From assembly GCA_029006735.1 (NCBI GenBank), contig JAQXGN010000035.1, positions 1 to 61,945 of the forward strand: a DNA stretch of 61,945 bases. The letters are read 5' to 3'. A program made the translations under genes and the position numbers. The notes under the pieces were generated by a model that saw only the letters and a list, made by a program, of their open reading frames with translations, was not told the DNA's origin and did not search any database. This DNA is from Caryophanales bacterium (lineage in GTDB: Bacteria > Bacillota_I > Bacilli_A > RFN20 > CAG-449). Below, one piece after another: positions 1 to 61,945 of this stretch; positions within the stretch are counted from its first letter, which is position 1, and each line of letters starts with the position of its first letter.

Positions 1-953
1 TATTATATCTAAAGCTGTTTTTAATCATATAGGTAATGCTTTTATTGATGATAATAAAATGATTACTGATATATTATCTATGGATGGTAAAGTATCTTTA
101 TCTTCTTCACGAAATAGAAGAGATAAAGATTTTATTAAAGCGTTAAATACAATGCACGTACATTCGACTGAATTAGGTATTACTTTAGTTTCAGAGCCGA
201 TAGAAAATAAGACTAATGAAATACCTGTAGGACAAAAGATATTACAAACAATGGATTTAAGAGGAAAAGTAATTATTTGTGATGCATTAAATACTCAAAA
301 AGAATTAACTGAAATCATAACAAAATCTCATGGAGAATATGTTTTACCTGTTAAAGAAAATCAAAAAAATCTAAAAGATGACATTGAATTATACTTTAAA
401 GAGGGATTTGATAAGACTAAAGTCTTATATAAGAAAGAAAGAGATAAAGAATCATCTAAAATAGTTACAAGAGAGTATTATTTATCACCAGAAGTTAAGT
501 GGTGTTATGAAGTGGATAAATGGACCAATATCCAAGGTTTTGGAATGATTAAAAAAACAGTAGAAGACTTGATTACAAAAGAAATAAGTGAAGAAAAAAG
601 ATACTTTATTTCATCATTCAACGATTCAATAGAATTATTTTCTAGAGCTGTAAGAAATCATTGGTCGGTAGAAATAATGCATAGAGATTTAGATATGTTT
701 TTTGATGAAGACGATAATATGACTATAAGATCAAATGCATTATTAAATTTTAATACATTAAAGAAAGTAGTTTTATCAATATTAAAATTAGTTCAAGGAT
801 TTTATGGAGAACATTTTTCTAAAAACAGTATTAGACAAAGAATCAGTTATGGCTTTGGCAAAGAAATAGAAAGTATATTTAAATCTATTTCTTATTTAAT
901 TACTAAAAAGGCAAAATAAGATATATGATGATTAATATTTTTACTTAATATAT
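1..953 (+). mobile_element. Right part of an insertion sequence (ISAs1 type), left end outside window
   Basis: The element is defined by its transposase. I could not find a convincing right terminal inverted repeat (expected to end in a sequence like AAGCCCTG) between the transposase stop and the yebC terminator, so the right boundary is approximate. Confidence 0.5.
2..919 (+). CDS. ISAs1-family (DDE) transposase, 5'-truncated by window edge
   Basis: The frame is open from base 2 with no stop before the first internal ATG at 59, so the N-terminus lies outside the window. Visible DDE landmarks of the ISAs1/H-repeat transposase family: first Asp in MDGKVS, second Asp in VIICDALNTQ, and the C-terminal RNHWSVEIMHRDLD block with the catalytic Glu. 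It is the only plus-strand gene in the first 30 kb. The C-terminal part is complete and intact, so the element may still be active if the missing part is whole. Family assignment is from motif recognition only. Confidence 0.85.
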   Translation: MISKAVFNHIGNAFIDDNKMITDILSMDGKVSLSSSRNRRDKDFIKALNTMHVHSTELGITLVSEPIENKTNEIPVGQKILQTMDLRGKVIICDALNTQKELTEIITKSHGEYVLPVKENQKNLKDDIELYFKEGFDKTKVLYKKERDKESSKIVTREYYLSPEVKWCYEVDKWTNIQGFGMIKKTVEDLITKEISEEKRYFISSFNDSIELFSRAVRNHWSVEIMHRDLDMFFDEDDNMTIRSNALLNFNTLKKVVLSILKLVQGFYGEHFSKNSIRQRISYGFGKEIESIFKSISYLITKKAK

Positions 954-999
954 AGGGCTTAAGAATAACCATATTTCTAGCCAAAAGTTATATAAGTTC

Positions 1000-1048
1000 A
1001 AAAAAAGCATAAATTACTTTTGATTTTAACTTATTTACTAATTTATGC
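1000..1048 (-). terminator. Intrinsic terminator after yebC
   Basis: On the minus strand an inverted repeat GCATAAATTA / TAATTTATGC (1039-1048 with 1007-1016), extended by AAA/TTT around one mismatch, is followed by seven T. It lies about 45 nt beyond the yebC stop. The stem is AT-rich, so efficiency is uncertain. Confidence 0.7.
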
Positions 1049-1093
1049 GTTTATTCTGAGAAAACACTAAGGATAATTTAATATTATTATTGA

Positions 1094-1813
1094 TTAGTCA
1101 TGTAATTTTACATTATGATAAACAGCTTGAACATCTTCGCATTCTGAAAGCATAGCAAGTAATCCTTTAAATTTTTCTTCATCTTCAGGATCTAATTCTA
1201 CCCATTCATTTGGAATCATTTTAATTTCACATGTTGTAAATTCACTAATTCCCATTTCTGTTAATGCTTCTTTTGCTGTATTTAATGCTGTAGGAGCAGT
1301 ATATACAGAGATGAAATCTTCATCAATTTCTACAGAATTTACATCAACATCTGCCATGATTAATGTTTCTTCAACTTCATCACGATTTGTTCCTTCAAAT
1401 TCAATGACACCTGATTCTGTAAAATTAAAAGAAACTGAACCTGGGTTACCTAAGTGACCACCTTTCTTTGTAAAACATCCTCTTACTGCAACATATGCTC
1501 TGTTTGTATTATCAGTTAATGTATCAACAATAAGTGCAGATGCTCCTTGGCCAAATCCTTCATATCTACCTGCAGTATATGATTCTGCTGAACCACCTTT
1601 TGCCTTTTGAATAGCTCTTTCAATAACTTCTTTTGTAACATTTTGACCTTTCCATTTTTCAATCGCAGATCTTAATGCTAGGTTCATTGTTGGATCAGGT
1701 TCACCTGATTTTGCTGCCATATAGATTTCTTTTGAAGCTCTCATAAATAATGATGATCTTGCTGCTGCTGTTGCTGCCATCGCTTTAGCTCTAACTTCGT
1801 GTGCTCTACCCAT
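1094..1813 (-). CDS. yebC: YebC/TACO1-family protein (YeeN-type)
   Basis: This 239-residue protein belongs to the YebC/PmpR/TACO1 family, whose members act as translation factors relieving ribosome stalling (proline-rich stretches) and were earlier described as transcription regulators. It starts MGRAHEVRAKAMAATAAARS, the signature of the YeeN/YebC2 branch rather than the MAGHSKWANIK start of classical YebC. The internal motif GGHLGNPGSVSFNF is typical. An AAGGAG site lies 10 nt before the ATG. It is last in the cls direction but has its own extended -10 promoter and a terminator behind it. Role in this organism is inferred from family. Confidence 0.9.
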   Translation of the reverse strand: MGRAHEVRAKAMAATAAARSSLFMRASKEIYMAAKSGEPDPTMNLALRSAIEKWKGQNVTKEVIERAIQKAKGGSAESYTAGRYEGFGQGASALIVDTLTDNTNRAYVAVRGCFTKKGGHLGNPGSVSFNFTESGVIEFEGTNRDEVEETLIMADVDVNSVEIDEDFISVYTAPTALNTAKEALTEMGISEFTTCEIKMIPNEWVELDPEDEEKFKGLLAMLSECEDVQAVYHNVKLHD

Positions 1814-1846
1814 AAAATAAATCTCCTTAATTTATTGCCGTTAAAT

Positions 1847-1855
1847 ATTATATCA
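1847..1855 (-). promoter_or_regulatory. Extended -10 promoter for yebC
   Basis: TGATATAAT (TGnTATAAT) sits 34 nt upstream of the yebC start in the 58-nt gap after cls. No good -35 box is visible, as expected for an extended -10 promoter. Confidence 0.55.
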
Positions 1856-1871
1856 CACTTTATTAAGAAAT

Positions 1872-3182
1872 CTACATTAATACTGATAGTAATTTGAATA
1901 TTTTTTGTCCAAGACGATATTTTTTTAACTCCTTTTTTTCAAATTCTTCACTATAAATAAGTGAATTAATCACATCGACGCTAAAAATGTTTTTATGACG
2001 ATATATCTGTTCTTTTCCATAGATTAATGCGGTTAATTCAAAATTATGATACATACTTCTTACATCTAAATTAACACTACCAATAGATAATTTTTCATCA
2101 TCTACTAATAAGGTTTTCGCATGAATAAAACCTTCATAGAAATATACTTTAGCGCCTAAATCAAATAATTCTTTAACGTACTCTAATGTACCAAAATATG
2201 GAATCAACTTATCATAAACACGTGGTATCATAATCTCAACTTTTACTTTATTGTGTAATGCCGTTTTTATTGCATTCATAATTCCAATATCAGGGACTAA
2301 ATAAGGGGTTTGAATTTGTATTAATGATTTTGCCCCATATATCCAACTCATATATGTTTCTTTTATTTTATTAAAATCATCTTTTGGACAAAAACTCACT
2401 AAATCAATTGGCAATATTCTATCAGAATATTTTTCTTTAATTAAATCAAGATTGTCTTCATACTGAATTGATTTTTTTGCAAAATTATAATCTTTTAAAA
2501 ATTCTTTTTGCAAAACATAGACGCATTCCCCTTTAATTTTGATTTGTGAGTCTCTCCAAGGAGTAATTCGAGGATGCTTAGATAAATATTCAATTCCTAA
2601 ATTAAAACCTCCCAAATAGCCTAATTTACCATCTATCACAATTATTTTCCGATGATTACGATAATTAAAATTTAATATTTTAAATATCCCTTTATAATAG
2701 GGATATACTTTACCACCTAATTTAATAAATTCTACAAATTGATTTCTATCATTAGTCAAATTTGCATTGGGATCATAGACAATTCTCACTTTTACTCCTT
2801 CTTTTAATTTCACATATAGTTCCTTCATTAACTCTTTTGTAAAACGATCATCTCTAAAAATATAGCTTTCAATATGAATAGTTGATTTTGCTTTTTTTAT
2901 TTCTTCCATTAAATCATCATAAAAAGATTTACCATCCGTAAAAATTTGTAAATGATTATATAATGTTAAAGTTTGATAATAATCTTCTTTTTTATAAAAA
3001 AATAACATTGGGCCACGACCAAAAAAGAAAAATAAAATCCAACCACCAATAGGAAAAATTAAAAATATACTAATCCAAATAAAAAGCGATCGATAATTCT
3101 TTTTTTCCACAAATATTAGATAGCAAATGAATAACACATTCATAATATTTACTAATATAGAAAAAGTAGTATTATCGATCAT
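1872..3182 (-). CDS. cls: Cardiolipin synthase (phospholipase D superfamily)
   Basis: Membrane enzyme that joins two phosphatidylglycerols to cardiolipin. Two N-terminal membrane segments (about residues 6-24 and 32-53) are followed by two HKD domains: HRKIIVIDGKLGYLGGFNLG near residue 177 and HAKTLLVDDEKLSIGSVNLD near residue 354. The 436-residue length from ATG 3182 is slightly short of the usual 480-510. An upstream in-frame TTG at 3191 is less likely. The gene follows the PHP gene after a few bases and is probably co-transcribed with ecfA1-ecfA2-ecfT-truA. Confidence 0.9.
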   Translation of the reverse strand: MIDNTTFSILVNIMNVLFICYLIFVEKKNYRSLFIWISIFLIFPIGGWILFFFFGRGPMLFFYKKEDYYQTLTLYNHLQIFTDGKSFYDDLMEEIKKAKSTIHIESYIFRDDRFTKELMKELYVKLKEGVKVRIVYDPNANLTNDRNQFVEFIKLGGKVYPYYKGIFKILNFNYRNHRKIIVIDGKLGYLGGFNLGIEYLSKHPRITPWRDSQIKIKGECVYVLQKEFLKDYNFAKKSIQYEDNLDLIKEKYSDRILPIDLVSFCPKDDFNKIKETYMSWIYGAKSLIQIQTPYLVPDIGIMNAIKTALHNKVKVEIMIPRVYDKLIPYFGTLEYVKELFDLGAKVYFYEGFIHAKTLLVDDEKLSIGSVNLDVRSMYHNFELTALIYGKEQIYRHKNIFSVDVINSLIYSEEFEKKELKKYRLGQKIFKLLSVLM

Positions 3183-3187
3183 TAATA

Positions 3188-3973
3188 TCAAATCTCCAAT
3201 TTATTAACAAACTCAAGATTTAATTCTTTAATCATTTTATACCCGGCATCATTATTCAAAGAAGATAAATCTAATGGAGCATGAGCGTCTAGACCAAGAA
3301 TAATCTTACATCTATATTTTTTCACCATTTTCCAAAATTTATCATACGGATAAGGAAATCTATATTCATCTCCATAGATTTTCTTTCCTCTTCTTACACC
3401 ACCAAAATTAAACTCTAAAGGAACATCATACTTCTTACTTGCTTTTATAATCATTCTTGAACATTTTTGACAAGTATAATCCCATTTAACATATGAGCCC
3501 ATAAAACAATCTGGATGACAAACAAATTTATATAATCCTGTTTTCATTCCTCTTATTAATGATTTCGTATATCGAATAATATCATTCTTATTTGCTGCAC
3601 TAGAAAAGAATGCTTTTAGTTGATTATCTACTATCTCTAAATGATTACCTAAACATAAAAAATCAATCTTTTTACTATCTAATAATTCTCTATAATAAGA
3701 TTCATAATATGGTAAGGCCTCTGCTTCAAAGCCAAGATAAATTTTAATGCGATCTTTATATTTTTCTTTTAAAGCATTAATTGAATTCACATAGTCATCT
3801 AGCAAAGAATAATCACCTCTAATATTTGGTTGAGGGTGATCTTTTAACATAATATGATCGCTAAATCCGAGTTCGCTTAGCCCCATCGCAATTGCTTCTA
3901 AAACGTATTCTTCATCTTCACCAAAAGCATGGCCACAACGAACGGTATGAGTATGATAATTATTCTTAATCAT
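3188..3973 (-). CDS. PHP-domain phosphoesterase (histidinol-phosphatase-like)
   Basis: Metal-dependent phosphoesterase of the PHP family, of the type often annotated histidinol-phosphatase HisK. Metal-binding motifs appear in order: YHTHTVRCGHA at the N-terminus, LGFEAEALPYY, CLGNHLE, FVCHPDCFMGSY and LGLDAHAPLD. I place the start at ATG 3973 (261 aa) because AAGGAG lies 6 nt before it and this start overlaps the truA stop by 8 nt; an earlier ATG at 4000 would swallow that site. No other histidine-biosynthesis gene is nearby, so the true substrate is open. The gene ends with TGA. Confidence 0.8.
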   Translation of the reverse strand: MIKNNYHTHTVRCGHAFGEDEEYVLEAIAMGLSELGFSDHIMLKDHPQPNIRGDYSLLDDYVNSINALKEKYKDRIKIYLGFEAEALPYYESYYRELLDSKKIDFLCLGNHLEIVDNQLKAFFSSAANKNDIIRYTKSLIRGMKTGLYKFVCHPDCFMGSYVKWDYTCQKCSRMIIKASKKYDVPLEFNFGGVRRGKKIYGDEYRFPYPYDKFWKMVKKYRCKIILGLDAHAPLDLSSLNNDAGYKMIKELNLEFVNKLEI

Positions 3974-4709
3974 AATCTTCTCCTTCATAATCAACTTCAA
4001 CTAAATATAAACCTTCTGCAGGTGCTTTATAACGAACTCGACACATTTGTTCTGTATTTATTAATTCCTCAACATCTTTTAATGGAATCTTTTTTAATCC
4101 TAATTCAATTATCGTACCCATAATCATCCTGACCATGTATCTTCTAAATCCATTCCCTTTTATATTAAAAACAAATAGACCATCTTTTTCTTCTACATCA
4201 AAAGAATAGATTTTTCTAACAAAATCTTCATCATTTGTACAGAAATTATGAAAATCATGTTCTCCTAAAAATAGTTTCATTCCTTCTTTCATTAAATCAA
4301 TATCTAATGGCTTTTTAACAGTATAAACGAAATCAATTAAAAATGGAGAAGGCTCTTTTAAAGAGACGATATACCGATATGTTTTTGATTTAGCTAAATA
4401 ACGAGAATGAAACTCCTCATCGACTTTTTCTAAAGAAATAACATGGATATCTTTTGGTAATAAACAGTTGAGCGAATATCTTAAACGATATAAAGACATT
4501 TCTTGAGCAATATCAAAATGAATTACTTGCCCTAAAGCATGAACACCTTTATCTGTTCTTCCAGAAGCAGAAATTTTGATATCTTCATGAAAAATCTTAT
4601 TTAAAACATCTTCAAATTCTTTTTGAACGCTTCTTAATTTTTCATTCTTTTGAATTTGGAATCCATAAAATGAAGTTCCCTTATAAGAAATAATCGCTTT
4701 AATTCTCAT
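3966..4709 (-). CDS. truA: tRNA pseudouridine(38-40) synthase
   Basis: Converts uridines 38-40 of the tRNA anticodon arm to pseudouridine. The catalytic Asp is in SGRTDKGVHALGQ near residue 55, the N-terminal strand reads KAIISYKGTSFYGFQIQ, and GNGFRRYMVRMIMGT is the conserved C-terminal helix. Length 247 aa is normal. ATG 4709 is chosen over an in-frame GTG at 4718 because the AGGTGA just upstream fits as its ribosome binding site. It follows ecfT, the standard Bacillota order ecfA1-ecfA2-ecfT-truA. Confidence 0.95.
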   Translation of the reverse strand: MRIKAIISYKGTSFYGFQIQKNEKLRSVQKEFEDVLNKIFHEDIKISASGRTDKGVHALGQVIHFDIAQEMSLYRLRYSLNCLLPKDIHVISLEKVDEEFHSRYLAKSKTYRYIVSLKEPSPFLIDFVYTVKKPLDIDLMKEGMKLFLGEHDFHNFCTNDEDFVRKIYSFDVEEKDGLFVFNIKGNGFRRYMVRMIMGTIIELGLKKIPLKDVEELINTEQMCRVRYKAPAEGLYLVEVDYEGEDYD

Positions 4710-4718
4710 AAAAATCAC

Positions 4719-5669
4719 CTAAAACAATGAAGTAATCCAATTAACTAAAAGGGCTAGTACATCAATATGCAATGCGCTTAAAGTGATAATTCCACCAAGT
4801 AAAATAACGACAAATAATAAAGTGAAAGTATCACGTAAATGCCACTTATTAATACGATATTTTGTTCTTTTTGCACCTGGATTATATCCTCTTGCTTCCA
4901 TTGCGTTTGCAAGTTCTTCACTTCTTTGGAAAGCGGAGATAAATAAAGGGACGATTAAAGAAATAACTGCACGAATTTTTTCAATTAATTTACCATGTTC
5001 AAAATCAACACCTCTACTTGCTTGTGCTTTCATTATTCTTTCAGTTTCTTCTAATAAAGTTGGAATGAATCTTAAAGCAAGAGAGATAGTCATTGCGATT
5101 TCATGAGCAGGAAAATGAATTACTTTTAGTGGAGACATCATCCATTCTAACGCATTAGTAATCTCTAATGGTTTAGTTGTTGAAGTCAAAACTAACGTTA
5201 ATCCAAACATGATAATTAATCTAAAGACAATATAAATTGTGTTAAATAACGATGAATAATATATCTTAAAATCTTTAAATACGACAAAATAAGGATCAAT
5301 TGAAAAATTAGATAAAATGTAAAAAGCATTTTCATTACTTCTCGGAACTAAAATGTTAATAATTAATAGGAATATGAGCATAACCCACATTGCTTTCAAT
5401 TGTCCAAATAACATCTTTAAAGAAACATGAGAAATACGCATGATGATATAAATAAAAATAAATAAAAGGAAGTATACTGCAAAATTAAGTCCAACTAAAT
5501 CAACTGTAATTGTTTTTACTACACCATCTTCTAAAATATCGACATTCGCAGTAAATTTAATAAATATTGCAACAAGCAAAAGAATCATCGAGAAAATTTT
5601 TACACGTGGATCTAATCGATGAACAAAGGAATTATATGGAACATATTTACCTAGAGTAATATTCTTCAT
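4719..5669 (-). CDS. ecfT: ECF transporter transmembrane component EcfT
   Basis: Shared membrane scaffold of energy-coupling-factor vitamin transporters; it links the two ATPases to exchangeable S components. The protein (316 aa) begins NITLGKYVPYNSFVHRLDPR, has several hydrophobic segments, and carries the two Ala-Arg-Gly-type coupling motifs, AQASRGVDF and AMEARGYNPG, in its cytoplasmic helices. Its ATG overlaps the ecfA2 stop as ATGA, indicating translational coupling. Likely clients in this window are ThiT and the FolT fusion. Confidence 0.95.
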   Translation of the reverse strand: MKNITLGKYVPYNSFVHRLDPRVKIFSMILLLVAIFIKFTANVDILEDGVVKTITVDLVGLNFAVYFLLFIFIYIIMRISHVSLKMLFGQLKAMWVMLIFLLIINILVPRSNENAFYILSNFSIDPYFVVFKDFKIYYSSLFNTIYIVFRLIIMFGLTLVLTSTTKPLEITNALEWMMSPLKVIHFPAHEIAMTISLALRFIPTLLEETERIMKAQASRGVDFEHGKLIEKIRAVISLIVPLFISAFQRSEELANAMEARGYNPGAKRTKYRINKWHLRDTFTLLFVVILLGGIITLSALHIDVLALLVNWITSLF

Positions 5670-6598
5670 AGACTACCTCCAGATATTTCTTTTTTATTAG
5701 ATGCTATTTCATCCGCTAAAGATTCAACATCTTTAATTTTTGATAAATCAAGATGGTATCCTTTTTTATTTAATTCTTTTGCAAAATGAATACATTTTGG
5801 TTCTTCAATGCATAGTAAAGAAATCATATTCTCATCTAAGAATAATTCGTATGGTTGACATTCTTTTAAGACTTTTCCTTTACCTAAAACAACAACATCA
5901 CTACCATATTTTATTACATTATCCATATCATGAGTAACCATGATAACTGTTGTACCATTTTGATGAATCTTTTTAAATAAATCCATCATTTCTTGACATC
6001 CTTGAGGATCTAATCCTGCAGTTGGTTCATCTAAAATCAAAACATCAGGCTTTAAAGAAATAATACCCGCGATTGCAACACGGCGTTTTTGTCCACCGGA
6101 TAATTCAAAAGGACTTTTTTCAAATAATTCTTCATTTAATCCAACTAAGTTTAATGCATTCTTTGCTAATTCAATAGCTTCTTCATCTTTATAGCCAAAG
6201 TTTTTAGGACCAAAAGCAACATCCTTAAGTACAGTTTCTTCAAATAATTGATATTCTGGAAATTGAAATACTAAACCAACATTTTTTCTTAATAATTTAA
6301 TGTCTTCTAATTTCTTTAATTCTTCTTTAGTTAATTTATTTTTTCTACGATTTTTCTTAATAGTTTTAGTATCATTTTTACTAGCCACAATAAAACCATT
6401 AACATCAACTTGTCCACTAGTTGGAATAAGTAAAGCGTTAATTTGTTGAATCAAGGTTGATTTACCTGATCCAGTATGACCAACAATACAAGTAAATGAA
6501 TGATCTTTAATTTCCAAATTAATATCTTCTAATGCGATAGAAGCAAATGGAGTAGATGGAGAATAAATATAATTTAAATGAGAAAATTTTATAGGCAT
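5666..6598 (-). CDS. ecfA2: ECF transporter ATPase EcfA2
   Basis: Second ATPase of the ECF module. Walker A GHTGSGKST near residue 42, Q-loop VFQFPEYQLFEETV, signature LSGGQKRRVAIAG and Walker B VLILDEPTAGLD are intact. The Q-loop sequence EYQLFEETV is diagnostic for EcfA2 over EcfA1. A lysine-rich stretch of about 30 residues (roughly 72-105) precedes the Q-loop and is longer than in Bacillus. It overlaps ecfA1 by 10 nt and ecfT by 4 nt. Confidence 0.95.
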   Translation of the reverse strand: MPIKFSHLNYIYSPSTPFASIALEDINLEIKDHSFTCIVGHTGSGKSTLIQQINALLIPTSGQVDVNGFIVASKNDTKTIKKNRRKNKLTKEELKKLEDIKLLRKNVGLVFQFPEYQLFEETVLKDVAFGPKNFGYKDEEAIELAKNALNLVGLNEELFEKSPFELSGGQKRRVAIAGIISLKPDVLILDEPTAGLDPQGCQEMMDLFKKIHQNGTTVIMVTHDMDNVIKYGSDVVVLGKGKVLKECQPYELFLDENMISLLCIEEPKCIHFAKELNKKGYHLDLSKIKDVESLADEIASNKKEISGGSL

Positions 6599-7404
6599 AA
6601 TTCATTCACCATCTCTTTCTCATCAATAGTATCAATAGAAATACCATTTCTTTTTAATTCATTTCTTAATTGAAATACAAAAGGGACACTTAAATTCATT
6701 AAAGATAATTCCTTTTCATGTGCAAAAACATTATTTGGAGTATCATTAAAAACTATACTACCATGATTAATGCAAATTACTCGATCCGAGTCAAAAGCTT
6801 CTTCGATATCATGAGTAATTGATAAAACCGTCAAATTTGGATTTTCACTTCTTAAACTTTTTACAATATCACGAATTTCTTTTTTTCCTTTAGGATCTAA
6901 CATTGCAGTTGATTCATCCATAATAATTAATTCTGGTTGCATTGCTAAAACTCCAGCTATTGCAACTCTTTGTTTTTGCCCACCAGAAAGAGCAGTTGGT
7001 TCTTTATCAAGAAATTTTTCCATACCAACTTTTGTTGCATATTTTAATATGATTTCATCCATTTCTTCTGTCTTTACACATTTATTTTCAAGTCCAAAAG
7101 CAATATCATCCGCGACAGTTGCCCCAGTAAATTGGTTATCTGGATTTTGAAAAACAATACCCATCTTACTTCTTAATTCATAAACATTTTCTTCATTAAG
7201 TTCTTTACCAAATATTTCAATCTTTCCACTACTAGCCTCTAGTAAACCAATAATCAATTTCGCTAGTGTCGATTTACCAGATCCATTATGACCTATAATC
7301 GCGACATATTCTCCTTTTTCAACATGTAAAGAAAGGTCATTAAAAATAGGCGTTTTTTTATCATATCCAAAGCATAAATTTGTAATCTTTATCGCATGAT
7401 CCAT
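6589..7404 (-). CDS. ecfA1: ECF transporter ATPase EcfA1
   Basis: First ATPase of the ECF module, 271 aa. Walker A GHNGSGKST, Q-loop VFQNPDNQFTGATV (the NQF signature of EcfA1), ABC signature LSGGQKQRVAIAG, and Walker B LIIMDESTAMLDP with the Glu expected for catalysis. It heads the ecfA1-ecfA2-ecfT-truA cluster, preceded after 2 nt by a small membrane protein gene, so transcription probably starts at the dCMP deaminase promoter near 8170. Confidence 0.95.
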   Translation of the reverse strand: MDHAIKITNLCFGYDKKTPIFNDLSLHVEKGEYVAIIGHNGSGKSTLAKLIIGLLEASSGKIEIFGKELNEENVYELRSKMGIVFQNPDNQFTGATVADDIAFGLENKCVKTEEMDEIILKYATKVGMEKFLDKEPTALSGGQKQRVAIAGVLAMQPELIIMDESTAMLDPKGKKEIRDIVKSLRSENPNLTVLSITHDIEEAFDSDRVICINHGSIVFNDTPNNVFAHEKELSLMNLSVPFVFQLRNELKRNGISIDTIDEKEMVNELCL

Positions 7405-7406
7405 AC

Positions 7407-7646
7407 TTATTTTTTTTCTTCCTTTTTTCTTTTTTGACTTTCTCTTCTTAAGACAATATAAAAACTAAACCAGTAAATTACAGTAATAGAACCAATAATT
7501 ACACCCCATACAACGCCATTTTTAGTTTGAGTGCCCCCAATAACTCCTGCCGCTGTACCTATTATCATAAAATAAATCAAAAGAAGAATAATAAATCTTC
7601 TTTTACTTGCAGTTTTTCTTTTTGCTTCATTTAAATTATCTGCCAT
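7407..7646 (-). CDS. Small two-helix membrane protein of unknown function
   Basis: Seventy-nine residues: a basic N-terminus, a hydrophobic helix around residues 17-36, a short polar turn (TQTKNG), a second helix around 45-65, and a strongly basic C-terminus. Both ends are predicted inside the cell. No family recognised. It sits between dCMP deaminase and ecfA1 with 2-nt gaps on both sides, so it is surely translated as part of this operon; an accessory role for the ECF complex is possible but unsupported. Confidence 0.7.
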   Translation of the reverse strand: MADNLNEAKRKTASKRRFIILLLIYFMIIGTAAGVIGGTQTKNGVVWGVIIGSITVIYWFSFYIVLRRESQKRKKEEKK

Positions 7647-7648
7647 AA

Positions 7649-8140
7649 CTATTTATCCTCCTGAAAATCAATAATAGGAGTTTTTCCTTCATATCTACGA
7701 TATTTTACACCTGCTAAATCAAACATTCTTTTACTTGCTATTGAAGAAAGAGAATCACAATATTTATCATCAGCATAAATAACTTCTTTAATTCCTGATT
7801 GAATAATTGCTTTAGCACATTCATTACATGGGAACAATGTAACATAAATCCTACCATCTTCTAATGATGTAGGAGAATTTAATATAGCGTTAAATTCAGC
7901 ATGGCAAACATAAAAATACTTTGTTTCAAGTGGATTATCTCCTTCCCTATCCCAAGGCATTTCATCATCATCACAACCAATAGGCATACCATTATATCCC
8001 ATAGTTAAAACTTTGTTTTTTCTTGAAGCGACACATGCGCCTACTTGAGTAGAAGGATCTTTACTTCTTTTGCTAGATAAAGCAGCAACTCCCATAAAAT
8101 ATTCATCCCATGAAATATAATCTTTTCTTTGATTTGCCAT
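7649..8140 (-). CDS. Deoxycytidylate (dCMP) deaminase family protein
   Basis: Zinc-dependent deaminase converting dCMP to dUMP for thymidylate synthesis. The zinc site is CHAE (FYVCHAEFNAIL) plus PCNEC (LFPCNECAKAII); the N-terminus SWDEYFMGVAALSSKRSKDP is typical of ComEB/dCMP deaminases. At 163 aa it corresponds to the minimal catalytic domain. An AGGAG site precedes the ATG. With thymidine kinase (tdk) elsewhere in the window it gives two routes to dTTP precursors. Confidence 0.88.
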   Translation of the reverse strand: MANQRKDYISWDEYFMGVAALSSKRSKDPSTQVGACVASRKNKVLTMGYNGMPIGCDDDEMPWDREGDNPLETKYFYVCHAEFNAILNSPTSLEDGRIYVTLFPCNECAKAIIQSGIKEVIYADDKYCDSLSSIASKRMFDLAGVKYRRYEGKTPIIDFQEDK

Positions 8141-8164
8141 AACTAATCTCCTCTAAATCAATTA

Positions 8165-8184
8165 TTCTTATTATACATAATTTT
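8165..8184 (-). promoter_or_regulatory. Promoter (-10 region) for the dCMP deaminase / ECF operon
   Basis: TATAAT at 8170-8175 within AAAATTATGTATAATAAGAA. The same 20-mer occurs unchanged at 31659-31678 upstream of another gene, which supports it as a promoter element. The -35 region (TTTAAT) is poor. Confidence 0.6.
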
Positions 8185-8237
8185 ATTTTAAAATTAAAAT
8201 AAATCGTATGTATTATCAAAATATAGCCAATAAAAAG

Positions 8238-8272
8238 AAAAAAAACTACCGAGATTTTATTCTCTCGATAGT
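8238..8272 (-). terminator. Terminator of the ribosomal superoperon (after rplQ)
   Basis: On the minus strand ACTATCGAGA - 8-nt loop - TCTCGGTAGT (10 bp with one G-U pair), then eight T. It lies 18 nt past the rplQ stop. Confidence 0.9.
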
Positions 8273-8289
8273 AATTTTAATAAATTTAA

Positions 8290-8694
8290 TTATTTAACAA
8301 AAGAGACGATTGCCATAGGTGCATTATCACCTTTTCTATTTGCAACCTTTAAAACTCTTGTATAACCGCCATTACGATCTTTATAAGATGGTGCGATTTC
8401 ATTAAATAATTTTTGTAATGCTGTAACAGTATGTTTGTCATCTGCCCAAACATCACGAACTGTAGCTGCTGCTAATCTTCTAGCATGTAAGTCGCCTCTT
8501 TTACCAAATGTTACCATTTTATCAGCAAGAGCAACTAAATCACGAGCTGTAGATAATGTTACTGTAACACTTCCACAAACGATTAAATCAGTAACAAGTG
8601 TTCTTAACATTGATTTATATTTGCTTGTTGTAAAAGCTGCCTTTGTTCTTACGCCGCCTTTACCATGAACATTTTTACGTCCTTGAGTTTTCAT
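8290..8694 (-). CDS. rplQ: 50S ribosomal protein L17
   Basis: Large-subunit protein near the tunnel exit. The core KYKSMLRTLVTDLI and the C-terminal NRKGDNAPMAIVSF are recognisable L17 blocks. At 134 aa it is longer than most L17 (about 116-127), because the N-terminus carries a glycine- and basic-rich extension (GRKNVHGKGGVRTK) in place of the usual short RKLGR start. Last gene of the alpha operon, 11 nt after rpoA. Confidence 0.95.
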   Translation of the reverse strand: MKTQGRKNVHGKGGVRTKAAFTTSKYKSMLRTLVTDLIVCGSVTVTLSTARDLVALADKMVTFGKRGDLHARRLAAATVRDVWADDKHTVTALQKLFNEIAPSYKDRNGGYTRVLKVANRKGDNAPMAIVSFVK

Positions 8695-8705
8695 TTCCGG
8701 TCCTC

Positions 8706-9659
8706 CTATTCATTATAATCTCTGAAGCCAAGACCAATTGCTTGTAATTTTTCTTTAACTTCTTTTAATGATTTCTTACCAAGATTTCTGACTTTCATCA
8801 TATCTTCTTCTGTTCTTTGTGTTAATTCAATAACATTAGAGATATTTGCTCTTCTTAAGCAATTGAATGAACGGACTGATAAATCTAATTCCTCAATCGT
8901 CATATCTTGATATTTATTTTTTGGTTCTTCTACAGTTTCAGCAAGAATATCTTCTGAAGTAGCAATTTCGCTTAATTCAACAAATAAATTGAAGTGTTGT
9001 ACTAAAATCTTTGCTGCTAAAGCAATTGCTTCTTGTGGTAACATTGCACCATTTGTGAAAATTTCCATATCAAGTTTATCATAATTGTTATCATGACCAA
9101 CTCTAGTTTGTTCAACATTATATGATACTTTTGTAATAGGTGAATAATTTGAATCTGTTGGAATAACTCCTCTTGGGAAAGAATCTGATTTATTTCCTTC
9201 TGAAGTAACATATCCTCTACCATTCTTGACATAAATTGTCATGAATAATTTTCCACCTTCACCAACATGAGCTAAAACTAAGTCTTTATTAACAATTTCT
9301 ACACCAGTAGGGCAAACAATATCAGCTGCTGTAACTTCTTTAGCAGTTTCAACGTGAATACTACATTTATATGATGGTTCTAAATCGTTATCAATTTTAA
9401 TAACTAAATCTTTTAATGCTAAGATAATTGAAGTGACATCTTCTTCAACACCGTCTAATGATGAGAATTCATGACGTGCACCTTCTACTTCAATTGCATA
9501 AACACTAGCGCCAGGTAATGAAGAAAGAAGAACTCTTCTTAATGCGTTACCAAGAGTAATACCGAATCCTCTTTCGAGTGGTTCAATAACAAAATGGCCA
9601 TAGTTTGTTGATTTATCATATGTAGCAATCTTAAATTCTGGTTTTTCAAATTTTTTCAT
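8706..9659 (-). CDS. rpoA: DNA-directed RNA polymerase alpha subunit
   Basis: Alpha dimer nucleates RNA polymerase assembly and its C-terminal domain contacts UP elements and activators. N-terminal dimerisation domain with RGFGITLGNALRRVLLSSLPG; alphaCTD at the end with LRRANISNVIELTQRTEED and MKVRNLGKKSLKEVKEKL. Length 317 aa is normal. ATG preceded by GGGAGGAACGCT. Located between rpsK and rplQ as usual. Confidence 0.98.
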   Translation of the reverse strand: MKKFEKPEFKIATYDKSTNYGHFVIEPLERGFGITLGNALRRVLLSSLPGASVYAIEVEGARHEFSSLDGVEEDVTSIILALKDLVIKIDNDLEPSYKCSIHVETAKEVTAADIVCPTGVEIVNKDLVLAHVGEGGKLFMTIYVKNGRGYVTSEGNKSDSFPRGVIPTDSNYSPITKVSYNVEQTRVGHDNNYDKLDMEIFTNGAMLPQEAIALAAKILVQHFNLFVELSEIATSEDILAETVEEPKNKYQDMTIEELDLSVRSFNCLRRANISNVIELTQRTEEDMMKVRNLGKKSLKEVKEKLQAIGLGFRDYNE

Positions 9660-9692
9660 AGCGTTCCTCCCGGGTATCTAAATTTGATTGTG

Positions 9693-9707
9693 TTAGTATA
9701 ATACTAA
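9693..9707. repeat. Short perfect palindrome between rpsK and rpoA
   Basis: TTAGTATAATACTAA (7-nt arms around one base) sits in the 58-nt rpsK-rpoA gap, one of the few sizeable gaps inside the superoperon. It could be an RNA processing site or a weak internal promoter (it contains TATACT on the minus strand), but nothing decides between these. Confidence 0.4.
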
Positions 9708-9717
9708 TTTATTACAA

Positions 9718-10110
9718 CTAACCACGTGGGCGCTTTGGTGGGCGGCAACCATTGTGTGGGATTGGAGTTGTATCTGTAATAGTTTGGATTTGTAAACCTG
9801 CTGCGGCTAATGATCTTAATGCAGATTCACGACCTGGGCCTGGGCCTTTGACTTCTACGTCAATTGTTTTTAATCCTTGATCTAATGCAACTTTAGCACA
9901 TGCTTCTGAAGCTAATTGAGCTGCGAATGGAGTGGATTTTTTTGCACCTTTGAATCCTAATGCACCAGCACTTGACCATGCGATTGCATTACCTGCTTCA
10001 TCAGTGATTGTTACGATTGTGTTATTAAAGGTAGAGTGAATGTGTGCAATACCTTTAGTATAAGCTCTTTTAATTTTTTTCTTACGAGCTACTGGTTTCT
10101 TTGCTGCCAT
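9718..10110 (-). CDS. rpsK: 30S ribosomal protein S11
   Basis: Platform protein of the small subunit binding 16S rRNA near the E site. Recognised from [31 protein letters not shown] and the C-terminal [16 protein letters not shown]. Length 130 aa is standard. Located 18 nt after rpsM in the alpha operon, with a clear GGAGAGAT ribosome binding site. Confidence 0.98.
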
Positions 10111-10128
10111 ATTTATCTCTCCTTCCTA

Positions 10129-10503
10129 TTATTTACTTGCTACTTTCTTATTAGCAATTGTTTTTCTTGGGCCTTTACATGTACGTGCGTTATTCTTTGT
10201 GCCTTGTCCACGACATGGTAAACCTTTTCTATGTCTTAAGCCACGGTAACATCCTATTTCTTCTAATCTCTTAATATTTAAAGCGACTTCTCTACGGAGT
10301 TCACCTTCTGTTTTTACTTTTGTTAATTCGTTACGAATTGCAGTAATTTGTTCTTCTGTTAAATCTTTAACTCTGATTGTTGCATCAACATTAGCGTCTG
10401 CACATGCTTTTTTAGCAGTTTGTAAACCGACACCATAAATGTATGTTAATGAGTATGCAACTTGTTTATCATTTGGAATATCTACACCTAAAATACGTGC
10501 CAT
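10129..10503 (-). CDS. rpsM: 30S ribosomal protein S13
   Basis: Head protein of the small subunit that contacts L5 and P-site tRNA. Begins [20 protein letters not shown], contains the helix-two-turn-helix segment and ends with the basic tail [14 protein letters not shown]...[15 protein letters not shown]. 124 aa, standard. Follows rpmJ by 19 nt. Confidence 0.98.
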
Positions 10504-10522
10504 ATTTCATTTCCTCCTTAAA

Positions 10523-10636
10523 TTAACCTTGTCTTTGCTTATGTTTTGGGTTAACGCAGATAACCATAATACGGCCTTTTCTACGAATAACTTTACACTT
10601 ATCGCAAATTGGTTTTACTGAAGGTCTAACTTTCAT
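10523..10636 (-). CDS. rpmJ: 50S ribosomal protein L36
   Basis: A 37-residue zinc-ribbon protein, [20 protein letters not shown] at the start and NPKHKQRQG at the end, too short for most gene lists. Zinc ligands are C11, C14, C27 and H32, so it is the zinc-binding (C+) form. ATG at 10636 is preceded by AGGAGG. It sits between infA and rpsM, its canonical place. Confidence 0.97.
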
Positions 10637-10686
10637 AAATTTTTCCTCCTAAATTTTCCTAGTTTTATGATACTAGATGATACTTT

Positions 10687-10905
10687 CTATTTGTATCTAA
10701 ATGTTATTCTACCACGTGTTAAATCATAAGGCGATATTTCGATTTTAACTCTATCACCTGGTAAGATGCGAATGTAATTCATACGGATTTTACCAGAAAC
10801 GTGGGCAAGAATTACTACGCCGTTTTCTAACTTTACATTAAACATTGCATTTGGTAAAGTTTCAACGACTACCGCCTCAACTTCTATGACATCTCCTTTT
10901 GCCAT
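10687..10905 (-). CDS. infA: Translation initiation factor IF-1
   Basis: Single OB-fold factor (72 aa) that occupies the A site during initiation. Recognised from [40 protein letters not shown] and [13 protein letters not shown]. Starts 3 nt after the map stop and ends with TAG. Confidence 0.98.
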
Positions 10906-10908
10906 TCT

Positions 10909-11670
10909 TTAAATTTTTCCTCCATTTGTTGTAAGGATTTCATATCCATCCTTAGTTATAACTATAGAATTTTCATAATGTGCTGCTAACTTGTGATCAC
11001 AGGTTACTGCTGTCCAACCATCACTTAGAACTCTAGTTTCTTTTCTACCTTCTAATATAATTGGTTCAATTGCAACTGTCATTCCTTCCTTTAATGGCAT
11101 ACCAGTATTTGGTGTCCCATAATTAGGAATTGATGGATCTTCATGCATTGATCTACCTAAAGCATGGCCTGTATAATCACGTGTTACTTGGAATCCATTC
11201 TCTTCCGCATGTTTTTGGATTACTGCTCCAATATCGCCAACTCTTACACCTGGACGAATAATTTTCATTGCTTCAAAGAAACACTCTCTTGTAACATCAA
11301 TAAGTTTTTGAGCTGCAGGGCTTATTTTACCAACAGGGAAAGTCCTACATGCATCAGCCATATACCCTTGATAAGAAACAACAATATCTAATGAAACTAT
11401 ATCCCCATCTTTTAATTTAATATTAGCAGAAGGAATGCCATGGACAACCACATCATTAACTGATGCACAGATTGCTGCTGGATATCCATAGTATCCTTTC
11501 TCTGCTGGAATAGCACCAGCATCACGAATCATCTTTTCCGCAACATCGGAAAGATGCTTCGTTGTAGTGCCAGGTATACATAAGGTTTCAAGTTTATCAA
11601 ATACATTAGCAAGGATTTCACCTGCTTTTTTCATCAAAGCGATTTCTCTACTAGATTTGATTGTTACCAT
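10909..11670 (-). CDS. map: Methionine aminopeptidase, type I
   Basis: Removes the initiator methionine from nascent proteins. The metal ligands are visible: Asp in LDIVVSYQGYMADACRTF, His in GHALGRSMHEDPSIPNYG, and Glu in AIEPIILEG and HYENSIVIT. 253 aa, no N-terminal zinc finger (type Ia). Lies between adk and infA as in other Bacillota. Confidence 0.97.
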   Translation of the reverse strand: MVTIKSSREIALMKKAGEILANVFDKLETLCIPGTTTKHLSDVAEKMIRDAGAIPAEKGYYGYPAAICASVNDVVVHGIPSANIKLKDGDIVSLDIVVSYQGYMADACRTFPVGKISPAAQKLIDVTRECFFEAMKIIRPGVRVGDIGAVIQKHAEENGFQVTRDYTGHALGRSMHEDPSIPNYGTPNTGMPLKEGMTVAIEPIILEGRKETRVLSDGWTAVTCDHKLAAHYENSIVITKDGYEILTTNGGKI

Positions 11671-11675
11671 AAATA

Positions 11676-12326
11676 TTATTTAACCTCATCAAGTAATTTT
11701 TGAATGTCATTGAAAACATCAGGGATGCTCTTTAAACCATTTACAGATTTACATAAGCCAAGATTTGCATAAAAATCAATAAGTGGCTTAGTTTGGTTTT
11801 CATAAGCATCTAATCTCACATTAAGACTTTCAATAGTGTCATCCTTTCTTTGAATTAATTCACTACCGCATGCATCACAGATGCCATCAGTTTTAGGTAA
11901 TTTGAATTGTAAGTGATATGAATTGCCACATTGAGGACAAACACGTCTACCGGAAATTCTTTTAACTAATTCATCTTTGTCTGCTTCGATATTAATAACT
12001 AATTCAACAGGACGTGAGATTTCTTTTGCTAAAACTTGTAAAGCTTCAGCTTGTGGAATAGTACGAGGAAATCCATCAAGAAGATAACCATTTTTACAAT
12101 CATCTTTTGATAATCTTTCTTTAACTAATCCAATTGTGACTTCATCAGGAACTAATAAGCCTTTTGTAATATAATTTTGTGCTTCTAAACCTAATGGAGT
12201 TTTATTCTTGATTGCTTCTCTAAACATATCACCTGTAGAGATATGTGGAATTGAACAATATTCAAGAATTTTTTCTGATTGAGTACCTTTGCCTGCTCCA
12301 GGTGGACCCATTAAAATAATATTCAT
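11676..12326 (-). CDS. adk: Adenylate kinase
   Basis: Interconverts AMP+ATP and 2 ADP. P-loop GPPGAGKGTQ at the N-terminus, DGFPRT core motif, and a long LID with a zinc site CPQCGNSYH...CDACG (four cysteines), the Gram-positive form. 216 aa. It is placed between secY and map in the spc operon. Confidence 0.98.
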   Translation of the reverse strand: MNIILMGPPGAGKGTQSEKILEYCSIPHISTGDMFREAIKNKTPLGLEAQNYITKGLLVPDEVTIGLVKERLSKDDCKNGYLLDGFPRTIPQAEALQVLAKEISRPVELVINIEADKDELVKRISGRRVCPQCGNSYHLQFKLPKTDGICDACGSELIQRKDDTIESLNVRLDAYENQTKPLIDFYANLGLCKSVNGLKSIPDVFNDIQKLLDEVK

Positions 12327-12345
12327 TAATATATCCTCCTGAAGA

Positions 12346-13695
12346 CTAAGCTACTGCAGTTGCGTGAGTATCTGCAGCGATAAGACCTTCGATTTGTTTG
12401 TATGTTTCTAAAGCAACACCAACAACGATGATCATACCAGTTCCTCCTAAGGCAAGTGAAGAAGGAACAAGTTCTAATAATGTGAGTACAATTGGGAATG
12501 CAGCAATTAATGTTAACGCTGAAGCTCCTAAGAAAGTGACTCTATTAAGAACTTTTTTAACATAACGGAATGTTTCATTACCTGGTCTAACACCTGGAAT
12601 ATAAGTGCCTGACTTTTGGAAGTCTTCCGCTAATCTTTCTGGGTTAATAGTTAAGTTGGAATAGAAGAAGCTAAATACAAATGTTAAGAAAACATAGATA
12701 ATTAAGCCCCAAGGCATATACCAAATTTTGCCATTAAACCAAGTCATCTCTGTTAAGGCTGAAGAAGTAAATACTTTTAAGACATTCATAATGACGTCAT
12801 TTGAAGTATAATCTTCAACAATGAATGAGATAATAACTGCTGGAGCCATCATAATTGATGAAGCAAAGATGACAGGAATAACACCAGCTGAGTTAATCTT
12901 AATTGGTAAGAAAGATGTATTATTGACTTTAGCATTTAATGCTCCGCCTGTACCAGAATGTTGTACTGGAATCTTTCTTATTGATTTTTCGATGAATGTA
13001 ACAAAGACAATAATTAAGACTAATGTAATTAAATATAAGCCTAATTTAAGAGATCCTTGTATAATTCTAGCTCTCTCAGTAACTAACTCACTTGTTAAGA
13101 AGTAAGAAGTTGCTTGGAAAATTTGAGATGGTAATGAAGAAACAATACCTGCGAAGATAATCATGGAAACACCGTTTCCGACACCTTTTTCAGTAATTTG
13201 GTCCGCCATCCACATGACAAGCATTGAGCCAGCCATTAAGTATAAAATAATTTTTGCATAAACCCAGAATGTTAATGTCTCGCTAAAGACAATAGCTTCT
13301 GAGTTGTGCATTGTTACGATAATACCATATGCTTGGACAGCGCCAAGTACAAGGGTTAAGTAACGTGTTGCCATTTCGATCTTTTTACGACCTGATTGAC
13401 CTTGTTTTGAAAGTTCAGTTAATGCAGGAAGAACGTCTTTGGAAAGAAGTTCGATAATAATTGAAGCTGTAATGTATGGTGAAACGCCAAGAGCAAAAAC
13501 TGAGAAGTTTTGTAAAGCACCACCACCCATTAAATTCATCAAACTAAGAATATCTGTATCTTTAATTGATTCCGATAAAGAAACACCAGGAACAGTAATA
13601 TTTGAACCGATTCTAAATACGAGGAAGATCATGAGTGTAAAGAGAATTCTCTCTCTAACATCTTTATTCTTTAATATGGCAACTAGTTTCTTCAT
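12346..13695 (-). CDS. secY: Preprotein translocase subunit SecY
   Basis: Channel subunit of the Sec translocon in the cytoplasmic membrane, 449 aa with ten membrane helices. Recognised from RILFTLMIFLVFRIGSNITV, the plug/TM2 region FSVFALGVSPYITASIIIEL, and RPGNETFRYVKKVLNRVTF near the C-terminus. SecG is encoded at 48186; SecE is not in the window. Starts one base after the rplO stop. Confidence 0.97.
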   Translation of the reverse strand: MKKLVAILKNKDVRERILFTLMIFLVFRIGSNITVPGVSLSESIKDTDILSLMNLMGGGALQNFSVFALGVSPYITASIIIELLSKDVLPALTELSKQGQSGRKKIEMATRYLTLVLGAVQAYGIIVTMHNSEAIVFSETLTFWVYAKIILYLMAGSMLVMWMADQITEKGVGNGVSMIIFAGIVSSLPSQIFQATSYFLTSELVTERARIIQGSLKLGLYLITLVLIIVFVTFIEKSIRKIPVQHSGTGGALNAKVNNTSFLPIKINSAGVIPVIFASSIMMAPAVIISFIVEDYTSNDVIMNVLKVFTSSALTEMTWFNGKIWYMPWGLIIYVFLTFVFSFFYSNLTINPERLAEDFQKSGTYIPGVRPGNETFRYVKKVLNRVTFLGASALTLIAAFPIVLTLLELVPSSLALGGTGMIIVVGVALETYKQIEGLIAADTHATAVA

Positions 13696-13696
13696 A

Positions 13697-14137
13697 CTAG
13701 AGTACCTCTACAGAACCGCCTGCATTTTCAATAGCAGCTTTAGCTGAAGCTGATACTTTGCAGCCTTTAACAACTAATTTCTTTGTTAATTCGCCATCAC
13801 CTAATACTTTAACATTTACACTTGAAGAAGGAACTAAGCCTTTCTCAATTAATAATGTTGGTGTAATAACAGTTTCATCATCGAAACCATTTAAATCACG
13901 AATATTAACAACTTCATATTCTACTCTATTGATATTGTTGAAGCCTCTTTTTGGTAATCTTCTATAAATTGGGTTTTGGCCACCTTCAAATCCAGGGCGA
14001 GTTCCGCCACCGCTTCTTGATTTTTGACCTTTATTACCTGATCCACCGTTTTTACCTAAGCCTGAGCCTAATCCACGGCAAATTCTTTTCTTAGAAGATC
14101 TTGAACCTTCGTTATATTTTAATTCATTAAGATTCAT
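13697..14137 (-). CDS. rplO: 50S ribosomal protein L15
   Basis: 146 aa with the glycine-rich N-terminal tail typical of L15 (GSGLGKNGGSGNKGQKSRSG) and the globular part INRVEYEVVNIRDLN. It directly follows rpsE (12-nt gap). In most bacteria rpmD (L30) lies between rpsE and rplO; here there is no room for it. Confidence 0.97.
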   Translation of the reverse strand: MNLNELKYNEGSRSSKKRICRGLGSGLGKNGGSGNKGQKSRSGGGTRPGFEGGQNPIYRRLPKRGFNNINRVEYEVVNIRDLNGFDDETVITPTLLIEKGLVPSSSVNVKVLGDGELTKKLVVKGCKVSASAKAAIENAGGSVEVL

Positions 14138-14148
14138 TGAAGTACCTC

Positions 14149-14748
14149 CTATTTACGAAGTGCAGCAATTTGTGCACTTGTATGGATTTGTGATAGACCA
14201 GCTGAAGTAGCTCTGATACAGTTGATTGGTGTTCTTGAGCCATAAACTTTTGAACAGATATTTTTGATACCTGCAAGTTCAAGAATAGCTCTAACTGGAC
14301 CACCAGCAATAATTCCAGTACCTTCAGGAGCTGGTTTTAAATAAACTTTTGATGCACCAAATTCGCCATAAACTTCGTGTGGAATTGTACCATTGACAAT
14401 AGCGATATGGAACATATTCTTTTTAGCAGCTTCTAATGCTTTCTTGATTGCATCTGGGACTTCAGCAGCTTTACCTGTTCCGAAACCATAATTTCCTTTG
14501 CCATCACCAATAACGATTAATGCTGCGAAACGCATGTGTTTTCCACCTTTAACAGTTTTTGAAATTCTGTTAATTGAAACTACACGTTCCTCATATTGTT
14601 TTTCAAATGGTTTATCTTTACCTTCTCTACGTTGAGGTTTTTTACCATCTTTTCTTGGACCTTTGAAAGGTCTATCGCCTCTAGGAGCTCTAACTGGTTT
14701 TGCTTCTGGTGCTGCTTCTTTAGCAACTACTTTATTTTCTTCTGCCAT
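14149..14748 (-). CDS. rpsE: 30S ribosomal protein S5 with extended N-terminus
   Basis: Small-subunit protein involved in decoding fidelity. The S5 domains start at about residue 53 ([20 protein letters not shown]) and end with [20 protein letters not shown] and the C-terminal helix. The first roughly 50 residues are a low-complexity Ala/Pro/Lys/Arg tail ([20 protein letters not shown]) absent from ordinary S5 (about 165 aa). ATG preceded by AGGAGG. Confidence 0.97.
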
Positions 14749-14759
14749 TTGTCTACCTC

Positions 14760-15116
14760 CTAGAATTGTAAGCCAGCTTCACGAGCTGCTTCTGCGACTG
14801 CTTGGACACGTCCATGATAGACATAACCAGCACGGTCAAATACGACCTTAGTAATACCTTTTGCTAATGCAACTTCAGCAATTTTTGCGCCAACTGCTTT
14901 AGCAGCTTCAATATTACCACCATTTTCTAATTTTAATGCAACTGAACTAGCTGCACAAAGTGTAACACCGTTGACATCGTCAATAACTTGAACGCTGATG
15001 TGCTTGTTTGAACGATAAACGCTCAATCTAGGACATTCTGGAGTTCCGCTAACTTTAGCACGAACACGAGCATGACGTCTAACACGGCTAATTTCTTTTG
15101 ATTCCTTGTTAATCAT
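14760..15116 (-). CDS. rplR: 50S ribosomal protein L18
   Basis: 5S rRNA-binding protein, 118 aa. Recognised by [35 protein letters not shown] and [20 protein letters not shown]. Located between rplF and rpsE. Confidence 0.98.
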
Positions 15117-15141
15117 ATTCTATTAAATTCCTTTCTAAGCA

Positions 15142-15684
15142 CTATTTCTTACCAGCGCGTTTACCTTCTTTACGGAGGATAACTTCGCCAACATATTTAA
15201 TACCTTTACCTTTATATGGTTCAGGTTCACGAACTGATCTAATTCTTGCTGCTGTTTGGCCAACTGCTTGAGCATCAATACCTTCTACAGTAATCTTTGT
15301 AGCCTCTGGAGCTGTAATTTTTACGCCTTCATCTGGAGTAATAACTACTTCATGAGAATAACCCATGTTAAGAACTAAATTTGTTCCTCTCATTTGGCAT
15401 CTATAACCGATACCAACGATTTCTAAGTTTTTCTTGAATCCTTCGCTTACACCAACAACCATTGAGTTAATTAAAGCTCTTGTTGTTCCGTGTAATGAAC
15501 GAGATTCGATTTCATCATTTGGTCTTTCACAGATAACTTCATTATTTTCAACTTTGATAGAAATAATTGGAGCGAAGTCTCTTACTAAAGTACCTTTTGG
15601 TCCTTTAACTTCAACGTGTGAACCATTAACTGTTACTGTAACACCTGATGGGATAGCAATAGGTTTTTTACCGATTCTTGACAT
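15142..15684 (-). CDS. rplF: 50S ribosomal protein L6
   Basis: 180 aa, MSRIGKKPIAIPSGVTVTV at the start, PEPYKGKGIKYVGEVILRKE near the end. Start chosen at ATG 15684 because AGGAGG lies 7 nt before it; the frame extends six codons further up but that would cover the ribosome binding site. Follows rpsH by 11 nt. Confidence 0.98.
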   Translation of the reverse strand: MSRIGKKPIAIPSGVTVTVNGSHVEVKGPKGTLVRDFAPIISIKVENNEVICERPNDEIESRSLHGTTRALINSMVVGVSEGFKKNLEIVGIGYRCQMRGTNLVLNMGYSHEVVITPDEGVKITAPEATKITVEGIDAQAVGQTAARIRSVREPEPYKGKGIKYVGEVILRKEGKRAGKK

Positions 15685-15695
15685 ATTTCTACCTC

Positions 15696-16091
15696 CTACC
15701 AAACGTAAGCGACAACTTCGCCACCGATACCTAATTTACGAGCTTTTTTATCTGTCATTAAACCTTGTGAAGTTGAAATGATTGCGATACCTAAGCCGTT
15801 TAAGACTCTTGGAAGTTTGTCTGCTGGAGCATTAACTCTTAAACCTGGTTTTGAAATTTTCTTTAAACCTGAGATGACTTTAACGCCACCTTCTGAATAT
15901 TTAAGTGTTAATGTTAATTCTTTTTTTACATCACCATCAACTACATAGTCAACGATGAATCCTTCTTCTTTTAAGATTTTTGCAATATTTACTTTCATTG
16001 TAGAAGAAGGCATTGATACTTTTTCTTTTCTTAATGCGTTTGCGTTACGAATTCTTGTAAGCATATCTGCAATTGGATCTGTCATTACCAT
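15696..16091 (-). CDS. rpsH: 30S ribosomal protein S8
   Basis: Central-domain 16S rRNA binder and, in many bacteria, regulator of the spc operon. [17 protein letters not shown] at the start and [20 protein letters not shown] at the end. The first ATG (16091) has GGAGG at 8 nt, while the second (two codons later) would be 14 nt away, so the longer 131-aa form is used. Confidence 0.97.
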
Positions 16092-16103
16092 TATACTTTC
16101 CTC

Positions 16104-16289
16104 CTACCATGATGATTTAGTCATACCTGGGATTTCTCCTTTGTATGCTAAATTTCTTAAACAAATACGGCATACGCCGAATTTTCTGATAACAGAATGT
16201 GGACGTCCACAAATTCTGCATCTTGAATACTCTCTGACCTTAAATTTTTGAGGACGAGATTGTTTTACTTTTAATGCTGTTCTTGCCAT
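16104..16289 (-). CDS. rpsN: 30S ribosomal protein S14, type Z (zinc-binding)
   Basis: 61-residue short form with both CxxC pairs (CRICG and CRICL), so the zinc-containing type. Ends IPGMTKSSW. The final Trp is TGG and the stop TAG. Sits between rplE and rpsH. Confidence 0.97.
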
Positions 16290-16309
16290 AACTTTCTTAT
16301 CCTCCTTTA

Positions 16310-16849
16310 CTATTTATGGAATGGCATACCCATTAACTCGAGTAATGTATATGCTTCTTGGTCTGTGTTTGCTGTTGTTACGATAACAATATCCATACCT
16401 CTGATTTTACCGATTTTATCAAAATCGATTTCTGGGAAGATTAATTGTTCTTTAACGCCTAATGTATAGTTTCCTCTACCGTCGAAAGCATTTTTGCTTA
16501 CACCACGGAAGTCTCTAACACGTGGAAGTGAAATAGAAACTAATTTATCGAAGAATTCATACATTCTATCGCCTCTTAAAGTTACTTTACAGCCAATTGC
16601 TTGACCTTCTCTTAACTTGAATGTAGCGATTGATTTTTTTGCTTTTGTGATGACTGGTTTTTGACCTGAAATAATTGTCAAATCTCTAACTGCATCTTCT
16701 AATAATTTTGAGTTGCTAGTAGCATCACCAACACCAATATTGATAACAATTTTATTGAGTGCAGGGACTTGCATAACTGAATCATAATGATATGTATCCA
16801 TTAATTTAGCAACGACTTCATTTTTATATTTATCTTTTAAACGTGCCAT
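16310..16849 (-). CDS. rplE: 50S ribosomal protein L5
   Basis: 5S rRNA-binding protein forming the bridge to S13. 179 aa; recognised from [36 protein letters not shown] and [20 protein letters not shown]. Standard length and position after rplX. Confidence 0.98.
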
Positions 16850-16862
16850 ATTCAGTTACCTC

Positions 16863-17168
16863 CTAGATTGCTTTGCCGGTTTTCTTATTAACACGGACTT
16901 TTTTACCATCTTCAATCTTGTATCCAACTTTTACAACTTTCTTTGCTTTTTCATCATAGAGAGCTACATTAGATGCATCGATTGGAGCATACATTTCAAC
17001 AATAGAACCTTCTGGGTTTGATTGTGTTGGTTTTTGATGTTTTTTAACTGTATGAACGCCATCAACAACAACTCTATTTAATTTTGGGAAAACTTTTTGA
17101 ATTGTGCCGACTGTTCCTTTATCTGCGCCTGCAATAACGATTACTTTATCGCCTGTTTTAAGTTTCAT
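16863..17168 (-). CDS. rplX: 50S ribosomal protein L24
   Basis: Assembly-initiating KOW-domain protein of the large subunit, 101 aa. KTGDKVIVIAGADKGTVGTI is the KOW motif; HQKPTQSNPEGSIVEMYAPI follows. Lies 14 nt after rplN. Confidence 0.97.
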   Translation of the reverse strand: MKLKTGDKVIVIAGADKGTVGTIQKVFPKLNRVVVDGVHTVKKHQKPTQSNPEGSIVEMYAPIDASNVALYDEKAKKVVKVGYKIEDGKKVRVNKKTGKAI

Positions 17169-17182
17169 AATCGGGCTACCTC

Positions 17183-17557
17183 CTATAAGACTTCTGGTGC
17201 TAAGGAAATAATTTTCATAAATCCTTCACCCTTTTCACGTAATTCTCTAGCAACTGGGCCAAAGACACGTGTGCCACGAGGAGTACCGTCGTCATTAATA
17301 ATGACAACTGCGTTATCATCGAAGCTAACATTTGAACCGTCTGGTCTTCTGACATTTTTAACAGTTCTTACGATGACGCCTTTTACAACATCACCTTTTT
17401 TGATTTTACCATTAGGAATTGCATCCTTAACTGCGCAAAGAACGATATCACCAACTGATGATGATTTTCTTTTTGATCCGCCATATAAACGGAAGACACG
17501 GACTGATCTTGCGCCAGAGTTGTCTGCAACAACTAAGTTTGTTTCTGTTTGAACCAT
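17183..17557 (-). CDS. rplN: 50S ribosomal protein L14
   Basis: Subunit-interface protein, 124 aa, recognised from [40 protein letters not shown] and the C-terminal [12 protein letters not shown]. Standard place between rpsQ and rplX. Confidence 0.98.
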
Positions 17558-17579
17558 ACTTTCTTTATCCTCCTATTTA

Positions 17580-17846
17580 TTATTTAACGTCTTCTGCGCG
17601 AGCGACAATTTTTACTAAACGGAAATGTTTATTAGCTGAGAGTTTACGAGTTTCCATAATTTGAACTGTATCTCCAACTTTACATTCGTTATTTTCATCA
17701 TGTGCGAAATATTTTTTAGAGTATTTAACTCTCTTGCCATATTTTGCATCTTTCTTATAAGTTTTAACTAAAACGATGATTGTTTTATCACATTTATCTG
17801 ATGTAACAACACCTTGAATAACTCTACGTGTATTTCTTTCTGCCAT
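17580..17846 (-). CDS. rpsQ: 30S ribosomal protein S17
   Basis: OB-fold protein binding 16S rRNA, 88 aa. Recognised from [20 protein letters not shown] and [20 protein letters not shown]. Located between rpmC and rplN. Confidence 0.98.
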
Positions 17847-17859
17847 GTTTTAGTTCCTC

Positions 17860-18057
17860 CTAGTTTAATCCGAGTTCGCGTTCTTTTAATACAGTATAAA
17901 TACGTGCAATTGATTTACGAACTTCTGTGATTTTTTTGCCATTTTCTAATTGGCCTGTTGCGTGTTGGAAACGTAATTGTAATAATTCTTGTTTTAATTC
18001 GTAAACTTTTGAATTTAATTCATCAGTTGACATTTCTTTAATTTCTGCAATCTTCAT
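17860..18057 (-). CDS. rpmC: 50S ribosomal protein L29
   Basis: 65-residue helical hairpin protein at the tunnel exit; MKIAEIKEMSTDELNSKVYE at the start and the conserved RKSIARIYTVLKERE at the end. It starts 2 nt after the rplP stop, so translation is probably coupled. Confidence 0.97.
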   Translation of the reverse strand: MKIAEIKEMSTDELNSKVYELKQELLQLRFQHATGQLENGKKITEVRKSIARIYTVLKERELGLN

Positions 18058-18059
18058 AA

Positions 18060-18476
18060 TTACTTATTGTCTCCTTTCGCAATAATTTTTGTTTTTATTG
18101 GGAGTTTATAAGCAGCTAAGCGAAGAGCTTCTCTAGCTTGTTCTTCTGGGACTCCACCGATTTCAAACATAACACGGCCAGTTTTAACAACTGCTACCCA
18201 TTGATCTACTGAACCTTTACCAGAACCCATACGAACTTCTGCAGGTTTCTTTGTTTTTGCAAGTTGTGGGAAAATTCTAATCCAAATTTGTCCACTTCTT
18301 TTTGTGTATCTAGCTAATACGATACGAGCTGATTCAATTTGTCTAGCTGTAATCCAGTTTCCGGAGACAGCTTGGAGACCAAATTCACCAAAAGATACTT
18401 CGTTACCAGCTTTTGATAAACCTTCGTACTTAATTGAGTGTGGTCTTCTATATTTAACTCTTTTTGGTTGTAACAT
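18060..18476 (-). CDS. rplP: 50S ribosomal protein L16
   Basis: 138 aa, [20 protein letters not shown] at the start. The functional loop near the peptidyl-transferase centre ([33 protein letters not shown]) is intact. Follows rpsC after 6 nt. Confidence 0.98.
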
Positions 18477-18482
18477 AGTAAA

Positions 18483-19154
18483 CTATTCTCCTTTCTTTTC
18501 AACTGGGTTTGATTCTTTCTTGAATCTAGCAGCAACACCACGGCTAATCCAAACTTTGCAGCCTAATTTACCATATTGTGTTGAAGCTTCTGCAATAGCG
18601 TAGTCAACATCCATACGTAATGTATGAAGTGAAACAACACCTTCTTTATAGCCTTCTGAACGAGCAATATCAGCTCCGCCTAAACGACCACTGACTGAAG
18701 TTTTGATACCAGCAGCACCTGACTTCATAACTCTTTGAATAGCTTTCTTTTGAACATTTCTAAATGAAGCACGTGCTTCGAGTTGAGCTGCCATATCTTG
18801 AGCAATAATTGTTGCATCTAAGCCTGGATTTTTAACTTCAACTACTGATAATTTAACATCACCAGATTTTACTAATTTAGAAATTTTCTTTTGTAATAAT
18901 TTAACGTTTGCACCATCTTGTCCTAATACAACACCTGGACGTGCTGTAAATACTGAAACAGTAACAATGCCTTTTGATCTTTCGATTTCGACGTGAGATA
19001 CTGAAGCATCCTTTAAATCCTTATTAATTAAAGATCTAATTTTATAATCTTCATTTAAGAAGTCAGCGAAATCTTTCTTATTTGCATACCATTTAGAATT
19101 CCAATCACGGCTAATACCGATTCTCATTCCAACTGGACTTACTTTTTGACCCAT
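18483..19154 (-). CDS. rpsC: 30S ribosomal protein S3
   Basis: Head protein near the mRNA entry. 223 aa with a KH domain (PGVVLGQDGANVKLLQKKIS) and the C-terminal domain (SGRLGGADIARSEGYKEG). Begins MGQKVSPVGMRIGISRDWNS. Standard location between rplV and rplP. Confidence 0.98.
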   Translation of the reverse strand: MGQKVSPVGMRIGISRDWNSKWYANKKDFADFLNEDYKIRSLINKDLKDASVSHVEIERSKGIVTVSVFTARPGVVLGQDGANVKLLQKKISKLVKSGDVKLSVVEVKNPGLDATIIAQDMAAQLEARASFRNVQKKAIQRVMKSGAAGIKTSVSGRLGGADIARSEGYKEGVVSLHTLRMDVDYAIAEASTQYGKLGCKVWISRGVAARFKKESNPVEKKGE

Positions 19155-19166
19155 GTTCGCTTCCTC

Positions 19167-19499
19167 CTATCTTTCTGCTACAACACATGTGATGTGGCTT
19201 GTTCTTTTAATGAGTGAATCAGCTGAGCCTTTAGCTCTTGGTAGATATCTTTTTAATCTTGGACCTTCATTTGCATAGATTGTCTTGATATAGAGTTTTG
19301 ATTCATCCATTTTATTGTTGTTAACAGCATTTGCTGCTGCTGATTTAATTAATTTAGTAACAACTACTGTTGCTGATTTATTAACGTTTGCTAAGATACC
19401 TAATGCATCTGCAACATTTTTACCTCTTACTAAATCAATGACGAGTTTTACTTTTCTAGGAGTGATACGGACTCCAGTTACTTTTGCTGTTGCTTCCAT
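19167..19499 (-). CDS. rplV: 50S ribosomal protein L22
   Basis: 110-residue protein whose beta hairpin lines the exit tunnel. RITPRKVKLVIDLVRGKNV and GPRLKRYLPRAKGSADSLIK are the conserved blocks; the hairpin tip has no obvious insertion of the type seen in macrolide-resistant strains. Confidence 0.97.
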   Translation of the reverse strand: MEATAKVTGVRITPRKVKLVIDLVRGKNVADALGILANVNKSATVVVTKLIKSAAANAVNNNKMDESKLYIKTIYANEGPRLKRYLPRAKGSADSLIKRTSHITCVVAER

Positions 19500-19508
19500 A
19501 CTTTCCTC

Positions 19509-19787
19509 CTATCTCTTAGCTGACTTATCATTGCCAGCGTGTCCTTTGTATGTTCTTGTTGGTGCGAATTCACCTAACTTGTGACCGACCATATCTTCTG
19601 TTACATATACTGTAATAAATTCATGACCATTGTATACTGCGAAAGAGTGTTCAATGAATACTGGGAAGATTGTTGATCTTCTTGACCATGTTTTAATTAA
19701 TTCTTTTTTATGAGCCTCATTTAAAGCGACTACTTTTTTCATTAAGTGTTCATCACAGAATGGACCCTTTTTTAAACTACGTGCCAT
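19509..19787 (-). CDS. rpsS: 30S ribosomal protein S19
   Basis: 92 aa; [19 protein letters not shown] and [20 protein letters not shown] are diagnostic. Located between rplB and rplV. Confidence 0.98.
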
Positions 19788-19806
19788 AATTCACTTTTCT
19801 CCTTTC

Positions 19807-20649
19807 CTAGTATGCTTTCCCACCGTCAGCTCTTCTGACGATTAATTTGCTAGATGCTTTCTTTGATTTTCTTGTCTTAACGCCAAGTGCACGTTTACCC
19901 CAAGGAGTTCTTGGTGCATCACGTCCAACTGGACATTTACCTTCACCACCACCATGAGGGTGATCGTTAGGGTTCATAACAGAACCTCTGACAGTAGGTC
20001 TTACACCATACCATCTGTTCTTACCTGCTTTACCAAAGTTAACTAAGTTCCAGTCTTCATTACCGACAATACCAACTGTTGCACGGCATGCGCCTAAAAC
20101 TTTTCTTACTTCACCTGAAGCTAAACGTAATGTAACGTATTTACCTTCAACGCCTAAGACTTGAGCTGATGTACCAGCTGCACGGCACATTTGGCCGCCT
20201 TTCATAGGTTGTAATTCAACATTGTGAACGAATGTACCTTCTGGAATATTTCTTAATTCCATAGCGTTACCGACTTTAATATCAACTGCTTCGCCAGATT
20301 CAATTTTGTCTCCGACTTTGATGTTTTGTGGTGCTAAGATATATCTTTTTTCACCATCTACATAATTGATTAAACAGATATTTGCATTTCTGTTTGGATC
20401 GTATTCGATTGTAGCGACTACACCAACGATTCCATCTTTATTTCTCTTGAAGTCAATAACACGGTATTTTCTTTTGTTACCTCCACCAATATGGCGGCAT
20501 GTAATCATACCAGTATTATTACGTCCACCTGTTTTATTAAGTGAAACTAATAAACTTTTTTCAGGAGTAGATGTTGTAATTTCTTGGAATGTTGATTGAG
20601 TCATATGACGACGGCTTGGTGTCGTTGGTTTATAACTTCTAATTGACAT
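19807..20649 (-). CDS. rplB: 50S ribosomal protein L2
   Basis: Essential for subunit joining and the peptidyl-transferase centre. 280 aa; the conserved [19 protein letters not shown] loop with the histidine close to the active site is intact, as is the C-terminal [11 protein letters not shown]-type basic tail. Between rplW and rpsS. Confidence 0.98.
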
Positions 20650-20681
20650 ATTTTTTCTTTCTCCTATATTCGGCTTTTGCC

Positions 20682-21026
20682 TTATTCATTAACTACGTTA
20701 ATTTTGTCAGCTGCGTTAATTGTAACGATAGCTTTCTTGAAGCCATTAACTACGCCTTCGTAACGGCCAACTCTCTTTGTGTGAGAGTTTGTATTGATGA
20801 TTTTAACATCATCGACTTTAACATTGAAAATTTCTTGAACAGCAATTTTGATTTGAGTTTTGTTTGCTTTATTTGAAACTTTTAATGTGATTTTGTTTTC
20901 TTCTTGTTGTGCTTTCATTGTTTTTTCAGTAACAATTGGAGCGATAATAATGTCGAAACTACTCATTTGAGGAGCTGCATATTTTCTTTCTTCGACTACA
21001 GCTTCATTCTTCTTTGCTCTTGGCAT
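20682..21026 (-). CDS. rplW: 50S ribosomal protein L23
   Basis: Tunnel-exit protein and docking site for SRP and trigger factor. The L23 core starts at [20 protein letters not shown]; about 20 extra residues precede it ([20 protein letters not shown]). 114 aa. Its ATG overlaps the last base of the rplD stop. Confidence 0.95.
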
Positions 21027-21664
21027 TAATTGAGACCTCCTTCGACTTCTTTAACAGCTGCTTTTGTAAAGACAACACTGTTTGTATTTAAGATGTCATA
21101 GACACTTAAGTTATTTGTACCAACTACGATGACGCCTGGGATGTTTCTAACTGAAGCAACTAAGTTGTCATTTTCTTCATTGATAACAATTAATGTTTTT
21201 GCTTTAGCTTTAATATTTGCAAGCATTGCTGCACCATTCTTTGTTGAAATTGTTTCGAAGTTAAATTCATCAACAACAATGATATCTTTGCTTGCTGCTT
21301 TAAGTGAAAGAGCTGACTTAAGAGCTAATGCATGTTCTTTCTTGTTTTGAGAAAGTTTGTAGTTTTGATTTCCTCTTGGTCCAAATGCGATACCGCCTTT
21401 TCTCCAAATTGGGGAACGTGATGAACCAGCTCTTGCTCTACCTGTGCCTTTTTGTCTCCATGGTTTTTTACCGCCACCTCTAACTTCTGCACGAGTTAAA
21501 ACTTTTGCTGTACCTTGTCTCATATTTGCTTGATAAACTTGAACTGAATCAAACATAACTTGGTTATTTGCTTCGATTCCGAATACTGCTGCGCTTACTA
21601 AGACTTTGCTTACGTCTTCACCTGATTGGTTAATGACTTTTAAAGTAACTTTCTTTTCTGCCAT
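21026..21664 (-). CDS. rplD: 50S ribosomal protein L4
   Basis: 212 aa; the tunnel loop GGGKKPWRQKGTGRARAGSS is intact and SRSPIWRKGGIAFGPRGNQN follows. In many bacteria L4 is also the autoregulator of the S10 operon through the leader RNA; the structured leader before rpsJ here makes that plausible. Confidence 0.97.
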   Translation of the reverse strand: MAEKKVTLKVINQSGEDVSKVLVSAAVFGIEANNQVMFDSVQVYQANMRQGTAKVLTRAEVRGGGKKPWRQKGTGRARAGSSRSPIWRKGGIAFGPRGNQNYKLSQNKKEHALALKSALSLKAASKDIIVVDEFNFETISTKNGAAMLANIKAKAKTLIVINEENDNLVASVRNIPGVIVVGTNNLSVYDILNTNSVVFTKAAVKEVEGGLN

Positions 21665-21667
21665 AGA

Positions 21668-22369
21668 CTATTTCTCCTCTCCGCCTTCATTAGCTACTGG
21701 TGTGTAGTTGACTAATGGTTTTACAACTGGTTTTGTTCTTTGTGCTTTAACTGCACTTCTAATTGTAACAATGGATTTCTTTGGTCCTGGGATAGCACCC
21801 TTGATTAAGATTGCATTGTTTGCTGGATCAACTGAGATAACTGTTAAGTTTAAGATAGTTGATGTTTTGTTACCATGATGTCCTGCTGCTTTTTTACCTT
21901 TCATAACGCCACGGTTATAACGACCGTTTGTAGCGTATGAACCAGCACCTCTATGGTATCCTGAACCATGCCCTTTTGGACCGATTGTGAAGTGCCAACG
22001 TTTGATAGCACCGCTGAATCCTTTACCTTTGCTTACGCCTGTGACATCTACAACATCACCTGCTGCGAAAATATCGCAAGTAATTGATTGTCCAACTGCA
22101 TAGTTCATCATTTCATCGCCTTTTAATTCAGCGAGTTCATATTTTGGTGAAACACCTGCTTTTTTGAAAATACCTAATTCTGCTTTGTTGCAGCGATTTT
22201 CTTTTTTGTCTTCGTAACCGACTTGAATAGCATTGTAGTCGTCTGTTTCTTCTGTCTTAACTTGAGTTACAACATTTGGTAAGACTTCAACAACAGTGAC
22301 AGGATACATTGTGCCATCTTGAGCGAAGACTTGAGTCATACCCATTTTTCTACCTAAGATTGATTTCAT
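21668..22369 (-). CDS. rplC: 50S ribosomal protein L3
   Basis: 233 aa from ATG 22369 (MKSILGRKMGMTQVFAQDGT). The frame is open a further 15 codons up but those residues (SKLSRRRQ) are not L3-like and would overlap rpsJ. Conserved loop HFTIGPKGHGSGYHRGAGSY near the peptidyl-transferase centre is present. Confidence 0.97.
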   Translation of the reverse strand: MKSILGRKMGMTQVFAQDGTMYPVTVVEVLPNVVTQVKTEETDDYNAIQVGYEDKKENRCNKAELGIFKKAGVSPKYELAELKGDEMMNYAVGQSITCDIFAAGDVVDVTGVSKGKGFSGAIKRWHFTIGPKGHGSGYHRGAGSYATNGRYNRGVMKGKKAAGHHGNKTSTILNLTVISVDPANNAILIKGAIPGPKKSIVTIRSAVKAQRTKPVVKPLVNYTPVANEGGEEK

Positions 22370-22388
22370 ATTGGTTTCCTGCCTCCTT

Positions 22389-22697
22389 CTACTTAATTTC
22401 GATATCAACACCACTTGGTAAATCCATGTGTGTTAATGCGTCGATTGTTTGTTTTGTTGGGTTTACGATATCGACGATTCTTTTGTGTGTTCTGATTTCA
22501 AATTGTTCACGAGCGTCTTTATATTTGTGAACTGCACGTAAGATTGTATAGACTTGTTTCTCTGTTGGTAGAGGAATTGGTCCAACAATTGTTGCGCCTG
22601 TTTGAGTTGCTGCTGATACAATCTTTTGAACTGATAAATCTAAAATCTTGTGATCGTATGCTTGTAAGCGAACTCTGATTTTTTTGCTTTTTGCCAT
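22389..22697 (-). CDS. rpsJ: 30S ribosomal protein S10
   Basis: First gene of the superoperon; also the NusE partner of NusB in antitermination. 102 aa; [20 protein letters not shown] and [20 protein letters not shown] are diagnostic. Strong AAAGGAGAA ribosome binding site. Confidence 0.98.
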
Positions 22698-22848
22698 TTT
22701 CTTTTCTCCTTTATTTGTCTAGATCATTGTTAGACTTCCGTTCCATGTGAGTTACCTGAATTTTCGAAGTTTCGTTGCGGCTTTGACAACGGCTGTCGGC
22801 GTTCAGCAATCTCCCATCTCAGCACGGGTATCTTTTCAAGGCTCGACT
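22698..22848 (-). promoter_or_regulatory. Structured 5' leader of the S10 operon (ribosomal-protein leader)
   Basis: About 150 nt between the predicted transcription start and rpsJ are clearly richer in GC than surrounding spacers. Possible local helices on the RNA: CGTTG/CAACG around 22774-22796, CCC/GGG around the GTGCTGAGAT segment near 22815, and ACTTC pairing back to the 5' end. This fits an autoregulatory S10 (L4-binding) leader as known in Bacillota. The precise fold was not computed. Confidence 0.65.
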
Positions 22849-22853
22849 TCAAT

Positions 22854-22883
22854 ATCATACTAAAATCGTAATATACAAGTCAA
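22854..22883 (-). promoter_or_regulatory. Promoter of the S10-spc-alpha superoperon
   Basis: -35 TTGACT (22878-22883), 18-nt spacer, -10 TATGAT (22854-22859). It is the only good promoter seen upstream of the 14-kb ribosomal cluster. Confidence 0.8.
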
Positions 22884-23143
22884 CAACTTTTTTTGCTTTT
22901 TTTCTTATTATTTTTATTTTTTTCTATTTTAGGGATTAAATATATTATTTAATACTTAAAAGTATATATAACTTTAAGCATATGCACGTATACGCGCAAA
23001 AAAACAAAACAACTCTTATCCGTGTTTCTTCTCCCTCTTTTTTTCTAATAATCTCTCTTCTTTGTTACTCTTATTTTTGTTTTTAATTATCTAATCACAC
23101 TAAAAAAAATCGGATAAATTATGAAGAAATATCAAAATATATT
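22884..23143. other. 260-nt spacer between queH terminator and S10 promoter
   Basis: No gene seen. It holds a 21-nt perfectly alternating purine-pyrimidine tract at 22978-22998 (contains TATGCACGTATACGCGC), a long pyrimidine-rich stretch on the plus strand around 23020-23060 (purine-rich on the minus strand), and several A/T runs immediately upstream of the -35 box that could serve as an UP element for the ribosomal promoter. Confidence 0.5.
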
Positions 23144-23174
23144 AAAAAAATGTTCCCTTTTTTAGGAAACATTT
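23144..23174 (-). terminator. Terminator after queH
   Basis: Minus-strand AATGTTTCC - loop - GGGAACATT (one G-U pair) followed by seven T, 10 nt past the queH stop. It ends the tRNA-modification operon and separates it from the S10 promoter. Confidence 0.85.
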
Positions 23175-23182
23175 AGCTAATA

Positions 23183-23851
23183 TTATTCCTCATTTTTGTT
23201 TTTTTTCATCATCTCTAAATATGAATATATGCAACCACAATAGTTTTGATTATACATATTATATTCTTTGATTAATTCTTGTCGACGTACATCTCCACCT
23301 TGTTTTTTGAAGTCAGAATAGAAATATTTAGGTTTATATTTATGCGACAATTCTTCGCCTATTAGGTTTAATACTTGAGCAGATTTTTGTCTTGAAATAG
23401 ACATAACTGTGCAATAGTAATCATAGTTATGTTCATGTGCATATTTATATGTTTCTTCCATCCTTTTACGATAACAGGCTTGACATCTTTCTCCGCCTTC
23501 TCTTTCTTTTCCATATTGATTAAGAAATTGATTATATTTTTCATTGTCGTAAGGAAAATAAACGATTTCTACCACATTTCCGAACTTATTATTAAAATCA
23601 TCAACATACCGCTCTAATTCCTCTAATCGACGATTATATTCACTTTGAGGATAAATATTTGAATTATCAAATAGAACGATAATTTTAGAAAAATACTTCG
23701 CTAAAAATTCAATAGGCCATAATGAGCATGGTCCACAACAAACATGCATTGCAATAGATGGCTTTTTATTAGATTCTTGTATCCTCTTTACCTCATCCAT
23801 CGATTTTAAATAATAATTTACTCTTTTATTTTTATCTACTATTATCGCCAT
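23183..23851 (-). CDS. queH: Epoxyqueuosine reductase QueH
   Basis: Last step of queuosine synthesis in tRNA, the non-orthologous replacement for QueG. Cysteine motifs typical of the QueH/DUF208 family are present: [10 protein letters not shown] near the N-terminus, [15 protein letters not shown], and [10 protein letters not shown] near the C-terminus. ATG 23851 (222 aa) is preferred over a TTG at 23872; it overlaps queA by 20 nt. The ribosome binding site (GGAGAC) is rather far, so initiation is probably coupled to queA. Confidence 0.9.
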
Positions 23852-24881
23852 AAATAAACATTGCGTCTCCAAAAGAGAAGAAACGATATTTCTCTTTTAC
23901 TGCTTCATTATAAGCATCTAAAATAAACTCTCTTCCCGCGAAAGCTGAAACTAACATAATAAGAGTAGACTTTGGTAAATGAAAGTTCGTGATTTGTGCA
24001 TCAATCGCCTTAAATGTATATCCTGGATAGATAAAGATTGATGTTTCTCCTCTACATTCTTTAAAGCAATTATATTTTTGATAAACAGATTCTAAAGTAC
24101 GTGTAGAAGTAGTTCCAATTGCAATAATTCTTCTACCCTCTTTTTTTGCTTTATTTAAAACATCAGCTACTTCACTAGTCATCTCGTATACTTCTGAATG
24201 CATATGATGGTCTTTAATATTATCAACTTTTACTGGTCTAAAAGTACCTAATCCAACATGTAAGGTAACATCGACAACTTCGATTCCTTTTGCTTTTATT
24301 TTTTCAAATAAATCTAAAGTGAAATGGAATCCAGCAGTAGGTGCTGCTGCAGAACCTTCTACTTTAGCGTAAACAGTTTGATAACGTGAATTATCTTCAC
24401 ATTGTTTTTTTATATATGGAGGTAAAGGCATTTTACCTAAAACATCGAGTATTTCATATAAAATACCCTTATATAGCAATTTCATTTTGCGTAGACCTTC
24501 ATCTTTAATTTCTACACATTTTGCCTTTAAAGAACCATCCCCAAAAGAAATAATTGTACCGATTTTAATTACTTTTGCATTACCGCATAAACATTCCCAA
24601 ACATCATCACCTAAATCTTTTAACAACAAGACTTCAACATGTGCATTTGTTTCTTCTTTTATGCCAAATAATCTAGCAGGAATTACTTTAGAATTATTTC
24701 TAACTAGAACATCTCCTGGTCTTAGATAATCAATAATATCATAAAAAGAACGATGTTCAATCGTCTTTTTATCTTTATTCAATACCATTAAACGAGAATG
24801 ATCTCTTATTATTGAAGGAGATTGAGCAATTAATTCTTCTGGCAATTCATAATTATAATTTTCTATATCCATAATATCCAT
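23832..24881 (-). CDS. queA: S-adenosylmethionine:tRNA ribosyltransferase-isomerase QueA
   Basis: Adds the epoxycyclopentane ring to preQ1-modified tRNA. Recognised from [35 protein letters not shown] and [23 protein letters not shown] 24881 (349 aa) has AAAGGGGA upstream; an in-frame ATG further up would overlap tgt. Lies 4 nt after tgt. Confidence 0.95.
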
Positions 24882-24885
24882 AGAA

Positions 24886-26022
<1,137 letters not shown>

Positions 26023-26025
26023 CTA

Positions 26026-27327
26026 TTACTCACTTTCTTTAATTAAGTTATCTTGCTTTGGATACAATCTTTTAAATAAATCGACACTAATAACGATAAT
26101 TGCAATAAGTGCCAATATCGCACCAAATCTAAAAGTCATATCACGATTTATGCTGGTATCTGAAGAAATGGTGATAAAAGAAACATTCCATAAATAAGCT
26201 AAATATCCAAAAAGAGAATTAGCTATTTCAAGAATTGCTACATAGAACATTTTTGGCTTTAAAATCACATAAATGCATACCATTACATCAGTTAAGAAAT
26301 AATAACGATCATGCATATGCGGTAATATAAATGGAACAATTAATGAAAACAACATGAATATATCGATATAATCAAAATCGTCAAATTCTTTTTTCGAATG
26401 GAAAAGAGCAAATAAAGTAGTTCCTATTACTCCAAGAGATAAAGGAACAGAAAACGCCGAAATAGTATCACTATTAGTAAAATTCTTAAATATTAATGTC
26501 CAAAAAGTACCAGCATTTAATGCTAATTGAGAATAAGAATTTGCCGTTTGATTAACATAAACCATCATAATTTCGCCAAATCTATCAAAGAAATTATCCG
26601 CAATAAAGCAAGAAGGAAGTGCAAATAAAATATATACAAAAGGTATATATAAAAAATACTTAAACTTGAGTTCTCGTCTAAAAGCAGCAATAACAAATAT
26701 CGGTAAAATAAAAATTGATTGGAGTTTAAACGCAAAAGCAAATCCATATAGAATCATTGATGTACGATGATTTTTTCTTAAGAAGAAATAGATTGAAGCA
26801 ATACAAAATGAAACAAAAATCGAATCACATTGTCCCCACCAAGAAGAGTTTAGACATACTGTTATACCACATAAAACTAAAGCATATGTAAATGCGGCTT
26901 TTAGTTTATTTTTATCCGTTAATCGATAGACTATTAATCCAGCAAAAATCGCACAAGCAAAATCAAAAATTATAGAAAATATTTTGATTCCATATACAAA
27001 AGGTAAAGATCCAGGTTCAAATCTAAATAAACTTAAAAACCATATAAAATAAAGATATGCAGGTGTATAATCACCAACACTTTTTCCTAACGCTTTATAA
27101 TCGTTAAGTATTTCTTTATACCAAGATGTTAAGAATGATTCTACATCCCAAGATACTTCATTAAACATTGCTACACGTATAAGTAAAGCAATAATAGTGA
27201 TTGCAACCAAAAAGATTTCAATATCAAATCTTTTAATGAACTTACAAATAGAATCACCAATTATACTTGCTATTTCACTAACTCTTTTAAAAAAACTATC
27301 TAATTTATTCGTTTTTCTTTCTGCCAT
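26026..27327 (-). CDS. Gpi18-like (GT-C fold) membrane glycosyltransferase
   Basis: 433-residue polytopic protein of the Gpi18-like mannosyltransferase family (COG5542). Family motifs are visible: first outer loop Asp in EVSWDVESFLTSWY, DYTPAYLYFIWF, NSSWWGQCDSIFVSF, YGFAFAFKLQSIFI and PHMHDRYYF near the C-terminus. A long amphipathic N-terminal segment of about 35 residues precedes the first helix. Likely transfers a sugar from a lipid-linked donor outside the membrane; donor and acceptor unknown. It sits, without obvious functional link, inside the t6A/queuosine operon. Confidence 0.8.
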   Translation of the reverse strand: MAERKTNKLDSFFKRVSEIASIIGDSICKFIKRFDIEIFLVAITIIALLIRVAMFNEVSWDVESFLTSWYKEILNDYKALGKSVGDYTPAYLYFIWFLSLFRFEPGSLPFVYGIKIFSIIFDFACAIFAGLIVYRLTDKNKLKAAFTYALVLCGITVCLNSSWWGQCDSIFVSFCIASIYFFLRKNHRTSMILYGFAFAFKLQSIFILPIFVIAAFRRELKFKYFLYIPFVYILFALPSCFIADNFFDRFGEIMMVYVNQTANSYSQLALNAGTFWTLIFKNFTNSDTISAFSVPLSLGVIGTTLFALFHSKKEFDDFDYIDIFMLFSLIVPFILPHMHDRYYFLTDVMVCIYVILKPKMFYVAILEIANSLFGYLAYLWNVSFITISSDTSINRDMTFRFGAILALIAIIVISVDLFKRLYPKQDNLIKESE

Positions 27328-27340
27328 TTTTCCTCCAGGA

Positions 27341-28357
27341 TTAAAATTTTCTAAAATCTTCTAACTTCCAACTTGGATTTGCACTAATTGATAAAGGGGC
27401 AAATACCTTTTCTTCGTATAAATAGGACCCCACTTTAGCAATCATTGCCGCGTTATCGGTTGTACACCAAATAGGTGGAATAATAACTTCGACACTTTTA
27501 TCTTTTAATCTTTCAACTATTTGACTTCTTAGATATGAATTAGCAGAAACTCCCCCTGCTAAAACAACTTGCTTAACATTAAATTCATCAACTGCAGGAA
27601 GAGCCTTATCTAAAAGTAAATCAATCGCAGTTTCTTGGAAAGAGCAAGCAAGATCTTCAACAATTACCTCTTCCCCTTTTTGATGTAAATTATTAACTAA
27701 ATTAATAACTGCAGTTTTTATTCCCGAATATGAGTAATCGTATTTTGAATCAACGATTGGTCGAGGTAATTTATAATTGTGTTTGCCTAATTTTGCAAGT
27801 TTATCAATAGAAACACCACCTGGATAAGGTAAACCAACTACTCTAGCTACTTTGTCAAATGCCTCACCAATAGCATCATCTCTAGTTTCTCCGATAATCT
27901 TAAATGAAAGGTGATTTTCCATAACAACTAATTCTGTATTTCCCCCAGAAACAACAATAGCCAAGCAAGGAAACTTTAATGGACTAACATATTCATTCGC
28001 ATAAATATGACCTGTAAGATGATGTACAGGGATTAAAGGTTTATGATACATTAATGCAAGAGTTTTTGCGGTTTGAAGTCCAACTAATAAAGCACCTATT
28101 AATCCAGGTCCTACAGTAACTGCAATAGCAGAAACTTCATCCATTGTAATTTGTGCTTGTTCTAAGGCTTCTTTTAAAACTACACCGACATTCTCGACAT
28201 GTAATCTTGAAGCGATTTCTGGCATAACTCCACCATATTTTTGATGAACAGAAATCTGAGTCGATACAACATTGGCTAATAGTTCTGTATTATTTTTTAA
28301 AATTGCAATTGCCGTTTCATCACAACTTGATTCAATTGCTAAGATAATTTTATCCAA
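27341..28357 (-). CDS. tsaD: tRNA N6-adenosine threonylcarbamoyltransferase TsaD
   Basis: Transfers the threonylcarbamoyl group to A37 of ANN-decoding tRNAs, working with TsaB and TsaE. ESSCDETAIAIL at the N-terminus, metal ligands in HHLTGHIYANE, VSGGNTELV nucleotide loop, and DDAIGEAFDKVARVVGLPYP. 338 aa. Two nt after rimI. Confidence 0.97.
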   Translation of the reverse strand: MDKIILAIESSCDETAIAILKNNTELLANVVSTQISVHQKYGGVMPEIASRLHVENVGVVLKEALEQAQITMDEVSAIAVTVGPGLIGALLVGLQTAKTLALMYHKPLIPVHHLTGHIYANEYVSPLKFPCLAIVVSGGNTELVVMENHLSFKIIGETRDDAIGEAFDKVARVVGLPYPGGVSIDKLAKLGKHNYKLPRPIVDSKYDYSYSGIKTAVINLVNNLHQKGEEVIVEDLACSFQETAIDLLLDKALPAVDEFNVKQVVLAGGVSANSYLRSQIVERLKDKSVEVIIPPIWCTTDNAAMIAKVGSYLYEEKVFAPLSISANPSWKLEDFRKF

Positions 28358-28358
28358 A

Positions 28359-28796
28359 TTAATACACCCCCTTAATCATATAGTACGCATCTTCTCCATC
28401 AGTATAATATCCTTCTTTAGTAAGTATAGTTTTAAACCCAAATTTCTCATACAATTTTTGTGCGCTAATATTTGATACTCTAACTTCTAAAGTAATAACA
28501 TAACACTCATTTTTCTTAAAATCTTCACTTGCTTTTTCAAGTAAATAAGATGCAATCTTTTTTCTTCGATAATCTTCTTTAACACATATTTTATTGATTT
28601 GTCCATTATCAAATATAATCCAATAATTAATATATCCAATTAAACATTCTCCTTCATAAACGACAATGGTTTTAGAAAATTCATTTTCCTTAATTTCATA
28701 AAGAAATTGTTCTTTAGTCCAAGGAGAATGAAAATTTTTACTTTCCAAATCTGCTAAACTATCAATATCTAATTCATTTGCTAAACGATATTCCAT
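28359..28796 (-). CDS. rimI: GNAT acetyltransferase RimI
   Basis: Single GNAT domain, 145 aa, with the acetyl-CoA loop KICVKEDYRRKKIASYLLEK (RxxxxA) and LEVRVSNISAQKLYEKFGF. The tsaB-rimI-tsaD order is the usual one in Bacillota. Known substrate in E. coli is ribosomal protein S18; not verified here. Confidence 0.92.
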   Translation of the reverse strand: MEYRLANELDIDSLADLESKNFHSPWTKEQFLYEIKENEFSKTIVVYEGECLIGYINYWIIFDNGQINKICVKEDYRRKKIASYLLEKASEDFKKNECYVITLEVRVSNISAQKLYEKFGFKTILTKEGYYTDGEDAYYMIKGVY

Positions 28797-28798
28797 AA

Positions 28799-29383
28799 TT
28801 AATCCTTCAAATATGTAGGTTTTACACTCAAAATATCTTCCACTTCTATAATTGAGTCTTTTATAGACATCATCCCTTCAATTTCATTTGGAATTGAAGA
28901 TTCAATTTTTAAATATTTACAATCTCCAATAACTTCAAAATCTGAATGATTTTTAATAAATTCAAGAACTTCTTCATTAGTTAAAACGCAATCTTGTAAT
29001 ATTGTTCCGCTAGGAGAATATGCTCCAATATAGCTTCTATTACTTCTAGCATTTATCAAAGAAATAAAAGATTTATCTTTATTTCCAAACATTTGTAATG
29101 AAGATACGAGTTTTAGCTTAGCCCCATTCATTAAACAAATAATTTTTGCAATTGTAAGAGCGATTCTTACACCTGTATAAGATCCTGGACCTTTTCCACA
29201 TACAACTTCATCAATATCTAAAAGTTCAATTCCAGTTTCTTTGATTGCTAATTCAATTTCTGGAATCATTTTTTCAGATTGTCTTTGCCAGCATGCATAG
29301 ATTTTTTGATATACAATTTTATTATCGATCGCGACGCCAACAACTAAATTTACATTCGAACTATCTAATAATAAAGTATTCAT
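28799..29383 (-). CDS. tsaB: t6A complex scaffold protein TsaB
   Basis: Catalytically inactive paralogue of TsaD that dimerises with it. LLLDSSNVNLVVGVAIDNK at the N-terminus and VVCGKGPGSYTGVRIALTIA are diagnostic. 194 aa, a little short of the 220-230 usual. Its ATG overlaps the tsaE stop in the arrangement GAATGA. Confidence 0.93.
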   Translation of the reverse strand: MNTLLLDSSNVNLVVGVAIDNKIVYQKIYACWQRQSEKMIPEIELAIKETGIELLDIDEVVCGKGPGSYTGVRIALTIAKIICLMNGAKLKLVSSLQMFGNKDKSFISLINARSNRSYIGAYSPSGTILQDCVLTNEEVLEFIKNHSDFEVIGDCKYLKIESSIPNEIEGMMSIKDSIIEVEDILSVKPTYLKD

Positions 29384-29844
29384 TCAAGACCCTCCTTTAA
29401 AGAATTCATAATCTCATCATATTTTTCATAGTTAGAAGAAATAATAAATTCTCTACTATCGTCTTTTAAAATTCTAATTTTAATCTCTAGTGGTTCAAAA
29501 ATTTTCTCTTGAATAAATTTTCCCCATTCAATAATACAAACACCATCACCTTCAATAACTTCTTCTAAGCCAATATTTGAATTGATTCCTTCTTCAAGAC
29601 GATAAGCATCAATATGATATAAAGGCATATCCCCTTCAAAATAACATTTTAAGATATTAAAAGTAGGGCTAGAAACATGTTCAGTAATACCCAATTCCTT
29701 AGCAATCGATTTTGTTAATGTAGTTTTACCTGCACCTAAATCGCCATCTAAAGATATCACTGCACCAGGAAAAAGATTTTTTGCAATAAGTTTTGCTAAT
29801 TTTTCTGTATCTAATAATGAATTGCTTTGATATTTTATCTCCAT
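29380..29844 (-). CDS. tsaE: t6A complex ATPase TsaE
   Basis: P-loop ATPase needed for turnover of the TsaBD complex. Walker A LDGDLGAGKTTLTKSIA, then VSSPTFNIL, YHIDAYRLEE and IIEWGKFIQE. ATG 29844 (154 aa) is chosen for the GAGGGG site 6 nt before it; a start six codons earlier would hide that site. First gene of the operon; stop is TGA. Confidence 0.95.
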   Translation of the reverse strand: MEIKYQSNSLLDTEKLAKLIAKNLFPGAVISLDGDLGAGKTTLTKSIAKELGITEHVSSPTFNILKCYFEGDMPLYHIDAYRLEEGINSNIGLEEVIEGDGVCIIEWGKFIQEKIFEPLEIKIRILKDDSREFIISSNYEKYDEIMNSLKEGLE

Positions 29845-29866
29845 ATCTTTCCCCTCAAACATCTAA

Positions 29867-29875
29867 ATTATATCA
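29867..29875 (-). promoter_or_regulatory. Extended -10 promoter of the tsaE-queH operon
   Basis: TGATATAAT (TGnTATAAT) 22 nt before the tsaE start; the predicted transcript starts within about 20 nt of the ATG. No convincing -35. A 9-bp hairpin CATTATTTT/AAAATAATG lies further upstream at about 29915-29939. Confidence 0.6.
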
Positions 29876-29964
29876 TTAATACGCAAATTATAAATCACTC
29901 ACTTATGATAATTCCATTATTTTATAATAAAAAATAATGATTTTTTCTCTTTTATTTGCAAAAA

Positions 29965-29992
29965 GAAAAAATATCACCTATTTGATGATATT
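29965..29992 (-). terminator. Terminator overlapping the stop of the DUF402 gene
   Basis: Minus strand AATATCATC - 5-nt loop - GGTGATATT followed by TTTTCTTTTT. The left arm begins inside the last codons of the gene (stop at 29978-29980). Confidence 0.75.
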
Positions 29993-30535
29993 CTTTTCTT
30001 GATTTTCTTTAATAACTAAATACTTTGCATAATAATCTCTCATAAGAGCATCATCAAATGGAAATCCACCCCTTCGCATTAGTTCTTTTGCATATTCGTT
30101 TGCACCTTTAATGACATAATCTAATTCATCTGAGTATACATACTTTTTTCGGTGAAACTCGTACTCTTTTGAGTCTAATTGAATAATTGATTTATTAGGC
30201 AATAATTTTAAATCCAAATCATAATCAATATATTTTATACAGTTTTTATCAATCAAACTAGGTGATGCAATATTGCAGTAATACATTATTTCATCATCTT
30301 TAAACATTGCAATGAAATTAAACCAATCATTGAAGAAGAAAACAGAGACTGCAGGCTCTCTTGTATACCAATGCCTACCATCAGCTTCAACTACTTTGTT
30401 ACATGTAGATGCAATAACAATATAATCATCTGTCACATCTACAATCATTGCGCTATCCCAAGTGCGATGCAAAGAACCATCGTGCTTATAACTTTGGACA
30501 TGAAACCATTTACCAATGTAACTTGAATCTAACAC
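29978..30535 (-). CDS. DUF402 nucleoside tri/diphosphate phosphatase (Ntdp type)
   Basis: Very close in pattern to Staphylococcus Ntdp and Bacillus YgaC: VQSYKHDGSLHRTWDSA, DGRHWYTREPAVSVFFFND, WFNFIAMFKDDEIMYYCNIA, IKYIDYDLDLKLL. The family hydrolyses nucleoside tri- and diphosphates with metal ions through conserved Asp residues. I place the start at GTG 30535 (185 aa) because the GTGAGG just upstream is its ribosome binding site, although the frame continues to 30550. Monocistronic, with its own promoter and terminator. Confidence 0.85.
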   Translation of the reverse strand: MLDSSYIGKWFHVQSYKHDGSLHRTWDSAMIVDVTDDYIVIASTCNKVVEADGRHWYTREPAVSVFFFNDWFNFIAMFKDDEIMYYCNIASPSLIDKNCIKYIDYDLDLKLLPNKSIIQLDSKEYEFHRKKYVYSDELDYVIKGANEYAKELMRRGGFPFDDALMRDYYAKYLVIKENQEKNIIK

Positions 30536-30561
30536 GATAATATACCTCACTTACGTTTTAA

Positions 30562-30589
30562 ATTATATCATTGATAATTTATAAATCAA
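30562..30589 (-). promoter_or_regulatory. Promoter of the DUF402 phosphatase gene
   Basis: -10 TATAAT (30562-30567) with the TGn extension, 16-nt spacer, -35 TTGATT (30584-30589). Confidence 0.6.
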
Positions 30590-30627
30590 ATAAAAGAAGG
30601 AAAACTATTATGTAAATAATTTTCCTT
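30586..30627 (-). terminator. Terminator after the DUF3137-like gene
   Basis: Minus strand AAGGAAAA...TTTTCCTT imperfect stem (30597-30627) followed by CTTTTATTT. Located 25 nt past the gene's stop; its tail touches the -35 box of the next gene. Confidence 0.65.
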
Positions 30628-30651
30628 TCTAACTAACGATTTAATAAATAA

Positions 30652-31641
30652 TTAATTATCTTTAAAATAATGATTCTTTCTTACTGCTTCATTGAATTCA
30701 ATAATAAAGTTTAAATCTTTTTTATAATGGCTTAATGGTTCAACTTTAAATTCTTTATCAAATGGTATAACCATTAACTCATCTGAATATGATAAACCAA
30801 TAATAATTTGCTCTTTTTGAATAGTTATCAACACATCATTCAACATACTATCTGTAACTAAATTATTTAACACTTTTACTATTTCATTAGTAAATATGCG
30901 TGAATAATTATTATTTGAAGTATATACAACCCAACGATTTGATAATCCATCAACATTAACTTGGTTAACTTCTTCTAATTTATTAGGAGCAGAATCTCCA
31001 CATCCTTTTAAATAAAGAATTGTTCTACCAAAATCAGGATTTAGATATTGAAAATTAAAGACTTTTCCAACAAAAACAGCTTTTTGCTTTCTTATATCTT
31101 TTTCTTCTCCATCTTTAATAGAAACATCTGCAGCCTCAAAATATTTCCCAGACATTTTTCCTTTAATCATATCTCGAGACCCAACCGCACCAACTTTTGA
31201 AAGGAAATCCATCTTTTCAACAATTAATGGGTTAACTTTTTCTTTAAATCCTAATTTAACATCAGTTATCTTTTCATTATTGAAAATAAAAGAATCTGTA
31301 TAGTTACTATAAATATCAAGATATGTTCTAACTGCATCATTAAGTTTTTTTCGAGAAAGTTTAGTAAAGATAAAAACTCCTACAAAGCAAACAATAATAG
31401 CAATTAACAAATATAATACATATTGAGAGTATAAAAATGTAACTACAGAGCCTCCAATAATCAACAAAATAAAGATAGCTGCGACAATTCGATTTACATT
31501 CATTGTTTTTTTATGTACTTGTTCAAAAGCCGTTCTAGCTTCATTAATACTTTTTTCTACTTCTTCTATTGAATCAACTAAAATAGGATCTACATAATTA
31601 GAATCAACTTTCATCTCTTTTTGATTAATTTGTTCATTCAT
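30652..31641 (-). CDS. DUF3137-like membrane protein
   Basis: 329 residues: a cytoplasmic acidic N-terminus (about 50 aa), two adjacent membrane helices (about 50-70 and 75-92), then a soluble domain with FVGKVFNFQYLNPDFGRTIL and NRWVVYTSNNNYSRIF, the layout of DUF3137 proteins. No enzymatic motif. Start at ATG 31641, AGGTGA 6 nt upstream. Function unknown; similar proteins occur widely in gut Bacillota. Family assignment is by overall pattern only. Confidence 0.6.
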   Translation of the reverse strand: MNEQINQKEMKVDSNYVDPILVDSIEEVEKSINEARTAFEQVHKKTMNVNRIVAAIFILLIIGGSVVTFLYSQYVLYLLIAIIVCFVGVFIFTKLSRKKLNDAVRTYLDIYSNYTDSFIFNNEKITDVKLGFKEKVNPLIVEKMDFLSKVGAVGSRDMIKGKMSGKYFEAADVSIKDGEEKDIRKQKAVFVGKVFNFQYLNPDFGRTILYLKGCGDSAPNKLEEVNQVNVDGLSNRWVVYTSNNNYSRIFTNEIVKVLNNLVTDSMLNDVLITIQKEQIIIGLSYSDELMVIPFDKEFKVEPLSHYKKDLNFIIEFNEAVRKNHYFKDN

Positions 31642-31658
31642 CAAAAATCACCTCGCAT

Positions 31659-31678
31659 TTCTTATTATACATAATTTT
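31659..31678 (-). promoter_or_regulatory. Promoter (-10 region) of the DUF3137-like gene
   Basis: TATAAT inside AAAATTATGTATAATAAGAA, identical over 20 nt to the promoter element at 8165-8184. Located 18 nt upstream of the start codon, so the leader is very short. Confidence 0.6.
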
Positions 31679-31709
31679 TTAATAAAAAGAAAAAAGTATC
31701 GTCTTTTAA

Positions 31710-31737
31710 TTGCATTTTGTGAAAAAAAGGTGATAAT
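31710..31737 (+). promoter_or_regulatory. Candidate promoter of the TPP riboswitch-thiT unit
   Basis: -35 TTGCAT (31710-31715), 16-nt spacer, -10 GATAAT (31732-31737). Transcription would start at the first base of the riboswitch. Confidence 0.5.
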
Positions 31738-31740
31738 TAT

Positions 31741-31827
31741 AGATGGGAGCTCAAGAAATGGGCTGAGAGGATTTTTGATACTAAAGTCGACCAAAACTTG
31801 ATCTAGGTAATGCTAGCGGAAGGATTT
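31741..31827 (+). promoter_or_regulatory. TPP (thiamine pyrophosphate) riboswitch aptamer
   Basis: The conserved THI-box elements are present in order: GGGCTGAGAGGA (31760-31771) for the pyrimidine-sensor arm, and CTTGATCTAGGTAATGCTAG followed by CGGAAGGA (31797-31825) for the pyrophosphate arm. P2 pairs GAGCTC with GGGCT. It precedes thiT, so thiamine uptake is repressed when TPP is plentiful. Confidence 0.93.
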
Positions 31828-31880
31828 TTTTATTTTGTATTTTATCCTTTTTGAGCATTACAATCAGAAAGGATTTTTTT
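31820..31880 (+). promoter_or_regulatory. Expression platform of the TPP riboswitch (ribosome-site sequestration)
   Basis: The aptamer's last bases AAGGATTTTTTTAT (31820-31833) are repeated exactly at the thiT ribosome binding site (31869-31882). The sequence ATCCTTT at 31844-31850 between them can pair with either copy: with the ribosome site AAAGGAT (31868-31874) to block translation, or with AAGGAT of the aptamer to release it. This suggests translational control rather than termination. Confidence 0.65.
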
Positions 31881-32441
31881 ATGAACAAGAAAAAAATATT
31901 ATTTTCAGTTCGCGATATCTGTGAAATCGCAATGTTAACTGGACTAGCAATCTTACTTGGAACATTCGCTGAAATTAAAATTGGTGAAAATGGTGGTTCA
32001 ATTGGTTTTGCTATGATTCCATTATTATTTATTTGTTTCCGTCATGGTTTACTTAAAGGATTTATCGCTACCGGTATCGTTTATGGTATCTCAACTTGTG
32101 CGATTGATGGTTATGGATTTCACTGTTATCCTTTAGATTATTTACTTGCTTATGGATCATTATGCATTGTTTCATTATTCTATAAATTAGTATTTAAATC
32201 AGAATCAAAATGGAAACCTTATTTTTATATTTGTTTATCCATCTTAATTGCTTGTGTTCTTAGACTCGCATTCCATGTTATTTCCGGTATGGTATTATGG
32301 GAAACACCATTTTTAGGTTCATTAATTTATAATATTGCATATGTTGGACCATCTTGTTTACTCTGTATGATTTTATTCTGTGCTTTATATGTTCCATTTA
32401 AAATGCTTGACAATAAATATCCAGTACAACATAGAATTTAA
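31881..32441 (+). CDS. thiT: Thiamine ECF transporter S component ThiT
   Basis: Substrate-binding membrane subunit that works with EcfA1-A2-T. 186 aa, about six hydrophobic segments; family blocks RDICEIAMLTGLAILLGTF, GGSIGFAMIPLLFICFRHG, YGFHCYPLDYLLAYGSL and FHVISGMVLW. Directly behind a TPP riboswitch, which fixes thiamine as ligand. ATG 31881 has AAAGGA upstream; no EcfT or ATPase gene is adjacent, so it uses the shared module at 4719-7404. Confidence 0.92.
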   Translation: MNKKKILFSVRDICEIAMLTGLAILLGTFAEIKIGENGGSIGFAMIPLLFICFRHGLLKGFIATGIVYGISTCAIDGYGFHCYPLDYLLAYGSLCIVSLFYKLVFKSESKWKPYFYICLSILIACVLRLAFHVISGMVLWETPFLGSLIYNIAYVGPSCLLCMILFCALYVPFKMLDNKYPVQHRI

Positions 32442-32444
32442 AAA

Positions 32445-33044
32445 TTAATATACAATTATTAAGCAGCCATCTTTAACTTCGATGGTTGCTTTTTTGTTGA
32501 TAAATTCATTAGAAACTCCTAAAGGAAATTTATCATTCAAATCATAATCAATTAATTCATATTTTAAGTTTTTTAGAGTTACTCCTTTGGCTTCTTTATA
32601 AGCAAAAATAGAAATATACCCTTCTTCTTGAAATAGATTTTTTTCTCCATTACGCAAGAATTCAATGGTTTGATTTTTACTAAACACAGTTATTTTAATC
32701 CCTTTTTCTACGTAAAATAACACATCTTGCATGAGTGCAATAGAATGATCAATTCTACCTCCAATACAACCATAGATTAAAAATTCTTTATATCCTAATT
32801 TAATACCCTCTTCAATAGCAGCGTGCGTATCTGTAATATCTTTTATCGGATTTAATCTAATATATTTATTCTCTTTTGGAAGCATATTAAGTGAATCAAA
32901 ATCACCGATAGCCAAATCTATTCGATATCCATTTTCACTTAAAAATAAACATCCTCCATCAGAACCAATAATATAATCATTTTCGTCATATGAGAATAAT
33001 CTTTGACTATCTAAACTTGCTCCAACAATAATGCATCTACCCAT
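32445..33044 (-). CDS. thiN: Thiamine diphosphokinase
   Basis: Makes TPP from thiamine and ATP, completing the salvage route fed by ThiT. Motifs: GSDGGCLFLSENGYRIDLAI, GDFDSLNML, DITDTHAAIEEG and YGCIGGRIDHSIALM. 199 aa. Convergent with thiT with only 3 nt between the stops; its 3' coding end also forms the thiT terminator. Confidence 0.92.
   Translation of the reverse strand: MGRCIIVGASLDSQRLFSYDENDYIIGSDGGCLFLSENGYRIDLAIGDFDSLNMLPKENKYIRLNPIKDITDTHAAIEEGIKLGYKEFLIYGCIGGRIDHSIALMQDVLFYVEKGIKITVFSKNQTIEFLRNGEKNLFQEEGYISIFAYKEAKGVTLKNLKYELIDYDLNDKFPLGVSNEFINKKATIEVKDGCLIIVY
32462..32495 (+). terminator. thiT terminator lying inside the thiN coding region
   Basis: Plus strand AGCAGCCATC - 9-nt loop - GATGGTTGCT (10 bp with one G-U) followed by six T. 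The hairpin overlaps the codons for the last residues of thiN on the other strand. Confidence 0.85.
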
Positions 33045-33061
33045 AAAAATTCACCATAATA

Positions 33062-33070
33062 ATTATAACA
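33062..33070 (-). promoter_or_regulatory. Extended -10 promoter of thiN
   Basis: TGTTATAAT (TGnTATAAT), 18 nt before the thiN start, in the 84-nt divergent gap shared with the gerQ-like gene. A perfect 12-nt palindrome ACAAATATTTGT lies at 33068-33079. Confidence 0.55.
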
Positions 33071-33128
33071 AATATTTGTGCTTAAATCATTTATTAATTC
33101 ATATAGTTAAATAGTAAAGGAGAACAAT

Positions 33129-33515
33129 ATGAATCCAATTCAACCACCGCCAAATTATTATGGCGCACCTTATCCTAGTCCAAAAGACATGGGACCACAA
33201 TATCCAAATATGGGTCCTAACTCACCTTATCCTAGCCAAGATAATAATTTTCCTAGAGAAGATAAAAATGGCGATACAACAATGACAAGTGATGAGAATT
33301 CACAAAACTATTTTACTTACTTTTTAAAAGATAAAATTGGAAAAAATGTAAAAGTATATTGCTCATTCACCGATGCTGCAGATTGGCACGATAAAATATT
33401 TGAAGGAACAATTATCTCTTCTGGTGATGATTACATTATTCTAGACGAGAAAAATGTAAATAGAATTGTCCTAATATTAGCCGTCTATATTCATTTTATT
33501 GAGATCGACAAATAA
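33129..33515 (+). CDS. gerQ: GerQ-like spore coat family protein
   Basis: 128 aa in two parts. Residues 1-50 are Pro/Tyr/Asn/Gly-rich (NYYGAPYPSPKDMGPQYP), residues 58-128 match the GerQ core: GKNVKVYCSFTDAADWHDKI, FEGTIISSGDDYIILDEK, and ending VLILAVYIHFIEID. In Bacillus GerQ is a coat protein needed for the cortex lytic enzyme CwlJ and is crosslinked by transglutaminase. AAAGGAGAA ribosome site. Whether this organism sporulates cannot be told from the window. Confidence 0.7.
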   Translation: MNPIQPPPNYYGAPYPSPKDMGPQYPNMGPNSPYPSQDNNFPREDKNGDTTMTSDENSQNYFTYFLKDKIGKNVKVYCSFTDAADWHDKIFEGTIISSGDDYIILDEKNVNRIVLILAVYIHFIEIDK

Positions 33516-33575
33516 GAAAAACGTTCATCTAATTATAGTAAATTAATACTATAGTTTCATGAACGTTTTATTTAT
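33515..33575. terminator. Bidirectional terminator between gerQ-like and the repeat-tailed membrane protein
   Basis: AAAACGTTCAT (33518-33528) pairs with ATGAACGTTTT (33559-33569), with a second stem ATTATAGTA/TACTATAGT nested inside. T-rich tails follow on both strands, suiting two convergent genes. Confidence 0.8.
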
Positions 33576-33576
33576 T

Positions 33577-33918
33577 TTATTTATTAGATTTCATTTCTTT
33601 AAAAGACGGTACTTTTTTTGCCCCATAACCTGATTTTTTCTTATTTCGATATGCTGCAAATGGATCAGTCTTTTCTTCTTTTGGAGTGTTTGGAGTTTCT
33701 TCCACTACTTGATTTTTATTTAATTCTTTAAAAGATGGTACTTTTTTTGCTCCATATCCTTTATTTTTCTTATTACGATATTGAGCAAATGGATCATTCT
33801 TTTTAATAGGTTCATTTGTTTTTTCTTCAACGTCAAGTTTTCCTTGCTCTTTAAAGGAAGGAACTTTTGTTGCAGAATGTTTACCATGATTCATTCCTCG
33901 ATATGCAGCAAAAGGATC
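33577..33918 (-). repeat. Triplicated C-terminal peptide repeat (41-43 residues per unit)
   Basis: Units start at residues 478, 519 and 562 of the protein: DPFAAYRGMNHGKHSATKVP, DPFAQYRNKKNKGYGAKKVP and DPFAAYRNKKKSGYGAKKVP, each continuing SFKE. Linkers between units are acidic and variable. The DNA of the last two units is also similar, suggesting a recent duplication. Confidence 0.9.
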
Positions 33919-35349
33919 GTTCTTTTTAGGTTCTTCTTTACCAATATCGATTTGTGGTGCAATATCTTCTAATAAGATTTCTTCAACAACTTGTTGTTCT
34001 TCCACTTTTTCTTCTTTTATTTCTTCCTGTAAAGAATTATTCTCTTTATCATTTAAGACTTCTTCATTGTTAATATCTTTTTCTTCATTTTCTTCTACTT
34101 GTGTATTCTTTAAAATATAGTCTTCCACATCTTGAGATACGCCTGAGGAATCTTCACTAACATTTTCATCCGCTTCATATTTTTCGAAGAATAATTCATC
34201 TTCAATAGAAGGATTAACATCAGTTACATCATCTTCTTCCACAACTTCAATAACTGGTTCTTCTTCTAAAATAATATCGACATCTTCATCAGAAATATAA
34301 CGTACTTCTCTTTCTGTAATTGGTTTTGTGACTTCTTCGTTATCTTTAGTAATACCTAAATCAGTAACGCCATAACCAATTTCTTCTAAATAAGCCTTCT
34401 TTTGTCGATCAAATAATCCTTTTTTATCGTTTTCTTTATATGCGTCAATATTAGAGATTGATGTTGCTGGTGTATTTTGCTCTTCTTCGACAATAGAAAT
34501 AAAATCGTCCGCTTTTACAGAAGTTTCATCTTTATATTTTTTGTGTAATCGGTATTCAATTTTTTCCATTTTCTCAATATAACGGCGTTTAGCTAATTTA
34601 CTGCGACGTCTTGCTAATGGCTTCTTAAAGATAAGACCAATTAAGAAGAAAACTAATAACCATAAACCAAGAATGATAATTGAGCCAACAAATAATAAGA
34701 CATATTCAACCCAAGGTACATTATTTAAAAATGATGTAACTAATTTAATATACATACCCATTCTATATGTAAAGAAATCATGAATTGATGCAGGGGTTGC
34801 AATTGAAGATAAAAATGGCTCGATATATTTATTTGATATATCTAATGTTCCATTAAGTTTGGACCCATTAACTTCGCATATTACTTTATCAAAACGAATA
34901 ATAATGAATAATGCGATTAATAAAACTGGGAATATAAAAGAAATTACAGTGCCTTTAGGAAATCTACGAATAAAATTCTTCTCATCTAATTTTTCTTTTT
35001 CTAAGTTAGTTAATTGATACTTAGGTACAATTTCTCTTCTTTTTCTCTCATTCTTTTTTCTAAATACTATCGTTAATGGCCCAAAAATAGCATAATAAAT
35101 AACAATACAAATCACATTAACAATCAATAATCCAATAATTTTTACAATAACCGGATATGCTAAATAATTATTAATAGTTAATAACACACTTACTCTCCAT
35201 CCTAAGGAAAGAAGTTTTCTTCCTGCCCAAGCCATTTGAGAGATAACGATAATACTATTAATACTATCTAGATATAGTGAAAGAATTGCAAAGAAAAGAA
35301 CAACACTTTCAAACAATAAAATAAGCCCTAAAAACAATTTTTTCTTCAT
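33577..35349 (-). CDS. Large membrane protein with acidic linker and three C-terminal repeats, function unknown
   Basis: 590 residues from ATG 35349. Four hydrophobic helices (about 5-28, 68-98, 135-158 and 210-238) are followed by a basic stretch (ARRRSKLAKRRYIEKMEKIE), then about 220 residues very rich in Glu and Asp with no recognisable fold, then three copies of DPFAxYR...G..A.KVPSFKE. Start choice: the predicted transcript begins near 35361, which excludes the earlier ATG at 35364, and GGAG lies 9 nt before 35349. No known family recognised. The tail looks like a binding platform in the cytoplasm (positive-inside rule), but that is inference. Confidence 0.75.
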   Translation of the reverse strand: MKKKLFLGLILLFESVVLFFAILSLYLDSINSIIVISQMAWAGRKLLSLGWRVSVLLTINNYLAYPVIVKIIGLLIVNVICIVIYYAIFGPLTIVFRKKNERKRREIVPKYQLTNLEKEKLDEKNFIRRFPKGTVISFIFPVLLIALFIIIRFDKVICEVNGSKLNGTLDISNKYIEPFLSSIATPASIHDFFTYRMGMYIKLVTSFLNNVPWVEYVLLFVGSIIILGLWLLVFFLIGLIFKKPLARRRSKLAKRRYIEKMEKIEYRLHKKYKDETSVKADDFISIVEEEQNTPATSISNIDAYKENDKKGLFDRQKKAYLEEIGYGVTDLGITKDNEEVTKPITEREVRYISDEDVDIILEEEPVIEVVEEDDVTDVNPSIEDELFFEKYEADENVSEDSSGVSQDVEDYILKNTQVEENEEKDINNEEVLNDKENNSLQEEIKEEKVEEQQVVEEILLEDIAPQIDIGKEEPKKNDPFAAYRGMNHGKHSATKVPSFKEQGKLDVEEKTNEPIKKNDPFAQYRNKKNKGYGAKKVPSFKELNKNQVVEETPNTPKEEKTDPFAAYRNKKKSGYGAKKVPSFKEMKSNK

Positions 35350-35368
35350 AATTTTATTCTCCATAGAA

Positions 35369-35397
35369 ATTATATTAAAATCACCCTATTTTTTCAA
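35369..35397 (-). promoter_or_regulatory. Strong promoter of the repeat-tailed membrane protein gene
   Basis: -35 TTGAAA (35392-35397), 17-nt spacer, -10 TATAAT (35369-35374): close to the sigma-A consensus. Leader only about 10 nt. Confidence 0.8.
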
Positions 35398-35452
35398 TAT
35401 CGCTATTAAGATGAATAATACTTCAATTTTATTATGTACCAATTTAATAATA

Positions 35453-36757
35453 TTATAATGCTTTTCTTAAATACATTTCTTCAATCTCATATTTTCCATT
35501 TATATATCGGCCATAATCTTTGTAATTTGATTCAGGATCTGATAAATATATCGTTCTTTCTTCATCTTTTTTTATTACTGCAGCATATTCTTGATCAATT
35601 AGTTTTTCTTGATACAAAGATAAATCTCCCTTCAAAGTTAAATAGAGGTTCATATAAGTCAAATCAACTAATTTTTTCTTAGATACAATACTTGAAATAG
35701 TAAATGTTTCATTATTATATCCTTCCTTATAATCATAATACAAAGAACGATTTATTACCTGATTGTCATGTATAAATGAATAAAAATTTGTATTATTATT
35801 TACACCAAATGTTCTAATTTGAGATACGTTGCATGCTCCACTAGAAGACACTATACCAACAGGAAAAACTTTATTGGTTTTATCATAGATAATGATATTA
35901 TTTTCATCAACAAATGAATCACTCATAAAGATAATTTCTCCTGTTTCTGCATAAAAATACCCTTTTGTTAGATTTGCATTAATAAAATCTTGATATACTT
36001 CTTGTAAATAATAACTATTGAATAAAGAGTTTAAATCTAGGTAATTTGCTTCTAAGGATAAATCATCAACTAAAGAAACTACTTCTTGATCAACATTTAA
36101 TGTTGCATAATATTTGTCATCTTCTTTATCTAATTTTAATTTCAAATTATTTTCTTTTTTACAAGCTTGTTTAATTAACTCTAAATCCGCTTTATTTTTA
36201 TTGTCTAATAAAGGATCAATATTCTTATTTAAACTATAATTTAATGTAAAATTTGTTTTCCAAAAACTATTTATTAACCCAGAATATAAAGAATAAGTTT
36301 CATTTAAATTCGTTTTATCTAAAGCATCAGATAAGATATTATATAATCTTTCTTCGATTTCAATTTTTTCATTAATATGATTGTTTATATAGGAAATCCC
36401 TTTTGTTTTATAATTATAATCCGGTGTTGAATCAATAAGTGAATAAACCTTTTTTGCTTTTTGAATAAATAAATCCCTTACTAGTTTATTAGTATTTTTG
36501 ACTTGTGCTTTATCCCCATCAACATAATACATTAATCGAATATCATTATTATATCCAATATAATCATTATCATTATATAATGATAAATCAAAATTTACCC
36601 AACCAGAATTCTCTAATCCTTTAGTTGAGCAAGAATAAACGCCAAAGCCAATCGCACCAATTGCAATTATAAAAGAAACGACAAAAATAACTATACGTAA
36701 AGGTATATGTTTATCACTAATATTTAGTTTAATGTCTTCGTTTTTTTTCTTTTTCAT
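35453..36757 (-). CDS. Membrane-anchored degenerate ApbE-like protein
   Basis: 434 residues: basic start, one membrane helix (about 20-42), then an outer domain. Its order of segments resembles ApbE (FAD:protein FMN transferase): YINNHINEKIEIEERLYNIL followed by YSLYSGLINSFW (where ApbE has FDxTxGPLxxLW), YLDLNSLFNSYYLQEVYQDF (where ApbE has DLGGIAKGYAVD), and FYSFIHDNQV. The usual Mg/FAD residues are missing, so it is probably not an active flavin transferase. No clear lipobox or ribosome binding site. Assignment is by eye and tentative. Confidence 0.5.
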   Translation of the reverse strand: MKKKKNEDIKLNISDKHIPLRIVIFVVSFIIAIGAIGFGVYSCSTKGLENSGWVNFDLSLYNDNDYIGYNNDIRLMYYVDGDKAQVKNTNKLVRDLFIQKAKKVYSLIDSTPDYNYKTKGISYINNHINEKIEIEERLYNILSDALDKTNLNETYSLYSGLINSFWKTNFTLNYSLNKNIDPLLDNKNKADLELIKQACKKENNLKLKLDKEDDKYYATLNVDQEVVSLVDDLSLEANYLDLNSLFNSYYLQEVYQDFINANLTKGYFYAETGEIIFMSDSFVDENNIIIYDKTNKVFPVGIVSSSGACNVSQIRTFGVNNNTNFYSFIHDNQVINRSLYYDYKEGYNNETFTISSIVSKKKLVDLTYMNLYLTLKGDLSLYQEKLIDQEYAAVIKKDEERTIYLSDPESNYKDYGRYINGKYEIEEMYLRKAL

Positions 36758-36764
36758 ACTTTAA

Positions 36765-36796
36765 TAAAATTAAAGCGTACGAATAAAAGTACGCTT
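36765..36796 (-). terminator. Probable terminator after oppF
   Basis: Minus strand AAGCGTAC - 8-nt loop - GTACGCTT followed by TAATTTTATT, ending 8 nt before the next start codon. The U-tract is weak, so some read-through into the ApbE-like gene is likely; no other promoter for that gene is seen. Confidence 0.6.
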
Positions 36797-36809
36797 AGTA
36801 AAACTTATT

Positions 36810-37757
36810 TTAGCTATTTCTTTCTTTAATATATTTTTCAATTTCACTTTTACTACCAAAAACAAAATGTTCATTACCAATATTAACTAATTCTGGTTCT
36901 TCACAAGAATAATCATGAATTGATGGATCATAGACGAATAATGTTTTATTTTTTTCAATCAAAGGATCTGGAACAGGGATTGCCGAAATCAATGATTTCG
37001 TATATGGATGTAAAGGATGTAAGAATAATTCTTCTGATGTTGCAACTTCAACAATTCGGCCTTTATGAATAACTGCGATTCGATCCGAAATAAAGCGAAC
37101 AATTGATAAATCGTGTGCAATAAACAAGTAAGTAATTCCTTTCTCTACTTGGAATTTTTTTAATAAATTTAATACTTGTGCACGAATAGAAACATCTAAT
37201 GCGGAAATAGGTTCATCTGCAATAATGAGTTCTGGTTCCATAACAATTGCTCTTGCTAATCCAACACGTTGACGTTGTCCACCAGAAAATTCATGTGGAT
37301 AACGAGTTAAGTGTTCAGGAAGCAAACCTACTTCTTTAATAACTTTTTCAATTTTCTCAATACGTTCTTTTTCATTTTTATATAAATGGAAATTATATAA
37401 ACCTTCAGAAATAATATATTCAATAGTTGCTCTTTCATTTAATGATGCTGCAGGATCTTGGAATACCATTTGTATGTGACGAATAACATTTCTTTCTTCT
37501 TTTTCAGATATTTTTCCTGATATTCTATTCCCATGGAAAAGAATCTCTCCTTTAGCACAAGGATTAATACGCATAATCGCACGTCCTATTGTAGTTTTTC
37601 CCGAACCCGATTCTCCAACAATAGAAAATGTTTCTCCTTTATATATATCAAACGATGCATTTGTTACTGCTCTAAAAGCGTTTTTCCCTCTTCCAAAGAC
37701 TATATCAACATTCTTGACAGATAGAAGGACTTCTTTTTCAACTTTATTATTTTCCAT
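36810..37757 (-). CDS. oppF: Oligopeptide ABC transporter ATPase OppF
   Basis: 315 aa from ATG 37757, AGGAGG 8 nt upstream. Walker [16 protein letters not shown]-loop [15 protein letters not shown], signature [15 protein letters not shown], Walker [19 protein letters not shown], and the Opp-type C-terminus [19 protein letters not shown]. No large insertion, unlike its partner OppD. Last gene of oppBCDF; overlaps nothing and is 10 nt after oppD. Confidence 0.95.
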
Positions 37758-37767
37758 AGTAATCCTC

Positions 37768-39519
37768 CTAATTCTTTTGATTATAAACACTATTTAATAG
37801 TGTTTCATGTAAGTTTTGAATGTTCTTTGGTTTTTCTACTTTTGGTGCTCGTGGATCACATAACCATGTTTTTGCAAAGTGAGTTTCACTTATTTTAAAC
37901 ATTGGAGGTTCTTTGACTAAATCAACTTTCATACAATATGGATTACGTGGAGCAAAAGCATCACCAACAATTTTATTGTATAAAGAAGGTGGAGTTCCCT
38001 CAATAGAATAAAGTTTTTCACCAATAACTGATAGTTGTGGTAATGAAGAAAGTAATGCCCAAGTATAAGGATGTTTTGGATCATAGAATATTTCTTCAAC
38101 TAATCCATATTCAATTACTTGACCTGCATATAAAACTGCAACTCTTTCTGCAACATTCGCAACAACACCTAAGTCGTGAGTAATATATACTGTAGTAAAC
38201 TTATATTCGTTTTGTAACTTCTTAATCAATTTTAATATTTGTGCTTGAATAGTAACATCGAGTGCAGTTGTTGGTTCATCACAAATTAAAATCTTTGGAC
38301 GACATGATAACGCAATCGCGATAACAATTCTTTGTCGCATACCGCCTGAATATTGGAAAGGATAATCATCAAATCTTTTTTCAGGGTTAGTAATACCTAC
38401 ATCACGCATAATTTCGATTGCCTTTTCTTTTGCAACTCCCAAAGAAACATGTTGATGTTTAATAATAACGTTAGTAATTTGTTTACCAATTGTAATAATT
38501 GGGTTTAAAGATGTCATTGGATCTTGGAATACTGTTGCAATTCTTGTGCCACGAATCTTTTGCCAATCACGTGGATTATCAACTTTTGCTAAATTAATAA
38601 TTGCTTTGCCATGTAAAGAACCATCTTCTAATGTTTCTAAGTATTCTACATGAAAACAACAAGTATTAAAAATCTCATGTACATTATCTTTATTTGATAA
38701 ATCAACGCCTCTAATCATTGATTTTTTGAATTGTCTTAATATCTTAAAAGCATATGTGAATTGTTGAGAAAAAGAATATCTGCTTGTAGATAATAATATT
38801 TCTTTTGCAAAGATTTCATTTCTTGTAATGCAAGAATTATTTACATCTTTTTTATATGCTTCTTTTAATTCTGCTTTTAAAGATTTTAATGTTGATGAAT
38901 AGTATTTTTGGAATTCAACATCTTTTTTATATGCGGCTTTTTTATTTTTTGCTAATACAATTATAGACTTATCTAATGTTTTAATTTCCTTTTTTAAAAT
39001 AGCAATCTCTTTTTTAAGATTAACAATTATTTCTTTATCTTTTGATTTATCATAAAGCATTATTTCATTTTGTTTTTCGACAATTTGATTATTCTTTACT
39101 TGAATCTCTTTTAAAATAGGTTCTTTTTCTTCTTCTTGAAGATTAATCTTAAAAAGCCTTTCCTTTTTTAAATCACTAATTTTTTGATAAAGTGTAGCTC
39201 CATTTTCAAAATGAGAATACTTATTCAATTGTTTATGAATAAATAATAGAAATTTGTTATTCACTTTTGCATGAGTATCAGATAATTCATCATCATTTAA
39301 GAAAATATCCCCTGCAGAAATGAAACCATTAGAATCATTCATACCAGAAAATGTTTTTGTTAAAACTGACTTACCTGATCCAGATTCACCAACGATTGCG
39401 ATAGTTTCTCCATCATATATATCTAAGTCGACACCTCTAATCGCGGTTAAGAATCTTCCTCTAACTTTAAATTTTAATTCTACACCTCTTAGAGATAATA
39501 ATGTTTTTCTATTTTCCAT
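37768..39519 (-). CDS. oppD: Oligopeptide ABC transporter ATPase OppD with a ~235-residue insertion
   Basis: Walker [13 protein letters not shown] (residues 44-55), Q-loop [11 protein letters not shown] (near 330), signature [15 protein letters not shown], Walker [19 protein letters not shown], and the OppD/DppD C-terminal cysteine domain ([19 protein letters not shown]). Between Walker A and the Q-loop lie about 285 residues where 55-60 are normal: residues 81-315 are inserted, lysine/glutamate-rich and predicted coiled coil at about 120-200. All catalytic motifs are intact. Total 583 aa against about 330-360 usual. Confidence 0.93.
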
Positions 39520-39533
39520 ACTCTTATTACCTC

Positions 39534-40511
39534 CTATGACATATGTGTTCTTGGATCTGAAGCATCACCAACATTTTGACCAACAACGTATAAAACAACT
39601 GAAATTATCGCAGAAACAATAACTGCTGGCCAGAATCTCCATGGAGATGACATCCATACTTTTTGTCCATCATTAATCATACGACCAAGAGAAGGAATAT
39701 TCGCAGATAAACCAACGTTAATATATGATAAGAATACTTCATAAGAAATATATGATGGTAATTCAGATGCAAGTAATGTAACAATAACTGAAATCATAAA
39801 TGGAAGAATATTTTTAAAGACAATTGTAAAAATATTTGTTCCTAAGCATCTTGAAGCTAAATTATATTCTCTATCACGAATGATGATAACTTGCGTACGA
39901 ATAAAATATGCAATTCCGAGCCAACCAGTGATTGATAAAGCTAAAACAAAGCTCCAAAAACCTGTACCAATAATATATGCTAAAACTGTAATTAATAAAA
40001 TATAAGGGATATTACCAATGATGTTATAAATTTGATTCATAATAGTATCAAATGTTTTTGATAATCCCCAAACTGCACCGAGAATAACACCAATTGTCAT
40101 ATTAATAATTGTACAAATTGAAGATAATGCAAGTGATGTTCTTGAACCAGTCCATAAATAATCAAAAACAGATCCACCACCACCATCAGTACCGAATATC
40201 CACGATAATTTAAATCCAAACATTTTAATTGCGTTAATTGGACTTAAATTAAATGAATCTAAGTTAGATACATTTGGATTGTGTTCTGGTCCACCTGGAG
40301 AAATCATTGGATAGAATATTGACATAACAATAATAACTGCAAGTAAAGCTAAAAATACCCAGTTAGATTTTTTTCTAAAGAATACTCTACCTACTGATTT
40401 CCAATATGAATATCTAGGAGCAGTAATTTTTTCTGAATCAGAAGATGATTGAGGCACTAAAACAAATAAATCATCTAAGCCATCATTCATCATAATGCTT
40501 TGATTTTCCAT
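39534..40511 (-). CDS. oppC: Oligopeptide ABC transporter permease OppC
   Basis: Six-helix permease, 325 aa. N-terminal cytoplasmic tail, first helix FLALLAVIIVMSIFYPMISP, outer loop HNPNVSNLDSFNLSP, then GTDGGGGSVFDYLWTGSRTS and the EAA loop ASRCLGTNIFTIVFKNILPF. Normal length, in contrast to OppB. The ATG overlaps the oppB stop as TAATG. Confidence 0.94.
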   Translation of the reverse strand: MENQSIMMNDGLDDLFVLVPQSSSDSEKITAPRYSYWKSVGRVFFRKKSNWVFLALLAVIIVMSIFYPMISPGGPEHNPNVSNLDSFNLSPINAIKMFGFKLSWIFGTDGGGGSVFDYLWTGSRTSLALSSICTIINMTIGVILGAVWGLSKTFDTIMNQIYNIIGNIPYILLITVLAYIIGTGFWSFVLALSITGWLGIAYFIRTQVIIIRDREYNLASRCLGTNIFTIVFKNILPFMISVIVTLLASELPSYISYEVFLSYINVGLSANIPSLGRMINDGQKVWMSSPWRFWPAVIVSAIISVVLYVVGQNVGDASDPRTHMS

Positions 40512-42490
40512 TATTTTCTACCTCCTGTAAATGAAATTCTAGGATCAACAATAGTCAACATAATATCACCAAGAATTAATGATGTAATTGAAAGAATTGA
40601 ATAAAAGAATGTTAATCCTAAAATAGTACCATTATTGTGTTCTTGAATTGCTGTTGTTAATAATCCACCAGTACCTGGAACACCATAAACACTTTCTGTA
40701 ATAAAAGCGCCACCAAGACAACCAATAATTGCACCTGGAATACCATGAACAATAGGAATCATCGCATTCTTTGCAATGTGTTTTGTAAATATTTCACCAT
40801 CACTTAAGCCTTGAGATTTAGCAAATTTAACATAATCTGAATTTGATTGGTCAATCATATATCTTCTTACCCATCTCATTTCACCTGCAAGAGAAGGTAA
40901 TACTAAGGAAATAACTGGTAAAACATAATATAACCATCCAGTGCCTTCAGCAAAACTTGTTGGGAGATTTAATAATCGTCCAAGTGATCTAAAGATGTAA
41001 ATGTAAGCAAGTGAAGGAACTGCAATCATAAAGATAATATAACCAATACCTAATTTATCTGCTAATCTATCTTTTTTTCGTGCCATTAATATACCTAAAG
41101 GAATACCGACAAAATAAGCAATTATTGTCGCTGCAATACCCATAATAAATGAGTATCCGACTTTAGGCATTTTATTATAATAAGAAATACAATTCATATA
41201 ACGATCGCCAAATAAAGCATATTCTTGTTCATTAATTAATAAAGAAGAATTAAATGATGCAGTATGGAAATTATATGCTGATTCGCTATATTCATCTGTC
41301 CCTAATTGAGTTGGGTATTGTTGTTCCTTAGTAACTAATGCCCCTTGACCTTCATTAGAAAAGATAACATCTGTTACATTTTGTCCTTTAGTAGGACCAG
41401 ATAATGATGTTCCTAAACTAAAATGAATAAAGTTTTGATGAATAAATGGGAATTGATCATCAAAATATAATAAATATTTATGTGTAGTACCGCTTCCGAC
41501 AATCGCAGGCATATGCGAATATTCATCCCAAATTAATTTAATGCCCTTTTCTTTAATAGGAAATTCATCGCCACGAGAAAATACTGTAAAATTATTAACA
41601 TAGGTGCTTAAAACAGCTGCATCAGATTCATAATGAGGATTCTTATTTTCATCATAATCACAATAGCATATAAAACGATATTCACCTGCCCCTGTAGTAA
41701 TAACTTGATTATTTTCAAAAACTAAAGAAACATTTTTATCTTTATCAATGTAAGCAATATTCCAAAAGAAATAACCATCAGAATCTAAATTATCTTCTGT
41801 AATACTCATATTAATAAAATAAGCCATTTCTGTATCTGTTCTTGGGCTAACAATCTCTTCATTTGAAGATAATTTGAAAGAATTTGCTCCCCAATATTGA
41901 TTGAAATTTTCCCATTCATTGATGTCGCTAACTAAATAGTATCCTTTGCCTGGTACAGCACCATTTTCTTCAACCATTTTATCAACATCATTTACTGTTT
42001 CAAAAGAAAACATGTTTTTAAAGAATTTACCAATACGAATAAATGGATTGCTATCTTTATAAGCATATAGATATGGTTGGCAACCATTTTTAATATCTCC
42101 ACGTCTATCATAATCAGCTACTAATCTTTTAACTGTATATCCTTTTGACTCGCAATATGATGAAAACTTTGCAATATATGGATTATTTTCATCATCTTCT
42201 TGATCATTAGGAATAAATAAAGCATCAGATAATTCCCTATCAGTTAAATCATCGCCATATTCACTAACAACAAAATCAGAAAAAGTTATTAAATCTATGT
42301 AATCGTATTTTTCATATTGACTATCTTTGTAGTACTCTAAGTCATTTTCACGTAATTTGGAAATATTTTGATCTCCATTAAAAATGACATCTCTTTTTGT
42401 AAAAGTAAATAGTAATAAAATCATTACAAAAACGATGCAAACAAGAGAAAAGATTGAAAATAATATTCTCTTCAATAGATATTTTCTCAT
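40511..42490 (-). CDS. oppB: Oligopeptide ABC transporter permease OppB with giant outer insertion
   Basis: 659 aa from ATG 42490 (AGGAGG 7 nt upstream), twice the usual 305-330. First helix RILFSIFSLVCIVFVMILLL, then about 400 residues outside the membrane before helix 2 (SFIMGIAATIIAYFVGIPLG). The canonical pre-helix-2 block is recognisable late in this loop (FIHFSLGTSLSGPTKGQNVT), so roughly 300 residues are inserted before it and 60 after it. The rest is normal, with EAA loop FAKSQGLSDGEIFTKHIAKN and C-terminal GDIMLTIVDPRISF. Confidence 0.93.
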   Translation of the reverse strand: MRKYLLKRILFSIFSLVCIVFVMILLLFTFTKRDVIFNGDQNISKLRENDLEYYKDSQYEKYDYIDLITFSDFVVSEYGDDLTDRELSDALFIPNDQEDDENNPYIAKFSSYCESKGYTVKRLVADYDRRGDIKNGCQPYLYAYKDSNPFIRIGKFFKNMFSFETVNDVDKMVEENGAVPGKGYYLVSDINEWENFNQYWGANSFKLSSNEEIVSPRTDTEMAYFINMSITEDNLDSDGYFFWNIAYIDKDKNVSLVFENNQVITTGAGEYRFICYCDYDENKNPHYESDAAVLSTYVNNFTVFSRGDEFPIKEKGIKLIWDEYSHMPAIVGSGTTHKYLLYFDDQFPFIHQNFIHFSLGTSLSGPTKGQNVTDVIFSNEGQGALVTKEQQYPTQLGTDEYSESAYNFHTASFNSSLLINEQEYALFGDRYMNCISYYNKMPKVGYSFIMGIAATIIAYFVGIPLGILMARKKDRLADKLGIGYIIFMIAVPSLAYIYIFRSLGRLLNLPTSFAEGTGWLYYVLPVISLVLPSLAGEMRWVRRYMIDQSNSDYVKFAKSQGLSDGEIFTKHIAKNAMIPIVHGIPGAIIGCLGGAFITESVYGVPGTGGLLTTAIQEHNNGTILGLTFFYSILSITSLILGDIMLTIVDPRISFTGGRK

Positions 42491-42512
42491 ACTTATCCTC
42501 CTTTTTATCACT

Positions 42513-42545
42513 ATAGATTTTAATATAATAAAAATCTATTGTCTA
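42513..42545 (-). promoter_or_regulatory. oppBCDF promoter overlapped by an inverted repeat
   Basis: -35 TAGACA (42540-42545), 17-nt spacer, -10 TAAAAT (42517-42522). A 9-bp inverted repeat ATAGATTTT (42513-42521) / AAAATCTAT (42531-42539) covers the -10 box and the spacer, a position suited to a repressor operator. It could also be a hairpin in a longer transcript from oppA. Confidence 0.65.
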
Positions 42546-42594
42546 TAATTCCTTAAAAAATAAATAATTAATGGTCTATTATAGCCAAATAATG

Positions 42595-42621
42595 AAAAAT
42601 GGGAGAATAAATTCTCCCATT
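42595..42621 (-). terminator. Terminator between oppA and oppB
   Basis: Minus strand AATGGGAGAA - 4-nt loop - TTCTCCCATT (10 bp, perfect) followed by TTTCATTATTT, 20 nt past the oppA stop. With the promoter at 42513-42545 it would let oppA be expressed at a different level from oppBCDF. Confidence 0.85.
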
Positions 42622-42640
42622 ATTATTCATTAATCAAATA

Positions 42641-44806
42641 TTAATATAATCCACAAACTTTGGTCATATTTCCTTCACCATTTGATAAGAATGTGTCTAG
42701 ATATGAAATTGGATCACCAAAGTCAGGACCCCAACCTGAGCCATAATATGTATCATAGTTGACATCTTTTCCTTGTTCAGCATAATATGAAGCAGATAAA
42801 TATGCATTTTGATCAGAAGTTTGTAAAACATTTACTTTTACATATGGTTTTAATGCTTCTTCAATGCTATTTTTATAAATATTACCTTGGTTGATATTTT
42901 CAGTTTCAGTTGCTAATACGATTGTATCAATATAAATTGGCTTGTCTGCTGTAATACCAAGTTCTTGAGCAGCTTTTGCAATATACTTTTTAGCTAAGTC
43001 TACATTGTACCAACCATCGATAGCATCAGCAACCTTAATTTCTCCACCATAATATTCATCAATAAAGAATTGTACTAATTCACCATATTCAGTTTTTGCT
43101 GGGAAAGTCTTAGAAATATTATTTTTTGAATCAGTATACTTAACTTCTTTTTCTAAGGATAAGAAGTTTGGAGAAGTATACATATTTCTTAAATTAGCTG
43201 TAGCTAATTCTTTACCTTTAACCGCACCATTCCATGTAGTTCTATCAAATGCATAGTTCAATGCTTTTCTAAAGTTTCTATTTACTAAAGCATTTCTTGT
43301 TGCTTCTTTTTGTTCTGCAGTTTTTGTTGAATTTAATTCTTTTGGATAACCTGAAACAGAATATGCTTGTCTATTTAAATTAATCGCAGATAAAAATGTT
43401 GTTGCAGCAGTTGAAGAAATGAATGCATTTTTTTCAAAATATCCATCTTTTTTAGCGTCATTAATGATTGTATCTGTTAAAGTAACACTAATATATTTAT
43501 GATTGATAACATCAGAATAGTAATCTTTTGCACTTGAGTTATTATCATAAACATAAACGATAGAATCAATCTTTCTATTTGCTTTATCATAATAATGTTC
43601 ATTAGCTTTTAATGATATTTTGTTATTATCTGTAATTTCATCAAAATAAAAAGCAGAGTTATAAAGAATAGATTGTGGGTTACTTGAAATACCATATTTA
43701 TAATTAGCAGTATTATTTTTAGCAGTATTATATTCTGTCTTTCCTAAAGCACCACCCATTGAACGATAGAATGTTTCATTTAATGGTAAGAATGTAGAAT
43801 AAGTCAACATTGTCATGAAATATGGAACTTCTTTTTCTAATGTGATTTGTAATTCATACTCACCATTAGCTTTCATACCAACTTTACCGAAATCTGTAGT
43901 TTTTCCTGCCATATATTCTCTTGCATTTTTAACAACGCCAGATACTAATTGACCTAAACCTGATTCAGAACCTGCGTCTAACATATGTCTAAATCCAGTA
44001 ACAAAGTCTTGTGCAGTTACCTTTCCATAAATTGTTCCATCTGCTTTAACCCAATTAACATCATCTCTTAATTGGAATGTATATACTAATTTGTCATTAG
44101 ATATTGTATGACTTTTTGCAATAGCATATTGTTGATTACCTAAGTTATCATATTTCATTAATCCTTCTAATCCATTAACAATATAAACGCTATCTGAACT
44201 CTTTGAAGTTGCTAAAATATCTAAACTTTGTGGAGCCGCAGAATAAACACTCTTATATTCACGATTTAAAGTATGTCCTTGGCTAAGTAAATATTCAGAA
44301 GGATCATATTTTGTACCATTTTTTAATGCATCGTTCCACATTTTTTCCATATGATCTCTTTCTGCTTTAGTAACTAATGCATCTTTAATTAAAACCATAT
44401 TTTCAACTCTATCAGAATCTAAGCCCCATTGAACGTATGGAGTTGATCTATATGCTGAGTGAGTTAAAGCATAAGAGCCACCAGAAGTTGATGTTGGCAT
44501 GAAAATATTTGAATTTAATAATTCTGCCTCTGCTCTAGCATAACTTAAATATCTTTTTTCATTATCAGTGATATCTCTTGCTTCATCAATCATACCCCAA
44601 TAAGTATCTAAAATATCATCATAAATAGTATCATCATCTGTCATATCTACAGCTGGTGCATCTTCAATATCAATTTCAATTGGATTATCAGATGGCTTAT
44701 TATTTGAAGGATTGTTTGATGTTGTAACATCTCCTCCATTACCTCCACATCCAACTAATGCGAAAATTGATAAAATTGAAAGTAAACATATTTTTTTATT
44801 TTTCAT
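42641..44806 (-). CDS. oppA: Oligopeptide-binding lipoprotein OppA, apparently circularly permuted
   Basis: 721-residue solute-binding protein (SBP_bac_5). Signal peptide with lipobox LVGC (Cys20), so lipid-anchored outside the membrane, then a Ser/Asn/Pro linker. Residues 61-140 (IYDDILDTYWGMIDEARDIT, RAEAELLNSNIFMPTSTSGG) look like the usual C-terminal end of the family (DxLIxxA...R...AExIL...PL). The usual N-terminal part starts at about 187 (YSAAPQSLDILATSKSSDSV) and the protein ends right after GWGPDFGDPISYLDTFLSNG. GGAGG ribosome site. Confidence 0.92.
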   Translation of the reverse strand: MKNKKICLLSILSIFALVGCGGNGGDVTTSNNPSNNKPSDNPIEIDIEDAPAVDMTDDDTIYDDILDTYWGMIDEARDITDNEKRYLSYARAEAELLNSNIFMPTSTSGGSYALTHSAYRSTPYVQWGLDSDRVENMVLIKDALVTKAERDHMEKMWNDALKNGTKYDPSEYLLSQGHTLNREYKSVYSAAPQSLDILATSKSSDSVYIVNGLEGLMKYDNLGNQQYAIAKSHTISNDKLVYTFQLRDDVNWVKADGTIYGKVTAQDFVTGFRHMLDAGSESGLGQLVSGVVKNAREYMAGKTTDFGKVGMKANGEYELQITLEKEVPYFMTMLTYSTFLPLNETFYRSMGGALGKTEYNTAKNNTANYKYGISSNPQSILYNSAFYFDEITDNNKISLKANEHYYDKANRKIDSIVYVYDNNSSAKDYYSDVINHKYISVTLTDTIINDAKKDGYFEKNAFISSTAATTFLSAINLNRQAYSVSGYPKELNSTKTAEQKEATRNALVNRNFRKALNYAFDRTTWNGAVKGKELATANLRNMYTSPNFLSLEKEVKYTDSKNNISKTFPAKTEYGELVQFFIDEYYGGEIKVADAIDGWYNVDLAKKYIAKAAQELGITADKPIYIDTIVLATETENINQGNIYKNSIEEALKPYVKVNVLQTSDQNAYLSASYYAEQGKDVNYDTYYGSGWGPDFGDPISYLDTFLSNGEGNMTKVCGLY

Positions 44807-44850
44807 TTTTTACCTCCCTATAATTGAAAATTTTTTTCATTATTAAACAA

Positions 44851-44877
44851 ACATTAAATAAATTTAATGTAATTATA
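44851..44877 (-). promoter_or_regulatory. oppA promoter (-10) with downstream palindrome
   Basis: -10 TATAAT at 44872-44877; no good -35. Two bases downstream begins a palindrome ACATTAAAT-AA-ATTTAATGT (44851-44870), at the expected transcription start, so either an operator or a 5' hairpin of the oppA mRNA. Confidence 0.55.
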
Positions 44878-44924
44878 TGAAACAATATTTTCATGAGAAA
44901 AGCAATAAAAATAGATGATTTAAT

Positions 44925-44971
44925 AAAAAAGATTGATATTAATCAGTTTTTCTTATAAATTAATACCAATC
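44925..44971 (-). terminator. Terminator overlapping the end of the unknown gene after smpB
   Basis: Minus strand GATTGGTATTAAT - 15-nt loop - ATTAATATCAATC (13 bp with one G-U) followed by six T. The first arm covers the last codons of the gene. Confidence 0.85.
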
Positions 44972-45558
44972 TTATTTTGGTTATATAAAATATCAATAAT
45001 TAAATTTGAATAAAATCCCGCTTCTACAAAATATATTTCGTTATCATCTTGTAATAATTTTAATTTGATTTGATCAAGAATAAGAACTTCTTTTTCTACC
45101 TTCAATTCATCAAGCACAATTACATTAGTTTCTTGAAATAGTTTTGTAAGACCTAAATATTTTTTGATTTTATTTTTTGATTTAACAATAAGTGTAATTC
45201 TTTTTGAAAATATCTCCATTGGTAAGTCATCATTATTAAACCCATTCATTATTTCACAATTATTATTTTTGATTCTTTTATATAAATTCATATTTTGTTT
45301 ATTATTCGAGAAAAGCAAACTACTATTTGTGATAGCGACTTTAGTTTGAAATGCATAATAATTAATAATATTATTAGTAATCTTAGCCGATGGAAATTCT
45401 TCTTCTAAAATTTCTATTAACTTTCTTTTATATCTATTTTTGACAAAAAAGAACTTTGATTCTACGTATTTTAACGCATAAAAACTAGCCTCATCAAACT
45501 TAAAAGTTGAAAAGCTTAATCCGTTATACAAATAATCTTTTAATACACTTTCTTTCAT
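44953..45558 (-). CDS. Protein of unknown function downstream of smpB
   Basis: 201 residues, soluble, rich in Lys, Asn and Ile, no signal peptide or membrane helix. The second half (ITLIVKSKNKIKKYLGLTKL then EIYFVEAGFYSNLIIDILYN) has an alternating strand-helix pattern and faintly recalls the end of GT-D type glycosyltransferase domains, too weak to name. It starts 3 nt after smpB without an obvious ribosome binding site, so translation is probably coupled. Confidence 0.6.
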   Translation of the reverse strand: MKESVLKDYLYNGLSFSTFKFDEASFYALKYVESKFFFVKNRYKRKLIEILEEEFPSAKITNNIINYYAFQTKVAITNSSLLFSNNKQNMNLYKRIKNNNCEIMNGFNNDDLPMEIFSKRITLIVKSKNKIKKYLGLTKLFQETNVIVLDELKVEKEVLILDQIKLKLLQDDNEIYFVEAGFYSNLIIDILYNQNKIGINL

Positions 45559-45560
45559 AA

Positions 45561-46013
45561 TTAATACATAACAGCTTTTGATGCTTCTCTTTTTTGATCT
45601 CTTTCTTTAATCGTTTCTCGTTTATCAAACAATTTTTTACCTTTAGCTAAAGCGACTTCTAGTTTTGCTTTACCCTCTTTTAAATATACTTTTGTACATA
45701 CAACAGTAAATCCTTTTTCTTGGATTTTTTGTTGAAATTTAAGTATTTCTTTTTTATGTAATAATAGTTTACGGGTTCTTAATGGTTCATGATTAAAAAT
45801 ATTACCATTTCGATAAACCGCAATATTCATTCCTAAAATATACGCTTCTCCATTCTTGATTAATACATATGAATCATTGAGTGAACAGCCATTTTCTTTT
45901 AAAGATTTTATTTCTGTTCCTTTAAGTTCAATACCTACTTCTAAAAAATCAGATAAAAAATACTCAAAAAAAGCTTTTTTATTATTAGTGATAACTTTTA
46001 CGTTTTCTGCCAT
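45561..46013 (-). CDS. smpB: SsrA-binding protein SmpB
   Basis: Partner of tmRNA in ribosome rescue. 150 aa; FLEVGIELKGTEIKSLKENG, NIFNHEPLRTRKLLLHKKEI, and the C-terminal helix KGKKLFDKRETIKERDQKRE that mimics mRNA in the ribosome. AAAGGGG ribosome site lies inside the end of rnr, which it overlaps by 29 nt. tmRNA itself (ssrA) is not in the window. Confidence 0.97.
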   Translation of the reverse strand: MAENVKVITNNKKAFFEYFLSDFLEVGIELKGTEIKSLKENGCSLNDSYVLIKNGEAYILGMNIAVYRNGNIFNHEPLRTRKLLLHKKEILKFQQKIQEKGFTVVCTKVYLKEGKAKLEVALAKGKKLFDKRETIKERDQKREASKAVMY

Positions 46014-48126
46014 GCTTTTTTACCCCTTTCTTTTTAGAAGACATCTTTATTCTAGATGTTTTGCTTTTATTAATCAATTTAAATGTGATTTCATGTGTTT
46101 TGACATTGACCTTTAAAACAAGTATTTCAACTTTATCACCTAATGAGTATACTTTATTAGTCATACGTCCATAAGCGCACATATAATTCTCATCAAAAAT
46201 ATAATAATCATCATCCATTTCTTCAAATAAGATAAGACCATCAATACCATTATCGAGTTCAACAAACATTCCTTTATTAACCATCCCGTTAATAAAGCCT
46301 GAATATATATTACCTATTTTTGTCGCCATATATTTTGCCGATTCTAAATCATCGACTTCACGTTCAATCGCGATTGCTCTTCTTTCTTTAATTGATGTGT
46401 TTTCTGCAATAAAAGCAATTTCTTTTTCAAAATCTGGACCATAAGAAATATTGCCATTTACTAAATATCGATCAATTAAACGATGGACTAATAAATCCGG
46501 ATATCTTCTTATTGGTGAAGTAAAATGAGTATAAGATTTACTTGCTAATCCATAATGCCCTTTATTAGATTCGCTATATCTAGCTTTAGCTAAGCTCCTT
46601 AATAACATAATAGAAATGATTTTTTTTATATCTTGATTATCAATACTTATTAAATAGTTGGATAACTCTTTTGGCGTAACTGTTAAAGGAGAAAAATTAG
46701 TTTTATATCCCAAATGGGTGGATAATTTAATAAAAGCATCCATTTTCTTTGATTTTGGTTGTTCATGGATACGATAAATAAATGGTAATTCCATCGCTTC
46801 AATCGTTTCTGCAACTTGCTCGTTTGCAGTAATCATTAGGTCTTCAATTAGTTGTTCACCTAAACCTTGTTCACGAATAATTACATCAATTGGATTACCT
46901 TTTTCATCACATTTAAAAAGAATTTCATTAGATTCAATATCTAACGATCCTTGATTTTTTCTTCTTTTCCTTATTTTTGTTGCCACTTCATTTAATAAAT
47001 AAATTGTTTGATCAATATCGCTAGAAAGATGTTCTAAACAAGGATCTTTTGATAACAATCTATTTACATAATCATATGTTAATCTAGCATGAGAATTAAT
47101 TATACCTTTAGTAATCCTACTTGATAGAATATTACCATATGGATCAACAGTAAAAATACAAGAAGTAACAAGACGATCAACATGTGGGTTTAATGAACAA
47201 ATTCCATTTGATAATTCAAATGGGAGCATTGGAACAACTCTATCAGTCGCATAAATCGATGTTCCTCTAGATAGTGCTTCTTTATCTAATGGAGAATCAT
47301 CTGGAACATAATGAGCAACATCAGCAATATGAACACCTACTTGATATCCTTCTATACACCTTTTTACTTCAACTGCATCATCAAAATCTTTTGCATCATT
47401 ACCATCAATAGTAACGATAAGATGATCCGTAAAATCCTCTCTATTTTCTTTTTCTTCTTCACTTACAAAAGAAGGTATATTTTTAACTTGTTTTTTTACT
47501 TCTTCTGGGAATTCTATATCTGCACCATATTTATAGATGATACTACTAATATCTACTCCTGGATCGTTCTTATTGCCAATTACTTCAATAATATCAACAT
47601 AAATTGTTCGTCTAGTGATTTTTGTTGGTATTCCAATTGCGATAAATCCATCCAATAAAACTAATGATGTCGGATTTATCATAAAAACAACATCTTTAGA
47701 CGCTACATCTTTTACATCAAGTATTAATTGACCATAATAGTCTTTAATTTCACCAACAAATTTATTTCTTGTTCTTTTTATAATCGAGAAAACAGTATAT
47801 TCATCCTTTAATGATTGTCTATCTTTCATTAACCATACTTCATCATCTAAAAAAGCAGAATTAAGATTTTCATTATCAATATATACATCTTCATCTATAG
47901 ATATATTAGCAAAAGAAAAGTTTTCCTTTATTGATACAATTCTTCCCTTAATCAAATGAAGTGATTCTGGAGTATAGTATTCATGTTTTTTTTGAACTAT
48001 TTTACCTTCAGCAACTAATTCATTTAATGCATCGATAGTTTCTTGGCTTGCTGAAAAAATCTCAAATATTAATTTATCTGAGAGTGAATGTTTATTTAAC
48101 ATTTGATAAATTCTTTCTTTTAGCAT
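45985..48126 (-). CDS. rnr: Ribonuclease R
   Basis: Processive 3'-5' exonuclease. Cold-shock domains precede the RNB domain with its Asp cluster (TIDGNDAKDFDDAVEV), HIADVAHYVPDDSPLDKEAL and SRGTSIYATDRVVPMLPFEL; HFTSPIRRYPDLLVHRLI and a C-terminal S1 domain follow, ending in a basic tail (KKKGVKKHGRKRKSYH). I use ATG 48126 (713 aa): the GGAG site starts right after the secG terminator T-run, and an earlier TTG at 48147 lies in that run. Confidence 0.95.
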   Translation of the reverse strand: MLKERIYQMLNKHSLSDKLIFEIFSASQETIDALNELVAEGKIVQKKHEYYTPESLHLIKGRIVSIKENFSFANISIDEDVYIDNENLNSAFLDDEVWLMKDRQSLKDEYTVFSIIKRTRNKFVGEIKDYYGQLILDVKDVASKDVVFMINPTSLVLLDGFIAIGIPTKITRRTIYVDIIEVIGNKNDPGVDISSIIYKYGADIEFPEEVKKQVKNIPSFVSEEEKENREDFTDHLIVTIDGNDAKDFDDAVEVKRCIEGYQVGVHIADVAHYVPDDSPLDKEALSRGTSIYATDRVVPMLPFELSNGICSLNPHVDRLVTSCIFTVDPYGNILSSRITKGIINSHARLTYDYVNRLLSKDPCLEHLSSDIDQTIYLLNEVATKIRKRRKNQGSLDIESNEILFKCDEKGNPIDVIIREQGLGEQLIEDLMITANEQVAETIEAMELPFIYRIHEQPKSKKMDAFIKLSTHLGYKTNFSPLTVTPKELSNYLISIDNQDIKKIISIMLLRSLAKARYSESNKGHYGLASKSYTHFTSPIRRYPDLLVHRLIDRYLVNGNISYGPDFEKEIAFIAENTSIKERRAIAIEREVDDLESAKYMATKIGNIYSGFINGMVNKGMFVELDNGIDGLILFEEMDDDYYIFDENYMCAYGRMTNKVYSLGDKVEILVLKVNVKTHEITFKLINKSKTSRIKMSSKKKGVKKHGRKRKSYH

Positions 48127-48142
48127 GTTCTCTATATTTTTC

Positions 48143-48179
48143 TCCAAAACAAAAGGGATTAAGCAATTGCCAATCCCTT
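48143..48179 (-). terminator. Terminator/attenuator between secG and rnr
   Basis: Minus strand AAGGGATT - 11-nt loop - AATCCCTT followed by TTGTTTT. It comes 6 nt after the secG stop and directly abuts the rnr ribosome site, so rnr and smpB expression probably depends on read-through. Confidence 0.8.
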
Positions 48180-48185
48180 AGTAAA

Positions 48186-48413
48186 CTAACCAAAATATTT
48201 TGTAAGCAATGTAAATAGGAAGAAGATAATACCTACAACAAGAGTTGCGATGGAAATAACTTTTTCTGATCCTCTTTCTTTAGTTTTTGCAAAAATATTC
48301 ATCTTAGATCCACCAGTAATAGCACCGGAAGCACCTTGAGATTTACCACCTTGTAACAAGGTTAATATGATCATAGCAATTGATACAATAATTAATACAA
48401 TTTCGAAGCCCAT
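48186..48413 (-). CDS. secG: Preprotein translocase subunit SecG
   Basis: 75-residue protein with two membrane helices separated by the conserved LLQGGKSQGASGAITGG loop. AGGAGG ribosome site. secG-rnr-smpB is the common Bacillota order. Confidence 0.95.
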   Translation of the reverse strand: MGFEIVLIIVSIAMIILTLLQGGKSQGASGAITGGSKMNIFAKTKERGSEKVISIATLVVGIIFFLFTLLTKYFG

Positions 48414-48437
48414 GGATTTTCCTCCTTAAACGCATCT

Positions 48438-48470
48438 ATTATATATTACACCATTTTTGATAAACTTCAA
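48438..48470 (-). promoter_or_regulatory. Promoter of secG-rnr-smpB
   Basis: -35 TTGAAG (48465-48470) with either TAATAT at 16 nt (48443-48448) or, further down, TATAAT at 48438-48443 as -10. Divergent from the folT promoter. Confidence 0.55.
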
Positions 48471-48523
48471 AATAAAAATTATTATTTTCTAAAAATAATC
48501 TATCTTTTTAAGCATTCCACTAA

Positions 48524-48529
48524 TATAAT
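48524..48529 (+). promoter_or_regulatory. -10 box of the THF riboswitch-folT unit
   Basis: TATAAT, eight nt before the first paired base of the riboswitch. The -35 region (TATCTT at 17 nt) is poor. Confidence 0.55.
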
Positions 48530-48536
48530 AAAGATA

Positions 48537-48626
48537 ACAGAGAAGTTAGAAAGCGTTAAGTGCCTATTTTTAGGAAGAATAAATAGGACGAACACATTGT
48601 GGCGGTTTTCTAACACGTCCGCTGTA
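48537..48626 (+). promoter_or_regulatory. Tetrahydrofolate (THF) riboswitch aptamer
   Basis: Matches the folT-type THF riboswitch arrangement: P1 ACAG/CTGT (48537-48540 with 48622-48625), P2 GTTAGAAA with TTTTCTAAC, the conserved GCGTTAAGTG junction (48553-48562), P3 CCTATTT/AAATAGG, and the 3' strand GGCGGTTTTCTAACACGTCC-GC. The downstream gene has a FolT domain, which fits the ligand. Confidence 0.85.
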
Positions 48627-48659
48627 AATTTGCGGACCTACATTTGGAGGTCTTTTTTT
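48617..48659 (+). promoter_or_regulatory. Expression platform of the THF riboswitch
   Basis: GTCCGC (48617-48622, part of the aptamer 3' strand) can pair with GCGGAC (48632-48637). The competing hairpin GACCT (48635-48639) / AGGTC (48648-48652) buries the GGAGG ribosome site and is followed by seven T. Ligand binding holds GTCCGC in the aptamer and so frees the blocking hairpin. Control could be translational, terminational or both. Confidence 0.7.
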
Positions 48660-49877
48660 ATGAACAATAATAAAAAAACAAAAATATTTAAGATGATATC
48701 TATCTATATCATCACACTATTATTATCGTTCATATTAGGCTTTTTTATAACTAGTACAGTGAATAAATACACAGAAACATTTGAGTCTAACTTTACTTAT
48801 ATAGGTGACGATGAAAAAGATTTCACTAACTTTGTGAATGAGGATTTCTTTAATAAAGTAATTGAAAATCATAAAGGTGTTAATCTTGAAGATATTAACG
48901 TAAAATCTTTAATAAAAAATAATGACTTCACTATTACAAATAATAGTAAAAATAATTATACAATCATTACTAAAACAAGATACTATGAAACAAGTTTTAT
49001 CTCTTCAAAGCAAAAAATTATTAATAGAGCTCAAACATTTGTAAAATATGCGCTTTATGATTATGTTGTGGATACTTCATTAATTGAATTTGAAAGTGCA
49101 GACATTGGTGTCATTAATCACTCTTTTTCTCCTTGGTATGGTGGTCTATTTGCCACAATTGGTGGATTAATAATTGCGAGTATATCATGTGCGTTTTTCT
49201 ATAAAAAATCCAATGAATTTAAAAGAATAGAAGATAATGAAACTATTTTCCATACACCATTTCATAAAAAATATTGGTCATACGCAATTCATTCATTAAA
49301 AGATGTAAAATCGATAGTAACATTAGCAATGTTATTTTCTTTAGTACTAATAAGCAAACTATTTAAACTACCTTCTGGATTTGGTGATTTAGGTCTAGGA
49401 TTTAGTTTTATTTTTCTAGCGACAATTGCTTGGATATATGGACCAGTTGTTGGATTATTCATTGGAATGTTTTCTGATGTATTAGGATATTTTATTGGAT
49501 CTTCTGCGCTTAGTTTTAATCCTTTATATACAATACAAGCGATGCTAGCAGTATTTGTCTATGGTTTATGTTTTTATCGTACTAAAATTAATTTTTCTAA
49601 AGTTCTATTATCTCGTCTTATTATCAATATGATATTGAATGCATTATATGGTAGTTTTCTAATGGTTTTAATGTATTTTAATGCCGGAAAAATTACTTCT
49701 GATACATTCTTAAACGCCTTTAAAGTATATGCTATAATGTTATCATTACCAAAAAATATTGTTTATTTATTACCACAAACAATTACTTTATTTATTGTTT
49801 TTAAATCTATTGGTAAGTTATTAGCTAGATTCAATTATATAGAAAAAGATATTGGAGAAAACATCACTCTATTTTAA
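48660..49877 (+). CDS. folT: Folate ECF transporter S component FolT fused to an N-terminal ectodomain
   Basis: 405 aa from ATG 48660. Residues about 215-400 are a FolT-like S component (FGDLGLGFSFIFLATIAWIY, GPVVGLFIGMFSDVLGYFIG, SFNPLYTIQAMLAVFVYGLC). In front lie an extra helix (10-34), about 120 residues outside the membrane (35-156) and a second helix (158-181), none of which occur in ordinary FolT (about 170-180 aa). The THF riboswitch upstream supports folate as ligand. It must share the EcfA1-A2-T module at 4719-7404. The ectodomain is unrecognised. Confidence 0.85.
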   Translation: MNNNKKTKIFKMISIYIITLLLSFILGFFITSTVNKYTETFESNFTYIGDDEKDFTNFVNEDFFNKVIENHKGVNLEDINVKSLIKNNDFTITNNSKNNYTIITKTRYYETSFISSKQKIINRAQTFVKYALYDYVVDTSLIEFESADIGVINHSFSPWYGGLFATIGGLIIASISCAFFYKKSNEFKRIEDNETIFHTPFHKKYWSYAIHSLKDVKSIVTLAMLFSLVLISKLFKLPSGFGDLGLGFSFIFLATIAWIYGPVVGLFIGMFSDVLGYFIGSSALSFNPLYTIQAMLAVFVYGLCFYRTKINFSKVLLSRLIINMILNALYGSFLMVLMYFNAGKITSDTFLNAFKVYAIMLSLPKNIVYLLPQTITLFIVFKSIGKLLARFNYIEKDIGENITLF

Positions 49878-49879
49878 TA

Positions 49880-50467
49880 TTAATTTTCTTTTCTAAAAAG
49901 AACTTGATGACAATGACGACATCTTGGTTCATATTTTTCGCTTGCTCCTATAATGATAATTGGATCATCATAATATGCAGGTTTTCCATTAACTATTCTT
50001 TGTGTCCTTGTCGCATTATGTCCACATACACTACAAATTGCAGTTAATTTTGTTACATACTCTGCCATACATAATAATTGAGGCATAATTGAAAATGGTT
50101 CTCCTTTAAAATCATTATCTAATCCCGCGCAAATAACTCTAATACCTTTATTAGCTAATTCTTGCGCTACAGATAAAATTCCTTCATCCATAAATTGAAC
50201 TTCATCAAACGCTACTGCATAAGTAGTATTTTTAATATATTGATGAACTTCAGATGATGATTTTAAATTATAACATTTAACTTTGGATTTATTATGGGAA
50301 ACTACCTCATCCTCAGAATATCGATTATCAATAAGTGGTTTAAATACTATCACTTCTTTTTTTGCGTAAATAATTCTTCTAATTCTACGAATTAATTCTT
50401 CTGATTTACCTGCAAACATCGGACCACAAATTACTTCAATCCATCCTGATCTTGTATTAAACTCCAT
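49880..50467 (-). CDS. tdk: Thymidine kinase
   Basis: Phosphorylates thymidine for dTTP salvage. 195 aa from ATG 50467; P-loop [26 protein letters not shown], lasso CRHCHQV with CSVCG forming the structural zinc site, and ARTQRI-like [14 protein letters not shown]. The start is set by GAGG 10 nt upstream; 17 further codons upstream are open but not tdk-like and overlap the promoter. Convergent with folT, 2 nt between the stops. Confidence 0.95.
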
Positions 50468-50489
50468 ATCAATTACCTCACTAAGAAAT

Positions 50490-50518
50490 AGTTTATCATC
50501 TACGCAATTTTCTTTCAA
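50490..50518 (-). promoter_or_regulatory. Probable promoter of tdk
   Basis: -35 TTGAAA (50513-50518), 17-nt spacer, -10 TAAACT (50490-50495), immediately after the T-run of the rpoC terminator. Confidence 0.55.
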
Positions 50519-50521
50519 TTT

Positions 50522-50553
50522 AAAAAAGAAAGGTACACCATTAAGTGTACCTT
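50522..50553 (-). terminator. Terminator of the rpoB-rpoC operon
   Basis: Minus strand AAGGTACAC - 6-nt loop - GTGTACCTT (9 bp, perfect) followed by TCTTTTTTA, 6 nt past the rpoC stop. In most Bacillota rpoC is followed by rpsL-rpsG-fusA; here that block is absent. Confidence 0.92.
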
Positions 50554-50559
50554 AAATTA

Positions 50560-53500
50560 TTAGAAATTTTGTGTGAAGTCAAAGATTTGTTGATTATCTT
50601 CAATAGATTGAGTTTCTTTTGGAGCAATTTCTTCAAAAACTTCTTCAACTTCGAAATCATCTTTTTCTTCTACTTCATTAGTTAATCCTCTACCTGCAGG
50701 GATTAATTTGCCAACCATAACATTTTCTTTTAAGCCATGGAGACGATCAATCTTTCCTTTAATTGCTGCATCTGTAAGAACTCTTGTTGTTTCTTGGAAT
50801 GATGCTGCAGATAAGAATGATTCTGTATCGAGAGCAGCTTTAGTAATACCAAGAATAATTGGAGTACCATTTGCAGGGCGTTTTCCTGCAAATAAAGCTT
50901 CTTTGTTCTTTTCAGTAAATGTTGTAATATCGACTTTTGTTCCTGGTAACAATGAAGTATCACCTTCATCAAGAATTAAAATCTTTCTTAACATTTGTCT
51001 GACAATAACTTCAATGTGCTTATCAGCAACGTCGATACCATTACCTTTATAAACTTTTTGAACTTCTTTAACGATGTATTTTTCAACTTCAGTTACATTA
51101 GATACATTGAGTAATTCTTTTGGATCTTTTGCACCTTCAGTAATCTTTTGACCACTGACAACAATATCTCCTTCTTTAACTCTTAATCTTGCGCCAAAGT
51201 TAGTGACATCAGAATATTCTTCTAATTCATTTTTAATTGTAAATGAATATCTACCATTTTCTGATTTAATTGATTCGACTTTACCATTAATCTTAGAAAT
51301 CATTGCTTCGCCTTTTGGAGTACGAGCTTCAAATAATTCAGCAACCCTTGGTAAACCTTGAGTAATATCGCCACCAGCGACACCACCAGTATGGAATGTT
51401 CTCATAGTTAATTGAGTACCTGGTTCACCAATTGATTGAGCAGCCATAACACCAACAGCATCGCCTAATTCAACTTCTTTTCCAGTTGCTAAGCAAACAC
51501 CATAACAATGTTTACAGACACCATCTTTAGTTTGACAGCCAAATAATGATCTAATCTCAACTTCTTTAATACCAGCATTAACGATTGCTTTTGCATCTTT
51601 ATCAGTCATGAGTTTGTTACCTTCAACAATAACTTCACCATTTGCATCAACAACATCTCTTACTGTATAACGACCAATTAATCTTTCTTCTAAGGAAACA
51701 ATAGTTTCTTTCTTTTGAGTATTAACGATTTCTGATACTACAAAACCATGATCTGTTCCACAATCTTCTTCTCTAATGATAACATCGTGAGAAACGTCAA
51801 CTAATCTTCTTGTTAAATAACCTGAGTCAGCTGTCTTTAAAGCAGTATCAGCACCACCCTTACGAGCACCGTGAGTAGCAATAAAGAATTCACTAACTGA
51901 AAGACCTTCACGGAAGCAAGTTTTAATTGGTAATTCGATAGTTTCACCAGATGGTTTAGCCATCAAACCACGAAGACCACATAATTGAACGAAGTTAGAT
52001 GTATTACCACGAGCACCAGACTTACTCATCATAAAGATAGGGTTAGTCTTATCCTTTTTAATAATATCTTTTAATACTTTCTCAATATCTGTCTTAACAT
52101 CTGTCCAAATATCAACAACTTGTTTGTGTCTTTCTTCATTTGTTAATAGACCATAGTCATATAAGTTTTGAACTTCTTCAACTTTTTCTTCACCAGCTTT
52201 AATTAAGTCATTCTTTCCTGGAATAACACTAATATCCGCGATAGAAACAGTAATACCTGCAAGAGTCGAATAATGGAAACCTTGATCCTTTAATTTATCA
52301 AGTACATCTGCAGTAGTTTCAGCCCCATAACGTTTAAAGATTTCATCAACAATTTTACCAATATCTTTCTTAATAAATGGATCTCTTGTTGGTTGAGAAG
52401 CAATATATTCTTTAATATTTGTTCCTTTAGGGACAAAGTATGAAATTTGGTTTTCTTTTAAATTTGCCTTTGTAACTTCCATTAAGAATGGGAAATCACT
52501 TGGGAAAATTAAATTGAATAAGACTTTACCAACAGTAGCAACTAAGTAACTATTTAACATCTCATCTGTAAATCCTTCTTTACCCATTACAGAACCTTTT
52601 AATGCAATTCTATTGTGTAAATGGATTTGTTTAGTTTGATAAGCTAAGACTAATTCATCAATACTCTTAAATACTTTACCTTCACTAGCAGCATAATTTT
52701 CATATAATTCTGCTTCAGAAACATCGCCTCTTGCTCTACATTCATCTGCATGTTTGAGGAAATCTTCTTTATTCTTCTCAATTGTTAAGTAATAGTTTCC
52801 TAAAATCATATCTTGAGAAGGAGTACAAATTGGCTTACCATCTTTAGGACCTAAGATGTTCTTAGATGCTAACATTAAATCGAGAGCTTCTTGTTGAGCT
52901 GATTTAGAAAGAGGTACGTGAACTGCCATTTGGTCACCATCGAAGTCAGCGTTGAATCCAGCACAGACTAATGGGTGTAAACGAATTGCCCTACCATTAA
53001 CAAGAACTGGTTTAAATGCTTGAATACCTAAACGGTGAAGTGTAGGAGCACGGTTTAATAAAACTGGGTGTTCTTTAACAACTCTTTCAACAATAGACCA
53101 TACTCTGTCATCATAATGATCAATCATCTTATTTGCTTGTTTATGAGAAGTTGCGATACCTTCTTTAATCATAATTGCAGCAATGAATGGTCTAAATAAT
53201 TGAATTGCCATTTCTCTTGGAATACCACATTGATACATTTTTAAGAATGGACCAACTGCAATAACTGAACGTCCTGAATAGTCAACACGTTTTCCTAATA
53301 AGTTTTGTCTGAAACGACCTTGTTTACCTTTTAATGTTGAAGATAAAGATTTTAAAGCTCTTCCACCTGGACCAGTAACTGGTTTTGTTCTTCTACCGTT
53401 ATCAATTAATGCATCGACTGCTTCTTGAAGCATACGTTTTTCATTCATTAAAATAACGTCTGGTGCATTCATATCAATTTCACGTTTTAAACGTGAGTTA

Positions 53501-54426
53501 CGAGTAATTACTCTACGATATAAATCGTTTAAATCAGAAGTAGCAAATCTACCACCATCAAGTTGTAACATTGGTCTTAAATCTGGTGGAATGACTGGTA
53601 AAACATCTAATACCATCCATTCAGGACGATTGTTAGAGTTTCTAAATGCTTCAACACATTCGAGTCTCTTATAAAGAGCAGCTTTATTTTGTTTTGAAGT
53701 GTTCTTTTTGATTTCTTCAGAAATTTCACTAAATTCTTTATCTAAATCAACTTCGCTTAATAAACGTTTAATTGCTTCTGCACCAGAGCCAAATTCTGCG
53801 CCTGTAAATTTTGAAATAAAGTTTGCAGTTGAAGTGAAATTAAATGTTTCTTGTGGGTTTTGCATTCTAGCAATTAATTCTTCTGCTCTATTATAATCAT
53901 AAGTTCCTGGTTCTAATCCTAATTGAATTTCTCTGATAGCATCAACAAATTCAATACGTGCTTTCTTTTCATCGATAACATCACGATATTTTAAAACACT
54001 TGATGTTCCTGGATTCAAACAAATACGAGAAACGAAGTAAATAACTTCTTCTAATTGTTTTGGTGATACTTGAAGGATTAAACTCATTCTTGAAGGAGTT
54101 CCTTTTAAGTACCAAATATGTGCACATGGAGAACATAATTCAATATGTCCCATTCTTTCTCTACGGACTGCTTTTGTTGTAACTTCTACGCCACATTTTT
54201 CACAAACCATTCCAGAGAATCTAATCTTTTTATATTTACCACAATGACATTCATAGTCTTTTGCAGGTCCGAAAATTCTTTCACAGAATAATCCTTCCAT
54301 TTCTGGTTTTTGAGAACGGTAGTTAATTGTTTCTGGCTTTTTTACTTCGCCATATGACCATTCTCTAATTTTTTCAGGAGATGCGAGGCCGACTTGAATA
54401 GCGGCTAAATTATTAACATCAAACAT
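50560..54426 (-). CDS. rpoC: DNA-directed RNA polymerase beta' subunit
   Basis: 1288 aa. N-terminal zinc ribbon ([20 protein letters not shown]), catalytic magnesium loop [12 protein letters not shown], bridge helix/trigger-loop region ([20 protein letters not shown]), second zinc site (CGTDHG with [13 protein letters not shown]), and the C-terminal [20 protein letters not shown] block. No large insertions. AGGAGG ribosome site; 15 nt after rpoB. Confidence 0.98.
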
Positions 54427-54441
54427 ATTCTAATCTACCTC

Positions 54442-57400
54442 CTATAGTTCTTCATCGGAAACAACTCGAGCATCTGAAGTCATTTCTCTAACTTCATTAT
54501 TGATCTTTCTTGTTTCACGTTCATTTTCTTTTGAAAGTTTTGACGTATCAATTTCATTATTTTCGTTATCGAATAATTTAACATTGATTGCAAGTGATTG
54601 TAATTCTTTTACTAAAACACGGAATGCTTCTGGCATACCTGGTTTTGGAATTGAATTACCTTTAATAATAGCTTCATATGATTTTGCTCTACCAACCATA
54701 TCATCTGATTTGAGAGTGATAATTTCTTGTAAAATATGAGCAGCTCCATAAGCTTCAAGAGCCCAAACTTCCATTTCACCAAATCTTTGACCACCATTTT
54801 GTGCTTTACCACCTAAAGGTTGTTGTGTGACTAATGAATATGGACCTGTTGAACGAGCGTGTAATTTATCGTCAACCATGTGAACGAGTTTAATCATATA
54901 CATGACACCAACAGAGATTCTTTCATCAAATCTATCACCTGTACGTCCATCATATAAAACTGTTTTTCCGTCTGGATCCATACCTGCTTTTGCCATTAAA
55001 TCAAATACTTCTTCATTAGAAATACCATCAAAGACTGGAGTAGCAATATGTAATCCTAATTTCTTACAAGCCATACCTAAGTGCATTTCAAGAATTTGGC
55101 CAATGTTCATACGTGAAGGAACACCTAATGGGTTTAACATGATATCAACTGGTGTACCATCTGGTAAATATGGCATATCTTCGACTGGAAGAATTCTAGA
55201 GATAACACCTTTGTTACCATGTCTACCTGACATCTTATCACCTTCAGAGATTTTTCTTTTTTGAGCGATATAAACCTTAATTACTTCATTAACACCTGCT
55301 GGTAATTCAGCACCTTGATCACGTTTAAATCTCTTGACGTCAATGACAATACCTGCACCACCATGTGGAACTTTTAATGATGTATCTTTACCATCTTTAG
55401 TCTTTTCTGCAAAGATTGCCATTAATAATTTTTCTTCTGGAGTTGGTTCTGTTAAACCTTTTGGGGTAATCTTACCAACTAAATAATCATCTTCTTTAAC
55501 TTCTGAACCTGGAATAATGATACCCTCTGCATCTAAATTTGCTTTTGCATCTTCAGAAAGGTTTGGAATATCACGTGTGATTTCTTCATCACCAAGCTTT
55601 GTAGTACGGCATTCAATTGAATATTCTTCAATATGAATTGAAGTATAAACATCATCTTTTACTAATCTTTCAGACATAATAACAGCATCTTCATAGTTAT
55701 AACCATTCCATGTCATGAATGCGATAGTAACGTTTTGTCCTAATGCTAAATCGCCATTATCCATTGCTGGACCATCTGCGATGACATCACCTTTTTTAAC
55801 TTTATCACCAACGTGAACAATTGGTGTTTGGTTAATACAAGTGCCTGAGTTAGAACGGACAAACTTTTGTAAAACATAATTAATTGATTCGCCAGTTTCA
55901 TCACTCTTAACAACAATATGTTTTGAATCCATTTCTGTAACAACACCATCGAAAGATGCTGTAACTGCAGCACCTGAGTCATGTGCAATATTATATTCAA
56001 TACCTGTTCCAACAAATGGAGCATGTGGTTTTAAAAGTGGTAAAGCTTGACGTTGCATGTTAGCACCCATTAAAGCACGGTGGTTATCATCGTTTTCAAG
56101 GAATGGAATACATGCAGCAGCAATAGATAAAATTTGTTTTGGTGAGGCATCAACATAGTCGATCATTTCTCTTGGGGCCATAACGTTTTCACCATTATAA
56201 CGAGCGATAACATAATCATCTAAAATTTCACCATCAACAATTCTATTTGAAGCATGAGCAATATAGTGATTTCTTTCTTTATCTGCAGATAAATATTCTG
56301 TTTCTTCTAAAACTTTATGTGTGACTTTATCTACTTTACGATAAGGAGTTTCAATAAAACCAAATTCATTAATTTTTGCATAACATGCTAAATTGTTAAT
56401 TAAACCAATGTTTTGACCTTCTGGAGTTTCAATTGGACAAATACGACCATAGTGTGAAGTATGAACATCACGAACTTCCATAGAAGCACGATCTCTAGTT
56501 AAACCGCCAGGGCCTAAAGCTGATAATCTTCTCTTATTTGCTAATTCAGCAAGAGGATTAACTTGGTCCATAAATTGAGATAATTGTGAAGAAGCAAAGA
56601 ATTCTTTAATTGCTGCAGTTAATGGACGAATATTTGTTAAGTTTTGTGGTGTTACAACTCCTTCAGTAGCAAGTGACATTTTTTCCTTAACTGTTCTTTC
56701 CATACGTGATAAACCAATTCTAAATTGATTTTGAATTAATTCACCAACACAACGGATTCTTCTGTTTCCTAAATGGTCGATATCATCTGTATCGCCAAAT
56801 CCCTCAATAATATTCATAAAATATGAGAAGCAAGCAAACATATCAGAAATGGTGACATATGGAACATCAATGTTTAAATCTGTACCAATAATATTGACTG
56901 CTTTTTCACATTTTTCATCTGCATAAACTAAAACTTTTGTAACACGATTATGATTGTCTAATAAATTATTGAATGGTAATTCAACTAAATGAGCACCATT
57001 TTCAAAGAATCTTTCTTCTTGTAATTTTTCAATAATTTCTTTTGTCATTTCAGTTCCAGCATCATAGATTACTTCGCCATCACATGAAACTAATGGTTCA
57101 GCGATAACTCTATTAGCTAAACGATTATATACGCCTAACTTTTTATTATATTTAAATCTACCTGCTTTCCCTAAATCATAATGCTTATGATCGAAAAATT
57201 TAGATCTAAAGAAACTTGCAGCACTATCATTTGGAGCTGGTTCACCTGGTCTTAATCTAGCATAAATGTCAAGAAGTGCTTGTGCAGATGTTCTAGATTC
57301 AGCATTTACGAATGATTCTTTTTCTTTTTCGATTGTGTTTAATAATTGATCGGTATTACCGAATAAATCAATCATCATATCATAATCTAAGATTCCTATT

Positions 57401-57999
57401 GCTCTTAAAAGAATTGTAACAGGCATTTTTCTAGTTCTATCAATACGAACAGATAAAATGTCTTTTGCATCAGATTCAAATTGTAACCATGTACCTCTAG
57501 TTGGGATTAAATCTCCACCATAAATGTACTTACCTGATTTGTCTCTTTCTTTCTTCATATATGCGCCTGGGGAACGAACAAGTTGTGAAACAATTGCTCT
57601 TTCAGCGCCATTAATAATGAATGTTCCAGAATCAGTCATTAATGGGAAATCACCCATGAAGACTTCGTTCTCTTTTATTTCGCCTGTGCCTTTATTAATT
57701 AATCTTAAAGTGACCTTTAATGGTGCACTATAAGTTAAATCACAAGATTTACATTCGATGAAAGTATATTTTGGTTTATCAAATCTACAACTAACGTATT
57801 CAATAATTAATTTGTCATTACGATCTGCGATTGGATAAACATCCCTAAACACTTCATCAATGCCTTCTTCTAAAAGCCATTTGAAAGACTTTGTTTGAAT
57901 TTCGACTAAATTTGGTAAAGATAATTTACCTGAAATCTTAGAAAAGTCAATTCGATTATTATGAAGGTACTTATAATCTTTTTGTAAATTTTTGCTCAT
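54442..57999 (-). CDS. rpoB: DNA-directed RNA polymerase beta subunit
   Basis: 1185 aa from ATG 57999, GGGAG 8 nt upstream; an in-frame start 13 codons earlier would cover that site. Landmarks: [40 protein letters not shown] (rifampicin region), [20 protein letters not shown], and [20 protein letters not shown]. In the rifampicin pocket the residue corresponding to E. coli His526 is Asn (codon at 56536-56538). The 5' leader of roughly 400 nt is described separately. Confidence 0.98.
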
Positions 58000-58397
58000 T
58001 GCAAATCTCCCTTCTAAAAAATTATTTTTTTTATTCACAATACAATTAATAATCTTTGCACTATGTTATTTTTATCGTTATTTATTAAGTAAGGCGACTC
58101 CGCCCAATTAGTTGATTATCAATTTTAGTGAATAATATGATTTCCTACACACGCACCCATACGCTTAAGCGCGCGCGACAAGATAATCAAAAAATATAAA
58201 ATAAGCCCCTGGGTATCAATAAAACATCAATACGATTATCGATAAATCGACCTGATAAATTTGTTAAAATTAATCTAACAAAAGGGCCCTTTATCAGTTA
58301 AATAAAATATTAATATTAAGGATTTTACATATTAATTTATCTATAAATACTATTAAAGTATAAATAAGGTACAAAATATTCTAACCCTTAAAATTGA
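58000..58397 (-). promoter_or_regulatory. Long structured leader of rpoBC (no gene)
   Basis: The 400 nt between the rplL terminator and rpoB encode no protein I can see but hold several nested inverted repeats: CTGATAAA/TTTATCAG (58252-58259 with 58290-58297) enclosing TTTGTTA/TAACAAA; the palindrome AAAGGGCCCTTT (58281-58292), which could instead pair with AAGCCCCT at 58203-58210; TTGATTATC/GATAATCAA (58112-58120 with 58182-58190) enclosing a G-C/G-U stem of CACACGCAC with GCGCGCGCG. This suggests an RNA regulator or attenuator of RNA polymerase synthesis. No clear promoter was found. Confidence 0.6.
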
Positions 58398-58426
58398 CAA
58401 AAACCCACCCCATAAAGGGGTGAGTT
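58398..58426 (-). terminator. Terminator after rplJ-rplL
   Basis: Minus strand CACCCC - 5-nt loop - GGGGTG, extended by partial pairing, followed by GGTTTTT. Typical strong L12-operon terminator; some read-through into rpoB is expected in this arrangement. Confidence 0.85.
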
Positions 58427-58449
58427 AAATTTAAATTGTTGAACTAAAA

Positions 58450-58824
58450 TTACTTAATTTCAACTTCTGCACCAGCAGCAACAAGAGCTTTCTTGTGTTC
58501 TTCTGCTTCGACTGGAGAGATATGTTCTTTGATGTTTGATGGGCAAGCATCGACTAATTTCTTAGCATCGATTAAGCCTAAGCCTGTAATAGCTTGAACT
58601 GCTTTAATAACTGCAACTTTTGAAGCACCGAATGATTTTAAGACTAAGTTAACTTCTGTTGGTCCTTTTGGAGCTTCTTCTTCTGCAGGAGCTGCTGCTG
58701 CTGCAACTGGAGCTGCTGCTGTAACACCGAATTCTTCTTCGATAGCTTTTACTAAGTCATTTAATTCTAAAACTGTCATTTCTTTAATTGAAGCAATGAT
58801 TTCTTCATTTGTTAATTTTGCCAT
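58450..58824 (-). CDS. rplL: 50S ribosomal protein L7/L12
   Basis: Stalk protein recruiting translation GTPases, present in several copies per ribosome. 124 aa: N-terminal dimer helix ([20 protein letters not shown]), Ala-rich hinge ([20 protein letters not shown]), and C-terminal domain ([33 protein letters not shown]). Own ribosome site TAGGAGGAAAA. Confidence 0.98.
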
Positions 58825-58859
58825 TTTAATTTTCCTCCTATATGTGAATTAATGGTTTA

Positions 58860-59345
58860 CTATTGTTTGTCTGCAACAGCTTTGACTGCACATGCGAAGC
58901 CTCTGACTGGTGCTTGTAATACAGAGAGTAACATTGATAATAATCCTTCTCTGCCTGGAAGTTTTGATAATGCGATAACATCATCTTTTCCAACAACTCT
59001 GCCATCAACAATAGCTGCTTTGATGACTAAGTTTTCATGAGTTTTTGCAAACTTTGTTGCAATTTTTGCTGCACTAATTGAATCTTTTGAATAGATAACA
59101 GCGTTTGGTCCTTCTAAATATTGTTTGATTTCAGAATAACCACAAGCATCTGCTGCTCTGTCGACTAAAGTGTTTTTATAAACACTCATTTTTGAATCTG
59201 CTTTTAATAAATTTCTCTTTAAATCCATGATTTCTGAAACTTTTAAACCACGATATTCAACGATAACTACAGAAGCTGATTCTTTTAAAATATTTGAAAC
59301 TTCGTCAACAACTGCTTTCTTTTGTTCTAAAACGTTTTGATTCAT
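58860..59345 (-). CDS. rplJ: 50S ribosomal protein L10
   Basis: Stalk base and autoregulator of its operon through the leader RNA upstream. 161 aa; VVIVEYRGLKVSEIMDLKRN, YKNTLVDRAADACGYSEIKQ, and the C-terminal helix that binds L12. AAGGAGGTG ribosome site. Confidence 0.97.
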   Translation of the reverse strand: MNQNVLEQKKAVVDEVSNILKESASVVIVEYRGLKVSEIMDLKRNLLKADSKMSVYKNTLVDRAADACGYSEIKQYLEGPNAVIYSKDSISAAKIATKFAKTHENLVIKAAIVDGRVVGKDDVIALSKLPGREGLLSMLLSVLQAPVRGFACAVKAVADKQ

Positions 59346-59388
59346 TTAATTGCACCTCCTTCTTCTTAGATTTTTGTTGTATAGGCAT

Positions 59389-59491
59389 CAATATACGGAG
59401 TTTTCCTATTGTTTAATGAAATATATTAATTCAAATAGTTACCTCGGCAACATTATTAAGCCCCTTGGCCGTTGCTGTCTATGGTATATTG
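59389..59491 (-). promoter_or_regulatory. L10 leader RNA (autoregulatory)
   Basis: The signature kink-turn region CATAGACAGCAAC ... GTTGCCGAGGTAAC is present (59441-59482 on the minus strand), with stem GCAAC/GTTGC. An 8-bp helix CAATATAC (59484-59491) / GTATATTG (59389-59396) can close the whole element. L10(L12)4 binding here is known to control rplJL expression in bacteria. Confidence 0.85.
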
Positions 59492-59510
59492 TAGCTTTCT
59501 AAATAATTAA

Positions 59511-60194
59511 TTAACGACCAATTGAGATTTTAATTGCTGGACCCATTGTTGTATGGATAACACAATTTTTAACGTATTGGCCCTTAACCGATGCTGGTTT
59601 AATTCTTAAAATAGTATCAATAACTGCATTAAGATTATCAGCAATTACGTTTGCATCAAATGATGCACGAGCGATTGAAACGTGAATGTTTCCTGTTTTA
59701 TCTGTACGGTATTCAACTTTACCAGCTTTAATTTCTTTAATAGCTTGGCCAATATTCATTGTTACTGTACCAGTTTTTGGGTTTGGCATTAATCCTTTAG
59801 GACCTAATAAACGACCCATTTTACCTAATTCAGCCATCATATCTGGAGTAGCAACGATGATGTCGAATCCGAACCAGTTTTCTCTTTGAATTTTTTCGAG
59901 CATATCTTTATCACCGACAAAATCTGCTCCTGCTTCCTTAGCTTCTTCTGTTTTTGAACGAGTAACAGCTAAGATTTTCTTTGTTTTACCGTTTCCGTGT
60001 GGGAGAACGATTGTACCTCTTAATTGTTGATCAGCGTATTTTGGATCGACATTTAAGCGGAATGAAACGTCTACAGTTGCATCAAATTTAACTGTTGATG
60101 TTTCTTTAACTAATGTACATGCTTCATCAACTGTATAAAGTTTTGTTGTATCTACTTTAGCAGCTGCTGCAGTATACTTTTTACCTCTTTTCAT
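59511..60194 (-). CDS. rplA: 50S ribosomal protein L1
   Basis: Stalk protein guiding E-site tRNA. 227 aa; [40 protein letters not shown] and [20 protein letters not shown] are diagnostic. Ends 165 nt before the rplJ start codon; the L10 leader occupies that gap. Confidence 0.98.
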
Positions 60195-60240
60195 TTCTTG
60201 TTCCTCCTTGTGGTATTAGCGGGGGTTTCCCTTCCACTGA

Positions 60241-60654
60241 TTAGTCTTTAATTGCAATGCCCATGTTACGTGCTGTACCTGCAATAATTTTTTCAGCAGC
60301 TTCTACATCGTAGCAGTTTAAATCTGGCATTTTGTATTCAGCAATTTTTCTTAATTGAGCACTTGTAATTGTGCCGACAATGCTAGCTTTTGCACTAGCT
60401 GATCCTTTTTTAACTCCAGCTTCTTTTAATAATAATTCAGCAACTGGGCTTGTTTTGATGACATAATCAAATGATTTGTCTTCATAAGCTGTAATAATAA
60501 CTGGGACTGTTTGACCTTGTCTATCTGCAGTCTTTGCATTAAAGTCTGTACAGAATTTAGGCATCATAATACCAGCAGATGCTAGTTTTGGTCCTGGTTT
60601 TGCTTGTCCACCTGGGATTTCAAGTTTTACAACTTTTGCGATTTTCTTACTCAC
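60241..60654 (-). CDS. rplK: 50S ribosomal protein L11 with a shortened proline loop
   Basis: GTPase-centre protein. 137 aa from GTG 60654, set by AGGAGG 8 nt upstream (the frame runs three codons further but covers that site). Body matches L11: IPVIITxYxDKSFDYVIKT-like VPVIITAYEDKSFDYVIKTS, LRKIAEYKMPDLN, IAGTARNMGIAI. In the N-terminal domain the usual NPxPPVGPALGQ loop is replaced by the shorter KPGPKLASAG, about four residues less, a form I recall from Mycoplasma L11. Confidence 0.95.
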   Translation of the reverse strand: MSKKIAKVVKLEIPGGQAKPGPKLASAGIMMPKFCTDFNAKTADRQGQTVPVIITAYEDKSFDYVIKTSPVAELLLKEAGVKKGSASAKASIVGTITSAQLRKIAEYKMPDLNCYDVEAAEKIIAGTARNMGIAIKD

Positions 60655-60663
60655 GTGACACAC

Positions 60664-60787
60664 CTCCTATAGTTCTTTGTCCGTGCTGTGGTAAACGGGT
60701 TGATATTACTTTATAAGTAATAAATCCTTCCACTGCGCAATATTGATGGTTAATCTACTTCTACTCAAGCGATAACCATGCTGTATT
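60664..60787 (-). promoter_or_regulatory. Leader of rplK-rplA
   Basis: About 120 nt with a hairpin at the start of the transcript (ATGGTTA 60773-60779 / TAACCAT 60746-60752), a second one TATTACTT/AAGTAATA, and the sequence CAGTGGAAGG ... CCCGTTTACCACAGCACGGA, which recalls the conserved rplK leader of Bacillota. Probably an r-protein regulated leader; fold not computed. Confidence 0.55.
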
Positions 60788-60816
60788 AGTATAACTAATA
60801 TAGGATTACATTGCAA
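60788..60816 (-). promoter_or_regulatory. Promoter of rplK-rplA
   Basis: -35 TTGCAA (60811-60816), 17-nt spacer, -10 TATACT (60788-60793). Confidence 0.8.
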
Positions 60817-60884
60817 GTATTTTTTTGAAAACTTTCATAATCTATAAGATTATTTTATAGAAAAACTACAAATAATATTGTTTG

Positions 60885-61715
60885 ATGAGGATAATTTCAA
60901 ATTTAATACAACGCTTCTACGCGTTTCTTAACAATAAAAAAACAAGGCGTTTCATTGAATGGATTACTCTTTCAGGTAATCAAGGAATTGGGCCTTCTTC
61001 CTTGGCGTATTATTTAGTTATTTCTCTTGTTCCAATATCAACAATGATAGTATTAATACTATCAATATTCGATTTTTCTAACGATTATGTTGCTATTCTT
61101 TTAAAGCAAATTCCCATCATCGGAGATTTGGATTTATTGAAAATTAAGGACCAGTTATTAGATAATAATCCCTATTTTATTTCTATAATAATCTCCCTTT
61201 TTTTTACAATATTTCTCGCTAGTAAAAGCACATATTCATTTTTAAAAAATTATGAGAATAATACAGGCGAAAAAGCAAAGAAAAGCCACTATATTCAAAA
61301 AAGATTTTATAGTGTGATTTTTACTATTATTTACGAAATATTATTTGCTTTTTTTATTGTATTTTTAACCTTTTTTCAATATAAAATAGGCATAATTTTT
61401 CATATAAAAATATTAATCGAAATATGCCTATCTATATTATTTTTATTTATATTTTTTTGCTCATTATTTTCTCTTCCTTATGGAAGAAAGTTGCGTTTTA
61501 AGCAAGTATATTTAGGTGCAATTTTTTCTACAATTTCTACACTTGTTTGTTTGAGTGCCTATACGTATTATTTATCCTTTATTACACGTGCTCACGTGTA
61601 TTATGGATCTTTATCAAACTTTATTTTTTTGTTGCTTCTATTATATTATTGCGCTTATCTATCATTATTAGGCAGTCATTTAAATCATCTAAAATATCAT
61701 AAGCAAAATATATAA
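60885..61715 (+). CDS. YihY/BrkB-family inner membrane protein
   Basis: 276 residues from ATG 60885 (an in-frame TTG lies one codon earlier). Six hydrophobic segments with family motifs: PSSLAYYLVISLVPISTMIV near the start, FLASKSTYSFLKNYENNTGE, and HVYYGSLSNFIFLLLLLYYC towards the end. Often annotated ribonuclease BN/YihY, but these membrane proteins are not RNase BN and their function is unknown. No clear ribosome binding site; divergent from rplK with a 68-nt gap to its promoter. Confidence 0.88.
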   Translation: MRIISNLIQRFYAFLNNKKTRRFIEWITLSGNQGIGPSSLAYYLVISLVPISTMIVLILSIFDFSNDYVAILLKQIPIIGDLDLLKIKDQLLDNNPYFISIIISLFFTIFLASKSTYSFLKNYENNTGEKAKKSHYIQKRFYSVIFTIIYEILFAFFIVFLTFFQYKIGIIFHIKILIEICLSILFLFIFFCSLFSLPYGRKLRFKQVYLGAIFSTISTLVCLSAYTYYLSFITRAHVYYGSLSNFIFLLLLLYYCAYLSLLGSHLNHLKYHKQNI

Positions 61716-61735
61716 GTTACCTTTATTTTTGTTTT

Positions 61736-61945
61736 TTATTCAAACAATTGTTTACTTCCATCGTTATAAGAATATTCATATTTTTTGTTTCCTTCTTCAT
61801 CAACAATTTCACGAATATGAAATACTCCTACCTTACCATCTATATTGTATCTAACTTTTAATTTTGCTATATTCTCTTTTTCTTCTCTTTCTACAATATA
61901 GTATCCTTTTGAAGATCCACTACGGAATTCCAATGCATATTCTGT
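61736..61945 (-). CDS. C-terminal fragment of an unrecognised protein (runs off the right edge)
   Basis: The frame is open from the window edge to a stop at 61736, giving at least 69 residues that end RYNIDGKVGVFHIREIVDEE...YNDGSKQLFE. It looks like short beta strands with charged turns; no family recognised. The upstream part is outside the window. Confidence 0.6.
   Translation of the reverse strand, partial: TEYALEFRSGSSKGYYIVEREEKENIAKLKVRYNIDGKVGVFHIREIVDEEGNKKYEYSYNDGSKQLFE

Follow-up and report, generated by a model that had tools for sequence, protein, structure and literature searches.

The closest described systems are the pneumococcal proteins AmiA and AliA-D, which belong to cluster C (SBP_bac_5) of the binding proteins (PMC11192437). 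In AliD, lobe 1 is made up of domain I (residues 29-63, 191-296, and 583-617) and domain II (residues 64-190), lobe 2 corresponds to domain III (residues 297-582), and the C-terminal helix alpha19 covers residues 622-652; in AliB, residues W500 and D503 bind the N-terminus of the peptide (PMC11192437). Mycoplasma mycoides OppA (NF043077) is a distant relative of canonical order, with the C-terminal segment at positions 784-886 of a profile of 896 positions. A natural permutation has been described for TpMglB-2 (Tp0684), a glucose-binding lipoprotein of Treponema pallidum that led to the proposal of a 'cluster Bc'; TpMglB-2-like proteins occur in treponemes and in Gram-positive gut bacteria (PMC4990184).

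The stretch of DNA analyzed here (the window, 61,945 nucleotides) carries on its minus strand an oppA/amiA-like gene (42641..44806) for a circularly permuted peptide-binding lipoprotein of 721 amino acids, recognized from its open reading frame and from matches to PDB chains. The protein resembles AmiA and AliA-D along the whole chain, including a counterpart of alpha19 and the W/D pair, and is likewise a lipoprotein from an Ami/Opp-type operon with an AmiC-like OppB, but differs from them in the permuted order of its segments, in the predicted location of its termini and anchor in lobe 2, and in an extra insert in oppD. With TpMglB-2 it shares a natural permutation, a place as binding lipoprotein of an ABC importer, and, by mapping, both termini in one lobe, whereas TpMglB-2 has the sugar-binding fold of cluster B, comprises approximately 390 residues, is cut at another site, and falls outside cluster C. 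Foldseek and sequence matches of the window protein were cluster C peptide/nickel-binding proteins, rather than proteins with the cluster B fold.

Segment order of the window protein

In this arrangement, the C-terminal segment (the ends of domains III and I, and alpha19) comes first, preceded only by the signal peptide and a tether predicted to be disordered; a short linker connects the former C-terminus with the former N-terminus, and the last residues of the chain fall in a loop of lobe 2. The lipoprotein signal peptide (residues 1-20; 44747..44806, minus strand as for all features below) ends in a lipobox-like LVGC, of which the cysteine C20 is the last residue and is nearly invariant in alignment A1. 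It is followed by a low-complexity tether predicted to be disordered (residues 21-56; 44639..44746; pLDDT mostly < 50 up to residue 52). Based on the AlphaFold2 model, the alignment and published domain limits (PMC11192437), residues 57-107 (44486..44638) represent the transposed C-terminal part of domain III (lobe 2), modeled as helices 58-77 and 82-98 and a strand at 102-107. By alignment and sequence, residues 108-143 (44378..44485) are the final portion of domain I (lobe 1), likewise transposed and normally located near the C-terminus, and residues 144-165 (44312..44377), with a modeled helix at 147-163, align to the Ali C-terminal region as the counterpart of helix alpha19. The linker between the old termini, delimited by alignment and model (residues 166-184, KYDPSEYLLSQGHTL; 44255..44311), has the consensus YDPAAYLxGKGYT across the family. 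The initial annotation had placed the canonical start at approximately residue 187, and in the translation YSAAPQSLDIL indeed begins at residue 188, within the part that aligns with the beginning of the canonical chain, comprising domains I and II of lobe 1 (residues 185-466; 43409..44254). The remaining residues 467-721 (42644..43408) align with the first part of domain III (lobe 2) and end in ..MTKVCGLY at the cut loop. Close to this new C-terminus lies the sequence GWGPDFGDP (residues 691-699; 42710..42736), identified by alignment to W500/D503 of AliB, and the stop follows 17 residues past ISYLD.

Comparison with PDB chains (phmmer) gave two pieces in swapped order for each of four solved relatives. 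Residues 181-709 of the query correspond to 13-500 of AmiA (i-E 3e-69) and residues 66-158 to 524-619 (0.0099); for AliC the pairs are 183-716 with 13-502 (2e-59) and 61-167 with 515-624 (1.3e-6), for AliB 179-714 with 4-496 and 66-159 with 515-608 (0.001), and for AliD 182-720 with 6-500 and 59-162 with 507-612 (1.3e-4). Taken over all four chains (AmiA/AliB/AliC/AliD), residues 181-720 match chain positions 4-502 and residues 59-167 match 507-624. Since only positions 501-506 of AliD fall between the end of the query (720 = 500) and its start (59 = 507), hardly any of the canonical chain is missing. One curated profile, NCBIfam Mycoplasma OppA, was likewise met in swapped order, with residues approximately 65-167 mapping to 784-886 of its 896 positions, the other pieces being 38-157 (N-core), 263-497, and 632-738 (C-core). 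BLASTP of the canonical-order relative L046 against the window protein (P0001) showed the same swap, pairing 47-568 with 184-720 (2.6e-113) and 591-679 with 69-157 (3e-9). Judged from these alignments, the swapped-order match is far beyond chance, and comprises two homologous segments that are each present once, with the old termini joined by a linker at approximately residues 166-184. The SBP_bac_5 profile (PF00496) scores 122 bits against a cut-off of 32.4 and covers residues 227-712 only; as homology to SBP_bac_5 stands and colinearity fails, the protein is a permuted variant. A Pfam match to HrcA at residues 130-225 (E 0.054) was weak and was taken as chance.

The circular permutation that had been proposed for this OppA is thus supported by the segment order seen against four relatives of solved structure and a curated profile, and additionally by the confident packing of residues 57-143 in the AlphaFold2 model and by approximately 100 distinct permuted relatives, which are colinear with it over the whole protein. 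We conclude that the 721-residue protein is very probably a natural circular permutation of the AmiA/Ali fold, acting as the peptide-binding lipoprotein of an Ami/Opp-type importer.

Permutations usually begin with a duplication, and seen by itself the window might be read as holding a truncated gene; residues 57-143 might be an extra copy of the C-terminal segment, the protein's own C-terminal segment being either kept or lost by frameshift or assembly error. We consider this highly improbable. No C-terminal segment was found after the stop in any reading frame, so the protein is not truncated, and what follows is a terminator-like hairpin (GGGAGAA-TTTA-TTCTCCC and a T-run; 42595..42618, from sequence, unscored) in the gap between oppA and oppB, and then oppB. 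Such hairpins are frequent where more of the binding protein than of the permease is produced. The approximately 100 distinct relatives have the segment as a single copy only, at the front, and their shared order together with the downstream frames rules out a truncated gene or an assembly error. A segment at both ends, as in a duplication intermediate, was present in none of the 181 typed open reading frames, and the new end is fixed, with 79 of 101 permuted proteins stopping exactly five residues past the core profile, most with an end resembling GYMTKxxGLF. It is scarcely credible that a separate domain was added at the N-terminus and only resembles the C-terminal segment, with other residues completing the C-lobe: taken alone, AmiA gives a weak match to the segment (i-E 0.0099), but the matches to AliC and AliD reach 1.3e-6 and 1.3e-4, a second permuted group has 45-66% identity between canonical C-ends and permuted N-ends, residues 650-721 align upstream of the C-terminal segment of AmiA/Ali and not with their C-terminus, and the predicted structure is one compact body. 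The outcome named in the initial annotation as contrary to a permutation, canonical C-terminal elements formed by residues near 650-721, was thus not observed.

Predicted structure and position of the lipid anchor

AlphaFold2 (62 sequences) predicted one well-packed protein with a pLDDT of 89.9 and a pTM of 0.87, in which residues 57-143 appear in blocks of approximately 87-98 pLDDT and disorder is confined to the signal peptide and tether, up to approximately residue 52. The top Foldseek matches were AmiA (8a42), AliB, AliC, and AliD, each for the sequential part only (AliD: TMt 0.75, rmsd 2.3, 546 columns). Judged from the sequence match, the agreeing secondary structure and the overall confidence of the model, residues 57-143 would probably take the place of the canonical C-terminal segment in the fold. 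Residues W692 and D695 are by alignment the equivalents of AliB W500 and D503 and are invariant in the 62 sequences and in alignments A1 and A2; the W..D[YF] motif occurs in 98 of 101 permuted and in all 33 canonical proteins.

The lobes were mapped by sequence on AliD, with residue numbers taken to exceed the chain index by 26, a shift that was checked on AliB W500/D503 (chain 474/477) and assumed for AliD. Mapped in this way, lobe 1 is continuous (approximately residues 108-466) and lobe 2 is split (57-107 and 467-721), the cut site is a loop in lobe 2, and both chain ends lie in lobe 2. The canonical AmiA/Ali chain has lobe 2 as an insertion within lobe 1, and the window protein has the reverse, lobe 1 within lobe 2, so that the lipid anchor would leave from lobe 2. 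The suggestion that the permutation moves the anchor point from one lobe to the other is therefore consistent with the AliD domain limits (PMC11192437), which put the canonical N-terminus in domain I and the new one in domain III; residue 57, the first after the tether, maps to domain III and not to lobe 1. In an AlphaFold model of Ami, a loop of AmiD touches lobe 2 and the second extracellular domain of AmiC touches lobe 1 (PMC11192437). Given the former contact, the exit of the tether would be closer to the OppC side.

The fold, the cleft between the lobes and peptide binding would otherwise be as in AmiA/Ali, with the peptide N-terminus held by W692/D695 and the lobes closing on the peptide, which would then be passed to OppBC while OppDF hydrolyze ATP. 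The chief physical change would be the side from which the membrane tether exits.

Distribution and origins of the permuted order

The window protein and 16 proteins from other genomes of its order align over their full length in the permuted order. This corresponds to a patchy occurrence, in approximately 16 of the 279 genomes of that order, and the relatives are mostly from metagenome-assembled genomes (MAGs). A scan of genome contigs with the single sequence gave no match; a profile scan of GTDB genomes yielded 80 loci that were kept, all 80 permuted, which as loci ranked by likeness to the permuted profile show breadth and not prevalence. The MAGs of these loci are labeled Bacillales, Erysipelotrichaceae, Clostridia, Sphaerochaeta, Spirochaetales, and Treponemataceae, and the permuted loci derive mostly from rumen and gut. 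The non-redundant typed set comprises 134 proteins, 101 permuted and 33 canonical. Two very divergent permuted paralogues were observed (L033:3371-5326 in G022 and L055:1625-3529 in G042), the latter without the W..D motif. Another contig of the window's genome encodes a second SBP_bac_5 protein of approximately 808 amino acids (L188:5889-8315), which by eye has the canonical order.

Trees were built from the core alone and from the core plus the C-terminal segment set in one common order, and their main features coincide. In both, the canonical protein L046 (G273) joins the main permuted family near its base (100/99), and a second permuted group (L056:8707-10905, L057:7888-10002, and L060:3098-5287; of the three genomes, two belong to the same genus as the window) is nested in a canonical clade (100/100 and 98/97). 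A single clade of all permuted proteins was rejected (AU p 7.8e-70), which together with the nesting of the second group rules out a single origin. According to these trees, the permuted order arose at least twice, independently, at the same loop. The loop cut in both groups lies shortly past the GWGPD stretch, at ..GLY or ..LGF. BLASTP of the canonical L059 against the permuted L056 gave two pieces with 47% and 65% identity; as L059 residue 729 matches L056 residue 153 and L059 residue 40 matches L056 residue 164, the old ends are joined with approximately ten residues between them. For the window protein, the probable route is a tandem duplication in frame with fusion of the copies, after which the outer ends were lost.

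One protein, L047 (G148; L047:8488-10572), is nested in the main permuted clade and has its C-terminal segment at the C-end. Its N-terminus nevertheless retains the alpha19 helix and a permuted-type linker (linker profile 32-72, E 1.6e-14), a match found in none of the other canonical proteins of the typed set. Its operon carries a long OppD of 613 amino acids, and the main permuted group without L047 was rejected as a clade (AU p 0.012). From these sequence comparisons, L047 looks like a second permutation, back to a near-canonical order, that left a scar at the N-terminus. It is known from one MAG, which is 74% complete, and G148 is the only one of the 26 genomes of its genus with a family member.

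The operon and the significance of the permutation

Almost every permuted locus of sufficient length retains the order oppA-oppB-oppC-oppD-oppF. In the window, the genes were identified by profile matches, with additional evidence from a model for oppB and from comparison for oppD: oppB (40511..42511, minus strand, likely starting at M8 of the listed open reading frame) for an AmiC-like permease with a large extracellular insert, oppC (39534..40511) for the second permease, oppD (37768..39519) for an ATPase with approximately 220 amino acids inserted between the Walker A region and the remaining ATPase domain, and oppF (36810..37790) for the other ATPase. After oppF lies the gene (35453-36757, minus strand) of a 434-residue protein that seems to have a single membrane segment, at its N-terminus, and that matched neither Pfam nor NCBIfam.

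The permease had been described as remodeled, which holds for approximately 140 extra amino acids in this OppB, but not for its large extracellular part, which is homologous to that of canonical AmiC-type permeases and is therefore no new trait of permuted systems. OppB measures approximately 520-550 amino acids in most permuted loci and 654-666 in the window's genus, compared to approximately 490-515 for canonical AmiC-like permeases. The longer extracellular insert of this genus accounts for the approximately 140 amino acids by comparison with relatives of approximately 527. The OppB model is of medium confidence (pLDDT 74.5), with a poor region at approximately residues 180-310 and low confidence in the extra part; the PDB chains found with it belong to other ABC permeases and match mainly through the membrane portion. 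Complete OppD proteins of main-group permuted operons have approximately 580-765 amino acids versus 350-375 in canonical Ami-like systems, because of an insert that is also present in Mycoplasma OppD; the window OppD matches the Mycoplasma OppD profile NF043079 from end to end (680 bits), and the OppD of Mycoplasma mycoides has the same long insert.

Whether the permutation is adaptive is a separate question from its anatomy. There is about an even chance that it is real but neutral and horizontally spread, with fold and docking unchanged and a new anchor site without functional effect. The patchy spread (approximately 16/279 genomes of the order, 1/26 in the genus of G148, and MAGs labeled Clostridia and Spirochaetales), the functioning of the same operon type with canonical relatives, and the apparent reversion of one protein (L047) fit this reading, whereas the use of the same cut loop twice and the fixed new C-terminus hint at constraint or selection, although a permissive surface loop would explain these as well. 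Only tentatively, and as the less probable reading, do we propose that permutation at one loop of lobe 2 is a recurrent, reversible and selected route that shifts the Ami/Opp anchor from lobe 1 to lobe 2 and changes how the peptide is presented to the permease.

To our knowledge, natural circular permutations of binding proteins are rare. No report of a naturally permuted peptide-binding (cluster C) protein was found in the literature within reach of our search, which excluded most subscription papers. The precedent that was found is one sugar-binding family, and the proteins described here would form a large permuted family within the peptide-binding cluster. Profile searches that depend on segment order miss its first 180 residues, and could mislabel such genes as truncated or as fusions. 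Two origins at one loop and a scarred reversion provide a natural experiment on how permutation happens, and the system lets the importance of the tether side for an ABC importer be probed directly. If the adaptive reading were true, this family and TpMglB-2 together would mark permutation as a device in general use among the tethered binding proteins of gut bacteria and spirochaetes.
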